Translations under genes and position numbers: made by a program
Notes under the pieces: generated by a model
What the model was told of the DNA's origin: nothing
What the model saw: the letters and a program-made list of their open reading frames with translations, nothing else
The model's database searches: none
In this document: positions 1 to 64,000 of the stretch, piece after piece
Layout of the letters: each line of letters begins with the position of its first letter
How positions within the stretch are numbered: the stretch's first letter is position 1
Source of the DNA: Pseudomonadota bacterium
GTDB lineage: Bacteria > Desulfobacterota > Binatia > UBA9968
Reading direction: 5' to 3'
Assembly: GCA_021324155.1 (NCBI GenBank)
Contig: JAJPJQ010000028.1
Coordinates: forward strand, 1-64,000
Length of the DNA: 64,000 nucleotides

Positions 1-976
1 GCGGCTGCGGCTTGTACTCCGGCGGACGAAAACGGAGCGCGGCGTTGGGGACTTTCAACACGCCCTCTTTGCGGCTCACCATGAACAGGACATTCGCCGT
101 CATTCCGGGCTTGAGAAGGAGGTCTTTATTATCGACGCCGACGACCGCATCGTAGGTGACGACGTTCTGCACCATGATCGGCGCGTTTCGCACCTGCAGA
201 ACTTTGCCGCTGAACCGCCGTGTCGGATAGGCGTCGACGGTGAACTCCGAATCTTGATCGACCCACACGTTGCCGACGTCGCCCTCGCTCACGTTGGTGT
301 CAACCTGCATTTTCGAGAGATCGTTCGCGATCAGGAACAACACCGGCGCCTGGAGCGACGCCGCGACGGTCTGGCCGACGTCAACGTTGCGCGAGACGAC
401 GATGCCGTCGACCGGCGAGCGGATGACGGTATGATCGAGGTCGACCTGCGCCTGCTGCAGCGCCGCCTTGGCGAGCGCCACCTGCGCGCGGCTCACCTGC
501 TCCTGTGCCACGGCGCTGTTGTAGGCGGTCTCGGCGGTGTCGAGATCGCTCTGCGCCACGAGCTCGCGCTTCCGGAGCTCGCGGTTGCGATCGAGGGTCC
601 GTTTCGCGTCCTCGACGGCGACTTTGCTCTTCGCCTCGTTCGCCTGGGAAGACAACACGTTCGCCTTCGCCTGATCGACCGCCGCCTTGAATTTATCCTG
701 ATCGAGCAAGGCGACGATCTGCCCCTGCTTCACCTTGCTGTTGAAGTCCGCATTGAGCTTCGCGATCGTCCCCGAGACCTGGCTGCCGACCTGAACGGTG
801 ATGACGGCCTGGAGCGTTCCCGTGGCGGTAACGACCTGCGTAAGGTTGCCGCTCTGCACGGCGGCGGTGATGTAGGGACTTTCTTTGGCGCCGTCGTGTA
901 TTCCCCAGTAGGCGAAACCAAGCAGGGCGGCGGCGGGTACGATTCCGACGAGGAGAAATTTGCGGTTGCGCTTCAC
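1..976 (-). CDS. HlyD/MacA-type periplasmic adaptor (membrane fusion protein), 3' end outside window
   Basis: About 325 codons are present and the C-terminus runs off the window. The start is GTG at 976 (reads VKRNRKFLLVG), followed by one hydrophobic N-terminal segment, a biotinyl-lipoyl-like half motif (GSQVSGTI), a long coiled coil rich in Ala, Gln and Lys, the second half motif (IRSPVDGIVVSRNVDVGQTV), and the beta-barrel motif LLKPGMTANVLF near the cut end. This order is typical of RND/MacAB efflux adaptors, which bridge an inner-membrane pump to an outer-membrane channel. The start overlaps the stop of the preceding gene by 4 bp (GTGA), so the two are probably translationally coupled. 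The pump itself must lie beyond the window, and the substrate cannot be told from the adaptor. Confidence 0.9.
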   Translation of the reverse strand, partial: MKRNRKFLLVGIVPAAALLGFAYWGIHDGAKESPYITAAVQSGNLTQVVTATGTLQAVITVQVGSQVSGTIAKLNADFNSKVKQGQIVALLDQDKFKAAVDQAKANVLSSQANEAKSKVAVEDAKRTLDRNRELRKRELVAQSDLDTAETAYNSAVAQEQVSRAQVALAKAALQQAQVDLDHTVIRSPVDGIVVSRNVDVGQTVAASLQAPVLFLIANDLSKMQVDTNVSEGDVGNVWVDQDSEFTVDAYPTRRFSGKVLQVRNAPIMVQNVVTYDAVVGVDNKDLLLKPGMTANVLFMVSRKEGVLKVPNAALRFRPPEYKPQP

Positions 977-1446
977 GGCTCCCTGCGCACAGCCTGGTAG
1001 ATTCTATCTACCAGTTCTTCAGTCTCCCTTTTCGGCGTGCGCTCGAACATGACGCCGCTCGTGATCACCGCGTCGGGCTCGAGGTCTTCGAGCAGGTGCT
1101 CCACGGTGATGCGAAACAGCGACATAAATGAAACATCCTCGATCGATTCTCTCAGCTCGTGAGCGCTTCCCTTAACGTAATAGTTGAGATCGCTGTCGGT
1201 GATGAGCAGTGTGATTTTTCCGGAGCGCCGGAGATTTCTTCCCGTGGTGCTCGCTTTGCCGATCGCGAGATCGATCGTCGAGCGGTCCTTCGCGACGACC
1301 TCGGAATAGGACAGCATGCCGGGATGCGGCCATCCCGCCTCGTCGGTCGTGACGATGACGATCGCCTTGCCCTTTTTCGACATCGATTCCCCGCGCAAAC
1401 GATGAAACAACTCCTCCGTCAGCTGATTGCCCAAAAGTTGCGACAT
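973..1446 (-). CDS. Pyridoxamine 5'-phosphate oxidase-like FMN split-barrel protein (1)
   Basis: 157 residues. The core 'IVTTDEAGWPHPGMLSY' resembles the first strands of the PNPOx-like split barrel, where FMN binds at a dimer interface. 'GRNLRRSGKITLLITD' matches the usual second half, where the ligand phosphate contacts basic residues. The family includes FMN- or F420-binding oxidoreductases and haem-degrading proteins, so the substrate is unknown. The start at 1446 was kept because an alpha helix (LTEELFHRL) precedes the barrel; an internal ATG (MSKKGKAIV) is an alternative. It overlaps the HlyD-type gene downstream by 4 bp and lies 46 bp after a second split-barrel gene, in a run of flavin-related genes. 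Confidence 0.75.
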   Translation of the reverse strand: MSQLLGNQLTEELFHRLRGESMSKKGKAIVIVTTDEAGWPHPGMLSYSEVVAKDRSTIDLAIGKASTTGRNLRRSGKITLLITDSDLNYYVKGSAHELRESIEDVSFMSLFRITVEHLLEDLEPDAVITSGVMFERTPKRETEELVDRIYQAVRREP

Positions 1447-1492
1447 CTTCCGGTGTAACTCCCTCCGCTTGTGAATTTCCGCTTTGCCTGCT

Positions 1493-1975
1493 TCAGTTCT
1501 GCAACTCTTCGGCCGCGAGCTCCTGCCGCTTGCCGAAACCCTGCTCGTTGTCGATGTAAAAGAGCTTCTCGGGCGCGACGCGATAAAATTTGACCTTGAG
1601 AAAAGCCTTGTACAGCGGCCCGCTTCCCGGGTCGGTGAATATTTTCATCACGTCGGGGTATTTCCGCGCGTATACGGTCATCGCCTTGCCCTTTTCGATC
1701 AGCGAATCGACGGCCGCGACGCGCCCTTCGAGTTGAATGCCCTTGATCCTGCGCCAGTCGTGGTAGTCTTCCTGGATCGTCACCGCGACGCGCGGATTGA
1801 CGGCGAGGTTCTGGCAGTGGCGCGAGTCCGGCGCCGAGAAAAAATATAGCTTGAGGCCGTCGCTGGCGTAGAAAACCGTGGCCGCCCAGGGGCTTTCGCC
1901 CTGAGACGTCGCCAGCGTCATGGTATTATGGCTTTCCATGTAATCCAGCACCTGGCGTTTCAGCTCAACGGCCAT
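1493..1975 (-). CDS. Pyridoxamine 5'-phosphate oxidase-like FMN split-barrel protein (2)
   Basis: 160 residues from the ATG at 1975 (MAVELKRQVLDYMES). An open frame continues upstream into the end of fni, but the chosen ATG sits 5 bp after the fni stop and precedes the family's N-terminal helix. Visible family features are 'TMTLATSQGESPWAATVFYA' followed by 'LYFFSAPDSRHCQNLAVNPRVA', the usual pattern of PNPOx-like split-barrel proteins, and a 'VKFYRVAPEKLFYIDNEQGFG' end typical of the HugZ/YhbP-like branch. It is inferred to bind FMN; its substrate is unknown. It sits in a tight series with fni, ubiX and ribK, so it may use the FMN made there. Confidence 0.8.
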   Translation of the reverse strand: MAVELKRQVLDYMESHNTMTLATSQGESPWAATVFYASDGLKLYFFSAPDSRHCQNLAVNPRVAVTIQEDYHDWRRIKGIQLEGRVAAVDSLIEKGKAMTVYARKYPDVMKIFTDPGSGPLYKAFLKVKFYRVAPEKLFYIDNEQGFGKRQELAAEELQN

Positions 1976-1980
1976 GGTTG

Positions 1981-3024
1981 TCACGACCGACGCGCAAGCG
2001 GTGCCTTTTTTAGCGCCGCGAGGTCGCGGGCGCCGACGCACAGCATCGCGACTTTAATTTCCCCTATCAGACCGGCCAGGGATTGTACCACCTTATCGGC
2101 CGATTCCAAAGCCGGAGCTAATAACGGCTGGCCGAGCGCCGCGATGTTCGCCCCGAGCGCGATCGACTTCGCGATGTCGAGGCCGTTGCGAATGCCGCCC
2201 GAAGCCACGAGCTCGATATCCGGCAGCGCCGCGCGCACCTGCACGAGCGCTTCCTCGGTCGGTATGCCCCAGTCGGCAAAGGCGGAGCCGACGGGCTTGC
2301 CCTGCTGGGCGGCGCGCTTCGCCTCGACGGCGTACCACGAGGTGCCGCCGCGGCCGGCGACGTCGATGGCGCTCACGCCGGCCGATTTCAGGCGCCGCGC
2401 GGCGTCGGCGGAGATGCCGAAGCCGATCTCTTTGGCGACGACGGGAGCGCCGAGCTCTGCGCAGACCTCGGCGATGCGTGCCTGCAGGCCTTTGAAATTG
2501 CGATTGCCCTCCGGCTGCGCCGCTTCCTGCAGAACGTTCAAGTGGAGGATCAGTCCGTCCGCGCCGATCATCTCGACGGCGCGACGACACTCGGCGACGC
2601 CGTAGCCGTAGTTGAGCTGCACGGCGCCGAGGTTGGCGAGCAGGAGAATATCGGGGGCGACATCGCGGACCTGAAAGGAATCCGCCGCTCCGGGCACCTC
2701 GAGCGCGACGCGCTGAGAGCCGACGCCCATAGCGAGGCCGAGCTCTTGCGCCGCGGCGGCGAGGTTGCGATTGATCTTGCGCGCGAGCTCGAAGCCGCCG
2801 GTCATCGACGAGATCGAGACCGGCGCCTTGAGGCGCTTGCCGAGAAACGTGGTCGAAAGATCGATCTCGTCGAGGTCGGTCTCGGGCAGTGCGTTGTGGA
2901 CGAAGGCGTAGCGGTCGAAGCCGGTGCCTGAGCCCTCGACCGAAGGATCGAGACAGAGCTCGAGATGTTCCAATTTTCGCCGCTGCGTGGGCGAGAGCGG
3001 CTTTTTACCGCCGGTGCGGGCCAT
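1981..3024 (-). CDS. fni: Type 2 isopentenyl-diphosphate delta-isomerase (FMN- and NADPH-dependent)
   Basis: 347 residues, normal length for IDI-2. The enzyme interconverts IPP and DMAPP in the cytoplasm using reduced FMN and Mg2+. Seen: 'SSMTGGFELARKINRNLA', the 'HLNVLQEAAQPEGNRNF' segment that holds the catalytic glutamine and metal-binding glutamate, 'VAGRGGTSW' and 'GGIRNGLDIAKSIALGA' for FMN phosphate binding in a TIM barrel. It lies 18 bp downstream of ubiX and 5 bp before a split-barrel gene, all on the same strand. DMAPP (after loss of one phosphate) is the prenyl donor for UbiX, so its position next to ubiX is functionally coherent as well as possibly general for isoprenoid synthesis. 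Confidence 0.95.
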   Translation of the reverse strand: MARTGGKKPLSPTQRRKLEHLELCLDPSVEGSGTGFDRYAFVHNALPETDLDEIDLSTTFLGKRLKAPVSISSMTGGFELARKINRNLAAAAQELGLAMGVGSQRVALEVPGAADSFQVRDVAPDILLLANLGAVQLNYGYGVAECRRAVEMIGADGLILHLNVLQEAAQPEGNRNFKGLQARIAEVCAELGAPVVAKEIGFGISADAARRLKSAGVSAIDVAGRGGTSWYAVEAKRAAQQGKPVGSAFADWGIPTEEALVQVRAALPDIELVASGGIRNGLDIAKSIALGANIAALGQPLLAPALESADKVVQSLAGLIGEIKVAMLCVGARDLAALKKAPLARRS

Positions 3025-3042
3025 GGCGGGGTCGCGCGAAGA

Positions 3043-3687
3043 TTACTTGCTTTTCTTCGCCGGCCGCATGTCCTTCCGCGACGCCACTGAGATGACCCGC
3101 TCGGAGCCCGGATGCCGGCCCATCTTCTCGTCGCTCCAGCGCTCGAAGAGCGTCACGTCGATATCGAACTGATCTAAGATCCGCGTAACGGTCTGGTTGA
3201 TGACGTCGTCGAGCGTCTTCGGCCGGTGGTAGAAGGCCGGCACGGGCGGGAAGATGACCGCACCCATACGCGTGAGCGCCGCCATGCTTTCGAGGTGGCC
3301 GAGATGCAGCGGCGTCTCGCGCGCGACCAGCACGAGCTTTTTGCGCTCTTTCAAAACCACGTCGGCGGCGCGGACCAGAAGATCGCCGCCGATCGAATGC
3401 GCGATGCCGCCCATCGATTTCATCGAGCACGGCGCGATCACCATTCCTTCGGTGCGGAACGAGCCGCTCGAGATGCTGGCGCCGACATTGCTGATGTCGT
3501 GCACCACGTCGGCCATCGCCTCGACCTCCTTCACGGAGTGAGGCGTCTCGACCTGGATCGTCATCTTCGCGGCGCGGCTCATGACGAGATGCGTCTCGAC
3601 GTCCTTGACGCGCGCTAGCACCTCGAGCATGCGCACGCCGTAAATCGCTCCCGTCGCCCCGGAGATGCCCACAATGAGTCTTCGCAT
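3043..3687 (-). CDS. ubiX: Flavin prenyltransferase UbiX
   Basis: 214 residues. UbiX joins a dimethylallyl group from DMAP to FMNH2 to give prenylated FMN, the cofactor of UbiD-type decarboxylases. Seen: N-terminal 'RRLIVGISGATGAIYGVRML', the FMN-binding Rossmann-like loop; 'SSGSFRTEGMVIAPCSMKSM' with the conserved S-x-PCS-x-K segment; and 'LVLVARETPLHLGHLE', the R-E-T-P-x-H motif. No UbiD partner is in the window. It starts 6 bp after ribK ends and is followed 18 bp later by fni. This neighbourhood supplies FMN and DMAPP, so a prenyl-FMN-dependent decarboxylase elsewhere in the genome is expected. Confidence 0.96.
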   Translation of the reverse strand: MRRLIVGISGATGAIYGVRMLEVLARVKDVETHLVMSRAAKMTIQVETPHSVKEVEAMADVVHDISNVGASISSGSFRTEGMVIAPCSMKSMGGIAHSIGGDLLVRAADVVLKERKKLVLVARETPLHLGHLESMAALTRMGAVIFPPVPAFYHRPKTLDDVINQTVTRILDQFDIDVTLFERWSDEKMGRHPGSERVISVASRKDMRPAKKSK

Positions 3688-3693
3688 AACGCC

Positions 3694-4086
3694 TCAGTCG
3701 ACGAATTCTAGCGTCAGTCGCGCGCCGTCCGCAAGCTTGAGCGCGTCCTTCAACCTGGCCGGCGCGACGATTTCGAGCTTGTCCGCCGGATAGTCCGCCA
3801 CCTCAGGTAGGATCACGGCGCCGCGCCAGTTTCCCTCAATCAAGGCCGGAAAACAACGGGCGGCGCAGAAGCCGCCGGCGGCGATCGGGATGCCGCTCCC
3901 ATCGCGAACGCTGCTCCACACCGCGCGCGCTGCGGGAGTGTCGAGCCTCACATTCAGCGTTCCTGGATAAGCGGCGAAGCCGAGCGCGGCCCTCATCGCC
4001 GCCGCGACGCTGTCGACGGCCATGAACGACGCCGCCCGGCCGAGGTCACTGAACACCACCCCGGTCAATTTCCTCTTCGCCCCCAT
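3694..4086 (-). CDS. ribK: Archaeal-type CTP-dependent riboflavin kinase (DUF120/RibK-like)
   Basis: 130 residues, the size of the stand-alone archaeal RibK domain. That family makes FMN from riboflavin using CTP instead of ATP. Seen: 'LTGVVFSDLGRAASFM' as the entry strand, 'AYPGTLNVRLD' (family hallmark PYPGTLNV, here with Ala for the first Pro), 'GAVILPEVADYPADKLEIVAP' and 'LKDALKLADGARLTLEF' at the end, in the family's order. It shows no resemblance to bacterial RibF. It lies 6 bp upstream of ubiX on the same strand, so FMN supply for prenylation is the likely role. Substrate and nucleotide preference are inferred from family resemblance. A heptamer-repeat array begins directly before its ATG. 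Confidence 0.78.
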   Translation of the reverse strand: MGAKRKLTGVVFSDLGRAASFMAVDSVAAAMRAALGFAAYPGTLNVRLDTPAARAVWSSVRDGSGIPIAAGGFCAARCFPALIEGNWRGAVILPEVADYPADKLEIVAPARLKDALKLADGARLTLEFVD

Positions 4087-4170
4087 GTTTCGAGTTTCGA
4101 GTTGCGAGTATCGAGTCGAGAACTCCCAGAACTCCGACCTCGAAACCCGAAACTAGAAGCGCGAAACTTC
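4087..4170. repeat. Heptamer-repeat array A (TTTCGAG arms, inverted)
   Basis: The left arm has TTTCGAG at 4088, TTTCGAG at 4095, TTGCGAG at 4102 and TATCGAG at 4109. The right arm has CTCGAAA at 4139, CCCGAAA at 4146, CTAGAAG at 4153 and CGCGAAA at 4160. The right units are reverse complements of the left ones, so the array can fold into one long imperfect hairpin. It fills the whole gap between the XdhC gene and ribK. Confidence 0.85.
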
Positions 4171-4172
4171 TT

Positions 4173-4937
4173 TTATTTGCCGGATAGCGACTTCGCCTGC
4201 CCGCCGCGGCGGACCTTGACGACTTCCGCCATAATCGACAGCGCGATCTCCTCGGGCGTCTCGGTCCCGATGTCGAGCCCGATCGGCGCGTAGACGCGCG
4301 CGATCACTTCCTCGGCGATCTTCTCCTCGTTCTTGAATCGCTCGAAACATGCCTTGATGCGCCGGCGACTGCCGATCATGCCGACGTACTTCGCGCTGCT
4401 GTGGATGATCTCGCGCAGGCATGGCTCGTCGTACTTGTGCCCGCGCGTGATGAGCACGATGTAAGTCGACGGCGTGATCGCCGTCGACTTCAGCTCCTCG
4501 GCCATATCGCCGACGCGGATCGCGTCGGCGTCGGGGAAGCGCTCCCGGTTGGCGAACAGGATGCGGTCGTCGAGCACGGTAACGTGGAAATCGAGGATCT
4601 TGGCGATCTTCGCGAGCGGGACGGCGATGTGGCCGGCGCCGACGATGATCAGCTTCGGGGGCGCCGGCAGTACCTCGAAGAATACCTCGGCGGCGGCGCC
4701 GCCCGCGAGCTTCAGCGGGACGAGTTTCGACTTCTCTTCCTTTAATCGCTCCGCGGCTTCGGCGATCACCGCAGCCGTGAGCCGCTCGTCGCCGAGCGTG
4801 CCCAGCACCGCGCGGCCGTCGCGGATGAGGATTTTTTCTCCCGCCTGCGCGCCGCCGTCCGCTTCCACGACGGTCGCCAGCACGCCGGCTGCGCCCTCCT
4901 CCTGAATATTGATCAGCTCGTCGACCAGACTGGCCAT
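4173..4937 (-). CDS. xdhC: XdhC/CoxI family protein with C-terminal Rossmann domain
   Basis: 254 residues from ATG 4937, which lies 8 bp after the preceding stop; the frame is open further upstream but would overlap that gene. Residues 1-90 look like a worn XdhC N-terminal domain (the usual GG-x-C/E motif is missing). From about residue 95 comes a clear Rossmann domain, 'LIIVGAGHIAVPLAKIAKIL', then 'YIVLITRGHKYDEPCLREII' and 'YVGMIGSRRRIKACFE', then 'IGLDIGTETPEEIALSIMAE', all standard for XdhC. The family helps load the sulfurated molybdenum cofactor into xanthine-dehydrogenase/CO-dehydrogenase-type hydroxylases. Its neighbours (second XdhC protein, VWA protein, MoxR ATPase) fit a Mo-hydroxylase maturation set, but no hydroxylase subunits are in view. 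Confidence 0.92.
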   Translation of the reverse strand: MASLVDELINIQEEGAAGVLATVVEADGGAQAGEKILIRDGRAVLGTLGDERLTAAVIAEAAERLKEEKSKLVPLKLAGGAAAEVFFEVLPAPPKLIIVGAGHIAVPLAKIAKILDFHVTVLDDRILFANRERFPDADAIRVGDMAEELKSTAITPSTYIVLITRGHKYDEPCLREIIHSSAKYVGMIGSRRRIKACFERFKNEEKIAEEVIARVYAPIGLDIGTETPEEIALSIMAEVVKVRRGGQAKSLSGK

Positions 4938-4945
4938 GGGCTCGT

Positions 4946-5323
4946 CTATCTCGCCTCTTCCTTCGACCACGCCTCGATGAAAACGTTCATGATGCCGCCG
5001 CACACGGCCGGGCTGTCGGAAGCGATGTCGTCGAGCAGGTCGACCTGCACGGTGCGCGGCTTGCGCGTGCGGATCACCTCGATCGCCTCGCGCTTGACGT
5101 CCGCCTCGCCGCAGCCGCCGCCGATCGTGCCGAGAATCTCGCCCCAGGCGGTGACGACCATTTTGGCGCCGACCTCGCGCGGCGTCGAGCCTTTCGTCGA
5201 GACGATCGTCGCGACGGCGAGCGTTTCGCCTTTGTCGAGAAACTCTTTCACCTGATGATAGATCGAATCCTTCTTCGGTCCTTCGACTTTATCCGCGTCG
5301 TGGCATGCGCCGGGTCCAGCCAT
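4946..5323 (-). CDS. XdhC/CoxI N-terminal domain protein (single-domain)
   Basis: 125 residues, only the N-terminal XdhC_CoxI domain. 'ATIVSTKGSTPREVGAKMVV' and 'ILGTIGGGCGEADVKREAIE' are the conserved segments, with the Cys (GGGC) proposed in the family to take part in cofactor handling. 'SPAVCGGIMNVFIE' closes the domain. A strong AGGAGG lies 6 bases before the ATG at 5323. The neighbouring 254-residue protein keeps the Rossmann domain but has lost this motif, so the pair looks like one functional unit divided between two polypeptides. Confidence 0.9.
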   Translation of the reverse strand: MAGPGACHDADKVEGPKKDSIYHQVKEFLDKGETLAVATIVSTKGSTPREVGAKMVVTAWGEILGTIGGGCGEADVKREAIEVIRTRKPRTVQVDLLDDIASDSPAVCGGIMNVFIEAWSKEEAR

Positions 5324-5344
5324 GGAAAACCTCCTATCTATGTT

Positions 5345-6553
5345 CTATGCCACCATTCTCTGCAGGTTTCTGCCCAGCGCGACCAGACTGTTCAGGTTGT
5401 TCACGGACAGGAACAGGTCGAGATACGGCAGCGCCGCCTGCATTCCTTTGCAAAGCGGCTCGTAATTTTCGCTCGCGAGCAGCGGATTCAACCACAGAAT
5501 CTTGTAGCAGCGCCGTTTGATCGATTGCATCTCGTGCTCCAGCAGCGACACGTCGCCGCGGTCCCAGCCGTCGCTGATGATCACCACGACGGTGCGGTGC
5601 GTCACCAAAGTCGGCGCGAAGTCGCGATTGAAGGTCGCGAGCGAGCGCCCGATGTTCGTGCCGCCGGACCAGCCGACGACCGAATGCGAGATGCGCTCGA
5701 GCGCTCCGGCGATCTCCTTGGTGCGGATGAGATGCGTGATGCGGCTGAGCGAAGTGCTGAACACGAACGTTTCGACGCCCCAGAGCTCGTTCTGCAGGCC
5801 GTACATGAACTGGATCAAAAACCGGCTGTAGCAGTCCATCGAGCCCGAGACGTCGCAGAGCAGCACCACGCGCGTCTTTTTGATGCGCCGCTTGCGCTTG
5901 ACGAGCTCGACGACTTCGCCGCCGTACTTAAGGCTTTTCCGCATGGTCCAGCGGGCGTCGACCTGCTGGCCCTTACTCGAGCGCTTTTTGCGCCGGCTCA
6001 TCTGCGTCGCGATCTTAGTCGCTATGAGAAGGATCGCGCGGCTGATCGCGCGGCTCTCCTCAATGCCGAGGTCGCTGAAGTCTTTTTTGCTGAGCGACTC
6101 GCCGGGGCTGTAGGTCGGCAGCGTGAGCGGCTCGGTCTCGCCGTCGCGCCCCGTTTCGGCGCCAGCGAACTCGGCCATGATCTGCTCGGTGCTTTCGGTC
6201 TCGCTGCCGTCCTCGATGTCTGCGTCGTCGGGCGGCAGCGGGACATCCGAGGGCGCGTTCGGGTCCACGTCCGAGCGCGCGCGCCAGAAAAGATCGAACG
6301 CGCGGTCGAAGATCGGCATCTGCTCCTTATCGGAAATCAGGTTCGCACGCAGCGCCGCGCGAAACTCGTAGCGGCTGCCGACATCCACATAATGCAGCGA
6401 GCGATTGGAGTCGAGCACCTGGCTCAAGCCGATGGTCACACCGAGACCCTTGAGCACGCGGCTGAAGGCGAGGATGTTCGTGACCGTGCCGCCGCCGCCC
6501 CGGGGCGCGAAGCGCTCGACTGTTTTTGCGATCAGCTCGTCGGTGATGTCCAT
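5345..6553 (-). CDS. CoxE-like von Willebrand factor A domain protein
   Basis: 402 residues. The C-terminal half is a VWA domain with the metal-binding site 'LLCDVSGSMDCYSRF' (D-x-S-G-S) near residue 230, 'SGGTNIGRSLATF' supplying the Thr, and 'VVIISDGWDRGD' supplying the Asp. The N-terminal half (VTNILAFSRVLKGLGV, then acidic linkers) matches the CoxE family. In carboxydotrophs CoxD (a MoxR ATPase) and CoxE act together after translation to assemble the Cu/Mo site of CO dehydrogenase; similar pairs serve other Mo hydroxylases. Here the MoxR gene ends 6 bp upstream and XdhC genes follow, so the same role is inferred. Confidence 0.9.
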   Translation of the reverse strand: MDITDELIAKTVERFAPRGGGGTVTNILAFSRVLKGLGVTIGLSQVLDSNRSLHYVDVGSRYEFRAALRANLISDKEQMPIFDRAFDLFWRARSDVDPNAPSDVPLPPDDADIEDGSETESTEQIMAEFAGAETGRDGETEPLTLPTYSPGESLSKKDFSDLGIEESRAISRAILLIATKIATQMSRRKKRSSKGQQVDARWTMRKSLKYGGEVVELVKRKRRIKKTRVVLLCDVSGSMDCYSRFLIQFMYGLQNELWGVETFVFSTSLSRITHLIRTKEIAGALERISHSVVGWSGGTNIGRSLATFNRDFAPTLVTHRTVVVIISDGWDRGDVSLLEHEMQSIKRRCYKILWLNPLLASENYEPLCKGMQAALPYLDLFLSVNNLNSLVALGRNLQRMVA

Positions 6554-6559
6554 GAAAAA

Positions 6560-7477
6560 TTAAAGCGACTGCGCGCTCTTCGCCGTTCCGTCGAGATCTA
6601 TCTTTTTCGCTGCGAGCTGCTCGGCGACATGGTTCAAGTCCTCGCGGTACTTGAAAACGCAGCCGACGGTTTCCCTGATGGTCTCCTCGTCGAGCTCGTC
6701 GCGGTTCAGCGCGAGCAGCGCCGAAGCCCAGTCGAGCGTCTCGGCGACGCCCGGCCGCTTGTAGAAGTTCATCTGCCGCACCTGCTGCATGAACGCGCAG
6801 ATCTGATCGGCGAGGTGCCCGCGCATCGCCGGAAATTTCGCGCTGACGATCTCGTGCTCCTTCTCGAAGCTCGGGTAATCGATCCAATGATACAGGCACC
6901 GGCGCTTGAGCGCGTCGTGAATCTCGCGCGTCCGGTTCGATGTTAGCACGACGTACGGTCGGACCCGCGCGCGGATCGTCCCGAGTTCGGGAATCGTGAT
7001 TTGAAAGTCGGACAGCACTTCCAGGAGAAACGCTTCAAACTCCATGTCCGCGCGGTCGATCTCGTCTATCAGAAGAACAGGCGCGATGGATCCCTCGCTC
7101 TGGATCGCCTCGAGCAGGGGCCGCTTGACGAGGTATTCAGGGCTGAAGATCTCGGTCTCGACAGCCGTGCGGTCGCCGGCCGTCACCTCTTCGAGCTTGA
7201 TGCGGAGCATCTGCTTGGGATAGTTCCACTCGTACAGCGCGGTATTCGCGTCGAGCCCTTCGTAGCACTGGAGGCGGATGAGCTTGCTGCCCATGATCTC
7301 CGCCAATACTTTGGCGACCTCGGTTTTGCCGACGCCCGCTTCGCCCTCGAGCAGGAGCGGCTTTCCCATTGCGATGGAAAGATAAACTACGGTCGCGAGC
7401 GCCCGGTCGGCGATGTACTTCTCTTTTCTAAGCGCTTCCTGAATTTTGTCGATCGACAGGTTGTCGGAATCCTTCAC
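6560..7477 (-). CDS. MoxR-family AAA+ ATPase (CoxD-like)
   Basis: 305 residues, GTG start at 7477 with GGAGAAGGGG upstream. Walker A 'GEAGVGKT' is at residues 45-52, Walker B 'VLLIDEIDRADMEFEAFLLE' near 140, the sensor-1 Asn in 'VVLTSNRTREIHDALKRRC', which also supplies the arginine fingers, and a C-terminal lid. MoxR ATPases are chaperones that work with VWA proteins on metal-cofactor enzymes; CoxD is the member next to CoxE. It is the first gene of the ten-gene minus-strand run to position 1. A TATGAT box at 7524-7529 on the minus strand is a possible -10 but lacks a good -35. Confidence 0.93.
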   Translation of the reverse strand: MKDSDNLSIDKIQEALRKEKYIADRALATVVYLSIAMGKPLLLEGEAGVGKTEVAKVLAEIMGSKLIRLQCYEGLDANTALYEWNYPKQMLRIKLEEVTAGDRTAVETEIFSPEYLVKRPLLEAIQSEGSIAPVLLIDEIDRADMEFEAFLLEVLSDFQITIPELGTIRARVRPYVVLTSNRTREIHDALKRRCLYHWIDYPSFEKEHEIVSAKFPAMRGHLADQICAFMQQVRQMNFYKRPGVAETLDWASALLALNRDELDEETIRETVGCVFKYREDLNHVAEQLAAKKIDLDGTAKSAQSL

Positions 7478-7561
7478 GTAGTCCCCTTCTCCGCTTTCGG
7501 ACTGCGGTCTTTGCTATTACTTCATCATAACAAACGCTATGCGGATATAAAAACACCGCCG

Positions 7562-8644
7562 TCAGACATCGGTGAGCCTTCCGCCGTATTTTTCCCAGCC
7601 ACTTTCGATGCGTTTTTTCACGTCCTCGGCGGCTCGATCGAATTCATGGAGGCGCCCGCAGAGCTCGACGAGGAGGCGAGTCGCGTTTTCCACGTCCGCG
7701 ACCGCGACCGCCTCGGCGCCGATCCGGCTTTTTCCCTGATTATGGTAGTTGTGCAAGGGTATCGCCACACCCCCCGAGATATGGCCGGCGAGCTGAAAAG
7801 GCGTCGCCTCGCAGGTGCCGCCGTCCATCACGCGCCGCTGGAAGTGGAACCGCCGCTCTTTTTGCGCGAGGTCGCGCGCGACGGCGTCCATGAAATAAAC
7901 CATGCCGTGGTCGAACATGCTCGCCCGGTCGCCGAGACGGATCACGGGTCCGCCTCCGAGAACCACGCCGGGGAGCGCTTTGCTTGTCTCGACGGAAATA
8001 ATTTTCGCCGTCTGCGGCAATGCGCCGCCGCGAATCATTCCGAGCGTGCCGATGAACCCCTGCTCCTCGCCGCGCGTGAAAACGCCGCGGACGCCCGCGA
8101 CCCCGCGGCGCTTAAGTTGTTTCAGCGTCAGCAGAATCGCGGCGCAGCCGACGAGGTCGTCGGCGCCTTTGGTGTGGATGCGCCCGCCCTCGCGCCGGAA
8201 CGGAACCAGATCCCACGTGCCGAAATCGCCGGACCGGACAGGACGGTTGACGCGCAGCGACATCGTAGCGACCCTGCCGAGCGCGTTCTTGCGAATCTTC
8301 GCGACCGAGCCGCGCGCGGAGACCCGGCCGGACTCCCGATCGTAAACGACGACGCGCGCTCCGCGGAAATATTTCGCGTCGACGCCTCCGTGCCAGGCGG
8401 CCTCGGCTTGTTTCCCGGATGCGCCGACGATATCGAAGCCGGGATGATCCATGTGCGCGACCAGCGCTACCGCCGGCTCGCCGCCGGTGGTCGCGACGAT
8501 ATTGCCGTAAGCGTCGCGGTCGAACGCGATTCGGGCAGCGGTCAACCGCTCGCGGAGAAACGCGCTTACGAAACGCTCGTGAAACGGCGCCGTCGGCAGC
8601 CGGAGCAAGTTTGAGAGCAGACGAATTACTTCAATGTCAGCCAT
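7562..8644 (-). CDS. M42-family metallo-aminopeptidase-like protein
   Basis: 360 residues. Seen: 'VALVAHMDHPGFDIVG' (first metal His and Asp), 'HTKGADDLVGCAAILL' (bridging Asp), 'GVFTRGEEQGFIGTLG' (catalytic Glu pair), 'MDGGTCEATPFQLAG' and 'IPLHNYHNQGKS' (last metal His region), all in the order of the M42/M20 di-zinc peptidases. The 'LRLPTAPFHERFVSAFL' start is typical of M42 proteins. It is cytoplasmic, with no signal peptide. The ATG at 8644 sits directly against the T-run of a strong terminator, so no ribosome-binding site is visible. A start further in would remove the first helix, so 8644 is kept. Confidence 0.85.
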   Translation of the reverse strand: MADIEVIRLLSNLLRLPTAPFHERFVSAFLRERLTAARIAFDRDAYGNIVATTGGEPAVALVAHMDHPGFDIVGASGKQAEAAWHGGVDAKYFRGARVVVYDRESGRVSARGSVAKIRKNALGRVATMSLRVNRPVRSGDFGTWDLVPFRREGGRIHTKGADDLVGCAAILLTLKQLKRRGVAGVRGVFTRGEEQGFIGTLGMIRGGALPQTAKIISVETSKALPGVVLGGGPVIRLGDRASMFDHGMVYFMDAVARDLAQKERRFHFQRRVMDGGTCEATPFQLAGHISGGVAIPLHNYHNQGKSRIGAEAVAVADVENATRLLVELCGRLHEFDRAAEDVKKRIESGWEKYGGRLTDV

Positions 8645-8682
8645 AAAAAACGAGAAGCCCGGACGGCGTGTCCGGGCTTCTC
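8645..8682 (-). terminator. Rho-independent terminator of gspC-gspD
   Basis: A perfect 13-bp stem, GAGAAGCCCGGAC at 8652-8664 paired with 8670-8682, with a 5-base loop. On the minus strand it is followed by CGTTTTTT (8645-8650). It lies 27 bases after the gspD stop. The T-run ends immediately before the ATG of the M42 peptidase gene. Confidence 0.9.
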
Positions 8683-8709
8683 TATATCACAATCGCGAAC
8701 TGCGGTGGA

Positions 8710-11232
8710 TTACCGGAGCAAGCCGAATGTCAGATACTTGAGCATAGTCTTCATCGGTCCCGGCTGTGGCGGCGCCTCGGCTGACATCGGTATGGGCCCG
8801 GCATCGGAGTCGGGCCGCACGTTTTGAAAGTTTCCGAGGCGCACGGCAGCCGGCGCGTCCTGCGGCTCGGCTTTCGACTCTTTGTCGGGAACGACGACTT
8901 TCGGCGGCGGCAGGTCGTCCCTCGCGGGCCCGCGGCGCATCCGCTCGATTTCACCGGCGACCGTCGAGAGCTTGCGCCGGAAGTCGTCGGTCGCGGCGAG
9001 CCCCTCGGCATTGTTGCGTATGACGCGCGGCGTGATCATGATGATCAGCTCCGTCCTCTCCGTCAGCGTGTCGGTAGTTTTTCGGAAAAACCAGCCGAAC
9101 ACGGGAATGTCCATCAGGTAAGGAATGCCGCTCCGCCCGCGGTCTCTGTCTTCGGCGAAGATGCCGCCGATGAAGAGCGTATCGCCGTCGCGCACCACGG
9201 CCGTAGTCTCGACGTCGCGCGTCGAGAACGACGGGAAGCTGTTGCCTTCGCTCCCGACGGTGACGTTGCCGCCCTGCTTGCTGACTTCTACCTTTAATTG
9301 CAGGTTGACCTGACCTTTCGCGTTAACCTGCGGGATGACGGTGAGGATTTTTCCGGTATTGCGCGACTGGATCGCCGTGGAAGTCGCGACGCCGGTGCCG
9401 GCGGAGGTGTCAATCGTTCCGGTAGCGACCGGAATCTCGTCGCCGACCTGGATTCGCGCGGGTTGATTGTCGGCCGCGAGAATCGTCGGCGACGCGAGGA
9501 TCTTCGACCGGTTGTCGCTCTGGATCGCGGTTACCAAACCGCGCACGGCGTTGCTGCCGAGAAGCGCCGCAAGGCCGGTGCTGCCGCCGAACTGGATCGG
9601 AAAGGGATTATCAACTCCCGCTGTAAAGGCGTCGGTGAACCCTCCCTTTTTGCCGGGTCCTTTCAAGACCTGGTAATCAAAGCCCAGGCTGTTGTTGTCG
9701 GTGAGCTTCACCTCTGCGATGAGACATTCGAGAATCACCTGACGCGCAGGGATATCAAGATCCTTCAGGATCGTCCTGATGTTTTGGAACTCCTGCGCCG
9801 TGCCGTAAATGATCAGCGTGTTCGTGTTCTGATCGGCGACGATGCGAAGCTGCTCCTCTGGGGCAGCCTGACGCGCCGCCAGGTCGCCGGGGCGCGGCTG
9901 CTGCTGGCGCGGCCCCGTAGCAGCAGGCGGCGCCGTCACTACGGGGGGCTGCTGTGTCTGCGCAGGCGCAACCGCCTGCATGGAAGGATAGTTGGGGTTG
10001 AATAAATACTGGCCGCCGCCCATCGTCGAAGGGCTGCTGAACGGCGAGCCTCCGAACCCGCCGCCCGTAAAGCCCGGGGAGCGGCTGCCGAAGCCCGGCG
10101 TCGTCTGCGGAGTGCTGCCCGTGGTTCCGCGGTGCAGCTGCTCCAGGGTCGGACCGCGCTGGCGCTGCTGCCCGCCGCTGATGCCGAGAACCTGGGTCAA
10201 GACGTCGGCCAAATCAGCGGCTTTGCCGTTCTCGACCGGGTAAATGTGGATTTTTCTACCCGGCCCTTCACCGACGGTGTCGAGGCGCTCGAGCCAACGT
10301 CTAACGTACGTCCACGCGGCTTCGCTGTCGGCGATGATCATCAATTGATTGATGCGCGGGATCGAGATGAACTGCGCGGCGAAGCCTTCCGCCTGGGCTG
10401 ACGACGAAGCGTACGACTGCATGATCTTGGTCATCTCGGCCGCGAGCTCTTCGGCGCTGGCGACTTTTGGCTGATACATCTCCGTGCGCGTGCCGACGAA
10501 CGTCTGAACGTCGATCATATCGACGATCTCCTGCAAGCGCTGCACGTTGGACGGCAGATCGACCACCATGAGAAAATTGCCGCGCGGAAAATCAAGCACT
10601 TCCGCGCCGGGCGTAAGAAAGGGCGTCAGAAGCCGCTTCATCTCGGTCACGGAGAAAAAGCGCAGCGGAATAATCTGAATCGCGTAGCCTCCTTGGCTGT
10701 CGTCGGTTGCCGGCCGCGCGATCCCCTTGCCCTTTTCGATCGGGGCGATGCGGTAAATATTGTCGCCGGCCTTCACGGCGACGGCGCCGTTGATTCGGAG
10801 AATCTGGTGGAAAATCGGGAACAGATCTTCCCTGCGCAGCGGCGCGGCGCTGTTGATGGTGACCGTGCCTTTGACGTCGGGATCGATCGTGTAGGTGATC
10901 CCGAGATGCTGGGCCAGGACGTGAATGACTTCGATCAGATCGGCGCGGTTGAAGTTGAGCGACACCATATCGCCGCCGCCGGCCGGTTTCTGCCCGGGCG
11001 GCGGCAACAGACGGCGCTGTGCCGGCGTTGTCGGGACGGGCGGCGCGGCGGGAGGCTGAGCCTGCCCCGGCTGCTGCGGCTTCGGCGTCGGGACAGATGG
11101 AGCAGGCGTCTGCTGCTCCTCGTCGTTGTCATCATCCTGCGACCATGCGAATCGACTCGGAGGAACAGGGACCATGAGTAGCGCCAGCAATATCGAAACG
11201 AAGGCATTTTTCGGACATATTCTCGTACGCAT
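8710..11232 (-). CDS. gspD: Type II secretion secretin GspD
   Basis: 840 residues from ATG 11232, chosen because AGGAG lies 6 bases before it; an ATG 15 bp upstream has no such site. GspD forms the multimeric outer-membrane channel of the T2SS. Order seen: signal peptide, a Pro/Gln-rich linker, N0 domain ('SLNFNRADLIEVIHVLAQHL'), N1-N3 repeats ('IQIIPLRFFSVTEMKRLL', 'IHIYPVENGKAADLADVL'), a Gly/Ser/Pro/Gln-rich insertion in N3, then the secretin core ('ARQVILECLIAEVKL', 'ILASPTILAADNQPARIQVG', 'TLFIGGIFAEDRDRGRSGIP', 'TELIIMITPRVI'). A 90-residue C-terminal tail could bind a pilotin. It follows gspC after 21 bp and ends at a terminator, so gspC-gspD forms its own unit, apart from gspE and gspF-M. 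Confidence 0.96.
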   Translation of the reverse strand: MRTRICPKNAFVSILLALLMVPVPPSRFAWSQDDDNDEEQQTPAPSVPTPKPQQPGQAQPPAAPPVPTTPAQRRLLPPPGQKPAGGGDMVSLNFNRADLIEVIHVLAQHLGITYTIDPDVKGTVTINSAAPLRREDLFPIFHQILRINGAVAVKAGDNIYRIAPIEKGKGIARPATDDSQGGYAIQIIPLRFFSVTEMKRLLTPFLTPGAEVLDFPRGNFLMVVDLPSNVQRLQEIVDMIDVQTFVGTRTEMYQPKVASAEELAAEMTKIMQSYASSSAQAEGFAAQFISIPRINQLMIIADSEAAWTYVRRWLERLDTVGEGPGRKIHIYPVENGKAADLADVLTQVLGISGGQQRQRGPTLEQLHRGTTGSTPQTTPGFGSRSPGFTGGGFGGSPFSSPSTMGGGQYLFNPNYPSMQAVAPAQTQQPPVVTAPPAATGPRQQQPRPGDLAARQAAPEEQLRIVADQNTNTLIIYGTAQEFQNIRTILKDLDIPARQVILECLIAEVKLTDNNSLGFDYQVLKGPGKKGGFTDAFTAGVDNPFPIQFGGSTGLAALLGSNAVRGLVTAIQSDNRSKILASPTILAADNQPARIQVGDEIPVATGTIDTSAGTGVATSTAIQSRNTGKILTVIPQVNAKGQVNLQLKVEVSKQGGNVTVGSEGNSFPSFSTRDVETTAVVRDGDTLFIGGIFAEDRDRGRSGIPYLMDIPVFGWFFRKTTDTLTERTELIIMITPRVIRNNAEGLAATDDFRRKLSTVAGEIERMRRGPARDDLPPPKVVVPDKESKAEPQDAPAAVRLGNFQNVRPDSDAGPIPMSAEAPPQPGPMKTMLKYLTFGLLR

Positions 11233-11253
11233 AAGAATCTCCTTCATTCACAC

Positions 11254-11997
11254 TCAAGGCTTCGCGGCGGGGGCAACCGCTTCCGGCGGCCTCCCCGACG
11301 GCTGCTGCGGCGGCTGAAGCTGCCGCTCGCGCAGCGCTCGACGTGCCCGCTCCACAGCGGTACCGCCTTCCTGCTGAGCTTGAGTCTGGTCGCCGCCGGG
11401 CGGCACGACGCGCGCGCCTACACGTGGCGCGATAGGCCGCTGCTGCGGCGCGCCGGCGGCGGGCTGCTGCGGCTGCGGATCACCCGGCCGGAAAAAATCG
11501 ATCGAGAGTTCCTCCCGGATCGGTCCCTTCGTGAAGACGACGCTTTTATCGCGGATCTCCGCCACGCGGAATCCCTCGAACGTATCGCCGAGCTTTAGCC
11601 GTGACTGTCCTTGCCCGGCCGGTTGCGGCGCTTTGGTGTTCGGCACACCGGGCCGCGGCGTCGTCGCTGGGTCTTGGAGAATGGCATATTTGCTGTTGCC
11701 GATAATGGCGGTTCCCATGAGCACCATGCTGCGAATGCGTTGGCGCGCGGCGTCATCGCGCTTGGCTACGTCTTCTTTCTGCTTCGTCGTGCCGCGTTCG
11801 GGGTCAAAAAGATTTTTGTCGATAATGTTGCGGGTGTTTGCCAGCTGGAACTGCGGGGTTTCCTCATCGACCGCCGACTTGGACGCGTTCGGTCTCGGCT
11901 TTGTCACTGCAGGCATCTCCCAGGGGCCGCGGTGCCAGAGATGATAAACCCGAGCGGCCACAAAAATGATTGAAGCTGCCAGAAAAAAACTGAGCAA
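11254..11997 (-). CDS. gspC: Type II secretion protein GspC-like
   Basis: 247 residues as drawn. There is one N-terminal signal anchor (LSFFLAASIIFVAARVYHLW), then the homology region 'ATRNIIDKNLFDPERG'-like segment, then 'MVLMGTAIIGNSKYAILQD' and 'LKLGDTFEGFRVAEIRDKSV', which match the GspC HR domain that contacts GspD N0. A long Pro/Gln/Ala-rich tail replaces a PDZ domain. The start is uncertain: TTG at 11997 has no ribosome-binding site, while GGAGGA lies just before an in-frame ATT at 12015, and there is no ATG upstream before a stop. The ATT start would add the basic residues expected before a signal anchor. It is cotranscribed with gspD. Confidence 0.85.
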   Translation of the reverse strand: MLSFFLAASIIFVAARVYHLWHRGPWEMPAVTKPRPNASKSAVDEETPQFQLANTRNIIDKNLFDPERGTTKQKEDVAKRDDAARQRIRSMVLMGTAIIGNSKYAILQDPATTPRPGVPNTKAPQPAGQGQSRLKLGDTFEGFRVAEIRDKSVVFTKGPIREELSIDFFRPGDPQPQQPAAGAPQQRPIAPRVGARVVPPGGDQTQAQQEGGTAVERARRALRERQLQPPQQPSGRPPEAVAPAAKP

Positions 11998-12224
11998 AGA
12001 CGAACGGCTAAGAATACATCCTCCAAAATGGGGTCGAAAAACTCCGCTAATCTACTACTGTGCGATTTTCACGTCAACCTGCCTTCGATTAAATCGGGCA
12101 AAACTGCGCCATGCCCCTGATCGGCGAAGCTTTGGTAAACGCATGACGCTGACCTTTTGCAGCATAACGAAGCAATAGGAGTGCCGACTTTTGTCAAAAA
12201 TGACCGCAAACGTAATTCGTCTCG

Positions 12225-12250
12225 TTGATCGAAATCGTAAAGGTTATAAT
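12225..12250 (+). promoter_or_regulatory. Candidate promoter of riboswitch-protease transcript
   Basis: A perfect TATAAT lies at 12245-12250. The best -35 is TTGATC at 12225-12230, but the 14-base spacing is short. Transcription would start near 12257, about 90 bases before the riboswitch core. The stretch 11998-12240 holds no gene; it is AT-richer and contains a TTGACA on the minus strand (12192-12197) that could serve gspC, without a clear -10. Confidence 0.35.
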
Positions 12251-12334
12251 CACGTGCAAATTCAATAATTTAGCTAATACGACCGAGTAGCCTGACTGGC
12301 ACTTCGCTTGCTTGAAAAAGCATAAAGGGAAGAT

Positions 12335-12425
12335 CTTCTCCCGATAATGGCAAACCCAAAGTAATTTGGGGACGCAAAGCCACGGATCCCAAGTGTAGGG
12401 ATGGCCGGGTTACCGAAGGAGAAGA
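12335..12425 (+). ncRNA. c-di-GMP-I (GEMM-I) riboswitch
   Basis: The conserved core runs from GGCAAACC at 12349 to GGGTTACCGA ending at 12416. Seen in order: GGCAAACC; stem CCCAAA/TTTGGG closed by a GTAA (GNRA) tetraloop; GACGCAAAGCC; a second stem ATCCC/GGGAT; and GGGTTACCGA. These are the hallmarks of the GEMM-I aptamer that binds cyclic di-GMP. The base just before CAAACC (12350) is G; the related cGAMP-selective class has A at the equivalent place as I recall it, so c-di-GMP is favoured. It lies 65 bases upstream of a secreted protease gene on the same strand. Confidence 0.93.
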
Positions 12426-12451
12426 AGGCCAGTTATGGGCCGCAGGTGCGA

Positions 12452-12479
12452 GAGGATCTTCCAGAAAGGGATGATCCTC
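12452..12479 (+). promoter_or_regulatory. Hairpin against the start codon, possible riboswitch expression platform
   Basis: GAGGATC at 12452-12458 pairs with GATCCTC at 12473-12479, ending one base before the ATG at 12481. The only purine-rich ribosome-binding candidate (AAAGGG) is inside its loop. There is no T-run, so translational control is more likely than termination. Pairing with the aptamer's 3' strand was not worked out. Confidence 0.45.
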
Positions 12480-12480
12480 C

Positions 12481-14487
12481 ATGTTTGTCTGGTTCCCCCA
12501 CCAGCCAAGCGCCCGTGGCAAGCTGGCGCAAAAGCTCCAAGTCGCTACCCTCCTCGCATTTTTGACTATTCTTGCCGGTCTCGCCCACGCCGAGCCGGCC
12601 GCAGCCCCTAATAAGATTACGGTCGAAGGGACCCTCGAGGTCCTGCACGAGGACCGCCCGCAAGGCAGCCGCTATCGCTATTTTCTTCAGAGCGGCGGAC
12701 GGCGTTTCCAACTTCGTATGAGGCACGATAACGACGGTCACCGCCACGACCATCAGACCGGCGACCGCGTCCGCGTTCGTGGACAGCAAATCGGCGAAAC
12801 CTTGGCCCTCGACGGCGCGGGGAGCGGCATGGAGACGCTGTCGTACGTATTGCCTAATACCTTCGGCGCGCAGAAGACGCTCGTGCTATTGGTGAACTTC
12901 CAGGACAATCCATCACAGCCTTACACGACCGCGTATGCCGAGGACGTGGTCTTCAACACGACGAGCAATTTCCATTATGAGAACTCGTACCAGCAAACGT
13001 GGCTCACGGGCGACGTGCGCGGCTGGTTTACGCTGCCAATGAGCGGCGCCACGTGCGATTTCAACGCAATTTACTTCGCGGCGCGGCAGGCGGCGACGAA
13101 CAGTGGCATCAACCTGGCGGATTACAAGCGCTTCATTTATGCGTTCCCGCAGACCAACAGCTGCGGCTGGTGGGGTCTCGGAACCGTCGGCGGTAACCCC
13201 TCACACGCATGGATCAACGGCAGCCTGCAGCTGCGCGTCGTCGGCCACGAGACGGGACACAACCTCGGACTTTACCATTCGCACGCGCTCGAATGCGGGT
13301 CGGTGACGATCACAAGCGCCGGCTGCTCGTCGATCGAATACGGGGACACCGTGGACATTATGGGGACCTCCGCGGGTCACTATAACGCGTACCAGAAAGA
13401 ATGGCTCGGCTGGCTCGGCTACGGCTCATCGCCGCCGCTTTCGACGGCATCGACCGACGGCATTTACACAATCGATAATTACGAAACGGTGGGCACGAAC
13501 CCGAAAGCTATAAAGGTCCTGAAGGCCGTCAATCCCAGCAGCGGGGCGAGAGATTGGTACTATGTCGAACACCGCCAGGCAATCGGCTTCGACGGCGATC
13601 TAGCGGGCAACACGAATGTCGTATCCGGCGTGATCATTCACAGCGGCTCAGAGGCTTCCCTCGACGCGAGTTATCTTCTGGATATGACTCCGGCGACCTC
13701 CTCTTGGTTCGACCCGGCTCTCGGTATCGGGCAAACTTTTCAAGATCCGGATGCGGGCGTGGCCATCTCGGTTTTATCTGCCGACAGCGCCGGCGCAACG
13801 GTTTCGATTAGTTACAGTGCGCCGCAATGCGTGCCGGCCAATCCTTCGGTAGCGCTCTCTTCAGGCGGCGCCGGGGTGCAAGCGGGCACGCCCGTCGCAT
13901 ACAATCTCACGATCACGAATAATGATTCAGGATGCGCGACGGCGACCTTTTCTCTTCAACCGTCGCTGCCGCAAGGGTGGACGACGAATCTTGTCGGCTC
14001 GGCGATAAACTTGTCGGCGGGCTCGAGCACCACGATCTCACTGCAAGTTACCTCCGCGGCCTCGGCTTCGAGCGGCGCGTACGGCATCACGGTCATTGCG
14101 AGACACAGCGACAACGCGAACCTTTTCGCTTCGGCGAGCTCGACTTATACCGTCGCGTCGTCCGCGCCGGGCGGGTCTTCGGTGAATCTGTCGATCGCGA
14201 GGCCGCCTGCAGCGGTCTATCGGCTTAAAAAGAACGTACCGCTCTCAGCGCGCGTCACCTCCAGCGGACAGCCGCTGTCCGGAGCTGATGTGACTTTCAC
14301 AATCACGAAGCCCGACGGCAGCATCGTCACCTCGAGCTATCAGACGAAGAAAAACGGACAGGTCGCGTTCAAGTACCGCACCACGATGCTCGACCCGATC
14401 GGAACGTATCAGGTCTCTGCGGCCACGAGCGTTCCAGGCACCGCATCCAGTGCCGGTCTGGTTACGACGAGCTTTATCGTGCAGTAA
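12481..14487 (+). CDS. Secreted gametolysin-like (M11) metalloprotease with C-terminal Ig-like domains
   Basis: 668 residues. An N-terminal signal peptide ends near 'LAHAEPA'. The catalytic domain has the zinc motif 'VVGHETGHNLGLYHSH' with His256, Glu257, His260 and His266, and a Met-turn 'YGDTVDIMGTS'; upstream 'FGAQKTLVLLVNFQDN' is the usual entry strand. This pattern fits peptidase family M11. After residue 450 comes a NEW3-like domain ('AYNLTITNNDSGCATATFSL') and a last Ig-like domain ('PLSGADVTFTITKPDGSIV') of the kind used for polymer or surface binding. The gene stands alone behind a c-di-GMP riboswitch, beside gspC-D, so a T2SS-exported protease controlled by the sessile/motile switch is inferred. 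The direction of control (on or off) is not evident. Confidence 0.9.
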   Translation: MFVWFPHQPSARGKLAQKLQVATLLAFLTILAGLAHAEPAAAPNKITVEGTLEVLHEDRPQGSRYRYFLQSGGRRFQLRMRHDNDGHRHDHQTGDRVRVRGQQIGETLALDGAGSGMETLSYVLPNTFGAQKTLVLLVNFQDNPSQPYTTAYAEDVVFNTTSNFHYENSYQQTWLTGDVRGWFTLPMSGATCDFNAIYFAARQAATNSGINLADYKRFIYAFPQTNSCGWWGLGTVGGNPSHAWINGSLQLRVVGHETGHNLGLYHSHALECGSVTITSAGCSSIEYGDTVDIMGTSAGHYNAYQKEWLGWLGYGSSPPLSTASTDGIYTIDNYETVGTNPKAIKVLKAVNPSSGARDWYYVEHRQAIGFDGDLAGNTNVVSGVIIHSGSEASLDASYLLDMTPATSSWFDPALGIGQTFQDPDAGVAISVLSADSAGATVSISYSAPQCVPANPSVALSSGGAGVQAGTPVAYNLTITNNDSGCATATFSLQPSLPQGWTTNLVGSAINLSAGSSTTISLQVTSAASASSGAYGITVIARHSDNANLFASASSTYTVASSAPGGSSVNLSIARPPAAVYRLKKNVPLSARVTSSGQPLSGADVTFTITKPDGSIVTSSYQTKKNGQVAFKYRTTMLDPIGTYQVSAATSVPGTASSAGLVTTSFIVQ

Positions 14488-14537
14488 AACTCAACTCGCC
14501 GGTAGTAGCCTTTGGGGGAGGGCTATTCGCGCGGCGA

Positions 14538-14569
14538 GGGGAAGGGGGCCGCGAAGCCCCCTTCTCCCC
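14538..14569. terminator. Strong GC hairpin between convergent genes
   Basis: GGGGAAGGGGGC at 14538-14549 pairs with GCCCCCTTCTCCCC at 14556-14569 (one bulged T), with a 6-base loop. Only a short ATTT follows on the plus strand and none on the minus strand. It is placed between the protease and the convergent 2468-residue gene, so a terminator role is likely but the T-run is weak. Confidence 0.6.
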
Positions 14570-14588
14570 ATTTCGATCAAAGTCTACT

Positions 14589-17500
14589 TCACTGGTAGTA
14601 CAGAATAAGCCGAGGCGCGACGTTCAGATTGCTAACCGCCGTGGCGCCTTCCTTCGAGAAATAAAGCGCCTCGCCGCCGGTCTGGTTCTCATTTACTTTT
14701 TTGACGATCCAGCCGCTGGTGATCGCGGCCTCGCCTCCGAACACGTCGGCCGTGACATCCCATACCATGTCGCCCACAGACGCATTGGTGTGGAGCACCG
14801 CGGGCGCCGTCGGCGCCGCAAGCGCGCCGCCGCTCCAGGCGGACGTGCAATTCTGCCCTGTGTTCCCGATGTTGGTGTCGCTGGCGCAGTTCCATGTGAC
14901 GCCGGCGCCGCTGCCGCGCGTTGTCGTGCCGGTGCTGAGGTCGGCATTTTTGCCTTTACCCTCGGTCCACGCCTGCGTGATCCTGCGCACTTCGACCAAC
15001 TGCCCGGCGCCCCAGCCGCCGTTGTTCGTCGCGATATTGAAGACGAGCTGCGCCTTGACAAGGCCGGTGACGTTCAGTCCCGCGACGTTGAACGCTACCA
15101 CCGGACGGTCGACGCCGGACGCGAGCGCGACGATTGTCGTCGATGGCTTCGTCTTTTTGGCTTTTTTCGGAGCCTGGGCAAAGTCGACGCCGTTGATTGC
15201 CGCCAAACGCAGCCGGTTGTTCGCGCCTTCGTTCGTGTTCGGATCTTCGCTCTTGACGAAGCTGTCTTTCGTCGGCGTCAGCTTCACAAGGATGCGGTAG
15301 ATCGTCACCTGTTCATCGGTGCAGAGACTCGTCGACGGATTGTTATTAGCATCGCCGCTGTAGGTCGCCTGCCAATAGTAGGTGCCTGTGTGCGTGAAAG
15401 AGACCGGATCGGACGCCGGCACCGCGCCGTTAACGACCGTCTTCGTGCTGCTGGTCACAAGAGCGCTGCAGGTGTTGTTGCTGAAGACCGCGTAAGTCAC
15501 GGTGCCGCCGGCGTTCGCCGTCGCGCCGCTCAAGAGCGCCTGGTCCGTCACCGGCGTATTGACCGGGACGAGAATCGTCGTTCCCGTCTGGCCTCCGCCC
15601 GACAGCGTCGTGGCGATCGTCGTGTCCACCGCCGCCGGTACGACCGACAGCGGCTCGCACGGCCCGGTGCCGGAGCTATAAACACTGTCCCCGCTATAGC
15701 TCGCCCGGAAAGAAACCGTGCCGATGGCGTTCGGCGTTTGCGTGAAGGTCGTGCCGTCAGCAAAGCCCGAGCCGTTCAGTGTAAAAGCTCCGGAGCTGGC
15801 GGCCGCCTCGCCGGTGCACGTGCCGTTGTTGAAGTAGCTGAACGTTACGCTTCCTGTCGGCGTTCCGCCACTGCCGCTCACGGTCGCGCTGTCATGCACC
15901 GTGCTTCCGGCCGTGACGGCAATCACTACGCCGTGCACGCCGTTGTGGATATCCGTCTTGATCGTCGGCGCCAAGTTGCTGACCGTGACGGTATTGCCGC
16001 AGTTGTTGTTCTGCTCGTTGCTCTCCGTCACGTTGTTGTTCGGATCGACCGCGCAAGTGCCCTCGACGCGCGGGTTGGTCAGCGAGCCCGAAGCTGTCGC
16101 GGTGACCGTGAACTGCGCGCCGAAGGTGCCGCCGACCGCGACAACCACGGTCCCGCCGCTCGCCGTACAGGTGAGCGTGTTGCTCGCGATCGCGCAGCTG
16201 ATCGTGCCGGTGATGCCGCTTGCGTTCACGACGCTCGCCGCGCCGTAGGTCGCGCCGGTCGTAGGGAGATTATCGGTGATGATCGTCTGTCCCGACTGGA
16301 ATGTCGCCGGCCCATTGCCGCCGTTATTGACGGTCAGCGTCCATTTGAAATTACCGCCGACGGCGATCGCGCCGTTCACATCGTTCGTCTTGCTGATCGC
16401 GAGATCGGGCGCGTTCACGATCACGATGTTCGGCGGACAATTATTGTTCTGCTCGTTGGTTTCCGACGCGTTGTTGTTCGGATCGACGGAGCATACGCCG
16501 TTCGTGCGCGGATTCGTAAGGCTGCCGGCCGCGCTCGGCGTAACGGTGAACTGCGCGCCGAAGCTGCCGGCCGCCGCAATTGTCACGCTTCCGCCGCTCG
16601 CCGTACAGGTGAGCGTGTTGCTCGCGATCGCACAGGCGACCGTCCCGGTGATGCCGCTCGGGTTGACCACGCTGACCGCGCCGTAGCTAGCGCCGATCGC
16701 CGGCAGATCGTCGGTGACGATCGTCTGGCCGGACTGGAACGTCGCCGGCCCGCTGCCGCCGTTGTTAACGGTCAGCGTCCATTTGAAATTACCGCCGAGC
16801 GTTATCGTGCCGTTTACGTCGTTGGTCTTGCCAATCGTGAGATCGGGCGCGTTCACGATGACGATATTCGGCGGACAGTTGTTGTTCTGCTCGTTCGTCT
16901 CCGTCACGTTGTTGTTCGGATCGACCGAGCAAACGCCCTCGGTCCGCGGATTGGTCAGACTGCCTGTGGCCGTCGGCGTCACGGTAAACTGCGCGCCGAA
17001 CGTCCCGGCCGCAGCAATGGTCACGCTGCCGCCGCTCGCCGTACAGGCGAGCGTGTTGCTCGCGATCGCGCAGCTGATCGTGCCGGTGATGCCGGTCGGG
17101 TTGACGATGCTGACGGAACCGTAGGTCACGCCTGTCGACGGCAGATTATCGGTGATGATCGTCTGGCCGGACTGGAACGTCGCCGGCCCGCTGCCGCCGT
17201 TGTTGACCGTCAGCGTCCATTTGAAGTTACCGCCCAAGGTGATCGTGCCGTTTACATCGTTCGTCTTGCCGATCGTGAGATCGGGCGCGCTCACGATCAG
17301 GATATTCGGCGGACAGTTGTTGTTCTGCTCGTTCGTCTCCGACACGTTGTTGTTCGGATCGACCGAGCAGACGCCGTCGGTGCGCGGATTGGTCAGACTG
17401 CCTGTGGCCGTCGGCGTCACCGTGAACTGCGCGCCGAACGTTCCGGCCGCAGCAATGGTCACGCTGCCGCCGCTCGCCGTACAGGTGAGCGTGTTGCTCG

Positions 17501-20500
17501 CGATCGCGCAGCTGATCGTGCCGGTGATGCCGCTTGGATTGATCACGCTGACGGAACCGTAGGTCGCGCCTGTCGCCGGGGGATTGTCGGTGACGATCGT
17601 CTGACCCGACTGGAACGTCGCAACGTCGCCGCCGCCGTTGACAACGGTTAACGTCCATTTAAAGCTTCCACCCAAGGCGACGACGCCGTCCACGTCGTTG
17701 GTCTTGGCGATCGTGAGATCGGGCTTCAGCTTGTTCGTGAAAGTACAGATGATGTCGTCGTTAGTAGCGAGATTCACGCTTCCGGACGTGCCCGTATTCG
17801 AGGTCACCGTTACGGGAGTGCTCCCCACGCGCGTCACGCAGGCGAGGCTCGAGTTATAGTTCGCCGGCGTGGTGCCGCCGTGAGCGGCCTCGCTGATGGT
17901 GTAGGGTCCCGTCAGGAGAGTTTGCGCGCCTGTCCCCTGGCCGTCGCCGAAGCCGCTCCCACCGTTGTTGAAGGTTGTCGAGCCGATCGTGAAATCGAAT
18001 CGGCCCGCATCGTTCGCCGGCAAGAGCGACTTCTTGACCTCGATTTGGCCCACCTGCCGCGTGTTGGTGAACGTACACGTCACGTTCTCGCCCGCCTCGA
18101 CCTTGAACGTCGCCGTTCGCGCCGGCACATCGAACGTGCTCGGCACGGCGCTCGCGCCGTCGTCGCAGACAATGTTCGTCAGAACCCAACCGGTCGGCGG
18201 AGCGCTTTCCGTCGCTGTGTAGGTCCCCGGCGCGACGCTCTGCGTTAGCGTCCCGTTGTTGGTCGATATCGTTCCAGATGGAGTGCCCGTAAACGTGAAC
18301 GTATCCGTGCCGCCCTGCATCACTTTCTTGATCGTGATCGTGCCGTTCTTCGTATTCGTGAACGTACAAATTACGTTCTCGCCGGCGTCGACCTTGAAGG
18401 TCGCCGTGCGCGTCGGCACGTCGGACGTGCTGTCCGTGTCGTCGCAGACGATGCTCGTCAAAATCCACCCGCTGGGCGGCGTCGATTCGGTCGCCGTGTA
18501 GGTCCCGGGCGCGACGCTCTGGGTCAGTGTCCCGTTATTCGTGGATATCGTGCCGGACGGACTGCCAGTGAAGGTGAAGGTGTCCGTGCCACCCTGCATC
18601 ACTTTCTTGATCGTGATCATGCCGTTCTTCGTGTTGGTGAACGTACACGTCACGTTCTCGCCGGCGTCGACCTTGAAGGTCGCCGTTCGCGCCGCCACGT
18701 CGAACGTGCTCGGCGTAGCGCTCGCGCCGTCGTCGCAGACGATGCTCGTCAGAACCCAACCGGTCGGCGGAGCGCTTTCGGTCGCCGTGTAGGTCCCCGG
18801 CGCGACGCTCTGGGTCAGTGTCCCGTTATTCGTGGATATCGTGCCGGATGGACTGCCAGTGAAGGTGAAGGTGTCCGTGCCACCCTGCATCACTTTCTTG
18901 ATCGTGATCGTGCCGTTCTTCGTGTTGGTGAACGTACACGTCACGTTCTCGCCCGCCTCGACCTTGAACGTCACCGTTCGCGCCGGCACATCGAACGTGC
19001 TCGGCACGGCGCTCGCGCCGTCGTCGCAGACGATGCTCGTCAGAACCCAACCGGTCGGCGGAGCGCTTTCCGTCGCCGTGTAGGTCCCTGGCGCAGCTGA
19101 CTGGCTCAGCGTCCCGTTGTTGGCCGAGATCGTGCCGGCCGGTGTCCCCGTGAACGTGAACGTGTCCGTGCCGCCCTGCATTACCTTTTTAATAGTAATC
19201 GTGCCGTTCTTCGTATTGGTGAACGTACATGTTACGTTCTCGCCGGCTGCCACGTTGAATGTCGCAGTCGCAGTACCCAGGTTCCCCGTACTGTCCGTGT
19301 CGTCGCAAACGATGCTGCTGAGAACCCAACCCGCGGGAGGCGTCGATTCGGTCGCCGTATAGATCCCCGGCGCAACGGTTTGCGTCAGGGTGCCGTTGTT
19401 GTTCGAGATCGTGCCGGAAGGGCTGCCGGTGAAGGTGAAGGTGTCCGTGCCGCCCTGCATCACTTTGGTAATCGTGATCGAAGAGTCCTTCGTATTCGTG
19501 AACGTACAATTCACATTCTCGCCCGCAGCGAGACCGACCGTGACGCGGTCGTCGCCGGCGTTAAAGCCATTGCCGCCGCCATTGCCGCCCGCGCGGCCGA
19601 CAACGACCGTGCTGCTGCTCTGGCCGGTACAAGTGATGTCCGTGAGTGTCCAGCCTGTCGGCACGTTTTCCGTAGAAGTATACGTCCCAGGCGCAAGCGT
19701 TGCGCTGATGGTGCCGTTATTGATGGAAATGCTTCCGTTCGGCGTGCCGGTGAACGTGAACGTTCCCGTGCCGCCCTGCATGACTTTGGTGATCGTCAAG
19801 GTGCCGGTCTTCGTATTCGTAAAGACGCACTCCACCGTCTCGCTCGACGCTAGGTTAATCGTCGCCGTGAGGGTTCCCACGTTGCCGGTGCTGTTGCTCG
19901 TGGGATCGGTGCAAACGATGCTGGTCAGCGACCATCCCGCCGGAGGCGCGCCCTCGGTAACCGTGTAAGTACCGGGTTGAACGCTGGCGCTGATTGTTCC
20001 GTTGTTGCTAGAGATCGTACCGCTCGGCGTGCCCGTGAAGGTAAATGTCCCCGTGCCGCCGACCATCACCTTACGAATGACAATCGTGCCGGTGGGAACG
20101 ATGGCGTTAGGATTGATCGACTCCGTGCCGCCGCCGCCGATCATGATAACGTTCGGAATCGTAGGAGAGGCGGAGACGTTGGTCTGCGGCGAGGCGCCCG
20201 GCCACTGCGGCGAGCCTTGCGTACAGCTGTTATAATCGCCCGCCGATGCGAGCCGGAGGCCCCAATAGAAATCAGCCGTCGTGTCCGTTGCTTTGAACGT
20301 CACCGCCACACTGCGCTGAGGCGCAGCGTCGGCAGGATTGCCAACCGTTAGGTTGCTTGCGCCGACGGCGAAGAAATGGCCGGGACCGCCGTCTGGAAAG
20401 CTCACACCCGTGTCGCTCGGCGTGCTGCCGATAAAAGTGGTAGTGCGGCTGATATCGTATTGCTGGAGACGCTGCAGTCCGCAGGTGTTGTTCTTGAAAT

Positions 20501-21995
20501 AATCGTAGAAGATCTGAAAACCGTAAACCGTATTAACCGTCAGACCCGTGACGCGGTACACGTGTGGCACGGTCTCGCCTTCGAAATATGAGGAGTTCGA
20601 CGACTGGACAGCGCCGTTGATGTAACTTCCCGCCGCGGGCGGGATCTGCGCCCAGTGTTTATAGTCGGTGCTGATCGCGTCGCTGAACGCGGTCTGCGCC
20701 GTGCGGCCGGACGACTGGCCCAGGGCCGTCAAAGTGAAGCTGCGACCGAAGTCCGACGTCGCCGGAGCGAAATCGGTGTTGGTGAATTTGCCCTGGTTGT
20801 CCGCAACCGACGACAGACCGACGTCCGCATGCGTCTCCGGCTCTTCATGGACGACTATCGCGACCGTCTCGTTCGGCTGCCATCCGGCGCCGGTGATCGT
20901 GACGGTGTTCAGCGGAGGATAATCGAGCTTGTCGGTGGTCACCGTCGCCTGCGAGCTTTCGACGATAATGGACGAGCTCAGCACCTGGCCCTGGCTGTCG
21001 ACGCCGCCGGCGACCAGCGCCTGGCCTTGCAGTTCAGTCGTCGTGTGATCGGCGCGGCCGACCAACTCGGAGATGTCGGGATTGGCCAGCGCATTCTGCA
21101 TCAGCGGATTGGTGTTGATCGTCGTCGAGATGATCGCGGCGCGCGTCTGCGCGCTCAACGTCGCCGCGACGAGATCGACGGTCGGCGGAAGATGCGCCAG
21201 GGCGCCGAAGACCTCCCGGTCGCCGTCGAACATTTCCATCGAGAACTCAGTGTCGCCGCCGATGACTTGAACCTTGCCGTCGGGCAGGACCTTGAGCGTA
21301 GGCAGGCCGCGGGCGATGTTCATCGTGGTGCCCGTGGCCATGAAATTATTATTTTGCGGATCGAAAAGCTCGGCGGAGTCGAGCACCGTACCGTCGTTCG
21401 GATCGGTGCCGCCGGCAATCAGGACCTTGCCGTTATGAAGCAGAGCCGCACCGTGAAGCGTGCGGGGCTCGGCCATGAACGGCCCGTTGGTAAACAGCTG
21501 CGCGTTGGGATCGTAGATCTCGGTGCTCCCAACGTTATCGCCGCCGACGAAAAGGATACGGCCGTCAGCGAGAATCGTCGCCGTATGGCCGGCGCGCGCG
21601 CGCTTCATCTGAGGACCGGCCGAAAAGGAGTTGTCCGCGGGATTGAAGATCTCGGTCGAGTCGAGCGCACTCACGCTGTCGCGTCCGCCGGCGATCAACA
21701 CGCGGCCGTCGGGCAGAAGTGTCGCCGTATGGTCGGTGCGCGCCGTCGATGCGCCGATGACAAGGAATATCCGGGAGGCCAGATCGAAGACCTCGGCTTG
21801 GCCGACCACGCCATTGCCGTTTTCACCGCCGACGACCAGGACCTTGCCGCCCGCGATCTCGGTCGCGGTATGGCCGCGCCGTTCGACGTTCAACGCCGTC
21901 TTGCCCAGGATCTGAGCACCGACGGCCGACGCGAAAAGCGCCCCCACAAGCGCGAAAACCACGAATACCAACCCCGCTGTATATTTTTTCTTCAC
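14589..21995 (-). CDS. Giant secreted multi-repeat protein: Kelch propeller, prealbumin-like and CARDB-like repeats, DNRLRE domain
   Basis: 2468 residues; GTG start at 21995 with GAGGAG 6 bases upstream and a signal peptide ending at 'VGA'. Domain order: about six Kelch-type units (residues 35-340, each with '[DN]G[KR]V-x-V-x-GG'), a linker and an unclassified region to about 630, seven prealbumin-like repeats of 92-105 residues ('TFTFTG', 'NNGT', 'PGTYTATES', 'CTFTNTK') plus one divergent copy, four CARDB/DUF11-like repeats of 146 residues ('PDLTI-KTNDVNG' to 'NEQNNNCPPN'), two Ig-like domains, and a C-terminal DNRLRE-like domain. No LPXTG, transmembrane anchor or autotransporter barrel is present. 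It is likely exported to the surface or medium, possibly by the neighbouring T2SS, as an adhesin or matrix protein. Function is inferred from architecture only. Confidence 0.85.
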   Translation of the reverse strand: MKKKYTAGLVFVVFALVGALFASAVGAQILGKTALNVERRGHTATEIAGGKVLVVGGENGNGVVGQAEVFDLASRIFLVIGASTARTDHTATLLPDGRVLIAGGRDSVSALDSTEIFNPADNSFSAGPQMKRARAGHTATILADGRILFVGGDNVGSTEIYDPNAQLFTNGPFMAEPRTLHGAALLHNGKVLIAGGTDPNDGTVLDSAELFDPQNNNFMATGTTMNIARGLPTLKVLPDGKVQVIGGDTEFSMEMFDGDREVFGALAHLPPTVDLVAATLSAQTRAAIISTTINTNPLMQNALANPDISELVGRADHTTTELQGQALVAGGVDSQGQVLSSSIIVESSQATVTTDKLDYPPLNTVTITGAGWQPNETVAIVVHEEPETHADVGLSSVADNQGKFTNTDFAPATSDFGRSFTLTALGQSSGRTAQTAFSDAISTDYKHWAQIPPAAGSYINGAVQSSNSSYFEGETVPHVYRVTGLTVNTVYGFQIFYDYFKNNTCGLQRLQQYDISRTTTFIGSTPSDTGVSFPDGGPGHFFAVGASNLTVGNPADAAPQRSVAVTFKATDTTADFYWGLRLASAGDYNSCTQGSPQWPGASPQTNVSASPTIPNVIMIGGGGTESINPNAIVPTGTIVIRKVMVGGTGTFTFTGTPSGTISSNNGTISASVQPGTYTVTEGAPPAGWSLTSIVCTDPTSNSTGNVGTLTATINLASSETVECVFTNTKTGTLTITKVMQGGTGTFTFTGTPNGSISINNGTISATLAPGTYTSTENVPTGWTLTDITCTGQSSSTVVVGRAGGNGGGNGFNAGDDRVTVGLAAGENVNCTFTNTKDSSITITKVMQGGTDTFTFTGSPSGTISNNNGTLTQTVAPGIYTATESTPPAGWVLSSIVCDDTDSTGNLGTATATFNVAAGENVTCTFTNTKNGTITIKKVMQGGTDTFTFTGTPAGTISANNGTLSQSAAPGTYTATESAPPTGWVLTSIVCDDGASAVPSTFDVPARTVTFKVEAGENVTCTFTNTKNGTITIKKVMQGGTDTFTFTGSPSGTISTNNGTLTQSVAPGTYTATESAPPTGWVLTSIVCDDGASATPSTFDVAARTATFKVDAGENVTCTFTNTKNGMITIKKVMQGGTDTFTFTGSPSGTISTNNGTLTQSVAPGTYTATESTPPSGWILTSIVCDDTDSTSDVPTRTATFKVDAGENVICTFTNTKNGTITIKKVMQGGTDTFTFTGTPSGTISTNNGTLTQSVAPGTYTATESAPPTGWVLTNIVCDDGASAVPSTFDVPARTATFKVEAGENVTCTFTNTRQVGQIEVKKSLLPANDAGRFDFTIGSTTFNNGGSGFGDGQGTGAQTLLTGPYTISEAAHGGTTPANYNSSLACVTRVGSTPVTVTSNTGTSGSVNLATNDDIICTFTNKLKPDLTIAKTNDVDGVVALGGSFKWTLTVVNGGGDVATFQSGQTIVTDNPPATGATYGSVSVINPSGITGTISCAIASNTLTCTASGGSVTIAAAGTFGAQFTVTPTATGSLTNPRTDGVCSVDPNNNVSETNEQNNNCPPNILIVSAPDLTIGKTNDVNGTITLGGNFKWTLTVNNGGSGPATFQSGQTIITDNLPSTGVTYGSVSIVNPTGITGTISCAIASNTLACTASGGSVTIAAAGTFGAQFTVTPTATGSLTNPRTEGVCSVDPNNNVTETNEQNNNCPPNIVIVNAPDLTIGKTNDVNGTITLGGNFKWTLTVNNGGSGPATFQSGQTIVTDDLPAIGASYGAVSVVNPSGITGTVACAIASNTLTCTASGGSVTIAAAGSFGAQFTVTPSAAGSLTNPRTNGVCSVDPNNNASETNEQNNNCPPNIVIVNAPDLAISKTNDVNGAIAVGGNFKWTLTVNNGGNGPATFQSGQTIITDNLPTTGATYGAASVVNASGITGTISCAIASNTLTCTASGGTVVVAVGGTFGAQFTVTATASGSLTNPRVEGTCAVDPNNNVTESNEQNNNCGNTVTVSNLAPTIKTDIHNGVHGVVIAVTAGSTVHDSATVSGSGGTPTGSVTFSYFNNGTCTGEAAASSGAFTLNGSGFADGTTFTQTPNAIGTVSFRASYSGDSVYSSGTGPCEPLSVVPAAVDTTIATTLSGGGQTGTTILVPVNTPVTDQALLSGATANAGGTVTYAVFSNNTCSALVTSSTKTVVNGAVPASDPVSFTHTGTYYWQATYSGDANNNPSTSLCTDEQVTIYRILVKLTPTKDSFVKSEDPNTNEGANNRLRLAAINGVDFAQAPKKAKKTKPSTTIVALASGVDRPVVAFNVAGLNVTGLVKAQLVFNIATNNGGWGAGQLVEVRRITQAWTEGKGKNADLSTGTTTRGSGAGVTWNCASDTNIGNTGQNCTSAWSGGALAAPTAPAVLHTNASVGDMVWDVTADVFGGEAAITSGWIVKKVNENQTGGEALYFSKEGATAVSNLNVAPRLILYYQ
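15975..17729 (-). repeat. Four tandem 438-bp coding repeats (CARDB-like units)
   Basis: The same segment recurs with exact 438-bp spacing: for example, the codons for PDLTI near 17716, 17278, 16840 and 16402. The three inner units are nearly identical at DNA level and the last (15975-16405) is more divergent. Each unit encodes about 146 residues. Confidence 0.9.
17735..20100 (-). repeat. Tandem coding repeats of about 276-320 bp (prealbumin-like units)
   Basis: Eight units, the middle four or five (about 18060-19200) almost identical in DNA, with periods of 291, 285 and 276 bp depending on small in-frame length differences before 'AGENVTCTFTNTK'. The outer units are more divergent, including one with a Gly/Asn-rich insert near 19560. 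Confidence 0.9.
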
Positions 21996-22320
21996 GACCT
22001 ACTCCTCATCCGGCGACCCGCAACGTGGGGGCGTATCGGGTATCTACCTGAGATATCTTAATGACGAGGGCGGTACTTATCGTCTTCGCACGGTCGGCGT
22101 AAAGAGCAGCTAGGTCCTATTTTTACTCACAGAGTGTGACCCATGCAGCTTTGCGCAGGATTTGGCGGAACGTGAAAACGCTTATAATTTCAGGGCTTTT
22201 TTGCCCTGTCTCGATAAGATGTGTTTGACTGTCAAAGTCTGACTATGTTAATTACGTCTCGGCATGTCTTTTTTCATGACCAGAGGGGTACCAGAAAGAA
22301 GATTGTAAGGCGGAGTAAAG
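21996..22320. other. Divergent intergenic region with hairpin and palindrome
   Basis: 325 bp between the giant protein gene and the beta-barrel gene. It holds a promoter-like element (listed separately), the inverted repeat CAGGGC-tttttt-GCCCTG at 22191-22208, and an odd palindrome TTTGAC-T-GTCAAA at 22224-22236. All lie in the presumed 5' leader of the barrel gene. No gene was seen. Confidence 0.6.
22162..22188 (+). promoter_or_regulatory. Sigma-70-like promoter of the beta-barrel gene
   Basis: TTGGCG at 22162-22167 and a perfect TATAAT at 22183-22188, spacing 15 (shorter than ideal). The start would fall near 22195, giving a leader of about 125 bases that begins inside the 22191-22208 hairpin. 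Confidence 0.5.
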
Positions 22321-23313
22321 ATGAGTGATGTGTTGCTGAGGAGAATCGTTCTTCTGGTATGCGCTCTGTTCGCCATCCCGCTAAGCGCTAACGGCGAGGA
22401 ATACTTCTACAACAATGGAATCTTCGTGGGACTGGGCGCGCAGGCGAGTATCATGAAGCGTGACAAAGATATCGCCTACGGCTTCAAAGGCTTCTGCGAT
22501 CCTACCCAGATTTGTGTACCTTTGATACCCGCATTAAAGCCGACGGATATCAGCGATACCGCAGTCTCCCCTACTTTGACGGTTGGGTATAAAGTCAACG
22601 ACGACAATTTTGTGAGCCTTTACGGGGACTGGTCTCATTTCTCCGTCAATGGGTCTAGAACCGTTGGTCCAGCATTCACGACGATCGCTGTGGACGGAAT
22701 CGGCAGTGAACATATTGGTGGGACCACAATGAATGTGAGCCTGGACTGGAAATCCAACGTTTACAACGTCGGTCTCGAATACCAGCGCAGGCTTTTGGGC
22801 AGTAAGATAATGACCTGGTTAGGCAGCTTAGGCGTAAGGAATCGAAACGAAATCCAGAAATTTCATGTCCGGGCGGTTTCACCCGATGTGACCGGACCGT
22901 TCGACAACTATCATGAAGAGTTGACCGAGCATTTAGTCGGCCCGTATGGAGGTTTGCGGCTGTCGGTAAAACCTAGTGAAACGTCGAAATTTACTTTTAG
23001 ATTCAAAGGCGATCTGGGCTGGTATTTTAAATGGGCGTCGCTCGACGCCCATAATCGATATTTCAATGGTTTTCGCTTCTCCAATTCGGATGACGCGAAC
23101 AACGGCACGCTCTTCGCGGTAGCCGGTCTGAACGTCATCTACGCGTTCACTAAAAACTGGTTTATAGACCTCGGCTACGAGTTCAGCTGGATCGACGCGG
23201 TTGCGCATATTTCCAACGCGAATGTTTCCAAGCAGGGACTGCCTTCAAAAATCGTCGATACCACTTTGTTCAATCACGCGCCGGCTTTGAAGCTGGTTTA
23301 TAAATTCGACTAG
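22321..23313 (+). CDS. Outer-membrane beta-barrel protein, function unknown
   Basis: 330 residues. GGAG lies 5 bases before the ATG. A signal peptide (LLVCALFAIPLSANG) precedes 'EEYFYNNGIFVGLGAQASI'. The rest alternates polar and hydrophobic residues in strand-sized blocks ('VSPTLTVGYKVNDDNFVSLYGDWSHF', split by turns; 'KFTFRFKGDLGWYFKW'; 'NWFIDLGYEFSWID'), ending in 'LKLVYKFD', like 8- to 12-stranded porin-type barrels. I do not recognise a specific family. The gene is AT-richer than its neighbours, has its own promoter and a terminator 37 bp downstream, and so is a stand-alone unit. It could be a pore or a surface protein. Confidence 0.75.
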   Translation: MSDVLLRRIVLLVCALFAIPLSANGEEYFYNNGIFVGLGAQASIMKRDKDIAYGFKGFCDPTQICVPLIPALKPTDISDTAVSPTLTVGYKVNDDNFVSLYGDWSHFSVNGSRTVGPAFTTIAVDGIGSEHIGGTTMNVSLDWKSNVYNVGLEYQRRLLGSKIMTWLGSLGVRNRNEIQKFHVRAVSPDVTGPFDNYHEELTEHLVGPYGGLRLSVKPSETSKFTFRFKGDLGWYFKWASLDAHNRYFNGFRFSNSDDANNGTLFAVAGLNVIYAFTKNWFIDLGYEFSWIDAVAHISNANVSKQGLPSKIVDTTLFNHAPALKLVYKFD

Positions 23314-23349
23314 TGACTGACCCGTCGCCGCGAACTTGGCACGCGCAAA

Positions 23350-23387
23350 TGCGCCCGCCGCTGGCGGATGCCGGGCGCAAACTTTTT
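23350..23387 (+). terminator. Rho-independent terminator after the barrel gene
   Basis: TGCGCCCG at 23350-23357 pairs with CGGGCGCA at 23372-23379, with an inner CCGC/GCGG stem, then AAACTTTTT. It starts 37 bases after the stop at 23313. Confidence 0.8.
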
Positions 23388-23409
23388 GCCGTGTTAGGCA
23401 AGCCGCCGC

Positions 23410-24288
23410 GTGAAGCGAAAGCACCGCATACAAGCTGACAAAGCCCGGCCAAAGAAGGCACCGCCGAGCGGCAGACCGCTCCGGCGCGGCTCATCGCCGT
23501 CTGCGCGTTGCTGGTTACGATACTCGCCGCGACGCCGTACCTAAACACATTCGCGAATAGCTTCGTGCTCGACGACATCGGCATCATCGTCGAGAACCCT
23601 TTGGTGCGGAGCGTCGAAAACGTCCGCGAGATATTCACCACGAATTATTGGAGCCGGGGACAGAAAGCGCGGGCGCGATCGATCCCCGCTTTACCAGCCG
23701 CTGACGGTCTGGAGCTACGCGGTCGATTACCGCCTCGGCGGCCTGACACCACCGGCTATCACGCCGTCAACCTCGCGCGCTCTCCTTCCGGCCGTCCTGC
23801 TCGTCTACGATTTACATCCGGCGCGAAGAGATCTTCGCCAACAACGCAAGAAGATCCTCGACGCGGCCCGCCGCCTTAGTTTTCGGGCGCTACATCGTCT
23901 TCGCCGTGGCCGCGGGAATGTATTTTTGGTTTCGCGCCCACGCCGTGATGGCGCCGAGCAACATCTGGGTCGGCTTCGTCGGAGTAACCGGCGGCCAGCG
24001 AATCCTGACCGCGAGCCGCGTCTCGATGGAGTATCTGTTGCTCCTGTTTTTCCCGTCAACTTGTCGGCGGAGTACTGGAAGGAAGCGCCGCCGATCTCGC
24101 GGTCGCCGACGGGCCGTACTGCTGAAGCCGGGTCTGTCCGATGCGCACAGCAATTTGGGTCGGCTTTAAAGGCGCTACGACTAAAGCCCGGTTACGCGGA
24201 TGCGCGCGAGAACCTGAAAAGCGACGAGCAGGCGGCGATCACCCTGCCCAAAACCAGACGGCAAAAGCGCACATTTACGCTGCGATAA
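23410..24288 (+). pseudogene. Decayed TMTC-like TPR membrane protein gene
   Basis: No single frame is open, but pieces in three frames line up with a multi-membrane glycosyltransferase/TPR protein of the TMTC (DUF1736) type. Pieces in order: 'NSFVLDDIGIIVENPLVRSV' and 'REIFTTNYW' (frame of 23508); 'LYQPLTVWSYAVDYRLGGLT' (about 23690-23750, another frame); 'GYHAVNLA' after a further shift; 'LLPAVLLVYDLHPAR'; 'AAGMYFWFRAHAVMAPSNIW' and 'RILTASRVSMEYLLLLFFP' (from 23906); 'PVNLSAEYWKEAPP' in the next frame; and two TPR scraps, 'LKPGLSDAHSNLGRL' and 'LKPGYADARENLK'. At least five frameshifts and a large internal deletion are needed. An in-frame TGA at 23436 separates the most likely GTG start (23410) from the first piece. 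The edges are approximate. Confidence 0.75.
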
Positions 24289-24369
24289 CAGATACTTAGC
24301 GTATACCGACCTCTCTCTCGCACATAAGCTCGCAAATACTGGCAGTACCTGGCAGTAAGCGATTTCCAA

Positions 24370-24399
24370 TTGCTTTCAGCAGGCGAATTAAAGTATAAA
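24370..24399 (+). promoter_or_regulatory. Sigma-70-like promoter of the response regulator gene
   Basis: TTGCTT at 24370-24375 and TATAAA at 24394-24399, spacing 18. A start near 24406 would give a leader of about 37 bases to the ATG at 24443. The stretch 24289-24442 has no gene. Confidence 0.5.
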
Positions 24400-24442
24400 T
24401 GGGGGTCACTTTTATTTGACTTGCCTGTGACCTGGGCAAGTG

Positions 24443-25132
24443 ATGAGCGCGATGATGCCGACCAAAATCGTTGTGGCCGACGACCACTCGATGTTTCGTG
24501 AGATGCTGCTGCATATTCTCACGTACCGCGGCGACAAGTGTGTCGTCATGGCGGAAGCGGCCGACGGCGGCGATGCGCTCTCGCTCGTCTCGCGCTATGC
24601 GCCGGACATCCTCTTGCTCGATTACAAGATGCCGGGCATCGGCCGCCTGCCCGAATTCTGCAAAGAGGTGTCACGGCGAAACGCAAACACCCGGGTTCTC
24701 GTCTTGAGCGGTTATTCGGAAGAAGAGATCGCGCTCGAAGCCGCCATGGGCGGCGCGAAGGGCTACGTCGTCAAAGGCGCGTCGGTGGAGAATCTGCTCG
24801 ACGCGATCGCGGCCGTTCAGATGGGCGGCGTCTGGGTCGACCCTTCGCTGCCGCCGCGGGTCTTTAACGCTTTCGTCGGCGAGAAGAGCAATCGCTTCGA
24901 GAAGATCGGCAAACTCAGCCGGCGCGAATTACAAGTTCTATCGCTCGTCTCCCAGGGCATGAGCAACAAGGAGATCAGCACGCATCTCCACATCGATAAG
25001 CGGACGGTCAAAAATCATCTGACCCACATCTTCCAAAAACTCAACGTATCGACGCGTCAGCAGGCGGCGGCGCAATTCACGCGCGACCGCCCGCGCGCGG
25101 CGAAAAGTCGCGCCGCGCGGCAAAGCGCATAA
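24443..25132 (+). CDS. NarL/FixJ-type response regulator
   Basis: 229 residues. The receiver domain has 'VVADDHSMFREMLLHIL' (acidic pair), 'DILLLDYKMPG' (phospho-acceptor Asp), 'VLVLSGYS' (Ser/Thr switch) and 'GYVVKGAS' (conserved Lys). The LuxR-type HTH follows: 'LSRRELQVLSLVSQGMSNKE' then 'RTVKNHLTHIFQKLNVSTRQ'. It acts as a DNA-binding transcription factor when phosphorylated. No histidine kinase is adjacent; the only one in the window is 28 kb away. Start ATG 24443 was chosen over a GTG one codon upstream; later ATGs at 24452 and 24455 are possible. It converges on gspM across a hairpin. The target genes are unknown. Confidence 0.92.
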   Translation: MSAMMPTKIVVADDHSMFREMLLHILTYRGDKCVVMAEAADGGDALSLVSRYAPDILLLDYKMPGIGRLPEFCKEVSRRNANTRVLVLSGYSEEEIALEAAMGGAKGYVVKGASVENLLDAIAAVQMGGVWVDPSLPPRVFNAFVGEKSNRFEKIGKLSRRELQVLSLVSQGMSNKEISTHLHIDKRTVKNHLTHIFQKLNVSTRQQAAAQFTRDRPRAAKSRAARQSA

Positions 25133-25160
25133 GCCGCGCCGTTCTCGGCGCGGCCTTCCC
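25133..25160. terminator. Palindromic hairpin between response regulator and gspM
   Basis: GCCGCGCC at 25133-25140 and GGCGCGGC at 25147-25154 with a 6-base loop, directly after the stop codon. Followed by CTTCCCTAT, a weak T-run. It may serve both convergent genes. Confidence 0.6.
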
Positions 25161-25169
25161 TATCGTCGA

Positions 25170-25886
25170 TTATTGATCGCGTGGACGCCGCGGCTGGAGA
25201 TCGTCCGGCTCGGCCGCTTTTTTGGATTCGAGCGACTTTGCGGGCGCCGCAGTTTCCTTCGAGGGCGCCGGCGCCTGCGAGCGGATGTACCCGGAGACGG
25301 TCAGGCTGACGCGCAGGTTCTGCGGCGGCAGCGCCGAAGTCCCATCGGGCCGCCGGGGCGGCACGCCCACGACAGCAAAGGAGCGGATATTGATTTCATT
25401 GATGACGAGCAGCTTGGGCGCGGTCTCGATGCCCTGGATCAGATTTGCGACTTGATCGATCAAGCCGCTGATCTCGAGCTGGATCGGAATGCGCGTGAAC
25501 GTCCCCATCGCCTCGGGACTCAGCACACGGGTCGAGACCACCTGCGTGCCTCCACGCGACGCGAAATCCTGAACCGTGCGCTGAAGATCGGACGCGCTCA
25601 CCGAAGGTGTGTCGCCTGTCAGCAGCAGCGGCTCAAGCCCCTTCAGCTCGCCGCGCGCGCGCTCCAGATTCGCCATGATCTCGGGCTTGCGATGGACATA
25701 GCGCTGGTTTCTTTCGAGCCGCTGCGGCTCCAGCTCGAGCTGCTGCGAGATGCGATTCATGCGCGCGACGAACGGATCGTAGACGAACGAACGCCCGAGC
25801 AGCAGCACCAGAACGGCGCCGCCCAGGGCCACAAGCCCCTTCTCACGCTTCGACAGCCGCTTCCAGATGATTCTTAACCGGTTCAT
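25170..25886 (-). CDS. gspM: Type II secretion protein GspM-like (PilO-like fold)
   Basis: 238 residues. A basic start, then one membrane anchor (LVALGGAVLVLLLGRSFVY), a coiled coil ('RMNRISQQLELEPQRLERNQ'), and a ferredoxin-like periplasmic domain ('IPIQLEISGLIDQVANLIQG'), which is the PilO/GspM arrangement. A Pro/Ala/Lys-rich tail of 40 residues follows. GspM binds GspL and helps form the inner-membrane platform. It overlaps gspL by 4 bp (ATGA) and is the last gene of the gspF-M series. Confidence 0.9.
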   Translation of the reverse strand: MNRLRIIWKRLSKREKGLVALGGAVLVLLLGRSFVYDPFVARMNRISQQLELEPQRLERNQRYVHRKPEIMANLERARGELKGLEPLLLTGDTPSVSASDLQRTVQDFASRGGTQVVSTRVLSPEAMGTFTRIPIQLEISGLIDQVANLIQGIETAPKLLVINEINIRSFAVVGVPPRRPDGTSALPPQNLRVSLTVSGYIRSQAPAPSKETAAPAKSLESKKAAEPDDLQPRRPRDQ

Positions 25887-27493
25887 CGCTTCGTCTCGCC
25901 GCCGCTCGCCTGCGGCCTCGCCCGCGGCGGTCTCGGCTCATTCTTCCCCGGGTCGTCTTTAGTTTCCGTCTTTGAAGGCGCCCCCTTGCCGGCATCGGCC
26001 TTGGACGGACCCGCCTTGGTCGGCTCCGTCTCGGCCGGCTGCGTCCTGGTTTCCTCTTTAGCGCCTCCGGCCTTCGGCTTCTCGATGTCCGCCTTGATGG
26101 AGAAGGTCTGTTTGCCGTCGCGGCCGGTGGTCGACGGGGCATTGAAAGCCACGTTCTCGAATACCGGCGAACGCTCGAGCAGCGGAATCAGGCTCGACGC
26201 ATTATCGCTGCTGCCCTGCATCTCGATTGTCCCATCGCGGTAGCGCAGGTTGGAAACATACGCGCTCGTCGGCACGATGCGCGACAGCTCATCGAGGATC
26301 CGCAAGACAGCCCCGCGGCGCGTCTTCAAATCGGTGAAAAACGCGACTTCCTTTTTCAACCGGTTGAGCTCGGTTTCCTCGCGCCGCAGCGCTTCGACGG
26401 CGGGATTGAGTTTTTGATTTTCATTTTGCAGCTGTCGCAGCCGCATTTCGTCTTTAATCGGGTAGGTGAGCATCCATGCGAGCAATCCTACCAGCAGCAA
26501 GGCGGCGAGCGCGGCGTTCAGCCACGAAAGCGCGCGCGAGCGTTTCTGCTCTCTCGCGCCGGGAAGGAGATTGACGGCGAAGGCCCCCTCGCGGAGGCCA
26601 TGCAGGGCGGCGCCCACGGCGGGCAGAAAAGCGGCATCGGCGCTAATGCCGTCGAGGTCGCCGAGTTTCTCTCTCCCAAGCTCGGTCAAGTCTTCGTAGG
26701 AAACCGGCTCGCTACTGACGCTCTGCAGGAATTCGCCCGCGTTGCCCCAGCCGAAGAAGCGCGGCGAGTCGCGCAGCGCGCTGTAAAAAAGCTCGCGCCC
26801 GGGCCCCTGGACCCACTCCGAATGCGGCAGCCGATGGCTGAACGCGAGCGCCGCCTCCTGCCGCCAGCCTTCATTGCGTCCGTCGAGCGCGGTAATCTCC
26901 CAGTCGTGGTTCTGACCGCCCAAGAGCAGCGCGTGACCGCTGATCCCGCCGGTGCAGTAAAGCAAATAGTTGGTCAGCGATATCGCGGAGCTCTCGACGT
27001 TGCGCGGCTTGGCCCCGAAGCCCGCGAGCACTTCGAGAATGCCGTCGACCAGTTTTTTTTGCGCCGCGAAGAGAAGCACGCCGACCTTTTCGCCCTTGGC
27101 GCCCATAGGAACGTAGTCATAGTAGACGTCCTCGCGGCGAAACGGGATATAGCGCTCGATCTCGTAATTCACGACCTGAGAGATGTTATCGCCGGCGACC
27201 TGCGGCAGAGACATCTCGAGACTGATCACCTGGTCCGAAGACAGGCAGATATAGAGTGGATCCCGCGAGATGTCGAGACGGACGAGCGAGCGCAGCGCAT
27301 CGGCGAGCGCCTGGTTCCGCGCCGCGGGGTCGTCTACCGCTGGAATTGCGCGCGACTGGGCCTCGACGATCGAAACGTTCGTCAGGCTCTTGCGCATACG
27401 GACGAGGTAGAAGCGCTCGGGCGTGATATACAGCCCGGTGCTGCGTACGAAGTCGGCGCGCGAAAGCGCTTTGAACCACTGGGGATAAGTCAT
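25883..27493 (-). CDS. gspL: Type II secretion protein GspL-like (PilM/PilN fusion)
   Basis: 536 residues. The cytoplasmic actin-like (PilM-like) half is at 15-300 ('STGLYITPERFYLVRMRKSL', 'VISLEMSLPQV', 'VNYEIERYIPFRREDVYYDY'), a transmembrane helix near 325-345 ('ALLLVGLLAWMLTYP'), a coiled coil, and a PilN-like periplasmic half ('RILDELSRIVPTSAYVSNLR'). The Pro/Lys/Glu-rich C-terminal tail is unusually long. GspL recruits the GspE ATPase to the membrane and pairs with GspM. It starts 8 bp after gspK and overlaps gspM. Confidence 0.9.
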   Translation of the reverse strand: MTYPQWFKALSRADFVRSTGLYITPERFYLVRMRKSLTNVSIVEAQSRAIPAVDDPAARNQALADALRSLVRLDISRDPLYICLSSDQVISLEMSLPQVAGDNISQVVNYEIERYIPFRREDVYYDYVPMGAKGEKVGVLLFAAQKKLVDGILEVLAGFGAKPRNVESSAISLTNYLLYCTGGISGHALLLGGQNHDWEITALDGRNEGWRQEAALAFSHRLPHSEWVQGPGRELFYSALRDSPRFFGWGNAGEFLQSVSSEPVSYEDLTELGREKLGDLDGISADAAFLPAVGAALHGLREGAFAVNLLPGAREQKRSRALSWLNAALAALLLVGLLAWMLTYPIKDEMRLRQLQNENQKLNPAVEALRREETELNRLKKEVAFFTDLKTRRGAVLRILDELSRIVPTSAYVSNLRYRDGTIEMQGSSDNASSLIPLLERSPVFENVAFNAPSTTGRDGKQTFSIKADIEKPKAGGAKEETRTQPAETEPTKAGPSKADAGKGAPSKTETKDDPGKNEPRPPRARPQASGGETKR

Positions 27494-27501
27494 TTGCTAG
27501 C

Positions 27502-28527
27502 TTAGCCGCTGACGGGCTCCCCACTGCCGGTCCGGATGACATCGCGATCGAGCCAGCGAACGAGTTCGTAGCCGCGGTCGCCGCCTATGACGCGGATCAC
27601 GCCCTTCACCTGCCGGGAAATCGACGATTGCGCCTGGCGTCCCCTCGCCTCGATCGTAATGACCGTCGGGTTGGCAAAGACGATCTGCCGGCGCGTCAGG
27701 CTGTCGTCCCGAATACCCAGCAACCGCAGCAGATCGGCGAGCGTCTTTTCCGACAGCTTCGCCCGCTGCCCGATGAAGTCCCGGCATTTGTCCATGCTGA
27801 TCCCAACGAGAGCGACGCACACGGCGGGCGACGCCGTCCGTAGATTGACGCCGCCCGCGGGGCTATCGACGGTAAAAATATCCTTCAGCCCGACGTGCTC
27901 CTCGTCGCCGTAGAAAAGCTCCGGCGTCACACCGCGAATCCAGAGTAGATCCTCGACCGAGTCGAACGGACCGTTCTTCGCCGTGTACGGCGGCGACAGC
28001 GACATATAATAGTCGTTCTCGGCGCCGTTTACCCGGTGCAGATCGTCTGTATCGATCCAATCGAGAATCGAATCCGTCATGACGTTTGCGCGATCCTGCT
28101 CGATGCCAAGGTTGAGAAAGACGCTTCTCAGCGTGTCTTGGGTTGCGCGGTTCAAATTGAACTTGCCGGCCTCGTCGATAAAGCGCACCTCGTAAACACC
28201 GTCGCCGAGCGTTCCTCTTTTCCAATCCGACTCGAACAGATCCGTCGAAGGCTGGTTGCCGCTGCGTGCCTGCGCGAACTGCCGGATCACCTCGTAGACG
28301 CCCTGCTGGAAGCCCGCCAGGGCGAGATAATATCCTTCGGTTTCCTCAGCATAGCGGTGCGTCGCCATGCCCTCCTCGCGCACCGACGCGGAAAAGTCGA
28401 ACGCGACGACGAATAGAAAAATAAAAATCCACAGCACGATAATGAGGGCCGCGCCACGCTCGTTCGCAATCGAACGAGTTTTGAGTTTCGCGTTTCGAGC
28501 TTCGCGCTTTAAGAAGAATGATCTCAT
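27502..28527 (-). CDS. gspK: Type II secretion minor pseudopilin GspK
   Basis: 341 residues. The prepilin leader ends at 'ANERG' and is followed by the hydrophobic helix 'AALIIVLWIFIFLFVVAFDF'. The GspK body has 'VRFIDEAGKFNLNRATQDTL' and 'SILDWIDTDDLHRVNGAEND', matching the family's inserted alpha domain and calcium-site region. GspK caps the pseudopilus with GspI and GspJ. The leader is 25 residues, and codons 5-16 are made of a 7-bp repeat array (28479-28513), giving the odd peptide 'LKREARNAKLK'. No other start exists before the hydrophobic helix. The site before ATG 28527 is weak (GACGAG). Confidence 0.92.
   Translation of the reverse strand: MRSFFLKREARNAKLKTRSIANERGAALIIVLWIFIFLFVVAFDFSASVREEGMATHRYAEETEGYYLALAGFQQGVYEVIRQFAQARSGNQPSTDLFESDWKRGTLGDGVYEVRFIDEAGKFNLNRATQDTLRSVFLNLGIEQDRANVMTDSILDWIDTDDLHRVNGAENDYYMSLSPPYTAKNGPFDSVEDLLWIRGVTPELFYGDEEHVGLKDIFTVDSPAGGVNLRTASPAVCVALVGISMDKCRDFIGQRAKLSEKTLADLLRLLGIRDDSLTRRQIVFANPTVITIEARGRQAQSSISRQVKGVIRVIGGDRGYELVRWLDRDVIRTGSGEPVSG
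28479..28513. repeat. Heptamer-repeat array B inside the 5' end of gspK
   Basis: Five units in register: TTTTGAG 28479, TTTCGCG 28486, TTTCGAG 28493, CTTCGCG 28500 and CTTTAAG 28507. It is the same heptamer family as arrays A, C and D, here one arm only and inside a reading frame. Confidence 0.8.
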
Positions 28528-28595
28528 GATTGCTCGTCGGCAAATCTTCTTTGATGTTTCCTCGAACTAAAACAGGGAACTCGAAAGTTTTTTCA

Positions 28596-29258
28596 TCACT
28601 GCGGCGCCAGCACGCGCATCATGACCGGGAACGTCCAGCTCGCGTCGCCGCGCTCGCCGTGATATACGACGCGCACAGCGCGCGGCAGGGCGCGCTTTTG
28701 CTTTCCATCCCACTCGTCGACCCAAGTCTCCTCGGGCTTCTGCGGATCGGTGCCGGGATCGAGATATTCGAAACGCAGGCCGCTCAATCCTTGCGCCAGC
28801 AGGATATTGTTGCGATATCCGCCGCCGCCCATGGCTTTTTCGCCGACGCGAACCGGCATTTCCTCTTCCAGCACGAGCGTCGCGCCGCGGTTTCCATCGA
28901 GCTCGGCGGAGATGATGACCCGCGACAGACCACGACCGCCGAGGCCGGTCGACAGCGAAGAAATGAACTCGACGGTGCGGTCGTCGCCGGCGAAATAAAC
29001 CGACGGATCGCGTGGATTGAGGCGATAAGGATAAGCCGAGCGGATATAGCCGCCGAGAACCTCCTCGAACGTGCGCAGGCTCTGGCTGACGTCGGCTCGG
29101 GCCTGCGCCTTTGTCGCGGCACGCTCGCTTAAATAAAATGACCCGTAGAGAATTCCCATCAATATGGCGAAAAGCACGATCGAGAGAACGACCTCGATGA
29201 GGGTGAAGCCGCGCTCGGCAGCGACTCTGCCGCGCAAAGATAATGGCAGAGAACGCAT
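28596..29258 (-). CDS. gspJ: Type II secretion minor pseudopilin GspJ
   Basis: 220 residues. The leader is cleaved at 'AAERG|FTLIEVVLSIVLFAILM', with Glu at position 5 of the mature protein. The body has 'RADVSQSLRTFEEVLGGYIR' and 'GLRFEYLDPG', followed by the 'WDGKQKRALPRAVRVVYHG' motif seen in GspJ ('LPRAVR'). It is part of the pseudopilus tip complex. It starts 4 bp after gspI ends and lies 68 bp before gspK. Confidence 0.9.
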   Translation of the reverse strand: MRSLPLSLRGRVAAERGFTLIEVVLSIVLFAILMGILYGSFYLSERAATKAQARADVSQSLRTFEEVLGGYIRSAYPYRLNPRDPSVYFAGDDRTVEFISSLSTGLGGRGLSRVIISAELDGNRGATLVLEEEMPVRVGEKAMGGGGYRNNILLAQGLSGLRFEYLDPGTDPQKPEETWVDEWDGKQKRALPRAVRVVYHGERGDASWTFPVMMRVLAPQ

Positions 29259-29262
29259 ACGA

Positions 29263-29655
29263 TTACTGGCTCTTCAGCTTCATGAGCCTTATCGTTTTCA
29301 TCTGGATCTCTTTGTCGCGCTCCGCATCGGGATAGCGGAGCCTCAGCGTGATCTCGCTCACCTGCCAGTTCGGCGGCGCGTCCTGCGAGTCGTCGCGCAC
29401 CGGCTCGACGTCGATCTGCCACGAGAACGTCCTGGCGATGCTGCCCGAGTCGCCGCGCGGGTTGAAGATCTGCCGCGTGAGAAAAGTGTCCACGGCCTGC
29501 CGGCTATAGGCGACCGCGTCGGTGCGCGCCGAGCTGGCCGTCGCGAGCCTCAGTCCGAGCGAAAAAATCTGCATAACCGTGACGATGCCGATACCGACGA
29601 TCGCCATCGCAACGACGATTTCCAGCAAAGTGAAGCCGCCCTCAGACTTCTTCAT
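29263..29655 (-). CDS. gspI: Type II secretion minor pseudopilin GspI
   Basis: 130 residues, the usual size. 'MKKSEGG|FTLLEIVVAMAIVGIGI' gives a short basic leader and a class III cleavage site. A single compact globular domain follows ('WQIDVEPVRDD', 'SEITLRLRYPDAERDKEIQM'). GspI starts the tip complex with GspJ and GspK. It overlaps gspH by 4 bp (ATGA). Confidence 0.9.
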   Translation of the reverse strand: MKKSEGGFTLLEIVVAMAIVGIGIVTVMQIFSLGLRLATASSARTDAVAYSRQAVDTFLTRQIFNPRGDSGSIARTFSWQIDVEPVRDDSQDAPPNWQVSEITLRLRYPDAERDKEIQMKTIRLMKLKSQ

Positions 29656-30104
29656 TGCCTGATCACCACGACGCGGCCGACCATCGCCTCCATTCGGACT
29701 ACGTAGGACGACCCCTGGCGGTCGGAAAGCGCGATCTCGCCGCCTAAAAGACTGCCGTTGGGAAAGAAAACGTATTGCGTCAAACGCTCGCCGATCGGCT
29801 CGCCGCCCGTGGCGCCGGTCATCGCCACGGTATCGGGCAGACGAATGATTTCGCGGCCGGACGCGAGATAACTGTTTGCTCGCGGTTCGACCGTGAGGCG
29901 CTTGAGCTTGCCTTCATCGATCGCCCTGCGGCGCAGGTCGCGGGCGACGGCCGCGAGCGCCAGGACAGATTGCCGGGCTTCTCGCTTTCTGACGGCGCGG
30001 TCGAGCGCGGGATACGCGATGGCGCTGGCAATGCCGAGGATCACGAGAACGATGACAAGCTCTATTAGAGTAAAGCCCGCGCGGTTCTTATGAATCGCGA
30101 TCAC
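29652..30104 (-). CDS. gspH: Type II secretion pseudopilin GspH
   Basis: 150 residues from GTG 30104, which overlaps the gspG stop by 4 bp (GTGA); the frame stays open upstream inside gspG but reads basic nonsense there. 'VIAIHKNRAG|FTLIELVIVLVILGIASA' is the cleavage site and helix, then 'RRRAIDEGKLKRLTVEPRA' and 'ITYVFFPNGSLLGGEIALSD'-like strands (here QYVFFPNGSLLGGEIALSD), as in GspH/FimT. It joins the pseudopilus shaft to its tip. Confidence 0.9.
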   Translation of the reverse strand: MIAIHKNRAGFTLIELVIVLVILGIASAIAYPALDRAVRKREARQSVLALAAVARDLRRRAIDEGKLKRLTVEPRANSYLASGREIIRLPDTVAMTGATGGEPIGERLTQYVFFPNGSLLGGEIALSDRQGSSYVVRMEAMVGRVVVIRQ

Positions 30105-30565
30105 GAATTTTCCCAGTTCGTAACGTCCTTGTTGTCGCCGTCGCCGCCGGGCGTTCCGTCGGCGCCGTACGAAACCAGATCGAAGCCTCCGTGATCGCCG
30201 GGCGCTTTGTAGACGTACGCATGGCCCCATGGGTCATTCGGCACTTCTTTTTGCAGATAAGGCCCGTCCCAGCGGTCGGCACCCGACGGCTTCTGCCTAA
30301 GAGCGTTTAAGCCTTCCTCGCTGGTTGGATAACGGCCGACGTCCAGTCGGAAGCTGTCGAGCGCGGTGCTCAACGACTGAATTTGGGTTCGCGCCGCTTG
30401 AATTTTCGTCGTATCGACCTTGCGCATATAGTTGGGCAGGACGATCGCCGCCAAAAGACCAAGAATGACCATAACGACGAGTAGTTCGATAAGCGTAAAC
30501 CCACGGCAATCCGTTATGCGGCACACGCGCTTCGCGCGCGAGTGTGGGAAATCGTTTTTCTTCAC
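30101..30565 (-). CDS. gspG: Type II secretion major pseudopilin GspG
   Basis: 154 residues. 'RITDCRG|FTLIELLVVMVILGLLAA' is a perfect prepilin site. It continues with 'IVLPNYMRKVDTTKIQAART', 'YPTSEEGLNALRQKP', 'WDGPYLQKEVPNDPWGHAYV' and 'FDLVSYGADGTPGGDGDNKD', the calcium-binding loop and end typical of GspG. The leader (22 residues) is longer than usual. It assembles into the periplasmic pseudopilus that pushes cargo through GspD. It starts 7 bp after gspF. Confidence 0.96.
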   Translation of the reverse strand: MKKNDFPHSRAKRVCRITDCRGFTLIELLVVMVILGLLAAIVLPNYMRKVDTTKIQAARTQIQSLSTALDSFRLDVGRYPTSEEGLNALRQKPSGADRWDGPYLQKEVPNDPWGHAYVYKAPGDHGGFDLVSYGADGTPGGDGDNKDVTNWENS

Positions 30566-30572
30566 ATTAACC

Positions 30573-31793
30573 TCACATTGGCAAATCGTTGATACTGAAA
30601 ATCGCGGTAAGCATAGAGACGACCACGGTTCCGATGACCAAACCCATCCCGACGATCATAATCGGCTCCAGCATCGAGGTAAGCCGCGTGGTCGCGCGCT
30701 TCACCTCCTGATCGTAATGCTCGGCCACGTTCGTCAGCATGCCTTCCAGACGCCCGGTCTCCTGGCCGACGGCGATCATATGCAGCGCGAGCGGCGGGAA
30801 CAGGCCGCTTTCAGTCAGCGGCCCGACCATGCCCTTGCCTTCGCGCACGCGTACCTGGACCTGAGCGATGGCGCGAGCGATCAGGCGGTTGCCGACGACA
30901 CCTTGCACGGTGCCCAGCGCGTCGAGCAGAGGCACCCCGCCTTTCAACAATGCGCCGAGGGTGCGCGCGAATCGCGCGACTTCGATCTGGCGCATGAGGT
31001 CGCCCACGAGCCATGCGTTCAAGCGCCAGCGGTCCCACTGAAGGCGTCCTTCGGGGCTGCGAATATAGAATGCGACGCCGGTTGCGCCGATGAATATAAA
31101 TAGCAGGGCGACCCAGCCGTATTGCGATATCCCACTGCTCAAGCCGATCAGCATTCGCGCCATGAACGGGATGCCTTGTTTGATGTCTTTGAAAATGAAC
31201 GCGAACTTCGGAATGACATAGACAAAAAGAAAAATGAGCGACAGTACCGCGACGGTGGCGAGCACGACAGGATAGGTCAGCGCCGATTTTATATCCTCTT
31301 TCAGTGCGATCGAGCGCTCCAGGTATTCCGACAGGTGGCGGAGCACGCCGTCGAGCACGCCGCCGGACTCGCCCGCGCGAATCATGTTGACGTAAAGTTT
31401 GGGGAAGACGTCGCTGTGCTCGGCCATCGCGCTGCCGAGCGATTTGCCCGCGCGCACTTCTTCCAAAAGCCGGCCGACGACTTTCTTGAACTCCTGACCC
31501 TCGACGAGATTCGCCAGCACGGACAAACTGCGGTCGAGCGGCAGGCCCGCGCTCAGCAACGTGCTGAGCTCTTGGGTGAAATGGAGCAGCGCCTTTTCAC
31601 TGACTTTGCGATGGAGAAAAAGCGATACGGCGGCGCCGGAACGGCCGGCTGCTTCGCTCGACGCGGCGATTCGGAGGGGAACGAAGCCCATGTCGTGGAG
31701 ACGGGCGACGACCCCGTTCTCGGCGTCGGCGTCCATGACCCCCTCGACAACCTTGCCCGAATAGTCGGCGGCGCGGTACTGAAACAGCGCCAT
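30573..31793 (-). CDS. gspF: Type II secretion inner-membrane platform protein GspF
   Basis: 406 residues from ATG 31793 (MALFQYRAADYSG, the family's usual start); a TTG nine bases upstream is possible. Two T2SSF domains with three membrane segments: 'ALLHFTQELSTLLSAGLPLD' and 'FPKLYVNMIRAGESGGVLDG' in the first, and 'VARFARTLGALLKGGVPLLD' and 'ALHMIAVGQETGRLEGML' in the second, ending with 'PIMIVGMGLVIGTVVVSML'. It forms the polytopic core that GspE turns. First gene of gspF-G-H-I-J-K-L-M; the divergent DsbA-like gene starts 113 bp away. Confidence 0.95.
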   Translation of the reverse strand: MALFQYRAADYSGKVVEGVMDADAENGVVARLHDMGFVPLRIAASSEAAGRSGAAVSLFLHRKVSEKALLHFTQELSTLLSAGLPLDRSLSVLANLVEGQEFKKVVGRLLEEVRAGKSLGSAMAEHSDVFPKLYVNMIRAGESGGVLDGVLRHLSEYLERSIALKEDIKSALTYPVVLATVAVLSLIFLFVYVIPKFAFIFKDIKQGIPFMARMLIGLSSGISQYGWVALLFIFIGATGVAFYIRSPEGRLQWDRWRLNAWLVGDLMRQIEVARFARTLGALLKGGVPLLDALGTVQGVVGNRLIARAIAQVQVRVREGKGMVGPLTESGLFPPLALHMIAVGQETGRLEGMLTNVAEHYDQEVKRATTRLTSMLEPIMIVGMGLVIGTVVVSMLTAIFSINDLPM

Positions 31794-31906
31794 AGCCCCC
31801 AAGAGTAGGCGAAATTGCCCGACAAATCAACCTGAAAGACGCTTTTTGCGGACCCAAATTGACACCCGGGCGTTGTTTTGTTAGTTATTGAAAATTCGAG
31901 GTTTTT

Positions 31907-32926
31907 TTGCCCCGACCCCGCTTACTCACAGCCCTGCTCTTAAGCGTCCTTCTCGGCTCATCATACCTTCAGAGAGCCGCCAACGCAGTTACGCCCGCGG
32001 CTCAGGTCGGCGACGAGGTCATCAGCCTGGAAGAGATTCAGGAAGCGCTGCAAAACGAGCTGCGAAACGTCGAGCGCGAGCGCTTCAGGCTGATCGACGC
32101 GAAGCTCGCGCAGGTGATCGCCGATAAGCTTGTCGCCGCCGAAGCGAAGCGGCGCGGTATCGCCGTCGCCGAGCTCGTCAAGCAGGAAATCGACGCGAAA
32201 ACAGCGCCGGTTAGCGACGGCGAAGTCGATCGATTCATCGACGAAAATCGGCCGCGGCTCGCCTCGGGCGACGAGGCCGACCTTAAGGCGAAAGTTTCGG
32301 CTTATTTGCGCGAGCAGAAAATCGCGCAGCGAAGGAGCGAGTACATCCGCTCTTTGCGCGCGCAAGCGGCGGTGAAGGTTTTTCTCGTCGATCCGACGGC
32401 CGTTAAAGTCGACGCGAGTAGAGGCTTCACGCGGGGCGCGGAGAAAGCCCCCGTCGCGATCGTCGAGTTCTCCGATTTTCAATGTCCTTTCTGCAAGGCG
32501 GCGACGACAACGATGGATCAGCTGATGGATCAGTACGCCGGCAAGATCCGCTGGGTCTTCCGCGATTTTCCGATCGCCAGCGTCCACCCGCTCGCGCCCA
32601 AGGCGCACGAGGCGGCGCGCTGCGCGGCCGAGCAGGGAAAATTCTGGCAATACCACGATGTGCTTTTCGCGCGCTCGCCGCTGCTGTCACCGGCCGAGCT
32701 GAAGCAATACGCGCGCGACTTGGAGCTCGACGGCGAAGCCTTCGACCGCTGCTTCGAAAGCGGCAAGTACCAGCCCGCCGTCGCCGCCGACATCGAGGAA
32801 GGCGAGCGTCTCGGAATCAAGGGCACGCCGGCGTTCTTCATCAACGGCCGCCTGCTCGTCGGCGCGCAGGCGGCGGCGGTCTTTCAACAGATGATCGACG
32901 GCGAGCTCGCAAAACAGGCGCAATAG
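31907..32926 (+). CDS. Periplasmic DsbA-like thiol oxidoreductase with N-terminal SurA-like chaperone segment
   Basis: 339 residues; TTG start with GAGG five bases upstream. A signal peptide (LLTALLLSVLLGSSY) precedes an alpha-helical segment (residues 30-150, 'VISLEEIQEALQNELRNVER', 'EVDRFIDENRPRLA') resembling the N-terminal domain of SurA/PpiC-type chaperones. A thioredoxin-fold domain follows, with active site Cys193-Pro-Phe-Cys196 ('FSDFQCPFCKAATT') and cis-proline 'GIKGTPAFFING'. It probably oxidises or isomerises disulfides in exported proteins. It sits divergently from gspF and upstream of a Cys-containing secreted protein, fitting a folding role for secretion cargo. A TTGACA (31859-31864) upstream lacks a good -10. 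Confidence 0.88.
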   Translation: MPRPRLLTALLLSVLLGSSYLQRAANAVTPAAQVGDEVISLEEIQEALQNELRNVERERFRLIDAKLAQVIADKLVAAEAKRRGIAVAELVKQEIDAKTAPVSDGEVDRFIDENRPRLASGDEADLKAKVSAYLREQKIAQRRSEYIRSLRAQAAVKVFLVDPTAVKVDASRGFTRGAEKAPVAIVEFSDFQCPFCKAATTTMDQLMDQYAGKIRWVFRDFPIASVHPLAPKAHEAARCAAEQGKFWQYHDVLFARSPLLSPAELKQYARDLELDGEAFDRCFESGKYQPAVAADIEEGERLGIKGTPAFFINGRLLVGAQAAAVFQQMIDGELAKQAQ

Positions 32927-33018
32927 TTTTTTTGCTGGAAATTCTCGCTTTTTTTGCTCAACAGCCAACTACACAGATAAAAAGCCAAGTAGTGGTTCCT
33001 TCGATGTGTCGGATCGGC

Positions 33019-33024
33019 TATAAT
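33019..33024 (+). promoter_or_regulatory. Candidate -10 box before the 692-residue protein gene
   Basis: A perfect TATAAT 32 bases before the ATG at 33056; no convincing -35 was found. The transcript would have a leader of about 25 bases without a clear ribosome-binding site. Confidence 0.35.
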
Positions 33025-33055
33025 CCGCCGCGCGGTTCATCGCCGCGACAAATTC

Positions 33056-35134
33056 ATGCACTGTTTCCGCGCGATCTCGCTCGCCATCGTTCTCATCGTT
33101 GTATGGGTCGGGTCGACACAGCCCGACGAGCCGCCGCAATATCGCGCTTATCCGATCCGCCGTCTGCCGGGGCACGCCGAGCGTAAAGCCGCCGCGGAAG
33201 CGGAAAGGCAGGCGGTCGAAAGCGGATTCGCAAGCCCTGCACTCGACGAGACCGCGCATGCGCCTACGCCTCGCCGGCCGGCGATATCGCTCGGCTTTGC
33301 CGGCATGAATTTTCCCGACGGTGGCGGGTCAGTGCCTCCCGATACCTTAGCCGCTACCGGTAAAGACCATATCGTGGAAGTCGTCAATTCCACGATAGCG
33401 ATCTATGACCGAGTCAACGGCTCGAAGCTCTCCGAGACGCCGCTGACGACTTTCTTCTCCGGCATACACATCAGCGACTGCATTTTCGATCCAGTCGTCG
33501 CCTATGACGAGATCGCGCAGCGCTTCTATGTCGGCGCGATCGACCTTCCCGATGTCTGTCCGCCAACCGCATTGCACAACCAGGCCAAGCTCCTCTACGC
33601 TGTCTCCGACTCCGACGATCCGACCGACGGTTTCGCCGAGATGCATGCGATCGATATCGCAGAAACGAGCAACTCACACTGCCCTGCTTCCATCCCCGTG
33701 GGCGGCGACTTCACGCGCACGGGCTGGAACGCGGACGCCCACGTATTTTCGTTCAACATGTTCGATTTTCCCGGCACATGCTTTGACCACGTCGCCGTCT
33801 TTGTGATCGAGAAAGCCACCGTTCTCGACGCCAATTCAAACACGGCGCCGACGATCCATCACGTTGATTTCGACTTTCCCAATTTCACGCTCGTCGCGGC
33901 GCGTATGCACGGCGCCAACTCCGGCGATCCGATGTGGTTAGTCGAGGAATCGCCGAACTTGAACCACATCCGCGTCGTCAAGCTCACCGGTCTCACTTCA
34001 ACGCCGGTGGCGAGCAGCACCGACATTCCCGTCGCATCTTACGGAAGCTTTGCCGATGCGCCGCAAAAGGGCGGCGGCTTCAAGATGGACACCGGCGATA
34101 CCAGCATCCTCCACGTCGAATCGCGCGGCAATCGATTGGTGGCGACGCATACGATTGGCGTCGGCGGCGTCGCCAAAGCGCGCTTTTACGAGTTCGATAT
34201 CTCCGGCACGCCGTCGCTGACTCAGCAGGGCACGATCGACCCCGGGAGCGCTATTTATACATACTATCCGTCCATCGCCATCGCGCCGAACGGCGACCTC
34301 GGGATGACGTTCATGCAGTCCTCGACGCAAGAATTCGTCTCGATGTACGTCACCGGCCAGTTGTCCGGTTCCCCGTCGGGGACAATGCAGACCCCGATGC
34401 TCGCCAAAGCCGGCGCGCGAAACTACACCGCGTTTGATTGTACGAACAACGACGGCTGCCGCGCCGGCGATTACAGCGGCATCACCGTCGACCCGGAGAC
34501 CACGGATACGTTCTGCGCGGCGAACGAATATGCCACGTCCGCTGCTTCGGAAAATTGGGGCACGTGGATCGCGTGCTTTACACTGCAGCCAGACATTGTC
34601 GCCCACGATCTCGCCGTCACCGCCCTCAAAGCATCCAAGACGGCGAAAAACGGCGTCCCGTTGCCGGTGACCGTGAGGATTCAAAACCGGAGCCCGCACG
34701 TCGAGACGATTAATTCGGGCGACCTAGGCGACGGATTGAACACCGGCCTCGTTCGTCTTGGATTCACGCCCAGCGATGATGACTCTGAAAGCTGCAATGC
34801 ATCCGTAGCGCTCAACGACGCGAAGAACGCGAAACTGTTTTCATCGGGCACTAAAGCGCTCGCGGTCGGAAAGACAATGGCGGTGAACTTTCTCGTGACC
34901 TATAACTGCGCCTCGCCGGTGTCAGTTAAAGGAGACGCGACGCCCAACGATTTCAGCATCTCGGCGACGGTTCACCATGAAGATCTCGCCGGCAGCATTC
35001 CCGACACGCATCCCGAAGACGACGTCTGTCCGCGCGGCCCGCTCGGCTTCGATCCGAACCCCGCGCCGAAGGGAACCGTCGACAAGGGCTGCGGCAAACA
35101 GGGCAGCCCGATTCTCGTCAACGTCGTACCGTAA
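33056..35134 (+). CDS. Secreted protein with propeller-like body and CARDB-like C-terminus, function unknown
   Basis: 692 residues. The N-terminal 'FRAISLAIVLIVVWVGS' is a signal peptide or anchor. The body (residues 75-520) starts with 'FAGMNFPDGGGSVPPDTLAA' and 'DHIVEVVNSTIAIYDR', and carries repeated strand pairs with many Asp and His, like a beta-propeller. 'CTNNDGCRAGDYSGITVDPE' with paired Cys precedes 'FCAANEYATSAASENWGTWI'. From about 520 an Ig-like CARDB-type segment ('AVTALKASKTAKNGVPLPVT') runs to the end, which reads 'VDKGCGKQGSPILVNVVP'. I do not recognise a named family; similar secreted proteins are usually annotated hypothetical. Its place between T2SS blocks and after the DsbA-like gene suggests exported cargo with disulfides. 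Confidence 0.75.
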   Translation: MHCFRAISLAIVLIVVWVGSTQPDEPPQYRAYPIRRLPGHAERKAAAEAERQAVESGFASPALDETAHAPTPRRPAISLGFAGMNFPDGGGSVPPDTLAATGKDHIVEVVNSTIAIYDRVNGSKLSETPLTTFFSGIHISDCIFDPVVAYDEIAQRFYVGAIDLPDVCPPTALHNQAKLLYAVSDSDDPTDGFAEMHAIDIAETSNSHCPASIPVGGDFTRTGWNADAHVFSFNMFDFPGTCFDHVAVFVIEKATVLDANSNTAPTIHHVDFDFPNFTLVAARMHGANSGDPMWLVEESPNLNHIRVVKLTGLTSTPVASSTDIPVASYGSFADAPQKGGGFKMDTGDTSILHVESRGNRLVATHTIGVGGVAKARFYEFDISGTPSLTQQGTIDPGSAIYTYYPSIAIAPNGDLGMTFMQSSTQEFVSMYVTGQLSGSPSGTMQTPMLAKAGARNYTAFDCTNNDGCRAGDYSGITVDPETTDTFCAANEYATSAASENWGTWIACFTLQPDIVAHDLAVTALKASKTAKNGVPLPVTVRIQNRSPHVETINSGDLGDGLNTGLVRLGFTPSDDDSESCNASVALNDAKNAKLFSSGTKALAVGKTMAVNFLVTYNCASPVSVKGDATPNDFSISATVHHEDLAGSIPDTHPEDDVCPRGPLGFDPNPAPKGTVDKGCGKQGSPILVNVVP

Positions 35135-35140
35135 ACTCAG

Positions 35141-35175
35141 TTTCGCGTTTCTAGTTCCACGAAACGCTCGATGCG
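35141..35175. repeat. Heptamer-repeat array C (short)
   Basis: TTTCGCG at 35141, TTTCTAG at 35148, TTCCACG at 35155, then AAACGC. GTTTCG (35140-35145) can pair with CGAAAC (35160-35165). It starts 6 bases after the stop of the 692-residue gene. Confidence 0.65.
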
Positions 35176-35239
35176 AAGACCCAGGTGCTTCTTCAACGGA
35201 TTGAAGCAACGTGTTTGCGACGCAGGGTCGAGAAGCGAG

Positions 35240-35328
35240 GATAACAAGGCGCGAGTTCGAGCCGGCGAGGCGTACTTTTTTAGTACTGGAGGATGCGAGA
35301 GACGAGCAACGCATTAGGCGCCGTTATC
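35240..35328. repeat. Imperfect inverted-repeat element between convergent genes
   Basis: The ends are GATAAC-AA-GGCGC (35240-35252) and GCGCC-GTTATC (35318-35328), reverse complements apart from two extra bases. At the centre is GTACT-ttttt-AGTAC (35272-35286). The whole 89 bp can fold as a cruciform. It could be a dispersed repeat (MITE-like) or a terminator for the two convergent genes. Confidence 0.55.
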
Positions 35329-35337
35329 GGCGGTTCG

Positions 35338-37017
35338 TCAGGATTCTTCGCGGGTGACGCGTAGCACTTCGGCGAGTGTCGTGACGCCGTCGCGGACCTT
35401 CTGCCAGCCGTCGTCGCGCAGCAGCCGCATGCCTTGCGAGACGGCGAGGTTGCGGATCGCGTTCGAGTCGGCGCGCTGGACGATGAGCTTGCAAACGTCC
35501 GGGGTCGCGGGCAGCAGCTCGAAAATCCCGACGCGCCCGAGATAGCCCGTCCCCGAGCATGCGTCGCAGCCGATCGGCTCCCACACCGATGTGGCTCTGA
35601 ACTCGTCCATGTGCGAGGCCTCGAACGGCACCTGTCTACGGCATTCGTTGCAGAGTCGCCGCACGAGCCGCTGCGCCAGGACGCCTAGAATCGCGGACGC
35701 GAGCAGATAATCCTCGACGCCCATCTCGAGCAGCCGCGACACGGCGCCGGCCGCGTCGTTGGTATGGAGCGTCGAGAAGACGAGATGGCCGGTGAGCGCG
35801 GCCTGGATCGCTATCCCGGCCGTCTCGGCGTCGCGGATCTCACCGACCATGATGACGTCGGGGTCCTGCCGCACGATCGAGCGCAGCCCGTTGGCGAACG
35901 TGAGCCCGATCTGCGGCTTGACGTGAATCTGATTGACGCCGTTCAACTGGTACTCGACGGGATCCTCGATCGTGATGATTTTCTTCGCCGGGTCATTGAT
36001 CTTCTGGAGCGCGCAGTAAAGCGTGGTGCTCTTGCCGCTGCCGGTCGGACCGGTGACGAGCAGCATCCCGTGCGGCTTGGCGATCATGTCGCTGAAGCGC
36101 TGGTAAATGTCGGGCGGAAAGCCGAGCGACTCGTCCAGGCTCGTGAAGATCTGCGAGCGCTCGAGCAAGCGGATGACGACGCTCTCGCCGTAGAGCGTCG
36201 GGATCGTCGAGATGCGCAGATCGACGTCCTTGCCGGCGATCTTCACCTTGATGCGGCCGTCCTGCGGCAGGCGGCGCTCGGCGATGTTGAGCTGCGCGAG
36301 AATCTTCAGGCGCGAGATGATGGCGGCCTTCAGCTGCCGCGGCGGCGGCTCCATTTCGTGCAGAATGCCGTCGATGCGGTAGCGCACTTTGAGCTGGTTC
36401 TCGAACGGCTCGATGTGGATATCGGAAGCGCGGCTCTCGAGCGCGCGCGACATGAGCTGATTGACGAGGCGGATAACCGGCGCCTCGGAAGCCATATCGC
36501 GGAGATGCTCGACCTCTTCCTGGTCGGCGCCGTCGAGCTCGCGCGCGCCGCTGCCCTCCGAGAGCGCCTCGCCCGAGTAGCCGTTGCCGAAAACGGCGTC
36601 GATGCGCGCGGATATCTCCTTTTCTTTGGCGAGCACCGGCTTAATTTTCAAGCCGGAGGCGACTTCGAGCGCGTGGAGGCGCGCGAAATCGGTGGGGTCG
36701 GTCGTCGCTACGACGAGCTCGCGGCCTTCGATCTTGAGCGGGACCATGCGCGCCGACTTGAAAAAATCGACACCGTCCATCATCGGCTCGAGCGCCAGCG
36801 GCGTCGCCGGAAAGTCTTTCATCGATACGACCGGGATTTTGAAGTGCTCGCTCAAAACCGGCAGGAGATCGTCCTCCGAGACAAAGCCAAGCTCGACGAC
36901 CAGCCGGGCGAAATGCGCCCGCTGCTCCTGCTGAAGCTTTACGATGCGCTCCATCTCGTCGGGCGCGAGAATGCCGCGGTCGACGAGCCGCTGCTCGAAT
37001 GTCACATAGCCTTCCAT
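35338..37017 (-). CDS. gspE: Type II secretion ATPase GspE
   Basis: 559 residues. N1E-type start ('LVDRGILAPDEMERIVKLQQ'), 'SEAPVIRLVNQLMSRALESR' and 'ASDIHIEPFENQLKVRYRID', Walker A 'GPTGSGKSTT' near residue 320, Asp box 'IITIEDPVEYQLNGVNQIHV', Walker B 'PDVIMVGEIRDAETAGIAIQ', His box 'HLVFSTLHTNDAAGAVSRLL', and the zinc tetracysteine 'CNECRR ... CDACSG'. This is a standard GspE/PilB-type motor that drives pseudopilus assembly. It lies 3.5 kb from gspF, separated by two divergent genes, and is the end of the lptD/cupin-side run. A possible -10 (TATTAT, minus strand 37034-37029) lies only 12 bases before the ATG. Confidence 0.95.
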   Translation of the reverse strand: MEGYVTFEQRLVDRGILAPDEMERIVKLQQEQRAHFARLVVELGFVSEDDLLPVLSEHFKIPVVSMKDFPATPLALEPMMDGVDFFKSARMVPLKIEGRELVVATTDPTDFARLHALEVASGLKIKPVLAKEKEISARIDAVFGNGYSGEALSEGSGARELDGADQEEVEHLRDMASEAPVIRLVNQLMSRALESRASDIHIEPFENQLKVRYRIDGILHEMEPPPRQLKAAIISRLKILAQLNIAERRLPQDGRIKVKIAGKDVDLRISTIPTLYGESVVIRLLERSQIFTSLDESLGFPPDIYQRFSDMIAKPHGMLLVTGPTGSGKSTTLYCALQKINDPAKKIITIEDPVEYQLNGVNQIHVKPQIGLTFANGLRSIVRQDPDVIMVGEIRDAETAGIAIQAALTGHLVFSTLHTNDAAGAVSRLLEMGVEDYLLASAILGVLAQRLVRRLCNECRRQVPFEASHMDEFRATSVWEPIGCDACSGTGYLGRVGIFELLPATPDVCKLIVQRADSNAIRNLAVSQGMRLLRDDGWQKVRDGVTTLAEVLRVTREES

Positions 37018-37085
37018 GAGTTCCGCCTATAATAGCAAATTACGGGTAGAGGGGAAATCTCGGGATCTTCCGCGAAAACGGGACT

Positions 37086-37445
37086 CTACTTCGTTACGCG
37101 GCCGTAGCGGTCTTCCAGGCGCACGACGTCGTCGAGCTCGGGAGTCGACGCTTCGAGCACGTCGCACTCCTCGACGGCCGTCATTCGGTGGCGGGTGTTG
37201 CTCGTGATGCGGTAGCACTCGCCGGGCTGCATGCGATGCATCGCGTCGCCCTTTACATCGCCGATTTGCAGGTCGAGCACGCCCTTCAGGAGGTAAATCG
37301 TCTCGTCCTTGACGGTGTGGTACTGGTAGCTAAGCGATTCGCCTTTCGCGATATGAAGCAGTTTGCCGACGTAGCGGTCGGTGTGAGCCCATATGAGCTC
37401 GTAACCCCAGGGTTTATCGACTCGCTTTGGGGAAGAAACCGGCAC
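37086..37445 (-). CDS. Small cupin, mannose-6-phosphate isomerase type II-like
   Basis: 119 residues, GTG start with GGCGG just upstream. One cupin domain: 'KPWGYELIWAHTDRYVGKLL' and 'GESLSYQYHTVKDETIYLLK' (metal ligands His, Glu in motif 1), 'MQPGECYRITSNTRHRMTAV' (His in motif 2), then 'CDVLEASTPELDDVVRLEDR'. This resembles the C-terminal isomerase domain of bifunctional PMI/GMP enzymes or stand-alone sugar-phosphate cupins. It may act in sugar-nucleotide supply for surface glycans, suggested weakly by its place 14 bp after lptD. The substrate cannot be assigned. Confidence 0.8.
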   Translation of the reverse strand: MPVSSPKRVDKPWGYELIWAHTDRYVGKLLHIAKGESLSYQYHTVKDETIYLLKGVLDLQIGDVKGDAMHRMQPGECYRITSNTRHRMTAVEECDVLEASTPELDDVVRLEDRYGRVTK

Positions 37446-37459
37446 AATCCGCCTTCGAC

Positions 37460-39955
37460 TTATCTAAAAGCAGGTTTCGTTTGCGAGCTCAACCCCAGCA
37501 GATCGAAATTGAATCGGAAATTCGTCTCGTTCGGGTTCGTCGAATGATTGAGCGCGAAGGTGACTGACCAGCATTCGCACTGCGACAAGATCTTGATGGC
37601 GCCGCGATTCGTGGAAAATCCGCCGCGGCGGACATTATAGGTGGAGTCGTAGAGAAAGAGCAGATGATCGGTTACATGGATGAGGCTGCGGACCCCGATC
37701 AGGCCGAAAACGTCGCGCTTCTGACAGCGCGGATCGAAGGTATCGCCGAAGTCGGTCCTGATCGTCGAGCAGATTTGCGGGGCTGCGGGATCGACGAAGA
37801 CCGGGTTCGCGTTGTCGGCGAGTACCGAGTTGGATGTCTTGTCGATGAAACGGAAGCTCAAGTCCAGCGCGTTGGGCCGCATGAAGTCCGGATCGAGAAC
37901 CTTGCGCGTGATCGGACGCGGATCGAAAATCGTGAAAAGCGCGGTTGCCTCGCTGATACGCCCGGAGCTGTGATCGATGCCCGTGCCGCCGCCGAAGGCC
38001 ATGTAATCCGTCGGAAAAAGTCTGAGCTCGAGACCCACGTCGGAAAGCCTGCCCCCTTCCGGCCGGTCCGGCCCGACACCGTAGTTCATGCCGACCTTGA
38101 AGCGCGCGATCTCGCGCGTGTCGCCTTCGATGGGCGTCTGCGCCATCTCCACGTCGCTATTGCCGCCGGGCGCCGGCAGCAGCGAAGAAAATTTTCCCCA
38201 GAAGCGGTTCGTCACGCCGAAAGTCACCAGGTTGCGCGGATTCACGCGGTCGACGCCGTCCATGATCGGAATATCGCTCTGTTTGCTGTGCGAGACGAAG
38301 ATGTATCCAACTTCCGGCTCGACCACGTGCTTAATTTTCTGAAGACCCGTTCCGCCCAAGGAAAAAACCCGGCCGAAGGAGCTGCCGATCGTCCCGTTCA
38401 CCTCGACGAGCTCGCGCGAATTGTTGCGCGCGAACTTCTGCCGCCGCTTGTCCAGCATGCAAAGTATGGGGTTGAATGGCGGCAATCCGCAACTAACGAG
38501 GGGCGTGGACTGCGAAGTATCGTAAAGGTGATACAGCGTCTCGCGCGGAGCGACACTAAACGCACCGTGAAGGTAATTGCCGAGGTTGTAAGGCAACACC
38601 AGCTCGGGCCGGAGATCGAGCCGCAATCCGTCCGGCGATGCCACGCTGATGTAGTTTACTCCCGCGGCGCGCCAGCGAAACTCGAACGGCGTGTTCCATA
38701 GCGGCTGAAGGCCGGTGAAGAGGAGTTGCGGCGTGCGGTGCAGCGTGCGGCTGTCGGGCTGGACGAAATCCTGATAGAAGTCGAATTCGCCCTGCAGCGT
38801 CGAGTTGTCCCAGCCGCGGAGGAAGCCCGCGCGCGACAAGCTGTACCGCAGCGTTTTGATATCGCGCTCGCGGTCGAAGTCGAGATGCATGTTCTTCGTA
38901 AGCTCGCGGACGAAGAAGTCGTCGCTGAACAGCGCTACGTCGGTGTAGGTCGTCCAGTCCGGGCCGACCTGCCGGTGATTGCCGACCACGCTCCAGCGCT
39001 GCAACGGGATCACGTCGCATTTGGGCACAAACGCCGGCGGCGGAGATTTGGTATTCGGCACGTTATTGCAGCCCGCGATCGTCTTATCGCCGACATCGCT
39101 GTCGGCATTGTTCCGGAACAGCTCGTTGAAGTAGGACGTCTGGATCTCCGCCTGGAAGTCCTTGCTGAACATCTTGCGGTACTCGCCGAGAAAACCGATG
39201 CGCGCGCCGGTCTCGAGGTCGAACGTGAGCGTCGCGTCGCTGCTCTTGTCGATGGCCCAGTAATACGGCTGCATGTAGCGGAAGCCGCTTTTGCTCGACG
39301 TGCCGAACTCGGGAAACAAGAAGCCCGTTTGCCGGTCGGTGTTTACCGGGAAAACCGCGTACGGAAAGTAAAACACCGGCACATCTTTGATGTAGAACGT
39401 GCCTCCCCGGATGACGCCGCTGCCTTCCCGCGTGACATCCATCTGCTCGGCTCTTATTTTCCACGTCGGCGGCCCCGACTCGCACAGGCAGGTTGTGAAA
39501 ATGCCCTCGTCGAGGTGGTAGGTCTGGCCGCCGAGTTTCTGCAAGCGGCTGCCGTTCATCGTCAAATGGCCGCGCTCGAGAAACAGCTCGCCATTCTCGA
39601 TCGTGCCCGTCTCGTTTTGGAGATTGAATTGCATGCGGTCGGCCTGGCGCACCTTCCATTCGGGATCGTCGACGGAGACGTTGCCTGTCGCTTCCATGTC
39701 CTGCGTCTCGCGGTTAAGCGACACCTGGTCCGCCCTGAGCGTCATCTGCTCGCGGCGGACTTCGACGTTGCCCTGGCCGTCGAGCTGCTGGCCTTGATTG
39801 GAGACGGAGAGAGAATCGGCCGTAACGTGAATTTCCTCCTCAGGCTTGGCCTCGCCGGCTCGGGGAGCCTGGGCTTGGGCAGCAAAAAGTCCCCGCGCAG
39901 GAAGCAGAGTAAAGAGAATAAGAGCGCCGAAAACTGTTCTTAGAAATATATGCAT
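37460..39955 (-). CDS. lptD: LPS-assembly protein LptD
   Basis: 831 residues. A signal peptide (GALILFTLLPARGLFAA) precedes the LptA-like beta-jellyroll ('IHVTADSLSVSNQGQQLDGQ', 'GNVEVRREQMTLRADQVSLN', 'WKVRQADRMQFNLQNETGTI'), then the C-terminal barrel ('VFYFPYAVFPVNTDRQTGFL', 'FPEFGTSSKSGFRYMQPYYW'). LptD with LptE places LPS in the outer leaflet. Cys residues at 'CLCESG' and 'CECW' may form the interdomain disulfides. It has its own promoter after folC. The last 300 residues are diverse strands as expected for the barrel. Confidence 0.93.
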   Translation of the reverse strand: MHIFLRTVFGALILFTLLPARGLFAAQAQAPRAGEAKPEEEIHVTADSLSVSNQGQQLDGQGNVEVRREQMTLRADQVSLNRETQDMEATGNVSVDDPEWKVRQADRMQFNLQNETGTIENGELFLERGHLTMNGSRLQKLGGQTYHLDEGIFTTCLCESGPPTWKIRAEQMDVTREGSGVIRGGTFYIKDVPVFYFPYAVFPVNTDRQTGFLFPEFGTSSKSGFRYMQPYYWAIDKSSDATLTFDLETGARIGFLGEYRKMFSKDFQAEIQTSYFNELFRNNADSDVGDKTIAGCNNVPNTKSPPPAFVPKCDVIPLQRWSVVGNHRQVGPDWTTYTDVALFSDDFFVRELTKNMHLDFDRERDIKTLRYSLSRAGFLRGWDNSTLQGEFDFYQDFVQPDSRTLHRTPQLLFTGLQPLWNTPFEFRWRAAGVNYISVASPDGLRLDLRPELVLPYNLGNYLHGAFSVAPRETLYHLYDTSQSTPLVSCGLPPFNPILCMLDKRRQKFARNNSRELVEVNGTIGSSFGRVFSLGGTGLQKIKHVVEPEVGYIFVSHSKQSDIPIMDGVDRVNPRNLVTFGVTNRFWGKFSSLLPAPGGNSDVEMAQTPIEGDTREIARFKVGMNYGVGPDRPEGGRLSDVGLELRLFPTDYMAFGGGTGIDHSSGRISEATALFTIFDPRPITRKVLDPDFMRPNALDLSFRFIDKTSNSVLADNANPVFVDPAAPQICSTIRTDFGDTFDPRCQKRDVFGLIGVRSLIHVTDHLLFLYDSTYNVRRGGFSTNRGAIKILSQCECWSVTFALNHSTNPNETNFRFNFDLLGLSSQTKPAFR

Positions 39956-40006
39956 CGGCGATGGAGAAGAACAACAACGGCTGCGAACGGCAAAATCCGA
40001 CCCCCT

Positions 40007-40035
40007 CTTATATACAGGAGCGGGATGGTAGGCAA
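40007..40035 (-). promoter_or_regulatory. Sigma-70-like promoter of lptD
   Basis: On the minus strand TTGCCT (40035-40030), 17 bases, TATAAG (40012-40007). Transcription would start near 40000, about 45 bases before the lptD ATG. It starts 14 bases after the folC stop, so lptD can be expressed apart from folC. Confidence 0.55.
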
Positions 40036-40048
40036 CCTTTTTTTTGCC

Positions 40049-41362
40049 TTAGGTAGGATAGCGGCCGGTCCTCGGATTGTCGCGAGGCGGGGCGAGCGAC
40101 ATAACGGTCGGTCGCACTTCGCCCAGGAAGTATAAAGAACCGGTGATGAGAATGACGTCGTCGGGCGACGCGCTTTCAATGGTCGTGCGAACGGCCTGGC
40201 GGGCGTCGGGAACGGCCGCGACCGGAATCGCGCCGGCATCATGGACCACAGCCGCCATCTCCTGGGGATCGGCGCTGCGGTCCATGGCGACGCGCGTGAG
40301 AACGAAGTCCCCCGCAACGGCCGACAGCTCGCGCAGCATCAGGCGCCAGTCTTTGTCCGCCATCGCGGCGAAGACGACAGTGGCCTTTTTCGCCCCGAGA
40401 CGCTCGCGCATCTCGGCGGTGAGCGTCTTGACGCCCTCTTCGTTGTGGGCGCCGTCGAGGATAACCGTCGGCCGTTCAAGCACGGTTTCGAGGCGGCCGG
40501 GCCAGAAGACCGTCGCCAACCCTTCGCGCATCGATGTGGCGCTCACAGGGAACTCCGCGCGGGCGACCTCCAGAGCGCATAGCGCGAGCGCAGCGTTCGA
40601 TCTTTGATGATGGCCCGTGAGCCCGAGAGAAAAGTCGCTCAACGCGCCGTGCAGGCCGGAGTAGTCGAAGCGCCCGTCGGCTTTCGGGGATACAGAGAAA
40701 TCGCGGCCTAAAAAATAGCTCGCGGCCTGCCGGGCGCGCGCAGTGTCTTCGAATAAGCGCTGAATCTCCGGCGCAAAACGCCCCCCGACCAGCGGCACGC
40801 CGGGCTTGATAATGCCGCCTTTCTCCCGCGCGATCGAAAGCAGCTCGGAGCCGAGGTAGGCTTCGTGGTCCTTGGCGATCGTTGTAATGATGCTGACGCA
40901 GGAAGTCACGAAGTTCGTCGCGTCCAGACGCCCGCCGAGGCCCACCTCCACGACGGCGACATCGACGCTCCGGCGCGCGAAGTGGATGAACGCCATGACG
41001 GTAATAAGCTCGAAAAACGTCAGGCGAATATCGGCGGCGCTCGTGCGCTGCTCAATCTCGTCGGCAAGCTCGACGACTTCCTCTTCGAAGATTTCCCGAT
41101 CGCGAACGCGGATGCGCTCGGTAAACGAAGTGATATGCGGGGACGTGTAAAGCGCTGTGCGGTAGCCGGCGAGCGTGAGGACGCGGTGCAGCATCGCAGC
41201 CGTCGAGCCTTTGCCATTCGTGCCGGCGATGTGAAACGATGGATAGCGCCGCTCGGGACGGTCGAATAGGGTGAGCGCCCGGTCCATGCGGTCGAGCTTG
41301 AGGTCGATTTCGCCGCCGCGGAGATTATAGATGTAATCCAGAGTTTCGGCGTAGGAGCGCAT
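40049..41362 (-). CDS. folC: Bifunctional folylpolyglutamate synthase/dihydrofolate synthase FolC
   Basis: 437 residues. Mur-ligase fold with P-loop 'HIAGTNGKGSTAAMLHRVLT', folate loop 'GYRTALYTSPHITSFTERIR', 'VAVVEVGLGGRLDATNFVTS' and the C-terminal ADP-binding motif 'VILDGAHNEEGVKTLTAEMR'. It adds glutamate to dihydropteroate or folates in the cytoplasm. It follows trpA with only a heptamer-repeat array between; in many proteobacteria accD occupies this place between trpA and folC and is absent here. Confidence 0.95.
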   Translation of the reverse strand: MRSYAETLDYIYNLRGGEIDLKLDRMDRALTLFDRPERRYPSFHIAGTNGKGSTAAMLHRVLTLAGYRTALYTSPHITSFTERIRVRDREIFEEEVVELADEIEQRTSAADIRLTFFELITVMAFIHFARRSVDVAVVEVGLGGRLDATNFVTSCVSIITTIAKDHEAYLGSELLSIAREKGGIIKPGVPLVGGRFAPEIQRLFEDTARARQAASYFLGRDFSVSPKADGRFDYSGLHGALSDFSLGLTGHHQRSNAALALCALEVARAEFPVSATSMREGLATVFWPGRLETVLERPTVILDGAHNEEGVKTLTAEMRERLGAKKATVVFAAMADKDWRLMLRELSAVAGDFVLTRVAMDRSADPQEMAAVVHDAGAIPVAAVPDARQAVRTTIESASPDDVILITGSLYFLGEVRPTVMSLAPPRDNPRTGRYPT

Positions 41363-41373
41363 GGCAAAAGCAG

Positions 41374-41440
41374 TTTCGGGTTTCGGGTTTCGAGTTGCGA
41401 GTCCCGAGTTACGAGAAACCGTGGACTAGAAACTCGAAAC
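41374..41440. repeat. Heptamer-repeat array D (TTTCGGG/TTTCGAG arms), overlaps the end of trpA
   Basis: Left arm: TTTCGGG 41374, TTTCGGG 41381, TTTCGAG 41388, TTGCGAG 41395, TCCCGAG 41402 and TTACGAG 41409. Right arm: CTAGAAA 41426 and CTCGAAA 41433. The right arm encodes the last three residues and the stop codon of trpA. It fills the folC-trpA gap. Confidence 0.85.
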
Positions 41441-42247
41441 GGGGCGCTTCGCGCCCTTGATCCCGCGCTTTAGGCGCGCGACGAAGGCGCCGGCTTGCGA
41501 CGCTTTTCGTCCGTTACGCCCGGCGCGCTCGATGACGTCGATGAGCGCGCTGCCGACGACGGCGGCGTCGGCGAAGGCGGCGATGCGCGCCGCCTGCATC
41601 GGCGTTGAGACGCCGAAGCCGACCGCGATCGGCTGCCGCGTGTAGCGACGGATGCGCGCGACCTGGGCCTGCAATTCGCCTTCGAGCGCGCGGCGCGCGC
41701 CGGTGACGCCGGTGACCGAGACATAGTAGATGAAGCCGCGCCCGAGCCGCGCGACCAGCTTGATGCGCTCTTCGTCGCTCGTCGGTGCGAGGAGAAAGAT
41801 GGTGTACAGACCGCGTTTTTCGGTCTGGCGCCTGAGCTCCGCGCTTTCCTCCGGCGGCAGGTCGACGCAGAGGAGCCCGTCGACGCCGGCGGCGCGGGCG
41901 TCGGCCGCAAAGCGCGCGAGACCGTAATGATAGATGGGGTTGTAATAGCCGAATAGGATGATCGGCAACTCGGACTCGCGCCGAAAGCGGCGCACCAGCG
42001 CCAGCACATGCGGCAGCATCGTACCGCCGGCGAGCGCGCGCTCGGACGCGCGCTGGATCGTCGCGCCGTCGGCCATCGGATCGGAGAACGGGACGCCGAG
42101 CTCGATCATATCGGCGCCCGCCGCTTCCAGCGAGCGAAGGATCTTCAGCGTCGTGGTGATCTCGGGATCGCCGGCGGTGACGAACGGGATCAACCCGGCC
42201 TCGCCGCGCGATTTGAGCTCAGAAAATTTTGCGTCGATGCGATTCAT
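41426..42247 (-). CDS. trpA: Tryptophan synthase alpha chain
   Basis: 273 residues from ATG 42247 (a GTG one codon upstream is possible). 'GLIPFVTAGDPEITTTLKIL' and 'GADMIELGVPFSDPMADGAT' carry the catalytic Glu and Asp, with 'CVDLPPEES' and 'YYVSVTGVTGARRALEGELQ' for loops 2 and 6 and 'VGFGVSTPMQAA' for phosphate binding. It cleaves indole-3-glycerol phosphate to indole, passed to TrpB. No ribosome-binding site is visible because array E lies directly upstream. The C-terminal 'SSF' is written by array D. Confidence 0.95.
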   Translation of the reverse strand: MNRIDAKFSELKSRGEAGLIPFVTAGDPEITTTLKILRSLEAAGADMIELGVPFSDPMADGATIQRASERALAGGTMLPHVLALVRRFRRESELPIILFGYYNPIYHYGLARFAADARAAGVDGLLCVDLPPEESAELRRQTEKRGLYTIFLLAPTSDEERIKLVARLGRGFIYYVSVTGVTGARRALEGELQAQVARIRRYTRQPIAVGFGVSTPMQAARIAAFADAAVVGSALIDVIERAGRNGRKASQAGAFVARLKRGIKGAKRPVSSF

Positions 42248-42256
42248 CACAAATAA

Positions 42257-42309
42257 TTTTGAATTTTGAGTTTTGAATTTGAATGGAGTTCAACATTCAA
42301 AATTCATCA
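42257..42309. repeat. Heptamer-repeat array E (TTTTGAA arms), overlaps the trpB stop
   Basis: Left arm: TTTTGAA 42257, TTTTGAG 42264, TTTTGAA 42271. Right arm: TTCAACA 42289, TTCAAAA 42296, TTCATCA 42303. The arms are reverse complements in register. The last unit contains the trpB stop (42307-42309). It fills the trpB-trpA gap. Confidence 0.85.
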
Positions 42310-43518
42310 TTTCTCCAGGTACTCTCCTACGGTTCCCATATCCTTGTCGCCGCGGCCGGAAAGATTGACGATGATGATCTGATTTTTTTTAAGCTTCGGC
42401 GCGAGCTTCAGCAGCTCGGCGAGCGCGTGGGCGCTTTCGAGTGCGGGGATGACGCCCTCCGTTCGAGAGAGCTCTTTCAGCGCCGCGAGCGCCTCGCGAT
42501 CGGTCGCGCTGGAGAAGCGAATTCTGCCGGCGTCGCGCAGGTAGCTGAGCTCCGGTCCGACGCCGGGGTAATCGAGCCCCGCCGCGATCGAGTGGGTCTC
42601 GCGCACCTGGCCGTTGCGGTCCTGGAGAAGATAGCTCTTACTGCCGTGAAGCACACCGACTTCGCCGCCCAGAATCGTCGCCGCGTGACGGCCGGTGGAA
42701 ATCCCCGCGCCTGCGGCCTCGACACCGATCATCTTGACGCCGTGGTCGCGAATAAAGGGATAAAACAGCCCGATCGAGTTGCTGCCGCCGCCGACGCACG
42801 CCACGAGATAATCCGGCAGCCGGCCTTCGGTCGCCCGGATCTGCCGGCGCGCCTCCTTGCCGATGACCGACTGAAAATCGCGCACCATCATCGGATAGGG
42901 ATGCGGCCCCGCGACCGAGCCGATGAGGTAATACGTTGTGCGCACATTGGTGACCCAATCGCGCAGCGCTTCGTTCATCGCGTCCTTGAGCGTATTGCTG
43001 CCCGATTCGACGACGCGCAGCTTCGCCCCCAGAAGGCGCATGCGCAGCACATTGAGGTATTGGCGCGCGACGTCTTCCTTGCCCATGAAAATTTCGCATT
43101 CGATGCCGAAGCGCGCCGCGACGGTGGCCGTCGCGACGCCGTGCTGGCCGGCGCCGGTCTCCGCGATGATGCGCTTTTTTCCCATGCGGCGCGCGAGCAG
43201 GACCTGGCCGATGGTGTTGTTGATCTTATGCGCGCCGGTGTGGCAGAGATCTTCGCGCTTCAAATACACGCGCGCGCCGAGGTCCGCCGTCAGCCGCTCC
43301 GCGAAATAAAGCGGCGTCGGGCGTCCAGCGTACTCGCGCAGGTAGGTTTCGAATTCGCGGCGAAAAGAAGGGTCGCGGCGCGCCGCCGCATAGGCCTTTT
43401 CGAGCTCGATCAGCGCCGGCATCAGCGTCTCGGAGACGTAGCGCCCGCCGAAAACGCCGAAGTGGCCGCGCCGGTCAGGCGCTTTGGACCGCGCTAATGA
43501 ATGCCTTGAGTTTTGCAT
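42307..43518 (-). CDS. trpB: Tryptophan synthase beta chain
   Basis: 403 residues. '[20 protein letters not shown]' at the start, the pyridoxal phosphate lysine in '[20 protein letters not shown]' (Lys98), '[20 protein letters not shown]', phosphate-binding '[20 protein letters not shown]', and '[20 protein letters not shown]'. It condenses indole with serine to give tryptophan. No other start exists before the conserved region, so ATG 43518 is used, which overlaps the end of trpF by 44 bases and suggests coupled translation. Confidence 0.97.
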
Positions 43519-44089
43519 GGTCTTTGACGCCCGGCCGGGCCTCGACGCCGGTGCACACGTCGACGCCGTAAGGCCGAACGAGCCTGATCGCTTCGGCGAC
43601 GTTGCCCACAGTAAGTCCGCCGGCCAAAATTAATTTCTCCGCTTTTACTCCGTCGAGCCAGCTCCACGGAAACGGTGCGCCCGAGCCGCCGTAGCCCGGC
43701 GCCCACGAGTCGACGAGATAATAATCCGCGGGATAATCCGCCATCGACCGCAGCGACTCGCGATCCTTGACGCGGAACGCTTTGATGACCTTCACGTCCC
43801 AGCCGCGGCAATACTCCGGCGTCTCTTCGCCGTGGAGCTGCACGCCGGAAAAGCCGGCCGCGCCGCCGGCGGCGAGAATGTCCCTGACGCGCTCCCTCGG
43901 CTCGTTGACGAAAAGCGCGAATTTGTCGATCCCGGCGGGTAGCCGCGCGATCATCTCATGGGCTTGCTCCGGCGTCACGCAGCGCGCGCTCGGCGGATAA
44001 AAATTAAAGCCGAGGTAGTCGGCGCCGAACTCGATCGCCGCGAGCGCGTCCTCCAGGTTCGTGATGCCGCAGACTTTGATCTTAACCAT
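43475..44089 (-). CDS. trpF: Phosphoribosylanthranilate isomerase
   Basis: 204 residues. '[20 protein letters not shown]' carries the catalytic Cys, '[20 protein letters not shown]', '[16 protein letters not shown]', catalytic Asp in '[20 protein letters not shown]', and '[20 protein letters not shown]' plus '[20 protein letters not shown]' for phosphate binding. It does the third step of tryptophan synthesis. It overlaps trpC by 8 bases and trpB by 44. Confidence 0.97.
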
Positions 44090-44858
44090 CGCCTAAAAGT
44101 TCTTTCAGCTTCTCACCGGGCTTTGGCGCGCGCATAAGCGTCTCGCCGATGAGAAACGCGTGCGCGCCTAGCGCTTCGATGCGCTCGAGGTCTCTGGAAT
44201 TCCGAAAGCCGCTCTCGCAAACCACGGTGACGCCTGCGGGTACGAGCGGCAGCAATTTTTCCGTCGTCTCGAGGTTCACCTCGAAGGTTTTTAGGTCCCG
44301 GTTGTTGATGCCGATAAAGCGCGCGCCGGCTTCGAGCGCGGTTTCCAGCTCTTTTTCCGTATGCACTTCGACCAGAACATCGAGGCCGAGCTCCATCGCC
44401 TGGAGCGCCAGATCTTTCACCTGTCTTAACTCTAGCAACGCGACGATCAAAAGGATGGCGTCGGCGCCGAAACCCCGCGCCTCGATCACGTGATAGCCGT
44501 CGAGCGTGAAATCCTTCCGCAACAGCGGCACGGCGACGGTTTCCTTGATCGCCGTGAGATAATGGAGGCTGCCTTGAAAATATTTTTCCTCCGTCAGCAC
44601 CGAAAGCGCGCTGGCGCCGTTGGCAGCGAAGTCGCGCGCGATGTTCACAGGGTCGAAATCAGTTCGAATCATGCCCTGAGAGGGCGACGCGCGCTTTACC
44701 TCCGCGATGATGCGCCGCGATTTTCCCGCGACGGCGGCGGCGAAGCCGCGTGTCGGACGCGCGAACCACGGCCGGTCCTTGAGCGCCGCGACCGGGGTCT
44801 TCATGCGACGCGCCGCGAGGTCGTCTTTGACTTGCCGGGCAATGTCTTCGAGGAACAT
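44082..44858 (-). CDS. trpC: Indole-3-glycerol phosphate synthase
   Basis: 258 residues. 'RIIAEVKRASPSQGMIRTDF' carries the catalytic Lys, 'ALSVLTEEKYFQGSLHYLTA', 'VPLLRKDFTLDGYHVIEARG' (second Lys), 'ARFIGINNRDLKTFEVNLET' and 'VTVVCESGFRNSRDLERIEA'. It closes the indole ring from CdRP. It overlaps trpF by 8 bases. It is separated from trpD by 111 bp that is almost entirely heptamer array F. Confidence 0.97.
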   Translation of the reverse strand: MFLEDIARQVKDDLAARRMKTPVAALKDRPWFARPTRGFAAAVAGKSRRIIAEVKRASPSQGMIRTDFDPVNIARDFAANGASALSVLTEEKYFQGSLHYLTAIKETVAVPLLRKDFTLDGYHVIEARGFGADAILLIVALLELRQVKDLALQAMELGLDVLVEVHTEKELETALEAGARFIGINNRDLKTFEVNLETTEKLLPLVPAGVTVVCESGFRNSRDLERIEALGAHAFLIGETLMRAPKPGEKLKELLGDG

Positions 44859-44874
44859 AAAAAGACCGAATAGA

Positions 44875-44965
44875 GAATCCAGGAGCCAGGAGCCAAAAGC
44901 CAGAATACGAATACCAAAACTCCGGATTCGCGTTTCTGGATTCCGACCCCTGGATTCTGCGTTTT
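44875..44965. repeat. Heptamer-repeat array F (13 units, GGAGCCA / GGATTCN)
   Basis: Thirteen consecutive 7-base units in one register: GAATCCA 44875, GGAGCCA 44882 and 44889, AAAGCCA 44896, GAATACG 44903, AATACCA 44910, AAACTCC 44917, GGATTCG 44924, CGTTTCT 44931, GGATTCC 44938, GACCCCT 44945, GGATTCT 44952 and GCGTTTT 44959. The end units are reverse complements (GAATCCA and TGGATTC). It fills the trpD-trpC gap. Confidence 0.85.
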
Positions 44966-44969
44966 TGTG

Positions 44970-45986
44970 TTAATTGCTATTCGTCATTTCCACCAGTCGC
45001 GCGAGCTTCTCCTGCGCCTTGCCGGAGTCTATCGACTCGGCCGCGAGCTTCATCCCTGCGGCGATCGACGGCGCCGCTTCGCCGACGTATAGCGCCGCGC
45101 CGCTGTTCAAGACAACGATGTCGCGCCGCGGGCCCTTTTCGCCCGCGAGCACTTTTTTCAAAATCGCCGCGCACTCCTGCGGATCGCCGCCGAGCAGGCT
45201 CTCGAGCTTGCACGGCTTGAGGCCGACTTCCTCCGGCGTAAAAGTAAATGCCTTGACCTGGCCGTCGCGCAGCTCGGCGACGCGCGTCGGCCCGCAGAGC
45301 GACAGCTCGTCCATGCCTTCGAGCCCGTGCACGACCATCGCGCGCTTGGTACCGAGATTCTTAAGGACATGCGCGATCGGCTCGGTCAGCGCGCCGTCGT
45401 AAATGCCGGTCAGCTGGTGCGTCGCCCCTGCGGGATTGGTGAGCGGCCCGAGCACGTTGAAGATCGTGCGGATGCCGATCTCGCGGCGCGGCTGCACCGC
45501 GTATTTCATCGCTTCGTGCAGCATCGGCGCGAAGAGAAACCCGACGCCGATCTTGTCGATGCATTCCTCGACTTTTTCTTTGGCGGCGTCGACCTTGACG
45601 CCGAGCGCCGCCAGACAATCGGCGCTGCCCGACTGGCTCGAGACCGAGCGGTTGCCGTGCTTGGCGACCGTAAGCCCAGCGCCGGCGACGACGAAGGTCG
45701 ATGCGGTGGATATGTTGAACGTGCCTTTCTTGTCGCCGCCGGTTCCCACTACGTCGAGCACGAGGTCGGCCTTTACCGCGACGCGGTTCACCTTCTCGCG
45801 CATGACGCGCGCCGCGCCGGTGATCTCCTCGACCTTCTCGCCTTTCATCCGCAGCGCGGTTAAGAACGCGGCGACTTGGAGCGGCGTCGCCGCGCCCGTC
45901 ATGATCTGGTTCATCGCGGCGACGGTCTCCTCCTCGGTGAGGTCGACGCGGTCGACCACTTTCGCGATGGCTTCTTTAATGTCCAT
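44970..45986 (-). CDS. trpD: Anthranilate phosphoribosyltransferase
   Basis: 338 residues. 'DIKEAIAKVVDRVDLTEEET' helical start, PRPP loop 'VLDVVGTGGDKKGTFNISTA', 'VAKHGNRSVSSQSGSADCLA', 'FLFAPMLHEAMKYAVQPRRE' and 'IGIRTIFNVLGPLTNPAGAT'. It moves phosphoribose to anthranilate. It is the first trp gene in this run; trpE and trpG are not in the window. GGAG lies 9 bases before the ATG. Array G separates it from the SPOR-domain gene. Confidence 0.97.
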   Translation of the reverse strand: MDIKEAIAKVVDRVDLTEEETVAAMNQIMTGAATPLQVAAFLTALRMKGEKVEEITGAARVMREKVNRVAVKADLVLDVVGTGGDKKGTFNISTASTFVVAGAGLTVAKHGNRSVSSQSGSADCLAALGVKVDAAKEKVEECIDKIGVGFLFAPMLHEAMKYAVQPRREIGIRTIFNVLGPLTNPAGATHQLTGIYDGALTEPIAHVLKNLGTKRAMVVHGLEGMDELSLCGPTRVAELRDGQVKAFTFTPEEVGLKPCKLESLLGGDPQECAAILKKVLAGEKGPRRDIVVLNSGAALYVGEAAPSIAAGMKLAAESIDSGKAQEKLARLVEMTNSN

Positions 45987-46001
45987 AGTAGTCGGCTCCT
46001 A

Positions 46002-46064
46002 GCTGGGAAGCTTTCAGCTCCGGATCGGTTTGCTGATTGCCGACCGCTGATAGCTTCTTAGCTG
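46002..46064. repeat. Heptamer-repeat array G (GCTGA-type units)
   Basis: Nine units in register: GCTGGGA 46002, AGCTTTC 46009, AGCTCCG 46016, GATCGGT 46023, TTGCTGA 46030, TTGCCGA 46037, CCGCTGA 46044, TAGCTTC 46051 and TTAGCTG 46058. The two ends (AGCTGGGAAGCT and AGCTTCTTAGCT) can pair. It fills the gap between the SPOR gene and trpD. Confidence 0.8.
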
Positions 46065-46065
46065 G

Positions 46066-46812
46066 TCACTTGCTTACGGCGATTGCCTTGGGGAAATCCT
46101 CCTTCGCTTGAAGCTGCTCGAGATATTCTTTCGCCTGCGCGCGCGCCGGGAAATGGCCGATGCGAACGCGATACCAATCGCGCCCTTTAAGGTTAGCGGT
46201 AATGACGTAGGCATCGTAGCCCTTCTGTTTCAGCCGCTCGGCCAGCCGCTGCGCCGAGCGCTCCTCGGGAAAAGCATTGACCTGGACGGTCCAATCGCGC
46301 GGCGCGTCGCTCTTCGCCTTTTCGTCATCCGTCGTTTTGGACGCCGTCTCGACCTTCTCCGCCGCCGGCTTCTGCTTTTCTCTGACGGCCGGCGCGCTTT
46401 CCACTGCCTTGGCGCTCTTCGTCTCTCTCGCCTGCTTAGCCTCGGCTTTTTCTTTATTCTCGGGTTTGGTCGTGGAGACCGGCTTTACGTCGACATTCGC
46501 GTTTTTCTCCGCAGCCGGCGCTTTCGCCGCCGGCGCCGCCGCGCCCTTGCCGAGCGTATCGTAAAACGTGAGCTGGTCGTCTTTCGCCGCCGGCCCCTGG
46601 CCGGGTTTGGCGCTCGGCGACGGCTGGATCGGCACTTTAACCAGCGGCTCCTCCTGCTTCATCAGCTTTCGCTCTTCGACGCCCTGGCCAATCACGATTC
46701 CTAGCAGGAACGCGACCACGCAGGTGACCGCGAATCCCGCTGTTATGAGAATGAGCTGCGACCGGCTTAAAAAGTACATTCCGACTTCAGAGCCCTTTCT
46801 ATTTTCCGGCAT
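46066..46812 (-). CDS. SPOR-domain membrane protein
   Basis: 248 residues; GGAG six bases before ATG 46812. One transmembrane helix (LILITAGFAVTCVVAFLLGI) follows a short cytoplasmic start. A long Lys/Ala/Glu/Pro-rich periplasmic linker (residues 60-170) leads to a C-terminal SPOR domain: 'DWTVQVNAFPEERSAQRLAE' then 'GYDAYVITANLKGRDWYRVR' and 'IGHFPARAQAKEYLEQLQ'. SPOR domains bind denuded peptidoglycan at division sites, so a role in septation or cell-wall maintenance is likely. It follows argS by 26 bp, an arrangement common in deltaproteobacterial-type genomes. Confidence 0.93.
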   Translation of the reverse strand: MPENRKGSEVGMYFLSRSQLILITAGFAVTCVVAFLLGIVIGQGVEERKLMKQEEPLVKVPIQPSPSAKPGQGPAAKDDQLTFYDTLGKGAAAPAAKAPAAEKNANVDVKPVSTTKPENKEKAEAKQARETKSAKAVESAPAVREKQKPAAEKVETASKTTDDEKAKSDAPRDWTVQVNAFPEERSAQRLAERLKQKGYDAYVITANLKGRDWYRVRIGHFPARAQAKEYLEQLQAKEDFPKAIAVSK

Positions 46813-46838
46813 CGTTTACTCCATTCGCTGCGAATCGA

Positions 46839-48512
46839 CTAATTCCCCGTGCGCGCCGCCATCTTCAGCGGCGCGCTGACGCCCAGGAGACTCAACCCGC
46901 GCGCCACGACTTTCTGCACGTTGCGCAGCAAAAACAGTCTCGCCGCGGTGAGCTCCGGGTCGTCGGTGATGACCCGCAGGCGATTATAGTAGCGATGAAA
47001 CTCGCCCGCCAATTCGAGCAGATAGAAGGCGACGCGGTGCGGCTCGAGCTCCGTGACGCTGTCCCGGACCGTCTCCGCGAACTGCAGCAGGCGCTTGATA
47101 ATACCGAGCTCCTCCGGCTCGGCCAAATGCCCGAGCATCACGCCGCGATCGAGAGTCGCCGCGCCCTTGTCGTGCGCCTGCTCGAAAATGCTCGCGATGC
47201 GCGCGTGCGCGTACTGTACGTAAAAAACGGGATTCTCGCTCGATTCCTTTTTCGCCAGCTCGAGGTCGAAGTCCAGGTGGCTGTCGGATTTGCGCATGAG
47301 GAAAAAGAATCGCGCCGCATCCGCGCCCACCTCTTCGACTACTTCCGCGAGGGAGACGAATTCGCCCGACCGCTTTCCCATGCGCACTGGCTCGCCGCCG
47401 CGCGTCAGCTGCACGAGCTGGACCAGCACGACGCGGAGCCTCTCGGGATCATAGCCGAGCGCGGTGAGCCCCGCCTTCAGGCGCGGCACGTAGCCGTGGT
47501 GATCGGCGCCCCAGACGTTGATCAATTGCGCGAAGCCGCGCTCCAGCTTGTCGCGGTGATACGCGATGTCGCTCGCGAAATACGTCAGTTCGCCATCGCT
47601 TTTCACGAGCGGGCGGTCCTTGTCGTCGCCGAAAGCGGTCGATTTGAACCACCGGGCGCCGTCCAGGTCGTAGAGCATGCCGCGCGCGGCGAGCTGCGCG
47701 AGCGTCTGCTCGACGGCGCCGCGCGCTCTCAGCTCTTTTTCGCTGACGAAAGAGTCCAAGGAAATTCCGAAGGCCGCCAAGTCGGCGCGAATGATCTCAA
47801 GCAGCCGCTCGCCGCCGTATTGGCGGAAAAAAGCGACGGCTTGCTCTTGAGATGCCGACAAATATTTATCGCCCCAGCGCTGCTTCGCTTCGGCTGCGAC
47901 GTCTTTGACGTATTCGCCCGGATAGCCGTCTTCGGGAAAATCGATCTTTTCTCCGAACAGCTCGCGATAGCGCGCATAGATCGACTGGCCTAATTTCTCC
48001 ATCTGATTACCGGCGTCGTTCACATAATATTCCCGCTCGATGACAAAACCCGCGGCGTCGAGCAGCCGCGCGAGCACGTCGCCGATAACCGCGACGCGCC
48101 CATGGCCGACGTGGAGCGGTCCCGTCGGGTTGGCGCTCGCGAGCTCGACCTGGACCTTTTCACCGCCGCCGAACCGTGGCACGAGCTCCCGCTCGGTATC
48201 GAGCTCCTTAAGGCGCGCGTAATAGAACTTCGGCGAAAACGTGAAATTCAAAAAACCCGGCCCGGCGATCTCGACGCGCGCGAGAATGCCCTCGGTGTCT
48301 TCGATATTCTTCGCGATCGCTTCCGCGACCGCGCGTGGTGGCCGGCGCAGCTGCTTCGCCCATACCAGCGCGATGTTCGAGGCCAGGTCGCCGAACTCCT
48401 TCTGCTTCGGCGGCTCAAGAAACAAAGGGGGAAGATCTGTTGTTTCCAGCTCTTCCCCCTTCGCGGTCTTCTCGATCGCCCGGCTCAACAGATACTCAAG
48501 GTGACTCTTCAT
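46839..48512 (-). CDS. argS: Arginyl-tRNA synthetase
   Basis: 557 residues. N-terminal Arg-tRNA additional domain ('DLASNIALVWAKQLRRPPRA'), HIGH motif as 'ANPTGPLHVGHGRVAVIGDV', 'LINVWGADHHGYVPRLKAGL', the KMSK-equivalent 'PVRMGKRSGEFVSLAEVVEE', and the anticodon-binding DALR domain ending 'RVITDDPELTAARLFLLRNV'. It charges tRNA-Arg. It heads the run argS-SPOR-trpD. No clear ribosome-binding site is seen before ATG 48512. Confidence 0.97.
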   Translation of the reverse strand: MKSHLEYLLSRAIEKTAKGEELETTDLPPLFLEPPKQKEFGDLASNIALVWAKQLRRPPRAVAEAIAKNIEDTEGILARVEIAGPGFLNFTFSPKFYYARLKELDTERELVPRFGGGEKVQVELASANPTGPLHVGHGRVAVIGDVLARLLDAAGFVIEREYYVNDAGNQMEKLGQSIYARYRELFGEKIDFPEDGYPGEYVKDVAAEAKQRWGDKYLSASQEQAVAFFRQYGGERLLEIIRADLAAFGISLDSFVSEKELRARGAVEQTLAQLAARGMLYDLDGARWFKSTAFGDDKDRPLVKSDGELTYFASDIAYHRDKLERGFAQLINVWGADHHGYVPRLKAGLTALGYDPERLRVVLVQLVQLTRGGEPVRMGKRSGEFVSLAEVVEEVGADAARFFFLMRKSDSHLDFDLELAKKESSENPVFYVQYAHARIASIFEQAHDKGAATLDRGVMLGHLAEPEELGIIKRLLQFAETVRDSVTELEPHRVAFYLLELAGEFHRYYNRLRVITDDPELTAARLFLLRNVQKVVARGLSLLGVSAPLKMAARTGN

Positions 48513-48659
48513 TAGAAGTTATTCTAAACCCCCGGTGTGTGTGGCGAAGACACCAAAACAGAGCGTAGGATTGCCGGCCGATATGCATACAAGTACCTGA
48601 TAAATGCCTGCGAAAATGAAGATTATTTATAGACCCGAGTTCGCCGCAAAGTCAATCGT

Positions 48660-48714
48660 GCGATGCGGCAAGCTCACCCTGCGGCGCGCGCGGAGCGTGA
48701 ATTTGCCGCATCGC
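48660..48714. repeat. Perfect 12-bp inverted repeat between kptA and argS
   Basis: GCGATGCGGCAA at 48660-48671 and TTGCCGCATCGC at 48703-48714, with a GC-rich 31-base spacer that can pair partly. It could be a terminator-like hairpin after kptA without a T-run, or a copy of a dispersed repeat. The rest of 48513-48731 shows no gene. Confidence 0.65.
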
Positions 48715-48731
48715 GTCGACTAGCCGCTGCG

Positions 48732-49271
48732 CTAGGATTTTCTGACGGAGAGAAAGCGGGAAGGAATCTGGGGCGCGAGGTAAAGCGGGCCGGAGGAATA
48801 GAATTCGATTCCCGACTGCTGCGCGGCGCGCGCCGCTACGACGATGATCGCCGGCGCGGGATCGCGCCGTCGCCCGACGGCCTCCGCCTCGTCGATCGAC
48901 GTGCTCAAATGCACGTAAGAGCGCCCGCGCGGCTTGAGTCCCTCGCGCAGAATACTCTGCGCCAGGTCTCGCGCCGTGCCGAAATAAAGCTCTTCCGGCG
49001 GAGCGACGCTCTCCCCGCCGAGGTCGACAGGAAAAGAATGGCCGTAGGTCGCGCGCACTTTGTCGTCGCGCAGCTCGAAGCGCCGCTTGTCGGCCGCCGT
49101 CACGATTTCGCGAATGTCGTCTTCCGTCGCGTCGGGATAGCGTGTCTGAACGCGCCGCAAAAGCTCGCTCCATGCAACAAATCCCTGCCGGTCGAAGGCG
49201 AGCGGGTATTCCGGCGGCCGATGGCGTAACAAAAAACTCAAGAAGCGCGATAAACGGTCGAGCGGTACCAT
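48732..49271 (-). CDS. kptA: RNA 2'-phosphotransferase (Tpt1/KptA family)
   Basis: 179 residues, the normal KptA length. 'LSRFLSFLLRHRPPEYPLAF' (catalytic Arg-His), 'DKRRFELRDDKVRATYGHSF' (second Arg), 'EELYFGTARDLAQSILREGL', 'YVHLSTSIDEAEAVGRRRDP' (last Arg region) and 'EFYSSGPLYLAPQIPSRFL'. The family moves an internal 2'-phosphate from RNA to NAD+. In eukaryotes it finishes tRNA splicing; bacteria lack that pathway, so the natural substrate here is unknown. It stands between argS and a dehydrogenase gene with no RNA ligase nearby. Confidence 0.93.
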   Translation of the reverse strand: MVPLDRLSRFLSFLLRHRPPEYPLAFDRQGFVAWSELLRRVQTRYPDATEDDIREIVTAADKRRFELRDDKVRATYGHSFPVDLGGESVAPPEELYFGTARDLAQSILREGLKPRGRSYVHLSTSIDEAEAVGRRRDPAPAIIVVAARAAQQSGIEFYSSGPLYLAPQIPSRFLSVRKS

Positions 49272-49378
49272 AAAAGCTGCATCAAAAGTTAGAATATCGA
49301 AGCTAGAATAATAGATTGAGCGCGGCGTTCTTCTCCTTTCCGTTCTCGTCTAGATTCCAACATTTTATCTTCACATTC
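49271..49378. repeat. Heptamer-repeat array H (GAAGCTA-type, degenerate)
   Basis: Left part: AAAGTTA 49285, GAATATC 49292, GAAGCTA 49299, GAATAAT 49306. Right part: TAGATTC 49351, CAACATT 49358, TTATCTT 49365, CACATTC 49372. The TAG-x-TTC units mirror GAA-x-CTA. A GC-rich unpatterned stretch lies between. It is the most worn of the arrays; its right end overlaps the stop of the dehydrogenase gene. Confidence 0.55.
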
Positions 49379-50258
49379 CTTTTTTCATTTCCCCGCTGAT
49401 GAGTTGATAGACATTGTGCGCGATGCCCGTCGCTTCGTAGCCGTCGAGACCGTTCGCCTGGGCGATGCCGAACATCTGGTATGCGAGCGCGCTGAAGGGC
49501 ATCGGCACCTGCATCTCGCGCGCCATGTCGAGGCCGAAGCCCACGTCTTTCGGCATCCAGGATTTGCGCGGCTTGAACTTGCGCGAGACAAGGGTTTCGC
49601 ACATCCGATCGATGCCCTCCGAGCGGCTCTGGGAATTCTTGAGCACGGCTTGAAAGGTCGCTTCCGATACGCCGCCCTTTTGAAGCCACGTCGCGATCTC
49701 GACCAGACCCATATGCTGGATCGCGGCGAACATCGCCATCGCGTTTTTAACGAGCTTGGCATTACCGAGCTCGCCGACGTGCATGACGTTCTTCGCCATG
49801 GGCTGGACGAGCGGCAAAGAGCGCTCGTAAAGATCCTTCGGACCGGAGAGCCAGAGCGACAGCGTCCCCGCCGCCGCTTGCTCCTCGACGCCGCCAGCCG
49901 AACCGTCGAGGAGCCGCCAGCCCTTGTTCTTCAGCCCGTCGTTGACACGGAGGATCGTCTTTTTGTCGATGCTGCTGAAGTCGATCCAAACCTTCGCGCC
50001 GCGAGCCGCCTCGTGCAACCCGCCCGCCCCGAGGCCTACCTGCTCGACGGCCTCATTGTACGGCAGCATCGATAATACGATCTCAGAAGCTTCCGCGACG
50101 GAACGCGGCGAATCTTTGAACTCGGCGCCCTGGCTCTCAAGGCCCCGGGCAACCTCGCGCCTGAGATCGTTTACAAACAGATGATGCCCGGCCTTGAGCA
50201 GGTTTCCGGCCATGCCGCTTCCCATGCCTCCCGTGCCGATAAATCCTAGATTCGCCAT
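49371..50258 (-). CDS. 3-hydroxyisobutyrate dehydrogenase-like NAD(P)-dependent oxidoreductase
   Basis: 295 residues; GGAGGAG just before ATG 50258. Rossmann motif 'LGFIGTGGMGSGMAGNLLKA', beta-hydroxyacid family segment 'GWRLLDGSAGGVEEQAAAGT' (usual D-A-P-V-S-G-G here D-G-S-A-G-G), and the catalytic-lysine helix 'GELGNAKLVKNAMAMFAAIQ'. It is expected to oxidise a short beta-hydroxy acid (3-hydroxyisobutyrate, tartronate semialdehyde or similar); the active-site changes leave the substrate open. It is a stand-alone unit upstream of kptA. Confidence 0.9.
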   Translation of the reverse strand: MANLGFIGTGGMGSGMAGNLLKAGHHLFVNDLRREVARGLESQGAEFKDSPRSVAEASEIVLSMLPYNEAVEQVGLGAGGLHEAARGAKVWIDFSSIDKKTILRVNDGLKNKGWRLLDGSAGGVEEQAAAGTLSLWLSGPKDLYERSLPLVQPMAKNVMHVGELGNAKLVKNAMAMFAAIQHMGLVEIATWLQKGGVSEATFQAVLKNSQSRSEGIDRMCETLVSRKFKPRKSWMPKDVGFGLDMAREMQVPMPFSALAYQMFGIAQANGLDGYEATGIAHNVYQLISGEMKKGM

Positions 50259-50406
50259 AGCTCCTCCGTAATTCAGTACTAATACGGCGGCACTAATATC
50301 TCAATGCCGCGGGGCAATGTAGACAACGTAGAAAAACGCGAACCTGGGACAACCCCGGGTTGTGAAAAAGGCTGAGCGCTAGACGCAGACCAAGGCGGCA
50401 GGATCT

Positions 50407-51405
50407 CTATTGTATTATTTTATCGGCTTGAATGAGAACTTGTTGTGGAATGTTAATATCTAGCTGTCGCGCCGTTTTTAAGTTGACAGAAAGCTCAAAT
50501 TTCTCGGGTAATTTGACGGCGAGATCGCCGGGCTTTGCGGCTTTCAAGATTTCTACGACGTACCCCGCAGCGCGGCGGTACAGATCCGCCAAATGTGCGC
50601 CGTACGACATCAAACCTCCAGCATCAACGTAACGGATCTCTTCGGTCATTGACGGCATGCGGTGCTTGAGCGCGAGGTCAAAGACCTGCTTAGAATATTG
50701 GCCCATTAGGGGATTTGAGACAACAAACAACGCGTCCACGCGCGCGTTTTTCGCTGTTTGTATAGCCCGCTCCAGATTGGGATTCGGCGCTTTGATTTCA
50801 ATCGAGCGCAAATCTAATTTAAAGCCTTGGGCAGCCGCTGTATATTCCTTGAAAGCGATTGCAGGTCCCGGCGCATTGCCATCCCAAAGAACAGCAATGC
50901 GCGACATCTTCGGTAAAACTTGCTTCAGGAGCTCTACTCTTTTAGAACTTATATCCCGATTTAGCCAAGCTAAGCCGGTAACATTGCCACCAGGATGCGC
51001 AAAGCTATCCACGTATCCGGCGGCAACCGGATCCACGGAGCTTATCATCACGATGGGGATTGTTTTCGTAGCGTCTTTAGCGGCTCTAATCACGACATTG
51101 TTGACGCCCATGATGACATCAACCTTTTGCTGTACGAACTCATTCACAAAAGGCGTCATCCGATCGAGTTGTCCTTCGGCATAGCGGCGCTCGATCAGTA
51201 TATTTTTGCCGTCAACATATCCCAGTTCTTGTAAGCCTTGCCTGAATGCCGTCAATTGCGGAGATTGGGCGTTCGAAGCTCCGGAAGATATTATGAAGCC
51301 AACGCGAGGTACTTTTGGTGGCTGTTGCCCGTAGGCTAGGTCGAAGGATAAAAGCAGCGCCACGCAAAAAGCAATTCTATTCCCAATGCGCCGACGATAG
51401 TTCAT
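50407..51405 (-). CDS. ABC transporter substrate-binding protein (ABC_sub_bind family)
   Basis: 332 residues from ATG 51405, the start directly before the signal peptide (NRIAFCVALLLSFDLAYGQQ); the frame is open for 31 more codons upstream. 'VPRVGFIISSGASNAQSPQL', 'TAFRQGLQELGYVDGKNILI', 'IERRYAEGQLDRM', 'VDVIMGVNNVVIRAAKDATK' and 'GNVTGLAWLNRDISSKRVEL' fit PF04392. Members bind amino acids or unknown small molecules in the periplasm. No permease or ATPase is adjacent. A TATACT box ends 9 bases before the ATG (minus strand 51420-51415), which would make the message nearly leaderless. The gene is AT-richer than the genome average seen here. Confidence 0.92.
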   Translation of the reverse strand: MNYRRRIGNRIAFCVALLLSFDLAYGQQPPKVPRVGFIISSGASNAQSPQLTAFRQGLQELGYVDGKNILIERRYAEGQLDRMTPFVNEFVQQKVDVIMGVNNVVIRAAKDATKTIPIVMISSVDPVAAGYVDSFAHPGGNVTGLAWLNRDISSKRVELLKQVLPKMSRIAVLWDGNAPGPAIAFKEYTAAAQGFKLDLRSIEIKAPNPNLERAIQTAKNARVDALFVVSNPLMGQYSKQVFDLALKHRMPSMTEEIRYVDAGGLMSYGAHLADLYRRAAGYVVEILKAAKPGDLAVKLPEKFELSVNLKTARQLDINIPQQVLIQADKIIQ

Positions 51406-51509
51406 AGCGTTGCGAGTATAGCACGACTGTGCTGGGCCGTGCGAATTGCTATGGCATTTCGCTGTTTTGAGTCTCGATCGATCGACGGGTAACGACAACG
51501 CCAGAATGC

Positions 51510-52241
51510 TTAATGGCTCGCAGCACTTGGCGCACGATTGACCCGGTCTTCGAAGGCGTACCCGAAGCGATCAATTAGAGAGCGGTCACGAGTCGCAACC
51601 AAATCGGCAAGCTCGCCTGGATAATAAAATGAATAATGGAGATGGTCCGAAGTATTTTTTTTGTCCGAATCGAGGACATAATCCCTTAGGGTGCTATCAA
51701 TAATCCCGATCTTATCAAAAAATCTAACAAGATCCTGACGAAGCGATTCTACGCGGCAAAAATGCACATCGTCGGTTGGCCCAAATAATTGACTGAATCG
51801 GAATGAATATAGCCCGAGGCCCGTGCGACGGATTTTCGCCATAAGACTTTTCGTCAGGTTCGGAATGTGCTTGTCGCGGAAATTGAACTCTTCAGGCAAA
51901 GCGTCGATCAAAACGCGGAGCTTTTCATCGTCAACGCCCAAGTTCAATGCGTTTCGAATAGTATCCGCAAAATCAAGATTTCTACTATCGCTAATAGTAC
52001 AAAACAGCGGCGTATACCGACTGCTCGCCTTCTGATGGTGATACCAAGAAACATAAAATTCCCATGGGTTACGAATTGTACCCAAAACCGGAAGATGCGC
52101 GTACTCGCGCGGCATAAGAGTCCTCGGAAGGTGATAGCCAATTTCCCGAGCTGATGGAAAAAACTTTCTTATAATGTCGCTGACAAATGTGCCGCCAGTT
52201 CGGGGCAAATGTATAAATACAAATTTTTCGGTCACCAACAC
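51510..52241 (-). CDS. Sulfotransferase-family protein
   Basis: 243 residues, GTG start. 'KFVFIHLPRTGGTFVSDIIR' is the 5'-phosphosulfate loop of PAPS-dependent sulfotransferases, and 'GTIRNPWEFYVSWYHHQK' is the 3'-phosphate-binding segment (R-N-P-x-x-x-x-x-S). 'HFCRVESLRQDLVRFF' occurs at the place of the usual family motif 3. It probably moves sulfate from PAPS to a surface sugar or small molecule, but substrate is not inferable. The gene is clearly AT-richer than its neighbours and lies 9 bp from a P-loop kinase-like gene of the same composition. Confidence 0.88.
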   Translation of the reverse strand: MLVTEKFVFIHLPRTGGTFVSDIIRKFFPSAREIGYHLPRTLMPREYAHLPVLGTIRNPWEFYVSWYHHQKASSRYTPLFCTISDSRNLDFADTIRNALNLGVDDEKLRVLIDALPEEFNFRDKHIPNLTKSLMAKIRRTGLGLYSFRFSQLFGPTDDVHFCRVESLRQDLVRFFDKIGIIDSTLRDYVLDSDKKNTSDHLHYSFYYPGELADLVATRDRSLIDRFGYAFEDRVNRAPSAASH

Positions 52242-52250
52242 GCTTATACT

Positions 52251-53057
52251 CTACGCCTTGTTGATCGAGACAGAAGACGACCTAGTGATCGAGACGGAAT
52301 CCAAATCGGCCAATTTTCGACCCTCGGTAATATAAGAAACGTTTATTATAGAATAAGCCAATGGTTGTTTTTTGGCCGTCTCAAAAATTAATTTCTGCTG
52401 CCATGCGCGCCTATGCCGGGGAGTTTTGAATCCTTCCTTGGTGATTATTTCTCGTTGATATTTCGACCACCAAATTGATCTTTCCGGATGTAAGCTTCTC
52501 TCTTCAATTTCCTTTTCATCCAACTGTAAAACAAATACGTGCACTGGAAGTGTTTGCAAAGTACCTATGATTTCGTCGTATTGCTCTTTCAGATATGGGT
52601 ATCTCGAAACCGTCGAAACATACGCCGATAAATGGAACCTGTTTAATAGGAAGATGGCATCTCTATCGCGCGCAAGGGTCTCCTTCACGTAGTTAACAAA
52701 AAACCGCATGAATTTAATGCGGACCTCTGGCATACCTTCGATCTGCAATTGTTTCCATGATTGGAGCAGTTCGCCCTCGGAATAATCGTGGACATCTTTT
52801 CCCTTAAGTTTTGTCGTCAAATATTCCTGAAATGTGTCTTTTCCAGAACCCGATATGCCTTCAATGATAAGCACCCGAGCGTTTAGAACGCTTCCGCTTA
52901 GTGGGGCGAAACCGTTGTTGCGCTGTTGTTGAAGACGCAGCAGGTCCTTTATTTGCGCAGGCACTACAGGCCAACCAAGGGGATTAGGGTCCGGCTTTCT
53001 TTTTCGGGACGACGAGTCGCCGGCTCCCGCCGAGACATTCTGGGTCGATTTTTTCAT
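52251..53057 (-). CDS. P-loop kinase-like protein (thymidylate kinase-type fold)
   Basis: 268 residues from ATG 53057, chosen because GAGGGG lies six bases upstream. Walker A 'IIEGISGSGKDTFQEYLT' near residue 65, then 'RDRDAIFLLNRFHLSAYVST' (the D-R-F/H-type motif of nucleoside and thymidylate kinases) and 'VHVFVLQLDEKEIEERSLHP' (lid start). This is a P-loop NMP/deoxynucleoside kinase-like arrangement but I do not recognise a defined family. The N-terminal 45 residues are low complexity (Ser/Gly/Lys/Pro). AT-rich, paired with the sulfotransferase gene 9 bp downstream; a joint role in modifying a metabolite is possible but unsupported. Confidence 0.72.
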   Translation of the reverse strand: MKKSTQNVSAGAGDSSSRKRKPDPNPLGWPVVPAQIKDLLRLQQQRNNGFAPLSGSVLNARVLIIEGISGSGKDTFQEYLTTKLKGKDVHDYSEGELLQSWKQLQIEGMPEVRIKFMRFFVNYVKETLARDRDAIFLLNRFHLSAYVSTVSRYPYLKEQYDEIIGTLQTLPVHVFVLQLDEKEIEERSLHPERSIWWSKYQREIITKEGFKTPRHRRAWQQKLIFETAKKQPLAYSIINVSYITEGRKLADLDSVSITRSSSVSINKA

Positions 53058-53481
53058 TCCCGCCCCTCGATTAGACTGACCTCTATTAGTAGATAGGTTC
53101 CCGCTACAGATGCAAGACAATTAATTGAAGGGAAGCTCCAATTTGGAACGCTGGTCCATAATTATAAATGAATTAAACTAGACTAGGACATCGATGACCG
53201 TCAAGGGCAAAATAGTGTCCGGTGCTACATTTCCAGGTCAGGATACGCATACCAGTAAAAAATGTGCCAAAGCCTTCGGCGTTTTTTGTAGAGGTGTTTT
53301 TGCTGGTTACGGTCGATGCGGCTATGGCATAATTCCTGCTTTTTTGGCGCTGGAAGGAAAAAATTGAAAAAAGTGGCCGTATTGCGTCAAAAAATGCCAA
53401 TTTTTGACAACCATCGTACACAACTTTGCACTGGAGTGCTCATTCTTAGTAGTCGCGATTGAAAATCTGGACGGCTGGGTC
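53058..53481. other. AT-rich intergenic region without a gene
   Basis: 424 bp between divergent genes. The only structured element is the inverted repeat listed at 53386-53408. A scattered run of A and T tracts (53270-53405) gives no start-stop pair with a ribosome-binding site. Confidence 0.6.
53386..53409 (+). promoter_or_regulatory. Inverted repeat overlapping a TTGACA box upstream of the histidine kinase
   Basis: GTCAAAAA at 53386-53393 and TTTTTGAC at 53401-53408, spacer 7. TTGACA at 53404-53409 is a consensus -35, but no clear -10 follows at 16-18 bases. The overlap would suit an operator. The kinase ATG is 72 bases further on. Confidence 0.35.
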
Positions 53482-55437
53482 ATGGCCACTTCTCTGACGC
53501 ATAAGACTATCACCCTGGAGCGGGCTCTACCTTCCGCCAGATTGTTGGCGGTGAAAGACTGGCGGAATCTCATCGGTGCGCCCATAGGCGGTGGCGGTAT
53601 CCGCCGTCGTTTCCTCCTGTGGGGTCTCAGCTTCTTCGGTCTCACCCTGACGCTCGTCATTATCGCGAGCTACTCGTATACCGAACGGCAGATTCGACGC
53701 GACGCCGTCCAGTTGCAGAACGAGATAGCGTCCGTCACGGCGGACCGGATCAACAATTACGTCAAGCGCAAGATCGAGCGCTTTTCCGACACCGCCAACG
53801 CGGTCAATCTCTACGCGCTCGGCAGCAAAGAACAGCAACTGCTCCTCGGCCTGCTTGTAAAAAACGACAGCAGCTTCACGGAAGCCTCGATCATCGACTC
53901 CAAAGGCATGGAAGCCGTCAAGGTCTCCGATCGCAAGGTGTATTTTGCCTCTGACCTCAAAGACCAAAGCAAGGCGACAAAGTTCATCAAGCCAATGGAA
54001 GGTCAGGATTATATCAGCCGCGTATACCTCTCGGTTCACGGTCAGCCTTACGTGACAATCTCGATTCCCTTGTGGGGTACGGCGCAAAATATCGTTGGAG
54101 TGCTGTCGGTCGAAGCTGATCTTTCATTTTTGTGGGAGGTCATCGAGAAAGTCCGGTTCGGCGCCGCCGGCTACGCCTATCTCGTCGATGAGCAGGGGAA
54201 CCTCATCGCCCATGGCGATGCCTCGCTCGTATCAAAGAAACTCAACCTCCGGAGCCTGGAGAAGGTGCGCGAATTCTTGATCAATCCGACTCGCGCGGAC
54301 GCCTCTCCGGCAAAGGAATCGCGCGGCATCATGGATCGCCCGGTGCTCAGCACCTATGCCCCGATCCGCGGGCTCGGCTGGGCCGTTATTCTCGAAGAGC
54401 CGAGCGACGCCGCGCTCGCCAACGTCGATCTTTTAAAACGATCGGCGCTGATGCTGCTCGTTGTCGTGTTGGTGGCCGGCGCCGCTATCATGGCTTGGCT
54501 GAGCACTAGAATCACAGGTCCGATCCGCGAGCTGCACGAGGGAGCTAAGATTATCGGCGCGGGCAATCTCGATTACCGGGTCGCCATCGCGACCGGCGAC
54601 GAGATCGAGGGGCTCGCGCAGCAGTTCAACCGCATGGCGGGCGAACTGAAAATCTCCTACGCCACGCTCGAACAGAAGGTGAAGGACAAAACGAGCGAGC
54701 TCGAAAAGGCGAATTCGGAGCTCGAGCACGCGTACGCGAACCTGCTGAGGGCCAATAAGGCGAAAGACGAATTCTTGAGCGTCATGTCGCATGAGCTGCG
54801 CACGCCTCTGAACGTCGTCATGGGCTATACCGGCATGATCAAGGAAGGCGTCCTCGGGCCGATCAATCCGCAGCAGAGCCGCGCGCTGGAAAAAGTCATC
54901 GGCCGTTCGACCGATCTGCTCATCATGATCAGCCAAATTCTCCAGGCAACGAGCATCGAAGCGGGCAAAGCCCAGGTCGACATCCGCGAATTCGATGTCG
55001 GCGAATTTCTCGACGGCATCAAATCCAATTATGATTTTCCGCTCGGCAAAAATGTCGTTTTTCACTGGGATTATCCCCGCGAGCATCTCATCGTCAAAAC
55101 CGACGCCGCCAAGCTCAAGCACATCCTGCAAAACCTGATCAACAACTCGATCAAGTTTACCGAGACAGGAAGCATCAGCATTCGGGCGGCTTTCACGTCG
55201 CAAATGAAAATGCTGCAGATCGAGGTCGAAGACACCGGCATCGGCATTCAGAAAGAAATGCTCCCCTCGGTCTTCAACATCTTCCATCAGGTCGACAGCT
55301 CCGAGACACGCTCGTACGGCGGGGTCGGCCTGGGGCTTTACATCGTGAAAAAATACACCGATCTTCTCAAGGGAACGATTCGTGTGGAGAGCGAGCTGGG
55401 CAAAGGCTCGACGTTCACCCTCACGCTGCCCTGTTGA
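53482..55437 (+). CDS. Membrane sensor histidine kinase with extracytoplasmic Cache domain
   Basis: 651 residues from ATG 53482 (an open TTG 26 codons upstream is possible). A transmembrane helix near 45-65 (FLLWGLSFFGLTLTLVIIAS), a periplasmic dCache-like domain ('SFTEASIIDSKGMEAVKVSD', 'GQPYVTISIPLW', 'YAYLVDEQGNLIAHGD', 'APIRGLGWAVILEEP'), a second helix near 320, HAMP ('STRITGPIRELHEGAKIIGA'), a coiled coil, then HisKA with phospho-His437 ('SVMSHELRTPLNVVMGYTG') and HATPase_c with N, G1 and G2 boxes ('ILQNLINNSIKFTETG', 'VEDTGIGIQKEM', 'GGVGLGLYIVKKY'). It has no adjacent regulator. It senses an external small molecule, unknown, and signals to an unlinked regulator, possibly the one at 24443. 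Confidence 0.93.
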   Translation: MATSLTHKTITLERALPSARLLAVKDWRNLIGAPIGGGGIRRRFLLWGLSFFGLTLTLVIIASYSYTERQIRRDAVQLQNEIASVTADRINNYVKRKIERFSDTANAVNLYALGSKEQQLLLGLLVKNDSSFTEASIIDSKGMEAVKVSDRKVYFASDLKDQSKATKFIKPMEGQDYISRVYLSVHGQPYVTISIPLWGTAQNIVGVLSVEADLSFLWEVIEKVRFGAAGYAYLVDEQGNLIAHGDASLVSKKLNLRSLEKVREFLINPTRADASPAKESRGIMDRPVLSTYAPIRGLGWAVILEEPSDAALANVDLLKRSALMLLVVVLVAGAAIMAWLSTRITGPIRELHEGAKIIGAGNLDYRVAIATGDEIEGLAQQFNRMAGELKISYATLEQKVKDKTSELEKANSELEHAYANLLRANKAKDEFLSVMSHELRTPLNVVMGYTGMIKEGVLGPINPQQSRALEKVIGRSTDLLIMISQILQATSIEAGKAQVDIREFDVGEFLDGIKSNYDFPLGKNVVFHWDYPREHLIVKTDAAKLKHILQNLINNSIKFTETGSISIRAAFTSQMKMLQIEVEDTGIGIQKEMLPSVFNIFHQVDSSETRSYGGVGLGLYIVKKYTDLLKGTIRVESELGKGSTFTLTLPC

Positions 55438-55458
55438 CCTGCCCCGCTCCGCCGACGC

Positions 55459-57075
55459 TTACGCGGAGCCTTTTTTGCGCACTTCGATGGGAAGAATTTT
55501 CCCGAGCGCGCTCGCGGCGGGAGCCTCGCGCCTGACCCTAAGCGTCCCCGCGCTGTCCCAGATCCGGGCTTGGAATTCGTTGCCCCACGAGCCGCGTCCC
55601 AACTCCGAGCGGACGCGCGCGAGCGCCGCTCCTTCGTCCACGGCGCCAAGCCGCGGATGGATGCGGAGCACGAGTCGCGTCTCGGCGGCGGCGTCTTCTT
55701 CCTCGGCCAGCTGATAATCGGATGACGCTCCGCCGAACTCTTCGGGCAGAATTTTTTCGACGAACTCGGCGACGTCGGCCCAGAAGTAATTCATGCCTTC
55801 GGCCGTGAACTTCTCGCGGCTGCGAATCTCGTGGAGGTGAAGTCCCAGTCCACATGCTTCCAGCGCGCAGCCGCACGGGCTGCGGTCGATAATCCCACAG
55901 TCGCCGTTCGCCACGTTCAAAAGCAGCCGATCGGCGCACGGATCGATCGTCGTAAAAAGCAGCGGACTGTAGGGTGCGGTGGAGCGAGGCACCACGGTGG
56001 CGAAATTTTGCAGCACGTGAACCTCGTCGGTAAAGCGCCTATGGCCGCAGCCGTAACCCGCCATGCCAAGCTCCGCAAACGCATACCGGCACGTGACCGT
56101 CGCGCCGGCGGCTTCGATGATCTCGCGCTTGGCTTCGGTCAGCGGCTCGCCGGTGGCGACGAAGGTCACCGCATCGAGGCGAACTCCGGCTCGCCCCGCT
56201 TGGCTGGCGATACGCACCGCATTGCTCGATGACGCCGTAATGCAGCAGCGCCGTCCCGCGGCGCGCTCCTGAGATATCCAGTCGAGAATGACCGTCGAGC
56301 CGACGAATTCCGGCGCCGGAAATCCGGGTCCGTATCTTCTTGCCAGCCGCACGATGAGCTCCGTAGTGAGCCGATGATAGAGCGCGCCCGCCCCGCTTTT
56401 ATTCGGCACCGTGCGGGCGAACCATCGCTTCGGGACAACGCCGATTTTCGTATAGATAAACATGCAGCACGTCCCGCCGCTGCCTGGGAGGACCGCGTCG
56501 ACGAGCGCATGACTCGCGTCGAAGAGGCCTTGCGTCGCGAAGAAAACGATCAGCGCCCGCACGCTGAAATCGAGTCGCGCCAAGGAGGCCGTGGCGCCGA
56601 TTGGCTGTCCCGTGCTGCCGCTGGTCTGAATGAGAATGCCGGGCGCACCGTCGCGGCGCTGAAAGCTCTCCGGCGTTACTCTAAAGCTGATTCCGCCGCG
56701 CACGACGTCGGCGTTTCCGCGGTATTCGGCGATGGTGAGGTAAACGCCCTCCGCGGCGAGCCGCTCCAGCGTTGGTTCGAGCCCGGCTTCGCGAACGGAA
56801 TGCGCCAGATCGGCGAACTCGCAACCGGCGAGGCGTAGCAAACGCAGATAAGGACTAGTTGGGTCGCCGTAAATCCGCTCGAGCGCAACGGCGAGGAAAG
56901 TCTCCCCGCGCCGCTCGACGGCGCGACGTATTTCCTCTTTTGCTTCCTGAAGTGTCGGGCGCGTGCTGTAGAACGCCGGGAGCGCGCGGCCGAGCCGGTA
57001 GAACCCCGCGGCCGCCGCCCGCTTCCGCGCAAATGACGCGCCGCCCAGCAGGCCAAAAAAGGAAATAGCCGACAT
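55459..57075 (-). CDS. Phenylacetate-CoA ligase-like AMP-forming enzyme
   Basis: 538 residues. 'GILIQTSGSTGQPIGATASL' is the Ser/Thr/Gly-rich ATP loop of the adenylating superfamily, 'VTFVATGEPLTEAKREIIEA' and 'VTCRYAFAELGMAGYGCGHR' match the PaaK/acyl-protein-synthetase branch (usual Y-G-x-x-E), and 'DRLLLNVANGDCGIIDRSPC' the following Asp region. It activates a carboxylic acid as acyl-AMP; CoA transfer is assumed from the family. There is no other CoA-ester gene adjacent; the next gene (14 bp upstream) is a cupin. The substrate is unknown. Related PaaK-like proteins occur in polysaccharide and secondary-metabolite loci. Confidence 0.85.
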   Translation of the reverse strand: MSAISFFGLLGGASFARKRAAAAGFYRLGRALPAFYSTRPTLQEAKEEIRRAVERRGETFLAVALERIYGDPTSPYLRLLRLAGCEFADLAHSVREAGLEPTLERLAAEGVYLTIAEYRGNADVVRGGISFRVTPESFQRRDGAPGILIQTSGSTGQPIGATASLARLDFSVRALIVFFATQGLFDASHALVDAVLPGSGGTCCMFIYTKIGVVPKRWFARTVPNKSGAGALYHRLTTELIVRLARRYGPGFPAPEFVGSTVILDWISQERAAGRRCCITASSSNAVRIASQAGRAGVRLDAVTFVATGEPLTEAKREIIEAAGATVTCRYAFAELGMAGYGCGHRRFTDEVHVLQNFATVVPRSTAPYSPLLFTTIDPCADRLLLNVANGDCGIIDRSPCGCALEACGLGLHLHEIRSREKFTAEGMNYFWADVAEFVEKILPEEFGGASSDYQLAEEEDAAAETRLVLRIHPRLGAVDEGAALARVRSELGRGSWGNEFQARIWDSAGTLRVRREAPAASALGKILPIEVRKKGSA

Positions 57076-57089
57076 TCACGCTCGGGGGC

Positions 57090-57524
57090 CTACTCGAGTA
57101 CCGTCACGCCTTCCGGCCAGACGACGAGCACGACGGTCTCACCAGCGCCCGCCGGCGCATGCGGCCTATGGATGGACTTGGGATCGAGATAGACGACGTC
57201 GCCGGCGCGATATGAGCCCGTCTCATCGGCAATCGCGCCCTTGAGCACTAAATAATACTCGCCCCCGACGTGCTCGTGTCGGAGAAAAACATTGGCTGCG
57301 GCCCCGGCCGCGATTCGGTAGACGACCATCTCGCGTTTGCCCTCGCGCGCGAGCCGCGCCATCTTCAGCCCGTTGCCGAAATCGCGCCAGGAAAGCCGAT
57401 CCAAGGCCTGATCGTCGAGTTGAATGCTCGCGATGCCGGCAATGGAGTGGCGCAATACGGTCATGAGTGAGTCTGTTATCATGGCGGCGGGGAAACACCA
57501 ACCATTGACAGTATTCGACTTCAT
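57090..57524 (-). CDS. Cupin-domain protein (ChrR/anti-sigma cupin-like)
   Basis: 144 residues from ATG 57524, supported by GAGGG five bases upstream; M21 is an alternative that would lengthen the gap to the divergent gene. One cupin barrel: 'GKREMVVYRIAAGAAANVFL' and 'RHEHVGGEYYLVLKGAIADE' (His-x-His and Glu ligands), 'AGDVVYLDPKSIHRPHAPAG' (His). It resembles cupins related to the metal-binding half of ChrR. Its partner and function are unknown. It lies 14 bp upstream of the ligase gene, likely cotranscribed. Confidence 0.78.
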   Translation of the reverse strand: MKSNTVNGWCFPAAMITDSLMTVLRHSIAGIASIQLDDQALDRLSWRDFGNGLKMARLAREGKREMVVYRIAAGAAANVFLRHEHVGGEYYLVLKGAIADETGSYRAGDVVYLDPKSIHRPHAPAGAGETVVLVVWPEGVTVLE

Positions 57525-57533
57525 TCGTACCCT
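57505..57533 (+). promoter_or_regulatory. Promoter placing transcription start at the ATG of the alginate lyase-like gene
   Basis: TTGACA at 57505-57510 (perfect -35), 17 bases, TACCCT at 57528-57533 (matches at the three most conserved -10 positions). A start 7 bases downstream is 57540, the first base of the ATG, so the message would be leaderless. No ribosome-binding site precedes that ATG. Confidence 0.5.
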
Positions 57534-57539
57534 CGATGC

Positions 57540-58625
57540 ATGCGCGCGGCGCTCGCATTATTCTTTCTGCTTGTTAGCGTCACGCCGGGCGTTGCCGCGG
57601 ATATCTCCAACTCCTCCCGCATTACGATGAGCGACGGACAAATCGCGGCGCTGAAACAAACCCTCAAGAACGAGCCGGGCGCCGCGGCCGCGTTTGCGCC
57701 GGTACAAAAGATCGCCGATCGCGCCCTGAGCGAAGCCGCGCAGCCCATAAGGAAGATTGTCTCCGAGGGCAGGCTATACAACGATCCCGACAAGACGCGC
57801 AGCTTGGCCGCGCGGCGCGACCTCTTCAAGATCGAGGCTCTTGGATATTGTTATGCGCTGGCGGGCAAGCCGGAATACGGCGCCAAGGCGCGCGAATTTA
57901 TTCTCGCATGGGCTCGCACCTACGAGAGCGACGGAAACCCGATCAACGAGACGGAGTTCGTTCGCCTGATGAAGGGGTACGATCTCGCCAGGAGATTATT
58001 CTCTGGGGTAGAGCGCGCGGAAATCGATCGCTGGCTGCTGCGCATGGCCGATAAAGAAAGGACGGAGATTCGTCCCGAAAGCAGCGCGGCGCAAAACAAC
58101 CACATGAGCCACCGGCTGAAGATCATCGGCCATGTCGCTTACCTTCTGCCCGACGCCGCGCGGTCGCGCTGGACTGCCGCCGAATACCGGCGTCATTTAG
58201 ATCGCAATCTCAATCCTGACGGGACAACCTTCGACTTTCGCCAGCGCGATGCGCTGCACTACCATGTGTATGATTTGCTGCCGCTCGTCGAGCTGGCGAT
58301 CGCGGCGGACAAAGACGGAGAGAACTTTTACCGCCATGCCACGGCTCAAGGCGCCTCGCTGGAACGAGCGATCGCGTTTCTCATCCCCTATATCACCGGC
58401 GAAAAGAAACACGCCGAGTTCGTCCATTCGACGGTGAAATTCGATCGCGAGCGCAGCGCGGCGGGAGATCTCTCCATCCGCGTCGGCGCGATGTGGAAAG
58501 CCGAAGAAGCGCGCAGGCTTTTCGATCTGGCGGGCTATTTCACGCCGGGGTTTCACGAGGTGAAATTCGCCGGAGCCGATGGCGAAAGCTTCGACCGGCT
58601 GCTCGCGAAATCGGCAAGACAATAA
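57540..58625 (+). CDS. Secreted alginate lyase-like protein (PL5/AlgL-type alpha barrel)
   Basis: 361 residues. A signal peptide (ALALFFLLVSVTPGVAA) precedes an all-helical body. 'FKIEALGYCYALAGKPEYGA' and 'AREFILAWARTYESDGNPIN' are the common opening of alginate_lyase (PF05426) proteins, 'AAQNNHMSHRLKIIGHVAYL' corresponds to the catalytic N-N-H segment, and 'DGTTFDFRQRDALHYHVYDL' to the next active-site region with Arg, Asp and His-Tyr-His. It may cut an acidic polysaccharide in the periplasm or outside. Substrate is inferred at family level only. It stands alone, divergent from the cupin with 15 bp between starts, and ends at a strong terminator. Confidence 0.82.
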   Translation: MRAALALFFLLVSVTPGVAADISNSSRITMSDGQIAALKQTLKNEPGAAAAFAPVQKIADRALSEAAQPIRKIVSEGRLYNDPDKTRSLAARRDLFKIEALGYCYALAGKPEYGAKAREFILAWARTYESDGNPINETEFVRLMKGYDLARRLFSGVERAEIDRWLLRMADKERTEIRPESSAAQNNHMSHRLKIIGHVAYLLPDAARSRWTAAEYRRHLDRNLNPDGTTFDFRQRDALHYHVYDLLPLVELAIAADKDGENFYRHATAQGASLERAIAFLIPYITGEKKHAEFVHSTVKFDRERSAAGDLSIRVGAMWKAEEARRLFDLAGYFTPGFHEVKFAGADGESFDRLLAKSARQ

Positions 58626-58627
58626 AA

Positions 58628-58659
58628 AAAAGGGGCGGTTCTTTCGAACCGCCCCTTTT
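58628..58659. terminator. Bidirectional terminator between the lyase-like gene and rplQ
   Basis: AAAAGGGGCGGTTC at 58628-58641 pairs with 58646-58659, a perfect 14-bp stem with a 4-base loop. A-run before and T-run after let it work for both converging genes. Confidence 0.92.
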
Positions 58660-58676
58660 ACAAAACTTTACAGCGG

Positions 58677-59156
58677 CTAGGCCGTCGCCGCTTTGGCGCG
58701 GCGGCGCGGCTGCTTCGCCTCGCCGGCTTTTTCGTCGCCTTCCGTCTTGGTGCGCCGGCGACGGCGTCTTCCGCCCTCGCCTTCGGCTTTCGCGGGCGCC
58801 TCGGCAGGCAGCAGTTCGACGATCGATACCGCCGCCTGATCGCCGCGGCGCCAGCCGATCTTGACCACGCGGCTGTAACCACCCGGCCGATCTTTGAAGC
58901 GCGCCGCGAGCGTATCGAACAGCTTGTGCACGACCGCCTCGTCTTGAATCACGGCCAGCGCCTGGCGCCGCGCATGCAGCGTCCCCTGCTTGCCGAGGCC
59001 GATCATCCAGTCAGCCCAGCGGCGCAGCTCTTTCGCCTTTGGATCGGTCGTCTGGATGCGCTCGTGGCGCAACAGCGACGTGACAAGGTTTCTCAGCAGC
59101 GCGCGACGATGGCTGGCGCTGCGGTTGAATTTTTTGCCTGCCCTTAGATGTCGCAT
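58677..59156 (-). CDS. rplQ: Ribosomal protein L17 with a long basic tail
   Basis: 159 residues; the L17 body ('MRHLRAGKKFNRSASHRRAL', 'LLRNLVTSLLRHERIQTTDP', 'GGYSRVVKIGWRRGDQAAVS') ends near residue 118. Most bacterial L17 proteins stop close to there; here a 40-residue Ala/Lys/Arg/Glu tail follows. A large-subunit protein near the exit tunnel. Last gene of the run, 11 bp after rpoA. Confidence 0.97.
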   Translation of the reverse strand: MRHLRAGKKFNRSASHRRALLRNLVTSLLRHERIQTTDPKAKELRRWADWMIGLGKQGTLHARRQALAVIQDEAVVHKLFDTLAARFKDRPGGYSRVVKIGWRRGDQAAVSIVELLPAEAPAKAEGEGGRRRRRRTKTEGDEKAGEAKQPRRRAKAATA

Positions 59157-59167
59157 AAATGCTCGAT

Positions 59168-60187
59168 TTAGGCGGTTTCCTTTTCCCGCGCGCGGCGTCG
59201 GTTTTCGATCTCCTCGCGCGACGGAAAATGGTCGAGCTTCATGCCCAGCTCGAGGCCCATGCCGCGGAGAATTTCCTTTATCTCGTTGAGCGACTTTTGT
59301 CCGAAATTCTTGGTCTTCAGCATCTCCTGCTCGGTCTTCTGCACCAGCTCGCCGATGTATTTGATGTCGGCGTTCTGCAGGCAGTTCTGTGAGCGCACGG
59401 AGAATTCCAGCTCGTCGACGCTGCGGTAGAGGTTTTCGTTCAGCGGCGTCGTAGGCGACTCGTCGCGCCGGCTCGGTTGCGGCTCTTCGGTAAAGTTGAT
59501 GAAGATCTGCAGCTGGTCCTGAAGGATTTTCGCCGCGTAGGCGACCGCGTCGTCGGGCTTGATACCGCCGTCGGTCCAGACTTCGAAGACGAGGCGGTCG
59601 TAGTCCGTGCGCTGCCCGACACGGGCGTTCGTCACGGTGAAATTCACTTTGCGGATCGGCGAGAAGATCGCGTCCATCGAGATCGTATCGACCGGCACGC
59701 CCTCTTCCTTGTTGCGCTCCGCGGGCACGTAGCCGCGGCCGAGCTTGACGACCATTTCCATCTCGAGCTTCGCGTCGCGCGCGAGCGTCGCGATGTGCTG
59801 GTCGGGGTTCAGAATCTCGACTCCCGGGCCGGCGATGATGTCGCGCGCCTGGACGGATTTCGGCCCCTTCGCGTCGATGCGGATCGTCTGCTGCTCGGTA
59901 TCGAGAAGACGCAGACGTATCTCCTTCAGGTTCAGGATGATGTCCGTGACGTCCTCGGTGATGCCGGGGATCGTGGAAAACTCGTGCAGAATGCCCTTGA
60001 TGCGGACGGAGATAATCGCGGCGCCCATGAGCGACGACAACAGCGTCCGCCGGAGCGAATTGCCGATCGTCGCACCGAAGCCCCGCTCGAACGGCTCGGC
60101 ATAAAACTTGCCGTACGTCGCGTTCAGGCTCTTCTCGTCGGATTCGAGCTGCTTCGGCTTGATCAAATCGGTCCAGTGCCTATGCAT
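59168..60187 (-). CDS. rpoA: RNA polymerase subunit alpha
   Basis: 339 residues. The N-terminal dimer domain has '[20 protein letters not shown]' and '[20 protein letters not shown]'; '[14 protein letters not shown]' and '[20 protein letters not shown]' follow. After the linker the C-terminal domain '[20 protein letters not shown]', '[20 protein letters not shown]' and '[20 protein letters not shown]' binds UP elements and activators. Normal length. 18 bp after rpsD. Confidence 0.98.
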
Positions 60188-60205
60188 AATAATGCACTCC
60201 TCAGG

Positions 60206-60832
60206 TTACTTGGAATATAGCTCGACGACGAGCTTCTCGTTGATCGGCGCGGTGATGTCGCTTCTCGTCGGCAGGTACTTGATTTTCCCGGTCGCGGCCT
60301 CGCGGTCCACTTCGACCCACTCCGGCACGCCGCGGCGCTGCGCGGCCTCCATCGCCGCCAGCACGCGCTCGAGCTGCCGGCTTGCTTCGGCGACGGTGAT
60401 CGTGTCGCCGGCTTTGACCAGGTACGATGGAATCGTGACTCTTCTGCCGTTGACTCGGACATGGCCGTGGCGCACCAGCATGCGCGCGTCCGCGCGCGAG
60501 CTGGCGAAGCCGAGGCGGTACGCGACGTTGTCCAGCCGACGTTCGAGGAGAATCAACAGCGCCTCTCCGGTGATGCCTTTAATGCGCTCCGCCATCTCGA
60601 ACGTGCGGCGAAACTGTTTCTCGAACAGACCGTACATGCGCTTGATCTTCTGTTTCTCGCGCAGCTGCAAGCTGTATTCGGAGAATTTGGGCCGGCCCTG
60701 GCCGTGCTGTCCCGGCGGATAGTTCCGCCGCTCGATGGCGCACTTGTCGGTATAGCAGCGCTCTCCCTTGAGAAACAGCTTCATGTTCTCACGCCGACAA
60801 AGTCGGCAGACCGATCCTGTATACCTGGCCAC
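60206..60832 (-). CDS. rpsD: Ribosomal protein S4
   Basis: 208 residues. '[20 protein letters not shown]' with a Cys pair and '[20 protein letters not shown]' make a zinc-type (four-Cys) S4. The S4 RNA-binding domain has '[20 protein letters not shown]' and '[20 protein letters not shown]'. It starts 30S assembly on the 16S 5' domain. 26 bp after rpsK. Confidence 0.98.
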
Positions 60833-60858
60833 TGCTTAAAATCTCCTCAATGTTGCTC

Positions 60859-61299
60859 TCATACTCTCCTCCGTTTGGGCGGGCGGCAGCCGTTGTGGGG
60901 GATCGGCGTCACGTCCTTGATCAAGCTGATGTGAATGCCAGCCGCCTGCAAAGAACGGAGCGCCGATTCGCGCCCGGCGCCCGGGCCGCGCACGAACACC
61001 TGCACGCTGCGTACCCCGTGGTCCGCCGCCTTTTTCGCCGCGCTGTCGGCGGCCTGCTGGGCGGCGAACGGCGTGCCCTTGCGCGAGCCCTTGAAGCCCA
61101 TGCTGCCGGCGCTCGACCACGAGATCACGTTGCCTTGATAATCGGTGATCGTCACGATCGTATTATTGAACGTCGAATGAATATGCACGACGCCTTCGGC
61201 GATATTCTTGCGTCCTTTTTTCTTGCGCGCGGCGCGCTCAGGAGCTTTCTCCTCGGCTTTGCCTTCGTCCTTTTTCTCGCTCTGTTCGTCCTTCGCCAT
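60859..61299 (-). CDS. rpsK: Ribosomal protein S11 with a charged N-terminal extension
   Basis: 146 residues; about 16 more than the usual bacterial length, all in a Lys/Glu-rich N-terminal stretch before '[20 protein letters not shown]'. The body '[20 protein letters not shown]', '[20 protein letters not shown]' and the end '[18 protein letters not shown]' are standard. It sits on the 30S platform. 24 bp after rpsM. Confidence 0.98.
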
Positions 61300-61323
61300 A
61301 AATTCTCCTGATGATCGCCGAGG

Positions 61324-61707
61324 TTAACCTTTAGACGGCGCCTGCTTCTTGCCGGCGACGGTCTTCCGCGGCCCTTTGCGTGTGCGCGCGTTCGTGTGCG
61401 TGCGCTGGCCGTGGACGGGCAGATTCTTACGGTGCCTGAGGCCGCGGTACGAGCCGACGTCGATGTGGCGCTTGATGTTCTGGGTCACATCGCGGCGGAG
61501 ATCGCCTTCCACCTTCCAGCCCTGATCGATGATCGCGCGGATCTTCACGACCTCGTCGTCGCTCAGGTTGTCGGTCTTCGTGTCGAACGACACTCCGGCC
61601 GACTGGAGGATCTTCTTCGAAGCGCTCCTCCCGATTCCGTAGATATACGTGAGCGCAATCTCCATGCGCTTGTTTCGCGGCAGATCGACTCCGGCTATGC
61701 GCGCCAT
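61324..61707 (-). CDS. rpsM: Ribosomal protein S13
   Basis: 127 residues. '[20 protein letters not shown]', '[20 protein letters not shown]', H2TH segment, '[20 protein letters not shown]', '[20 protein letters not shown]'. It contacts 16S helix 42 and tRNA at the head. 8 bp after rpmJ. Confidence 0.98.
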
Positions 61708-61715
61708 ATGTCCCT

Positions 61716-61829
61716 CTATCCCTGTCTCTGTTTATGCCGTGTGTTTTCGCACACGACGCGAACGACGCCCTTGCGCCGAATGACCTTGCACTTATTGCAA
61801 ATTTTCTTGACCGAGGCTCTAACCTTCAT
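61716..61829 (-). CDS. rpmJ: Ribosomal protein L36
   Basis: 37 residues, [17 protein letters not shown] at the start and '[14 protein letters not shown]' at the end. The C-x-x-C, C and H zinc ligands are all kept (C+ form). One base separates it from infA. It lies in its usual place between infA and rpsM. Confidence 0.96.
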
Positions 61830-61830
61830 G

Positions 61831-62049
61831 TTATCTCTCCCGGTAAATAATCCGCCCGCGTGCCAAGTCGTACGGCGAGAGCTCGACCCGGACCTTGTCG
61901 CCGGGAAGGATCTTGATGTAATGCATGCGCATCTTGCCCGAGATGTGCGCCAAGACCTTGTGCCCGTTGTCGAGCTGCACGCGGAACATCGCGTTCGGCA
62001 GCGTCTCGAGCACGCTTCCGGTAACTTCGATCGCGTCGTCTTTGGGCAT
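61831..62049 (-). CDS. infA: Translation initiation factor IF-1
   Basis: 72 residues, an S1-type OB fold: '[20 protein letters not shown]', '[20 protein letters not shown]' and '[20 protein letters not shown]'. It blocks the ribosomal A site during initiation. It is 52 bp after map, a slightly larger gap than elsewhere in the run. Confidence 0.98.
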
Positions 62050-62101
62050 AAACGTCTATTCTAGCACAAGGAATTTGAAAGCCGAAGCCTTCACATCCCG
62101 T

Positions 62102-62860
62102 CTATAATCGGCTCAAAATATACGGCCCGTTCTCCGTGATCGCGACGGAATGCTCGAAATGCGCCGAGAGGCTTCCGTCCTGCGTCACCGCCGTCCACCC
62201 GTCTTCTTTGATCGTGACGTCGTAGCCACCTACGTTGACCATCGGCTCGATGGCGAGCACCATGCCCTGGCGCAGCCTCAGGCCGCTTTCCGGCTGGCCG
62301 TAATTCGGCACCGGCGGCTCCTCGTGCAGGCGCCTGCCGATGCCGTGTCCGACGAACGAGCGGACGACGGAAAAACCGGCGTCCTCGGCCGTGTGCTGAA
62401 TCGCCGAGGAAAGCTTTCCCATGCGCTCGCCGTCTTTCAACTGCTCGATGCCGCGGTAGAGCGCCTGTTCCGTCACACGCATCAGCCGCTCCGCCTCCTC
62501 GCTTACCTTTCCGACGCCGACCGTCACGGCAGAGTCGCCGTAATAACCCTGGTAAATGACGCCGTAATCAAGCCCGATGATATCGCCTTCTTTCAGCGCC
62601 CGCGCCGACGGAATACCGTGGACGATCTCGTCGTTGATCGAGGCGCAAAGCGAGCGCGGATAAATCCGTCCCGCTACCTGGTATCCTTTAAACGCCGGCG
62701 TCGCGTTTTTCTTAAGCGTCAACTCCTCGGCAATTTCATCGAGCTCGAGCGTCGTAACTCCAGGCCTGAGGACTCGTCTCAGCTCCTGGAGCACTTCGGC
62801 CACGATCACGTTCGCGCGGCGCATCACATCGATCTCGCGCGCGGATTTGATCGTGATCAT
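62102..62860 (-). CDS. map: Methionine aminopeptidase, type I
   Basis: 252 residues. Metal ligands are visible in 'EGDIIGLDYGVIYQGYYGDS' (both Asp), 'SFVGHGIGRRLHEEPPVPNY' (His), 'GMVLAIEPMVNVG' (Glu) and 'SAHFEHSVAITENGPYIL' (last Glu), with the active-site His in 'NDEIVHGIPSARAL'. It removes N-terminal Met from new proteins. It overlaps adk by 4 bases (ATGA). Confidence 0.98.
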   Translation of the reverse strand: MITIKSAREIDVMRRANVIVAEVLQELRRVLRPGVTTLELDEIAEELTLKKNATPAFKGYQVAGRIYPRSLCASINDEIVHGIPSARALKEGDIIGLDYGVIYQGYYGDSAVTVGVGKVSEEAERLMRVTEQALYRGIEQLKDGERMGKLSSAIQHTAEDAGFSVVRSFVGHGIGRRLHEEPPVPNYGQPESGLRLRQGMVLAIEPMVNVGGYDVTIKEDGWTAVTQDGSLSAHFEHSVAITENGPYILSRL

Positions 62861-63519
62861 TTTGCTCCGTCTCCGACCGCGCGGAAAACGCGCTTGCGAA
62901 CCTCCTCGACCGTACCGACGCCGTCGATCTCCCTGAGGAGGCGTCGCTTCCGATAATAATCTTTCAGCGGCGCCGTCTGTTGCTCGTAGACGCGAAGCCG
63001 CGCGGCGATCTGCTCCTCGCGGTCGTCTTCGCGCTGATACAGCTCGCCGCCGCAGCGATCGCAGACACCGTCCTTCGCCGGCGGATTAAAGACGGCATGG
63101 TACATGGCGCCGCAGTTCCTGCACGTCCGCCGCCCCGACAGCCGCTTGATGAGGACGTCATTCGGGGCCTTCAGCCCCAACGCATGCTCCAGCGGCAGGC
63201 CTCCCTTTTTCAGTATCCGTTCGAGGTCGTCGGCCTGGGCGATTGTCCGCGGAAAACCGTCGAGAATAAATCCCGCCTTGCAATCCGGCTCTTTCAGCCG
63301 TTCGGCGACGAGCTTGACCATGACGTCGTCAGGGACAAGATCGCCGCGCGCGAGATAGCCGGAAGTCTGCTTCCCGAGCGGTGTTTCGGCGCGCGCCGCC
63401 TTGCGCAAAATGTCTCCCGTCGAAACCTGGCACGCGCCGAACTTCTGCTCCAGAAGCTTGGCCTGTGTTCCCTTACCGGCCCCCGGAGGACCAAAAAAAA
63501 CGACGCGCAAAACGTCCAC
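62857..63519 (-). CDS. adk: Adenylate kinase, zinc-lid type
   Basis: 220 residues, GTG start. P-loop 'VVFFGPPGAGKGTQAKLLEQ', 'GACQVSTGDILRKAARAETP', 'GFILDGFPRTIAQADDLERI', and a long lid with a Cys4 zinc site 'CRNCGAMYH' and 'CDRCGGELYQREDD'. It balances ATP, ADP and AMP. 5 bp after secY, overlapping map. Confidence 0.98.
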   Translation of the reverse strand: MDVLRVVFFGPPGAGKGTQAKLLEQKFGACQVSTGDILRKAARAETPLGKQTSGYLARGDLVPDDVMVKLVAERLKEPDCKAGFILDGFPRTIAQADDLERILKKGGLPLEHALGLKAPNDVLIKRLSGRRTCRNCGAMYHAVFNPPAKDGVCDRCGGELYQREDDREEQIAARLRVYEQQTAPLKDYYRKRRLLREIDGVGTVEEVRKRVFRAVGDGAK

Positions 63520-63524
63520 TCGCG

Positions 63525-64000
63525 CTAGCCTCTTCTACCTCTCAAGCGGCCCCGCTTCATAAAGCCTTCGTAATTCCGCGTGATCATGTGCGTCTCTACC
63601 TGAGCGATGGTATCCATCGCGACGCCAACGACGATCAGAAGCGCCGTGCCGCCGAAATAGAATGGCACGTTGAACTGCCGGATCAAAAGCGTCGGCAGCA
63701 GTGCGACGACGGATAGATAGATCGCCCCGCCCAGCGTGATGCGCGAGAGCACGCGGTCGATAAACTCTGCTGTTTTCTGCCCCGGCCGTATGCCGGGAAT
63801 ATAGCCGCCGAATTTCTTCATGTTCTCCGAAACGTCCACCGGATTGAAGACGACGGCGGTATAGAAATAACAAAAGAAAATAATGAAGCCGACGTAAAGC
63901 ACGTCGTGCAGCCACTGCCCGGGCGCGAGATAGCCCGCCATCGCCTGAGCCCAGGGCTGCTGGACGAACTGCGCGATGGTCGCCGGAAAGATCAAGATGG
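63525..64000 (-). CDS. secY: Protein translocase subunit SecY, C-terminal part
   Basis: The last 158 or so codons; the N-terminus lies beyond the window. Seen: '[20 protein letters not shown]' (transmembrane 8), '[20 protein letters not shown]', '[20 protein letters not shown]', '[20 protein letters not shown]' (transmembrane 10) and the cytoplasmic end '[20 protein letters not shown]'. It forms the Sec channel pore. Its order with adk and map is the usual end of the spc operon. Confidence 0.98.

Follow-up and report, generated by a model that had tools for sequence, protein, structure and literature searches.

Based on gene identities, conserved gene order and comparison with related genomes, the run ribK-ubiX-fni-pnpA-pnpB in the window (the whole stretch of 64,000 nucleotides analysed here) probably serves the supply and maturation of prenylated FMN (prFMN) for a large set of UbiD (de)carboxylases. 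All five genes are on the minus strand:

3694-4086, minus strand: RibK-like (DUF120) CTP-type riboflavin kinase (130 aa; PF01982, 84.5 bits)
3043-3687, minus strand: UbiX flavin prenyltransferase (214 aa; NF004685, 280.7 bits; TIGR00421, 239.2 bits)
1981-3024, minus strand: Fni, type 2 isopentenyl-diphosphate isomerase, IPP to DMAPP (347 aa; TIGR02151, 413.7 bits)
1493-1975, minus strand: PnpA (split-barrel A), PNPOx-like FMN split-barrel protein (PF01243, 55.7 bits; predicted fold)
973-1446, minus strand: PnpB (split-barrel B), PhdC-like split-barrel protein (profile match to PhdC; model; E49)

The successive genes are separated by 6, 18, 5 and 46 bp, and each of these gaps, already given in a sequence-only reading of this DNA, was correct on the gene calls; the start of pnpA was placed at the ATG at 1975, the mechanical open reading frame (1493-2041) beginning at a GTG within fni. 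The range 1493-4086 proposed in that reading holds ribK to split-barrel A and leaves split-barrel B outside. Its central idea, a prFMN supply module, was supported, judging from a gene order that is not unique to this contig and a RibK that keeps its family profile and the conserved T-L-N and Glu positions; the word self-contained was too strong, as the ordinary RibF is also present and the source of reduced FMN has no assigned gene.

The search for the same gene order elsewhere found ubiX next after ribK, on the same strand, in all 33 loci of relatives from an uncultured bacterial order, including one (L071) with 22 residues of ubiX left at the contig end and one (L064) in which a run of N separates the two genes; in 11 of the 33 they overlap by 4 bp. 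The ribK-ubiX arrangement is beyond chance and is a property of the whole bacterial order. The fni gene, counted earlier as the third member of the cluster, is lineage-specific: it comes after ubiX in 23 of 24 loci from two families, with the last one cut by the contig end, and a type 2 isomerase match over the cut-off was absent from family f3 (9 genomes), for which Fni as an essential part is therefore ruled out. The Fni of the window lies above the TIGR02151 cut-off of 281.3 bits, and its nearest solved structure is 2zru. GcpE is present in the window's genome, so that the MEP pathway is likely and the isomerase is not strictly required. Fni without UbiX was found in 6 of the 23 genomes of the class outside the order.

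The proposal depends on RibK being a riboflavin kinase, and it probably is one. It matched PF01982 (cut-off 25) over profile positions 1-120 of 121, and its T43-L44-N45 and E105, which do not vary among 21 sequences of the order, align with the same letters in the riboflavin kinase MJ0056, the nearest solved structure. We take the Thr and Asn of the G-T-L-N motif to be metal ligands. RibK fell below both NCBIfam riboflavin kinase equivalog cut-offs, though (NF040694, 50.3 of 168; NF010762, 71.2 of 279), and was therefore filed as a PF01982 member rather than as either equivalog. Since an ordinary RibF is kept in 35/35 genomes of the order, RibK is an extra, second riboflavin kinase. In a tree, the bacterial RibKs (36 of 37 rows) formed one group inside the archaeal RibKs. 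The tree sampled 12 of the order's 33 loci, every one of the 17 other named bacteria, all 7 Chloroflexota stretches and 33 archaeal loci out of 53. RibK was fused to a HAD domain in L081, L099, L112 and L164; this domain was considered as a link to the delta subunit of phenylphosphate carboxylase, and no connection was established.

UbiX scored over both subfamily cut-offs (188 for NF004685 and 108.9 for TIGR00421) and is the sole UbiX found in the window's genome, the other PF02441 match there being in a CoaBC-sized frame of 403 aa. Passages of PMC6541611 describe a Gln (Q203) at the beta-phosphate position of the DMAPP-specific AnUbiX and a Phe (F181) in PaUbiX. The window's UbiX has Q165 at this DMAPP position, as do 30/30 readable loci of the order (leaving out L064, and L048 and L071, which are truncated ahead of the residue) and 11/11 RibK-linked bacterial UbiX, the count being confined to RibK-linked and order sequences; the UbiX of the archaeal locus L114 lacks the Gln. 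By this residue, the window's UbiX would be of the DMAPP type.

The two split-barrel proteins, for which a role in handling the flavin had been guessed, differ in their relatives. The model of PnpA (pLDDT 84.9) matches PNPOx/HugZ-like split barrels, and the protein is a candidate flavin reductase or carrier. A relationship to PhdC was not supported, either by its profile, which matches 3ec6, 2hq9 and others and not PhdC, or by its fold, which among the matches listed fits general PNPOx/HugZ-type proteins. For the PnpB family profile, the best PDB sequence matches were PhdC, 9srg (E 3.4e-7) and 9nk0 (E 4e-7). Its model, of middling quality (pLDDT 73.5), aligned with PhdC at Z 9.7-10.6 over 132-138 residues and better with 2q9k, a protein of unknown function (Z 13.6); Foldseek likewise ranked 2q9k and 2htd ahead of PhdC. 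PnpB E49, invariant in 7/7 sequences, aligns with the active-site Glu47 of PhdC. The HMMER alignment stops at PhdC residue 90, short of Glu136 in the C-terminal ExW motif, and this motif was not located in PnpB, whose invariant E120, D121 and E123 may correspond to Glu136; YclD lacks the Trp of the motif, according to a portion of PMC13040415. The profile match, the Glu and the fold similarity strengthen the earlier guess and make PnpB a PhdC-like protein and a candidate prFMN maturase. At one locus (L061, genome G020), pnpA and pnpB were absent from the 6 kb after fni.

The likely users of the cofactor are numerous. A look for ubiD genes in the window's genome gave 41 UbiD matches (one a contig-end fragment) beside one UbiX. 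The earlier statement that UbiD is absent from the window holds for its entire contig, which carries 0/41 of the UbiD places, and is misleading for the genome; the 41 matches rule out the idea that a missing UbiD points to some new user of prFMN. In 40 UbiDs, left after 13 antisense or neighbouring frames were taken out by hand from 53 frames of 37 stretches (the contig-end fragment stood outside this set), the Glu-Arg-Glu/Asp network was kept with Arg in 37, the first E/D in 38 and the last in 39; the columns were assigned by motif and are presumably the catalytic Arg and two acidic residues. Within the class, UbiD (16-44 per genome) occurred in 35/35 genomes of the order, RibK in 34/35 and a stand-alone, UbiX-sized protein in 33/35, as compared to 0/23 genomes outside the order for each of the three.

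We propose that RibK would convert riboflavin to FMN separately from the ordinary RibF route, with a corresponding division of labour between the two kinases, and that Fni would convert IPP to DMAPP and raise its level. UbiX would then form prFMNH2 from reduced FMN and DMAPP, PnpA may provide or carry the reduced flavin, and PnpB would oxidize the product fully to its active iminium form, or rescue a dead-end radical. A bolder version, which we hold only tentatively, is a channelled line in which a dedicated, archaea-derived bacterial RibK hands FMN straight to UbiX, inside one UbiX-RibK polypeptide in the case of a Chloroflexota genome, and then to the PhdC-like maturase, outside the RibF/FAD pool, one UbiX feeding dozens of UbiDs.

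The linkage of RibK and UbiX outside the order bears on whether RibK is dedicated to prFMN. UbiX adjoins RibK in 11 of 17 bacterial loci outside the order vs 0/53 archaeal loci in the flanks examined (Fisher, 6e-9, uncorrected for kinship), and such pairs turned up repeatedly, in several phyla, with either gene first and in one case fused. This in-frame UbiX-RibK fusion, from a Chloroflexota genome, is a single case in which an assembly frameshift is possible. UbiD and a UbiX-sized protein were present in 17/17 of these other bacterial RibK genomes. On the other hand, RibK may be a general second flavokinase for the FMN pool of the cell, placed beside ubiX merely as a flavin gene and with no dedicated prFMN role beyond ubiX. 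Consistent with this reading, 6 of the 17 RibKs are not beside UbiX (3 of these 6 are fused to a HAD domain), and in Chloroflexota 5 of 8 RibK loci have no adjacent UbiX, 2 of the remaining 3 carry it on the opposite strand, and a pnpA homologue instead adjoins RibK in 3 of the 8. No paper joining RibK with prFMN was found either, in a search from which subscription journals were largely absent. However, the retention of RibF throughout the order, the tracking of UbiX and UbiD by RibK within the class and the recurrent adjacency all argue against a general flavokinase, which we regard as unlikely. In general, however, UbiX and UbiD can do without RibK: the majority of UbiX genes are not next to a RibK gene, among 10 bacterial control genomes UbiD was found in 6 and RibK in none, and of 391 plasmid records matching the UbiX-RibK fusion only 1 covers 80% of it.

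A switch of RibK to another substrate for prFMN, either dimethylallyl alcohol (giving DMAP) or prenylated riboflavin, appears more doubtful still. With RibF present, FMN supply by RibK looks redundant, and to our knowledge the cellular source of DMAP is regarded as unclear. DMAP is indeed a substrate of some UbiX enzymes, as stated in part of PMC6541611, but the invariant T-L-N and Glu positions of RibK, the Gln that UbiX shares with the DMAPP-specific AnUbiX and the adjacent Fni, which would give DMAPP, are against the switch.

Upstream of ribK lies a further conserved run:

4173-5003, minus strand: XdhC C-terminal half, upstream of ribK (PF13478, 157.1 bits; kept in the order)
4946-5323, minus strand: XdhC/CoxI N-terminal half, conserved neighbour (PF02625, 87.9 bits)
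5345-6553, minus strand: CoxE-type VWA protein, conserved neighbour (PF05762, 208.9 bits)
6560-7477, minus strand: MadB/CoxD-type AAA ATPase, first of the conserved run (NF047784, 282.2 bits, below the cut-off of 475)
7551-7524, minus strand: promoter-like site before the MadB/CoxD-type gene (consensus match only)

That maturation of molybdenum hydroxylases is the main task of the cluster, with the flavin genes as passengers, is very improbable: madB-coxE-xdhC-xdhC precedes ribK in the loci of the order as far as contigs reach, and on two plasmids of Rhizobiaceae ubiD-ubiX-xdhC stands together with xanthine dehydrogenase, but ubiD is present in both of these cases, ribK-ubiX stands without an xdhC match in the flanks examined in Rhodocyclales, Thermincola and Chloroflexota, and we know of no role of UbiX or PhdC in molybdenum enzymes.

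Dedicated prFMN supply and maturation would matter in practice, as the provision and maturation of prFMN are a bottleneck for UbiD enzymes; some of them, including E. coli UbiD, were not obtained active with UbiX alone, according to sections of PMC10865409 and PMC13040415. The operon would extend the list of parts beyond UbiX to a flavokinase, a supplier of DMAPP and accessory proteins of the split-barrel type. It also hints at what DUF120 genes may do in bacteria that have phenylphosphate carboxylase clusters, and makes a bacterial order with so many UbiDs per genome a pointer to new (de)carboxylases. The same literature search found nothing joining riboflavin kinase, UbiX and prenylated FMN, pairing Binatota with UbiD or phenylphosphate carboxylase with riboflavin kinase, or treating DUF120 riboflavin kinase in bacteria; papers naming both riboflavin kinase and UbiX were on other topics, judged by title, and three benzene/phthalate papers (PMC5852087, PMC13101534, PMC8269228) did not mention riboflavin.

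As compared to known systems, RibK shares its Pfam family and conserved motif with the archaeal CTP-dependent MJ0056, and differs in belonging to a bacterial group, in being a second kinase beside RibF and in its linkage to ubiX. In the phenylphosphate carboxylase clusters of Rhodocyclales (Azoarcus KH32C pAZKH, Sulfuritalea MAGs), ubiX likewise neighbours a RibK from this bacterial group, as in the KH32C order ppcB-ppcD-ppcA-ppcG-ubiD-ubiX-DUF120 with its 4-bp overlap; unlike here, the cluster includes ubiD genes, ribK is followed by a NUDIX gene and fni was not matched. In 6 MAG loci there is, after ribK, the gene of a weakly related split barrel, which was not seen in L111 of that group, and which in L082 shares a weak NF005232 match with PnpB; its reading as a PhdC orthologue was not supported, with Glu replaced by Trp in 5 aligned sequences (L083 left out) and a PhdC match of only E 0.39. 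The prFMNH2 chaperone LpdD, as described in parts of PMC10865409, is likewise an accessory protein dedicated to loading UbiD with prFMN, with a fold like that of the proteasome chaperone Pba3-Pba4 and not a split barrel. A parallel to PnpB is found in the phdABC operon of Mycolicibacterium fortuitum (UbiD, UbiX and the PhdC maturase), for which excerpts of PMC13040415 report 86 PhdC-like sequences from BLAST, all from Actinomycetota. Both operons combine UbiX with a split-barrel protein, the prFMN maturase there and the PhdC-like PnpB here, whereas the present one has its ubiD genes outside the window and contains ribK, fni and another split barrel in addition.

The operon is a run of five minus-strand genes, and the coordinates, strands and gaps that the sequence-only reading had assigned to ribK-ubiX-fni and the split-barrel genes were all correct:

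3694-4086, minus strand, RibK-like (archaeal-type, DUF120) riboflavin kinase, first of the run
3043-3687, minus strand, flavin prenyltransferase UbiX, second, after ribK
1981-3024, minus strand, type 2 IPP isomerase Fni, third, after ubiX
1493-1975, minus strand, split-barrel protein PnpA, fourth, after fni
973-1446, minus strand, split-barrel protein PnpB, fifth, after pnpA

The best reading is that this operon makes and matures prenylated FMN (prFMN), the UbiD cofactor, for a UbiD-rich lifestyle, the archaeal-type flavokinase RibK having presumably been recruited to UbiX. What is observed is the identity of the genes, their conservation, their joint occurrence among genomes of the class, the repeated linkage, a single fusion frame and similarity to the prFMN maturase PhdC; all enzymatic activities, and the insufficiency of the ordinary bacterial kinase RibF alone, are what we infer. 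Among the papers searched, none joins riboflavin kinase, UbiX and prenylated FMN.

Genes for a MadB-like ATPase, a CoxE VWA protein and two XdhC halves lie upstream of ribK on the minus strand, and a promoter-like site (a match to consensus only) precedes madB. This MadB/CoxD-like ATPase, CoxE and split XdhC block (4173-7477, minus strand) stands before ribK in the order's loci as far as the contigs extend, and ubiD-ubiX-xdhC adjoins xanthine dehydrogenase on two Rhizobiaceae plasmids. The xdhC/coxE/madB neighbours raise a possible tie of prFMN to molybdenum-hydroxylase maturation.

RibK (PF01982) was matched in 34 of 35 order genomes, this one included (33 over the cut-off; G023 was the miss), and by profile search in none of the 23 genomes taken from the rest of the class. 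The 33 neighbourhoods fetched (relatives G001-G034 minus G023) all carry ubiX after ribK on the same strand, so this gene order is not unique to the contig; one locus (L071) retains 22 ubiX residues at a contig end and another (L064) has a run of N. The two genes overlap by 4 bp in 11/33 loci, with start codons picked by script. The fni part of the proposed ribK-ubiX-fni order held in 23/24 loci of families f1 and f2 (the exception, L048, is cut inside ubiX) but in none of the nine f3 loci, where pnpA follows ubiX in all eight uncut ones. PnpA and PnpB are each present in 27/33 loci; contig ends cut five of the six without PnpA, and L061 (in G020) has neither within 6 kb downstream of fni.

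The sequence-only reading had found no ubiD in the window and suggested searching the genome; this search of 4.8 Mb (98% complete) returned 41 UbiD matches, with one UbiX and one CoaBC-sized relative. All 35 order genomes hold 16-44 UbiDs, about 43 candidates having been scored per genome, which makes high counts lower bounds; none of the 23 class genomes outside the order has UbiD. The relative G008 (8.3 Mb) had 125 initial candidates, of which 43 were scored and 43 matched, and its set is possibly even larger, though its contamination is 9%. A UbiX-sized PF02441 match occurs in 33/35 order genomes (G023 and G031 lack it), no order genome has two at full length, and among the 23 outsiders the sole PF02441 match sits in a frame of at least 402 aa. 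Among 40 of the 41 UbiD sequences, which were fetched, the catalytic Arg column is kept in 37, one acidic column in 38 and the other in 39. Because their median pairwise identity is 28%, with 2/780 pairs above 60%, the set is diverse rather than the product of a recent burst. A scan of ten hand-picked genes close to UbiDs, drawn from two contigs, gave eight periplasmic binding proteins of NMT1, SBP or TctC type, a luciferase-like monooxygenase and an amidohydrolase, a hint that imported acids are catabolised.

All 35 order genomes also have RibF (PF01687), which makes RibK a second kinase. When genomes were scanned with the RibK alignment, the best 80 loci comprised 10 of this order (titled 'Candidatus Binatia' or 'Deltaproteobacteria', on the fetched relatives' contigs), 17 from other bacteria and 53 archaeal. 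UbiX adjoins RibK in 11/17 other-bacterial loci (Rhodocyclales and other Pseudomonadota, Nitrospinota, Chloroflexota, Thermincola) versus 0/53 archaeal loci within the flanks examined (Fisher 6e-9, a guide only, because loci were picked for resembling the window's RibK and several of them are closely related); one archaeal locus has UbiX 2.1 kb off on the other strand. Each of the 17 other-bacterial genomes carries 3-15 UbiD matches along with a UbiX-sized protein. RibK is no general requirement of UbiD bacteria, since six of ten bacterial control genomes have UbiD and none RibK. In the RibK tree (70 rows, 134 columns, 33 of the 53 archaeal loci; unrooted), 36/37 bacterial rows form one group (support 96/88) nested among archaeal rows and adjoining three Bathyarchaeota (96/95); the very long-branched bacterial L169 falls outside. 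One archaea-to-bacteria passage is the simplest reading.

PF01982 was found in 8 of 400 Chloroflexota genomes searched, including FW602_bin.16, where a single 344-residue frame holds UbiX (17-188) and RibK (217-336); this lone MAG case could be a frameshift artefact. UbiX is fused in one of the eight loci and adjacent on the opposite strand in two, a PnpA homologue comes right after ribK in three, and two show neither. At those three loci (L166, L167, L168) the PnpA homologue (45-48% identity) comes with no ubiX match within the stretch fetched. RibK is not next to most UbiX genes, since of 391 plasmid records matching the fusion one alone, from Azoarcus, reached at least 80% coverage. The phenylphosphate carboxylase cluster (Azoarcus sp. 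KH32C, pAZKH) reads ppcB-ppcD-ppcA-ppcG-ubiD-ubiX-DUF120-NUDIX, with a 4-bp ubiX/DUF120 overlap. In Rhodocyclales ubiX clusters the gene after ribK encodes a NUDIX hydrolase (L082:2338-3027; L211:12443-12988), which might, speculatively, set the DMAPP/DMAP balance. Four bacteria carry RibK fused, in both orders, to a HAD-type phosphatase domain (L081:5302-6417, L099:6010-7053, L112:469-1584, L164:6271-7383).

RibK retains T43-L44-N45 and E105, residues presumed to be functional. Exactly one TIGR02151 (Fni) match over the cut-off occurs in 24/26 f1 and f2 genomes (G010 and G024 have cut copies only) and none in the nine f3 genomes. Fni is not prFMN-specific, since 6/23 outsider genomes carry it without UbiX. 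Because the window's genome has GcpE, the role of Fni would be to adjust the ratio of IPP to DMAPP, not to make isoprenoid synthesis possible. PMC6541611 describes AnUbiX, with Q203, as DMAPP-specific and PaUbiX, with F181, as DMAP-specific; UbiX of the window has Gln165 at this position, which fits the neighbouring Fni as a putative DMAPP source.

PnpA (model pLDDT 84.9) is a general PNPOx-type barrel. The PnpB model (pLDDT 73.5) fits best to 2q9k, of function not known (Z 13.6), the sole Foldseek match with E-value <0.001; it fits PhdC at Z 9.7-10.6 across 132-138 residues and other split barrels at Z <=8.5, except 2htd (10.3 over 107 residues). By sequence, the PnpB family profile ranked PhdC, a prFMN maturase according to PMC13040415, top among all solved chains (9srg, E 3.4e-7; 9nk0, E 4e-7). 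PnpB E49, invariant in 7/7 family members, aligns with the PhdC Glu replaced by Ala in chain 9nk3 (titled E45A mutant), by our count Glu47 of PMC13040415.
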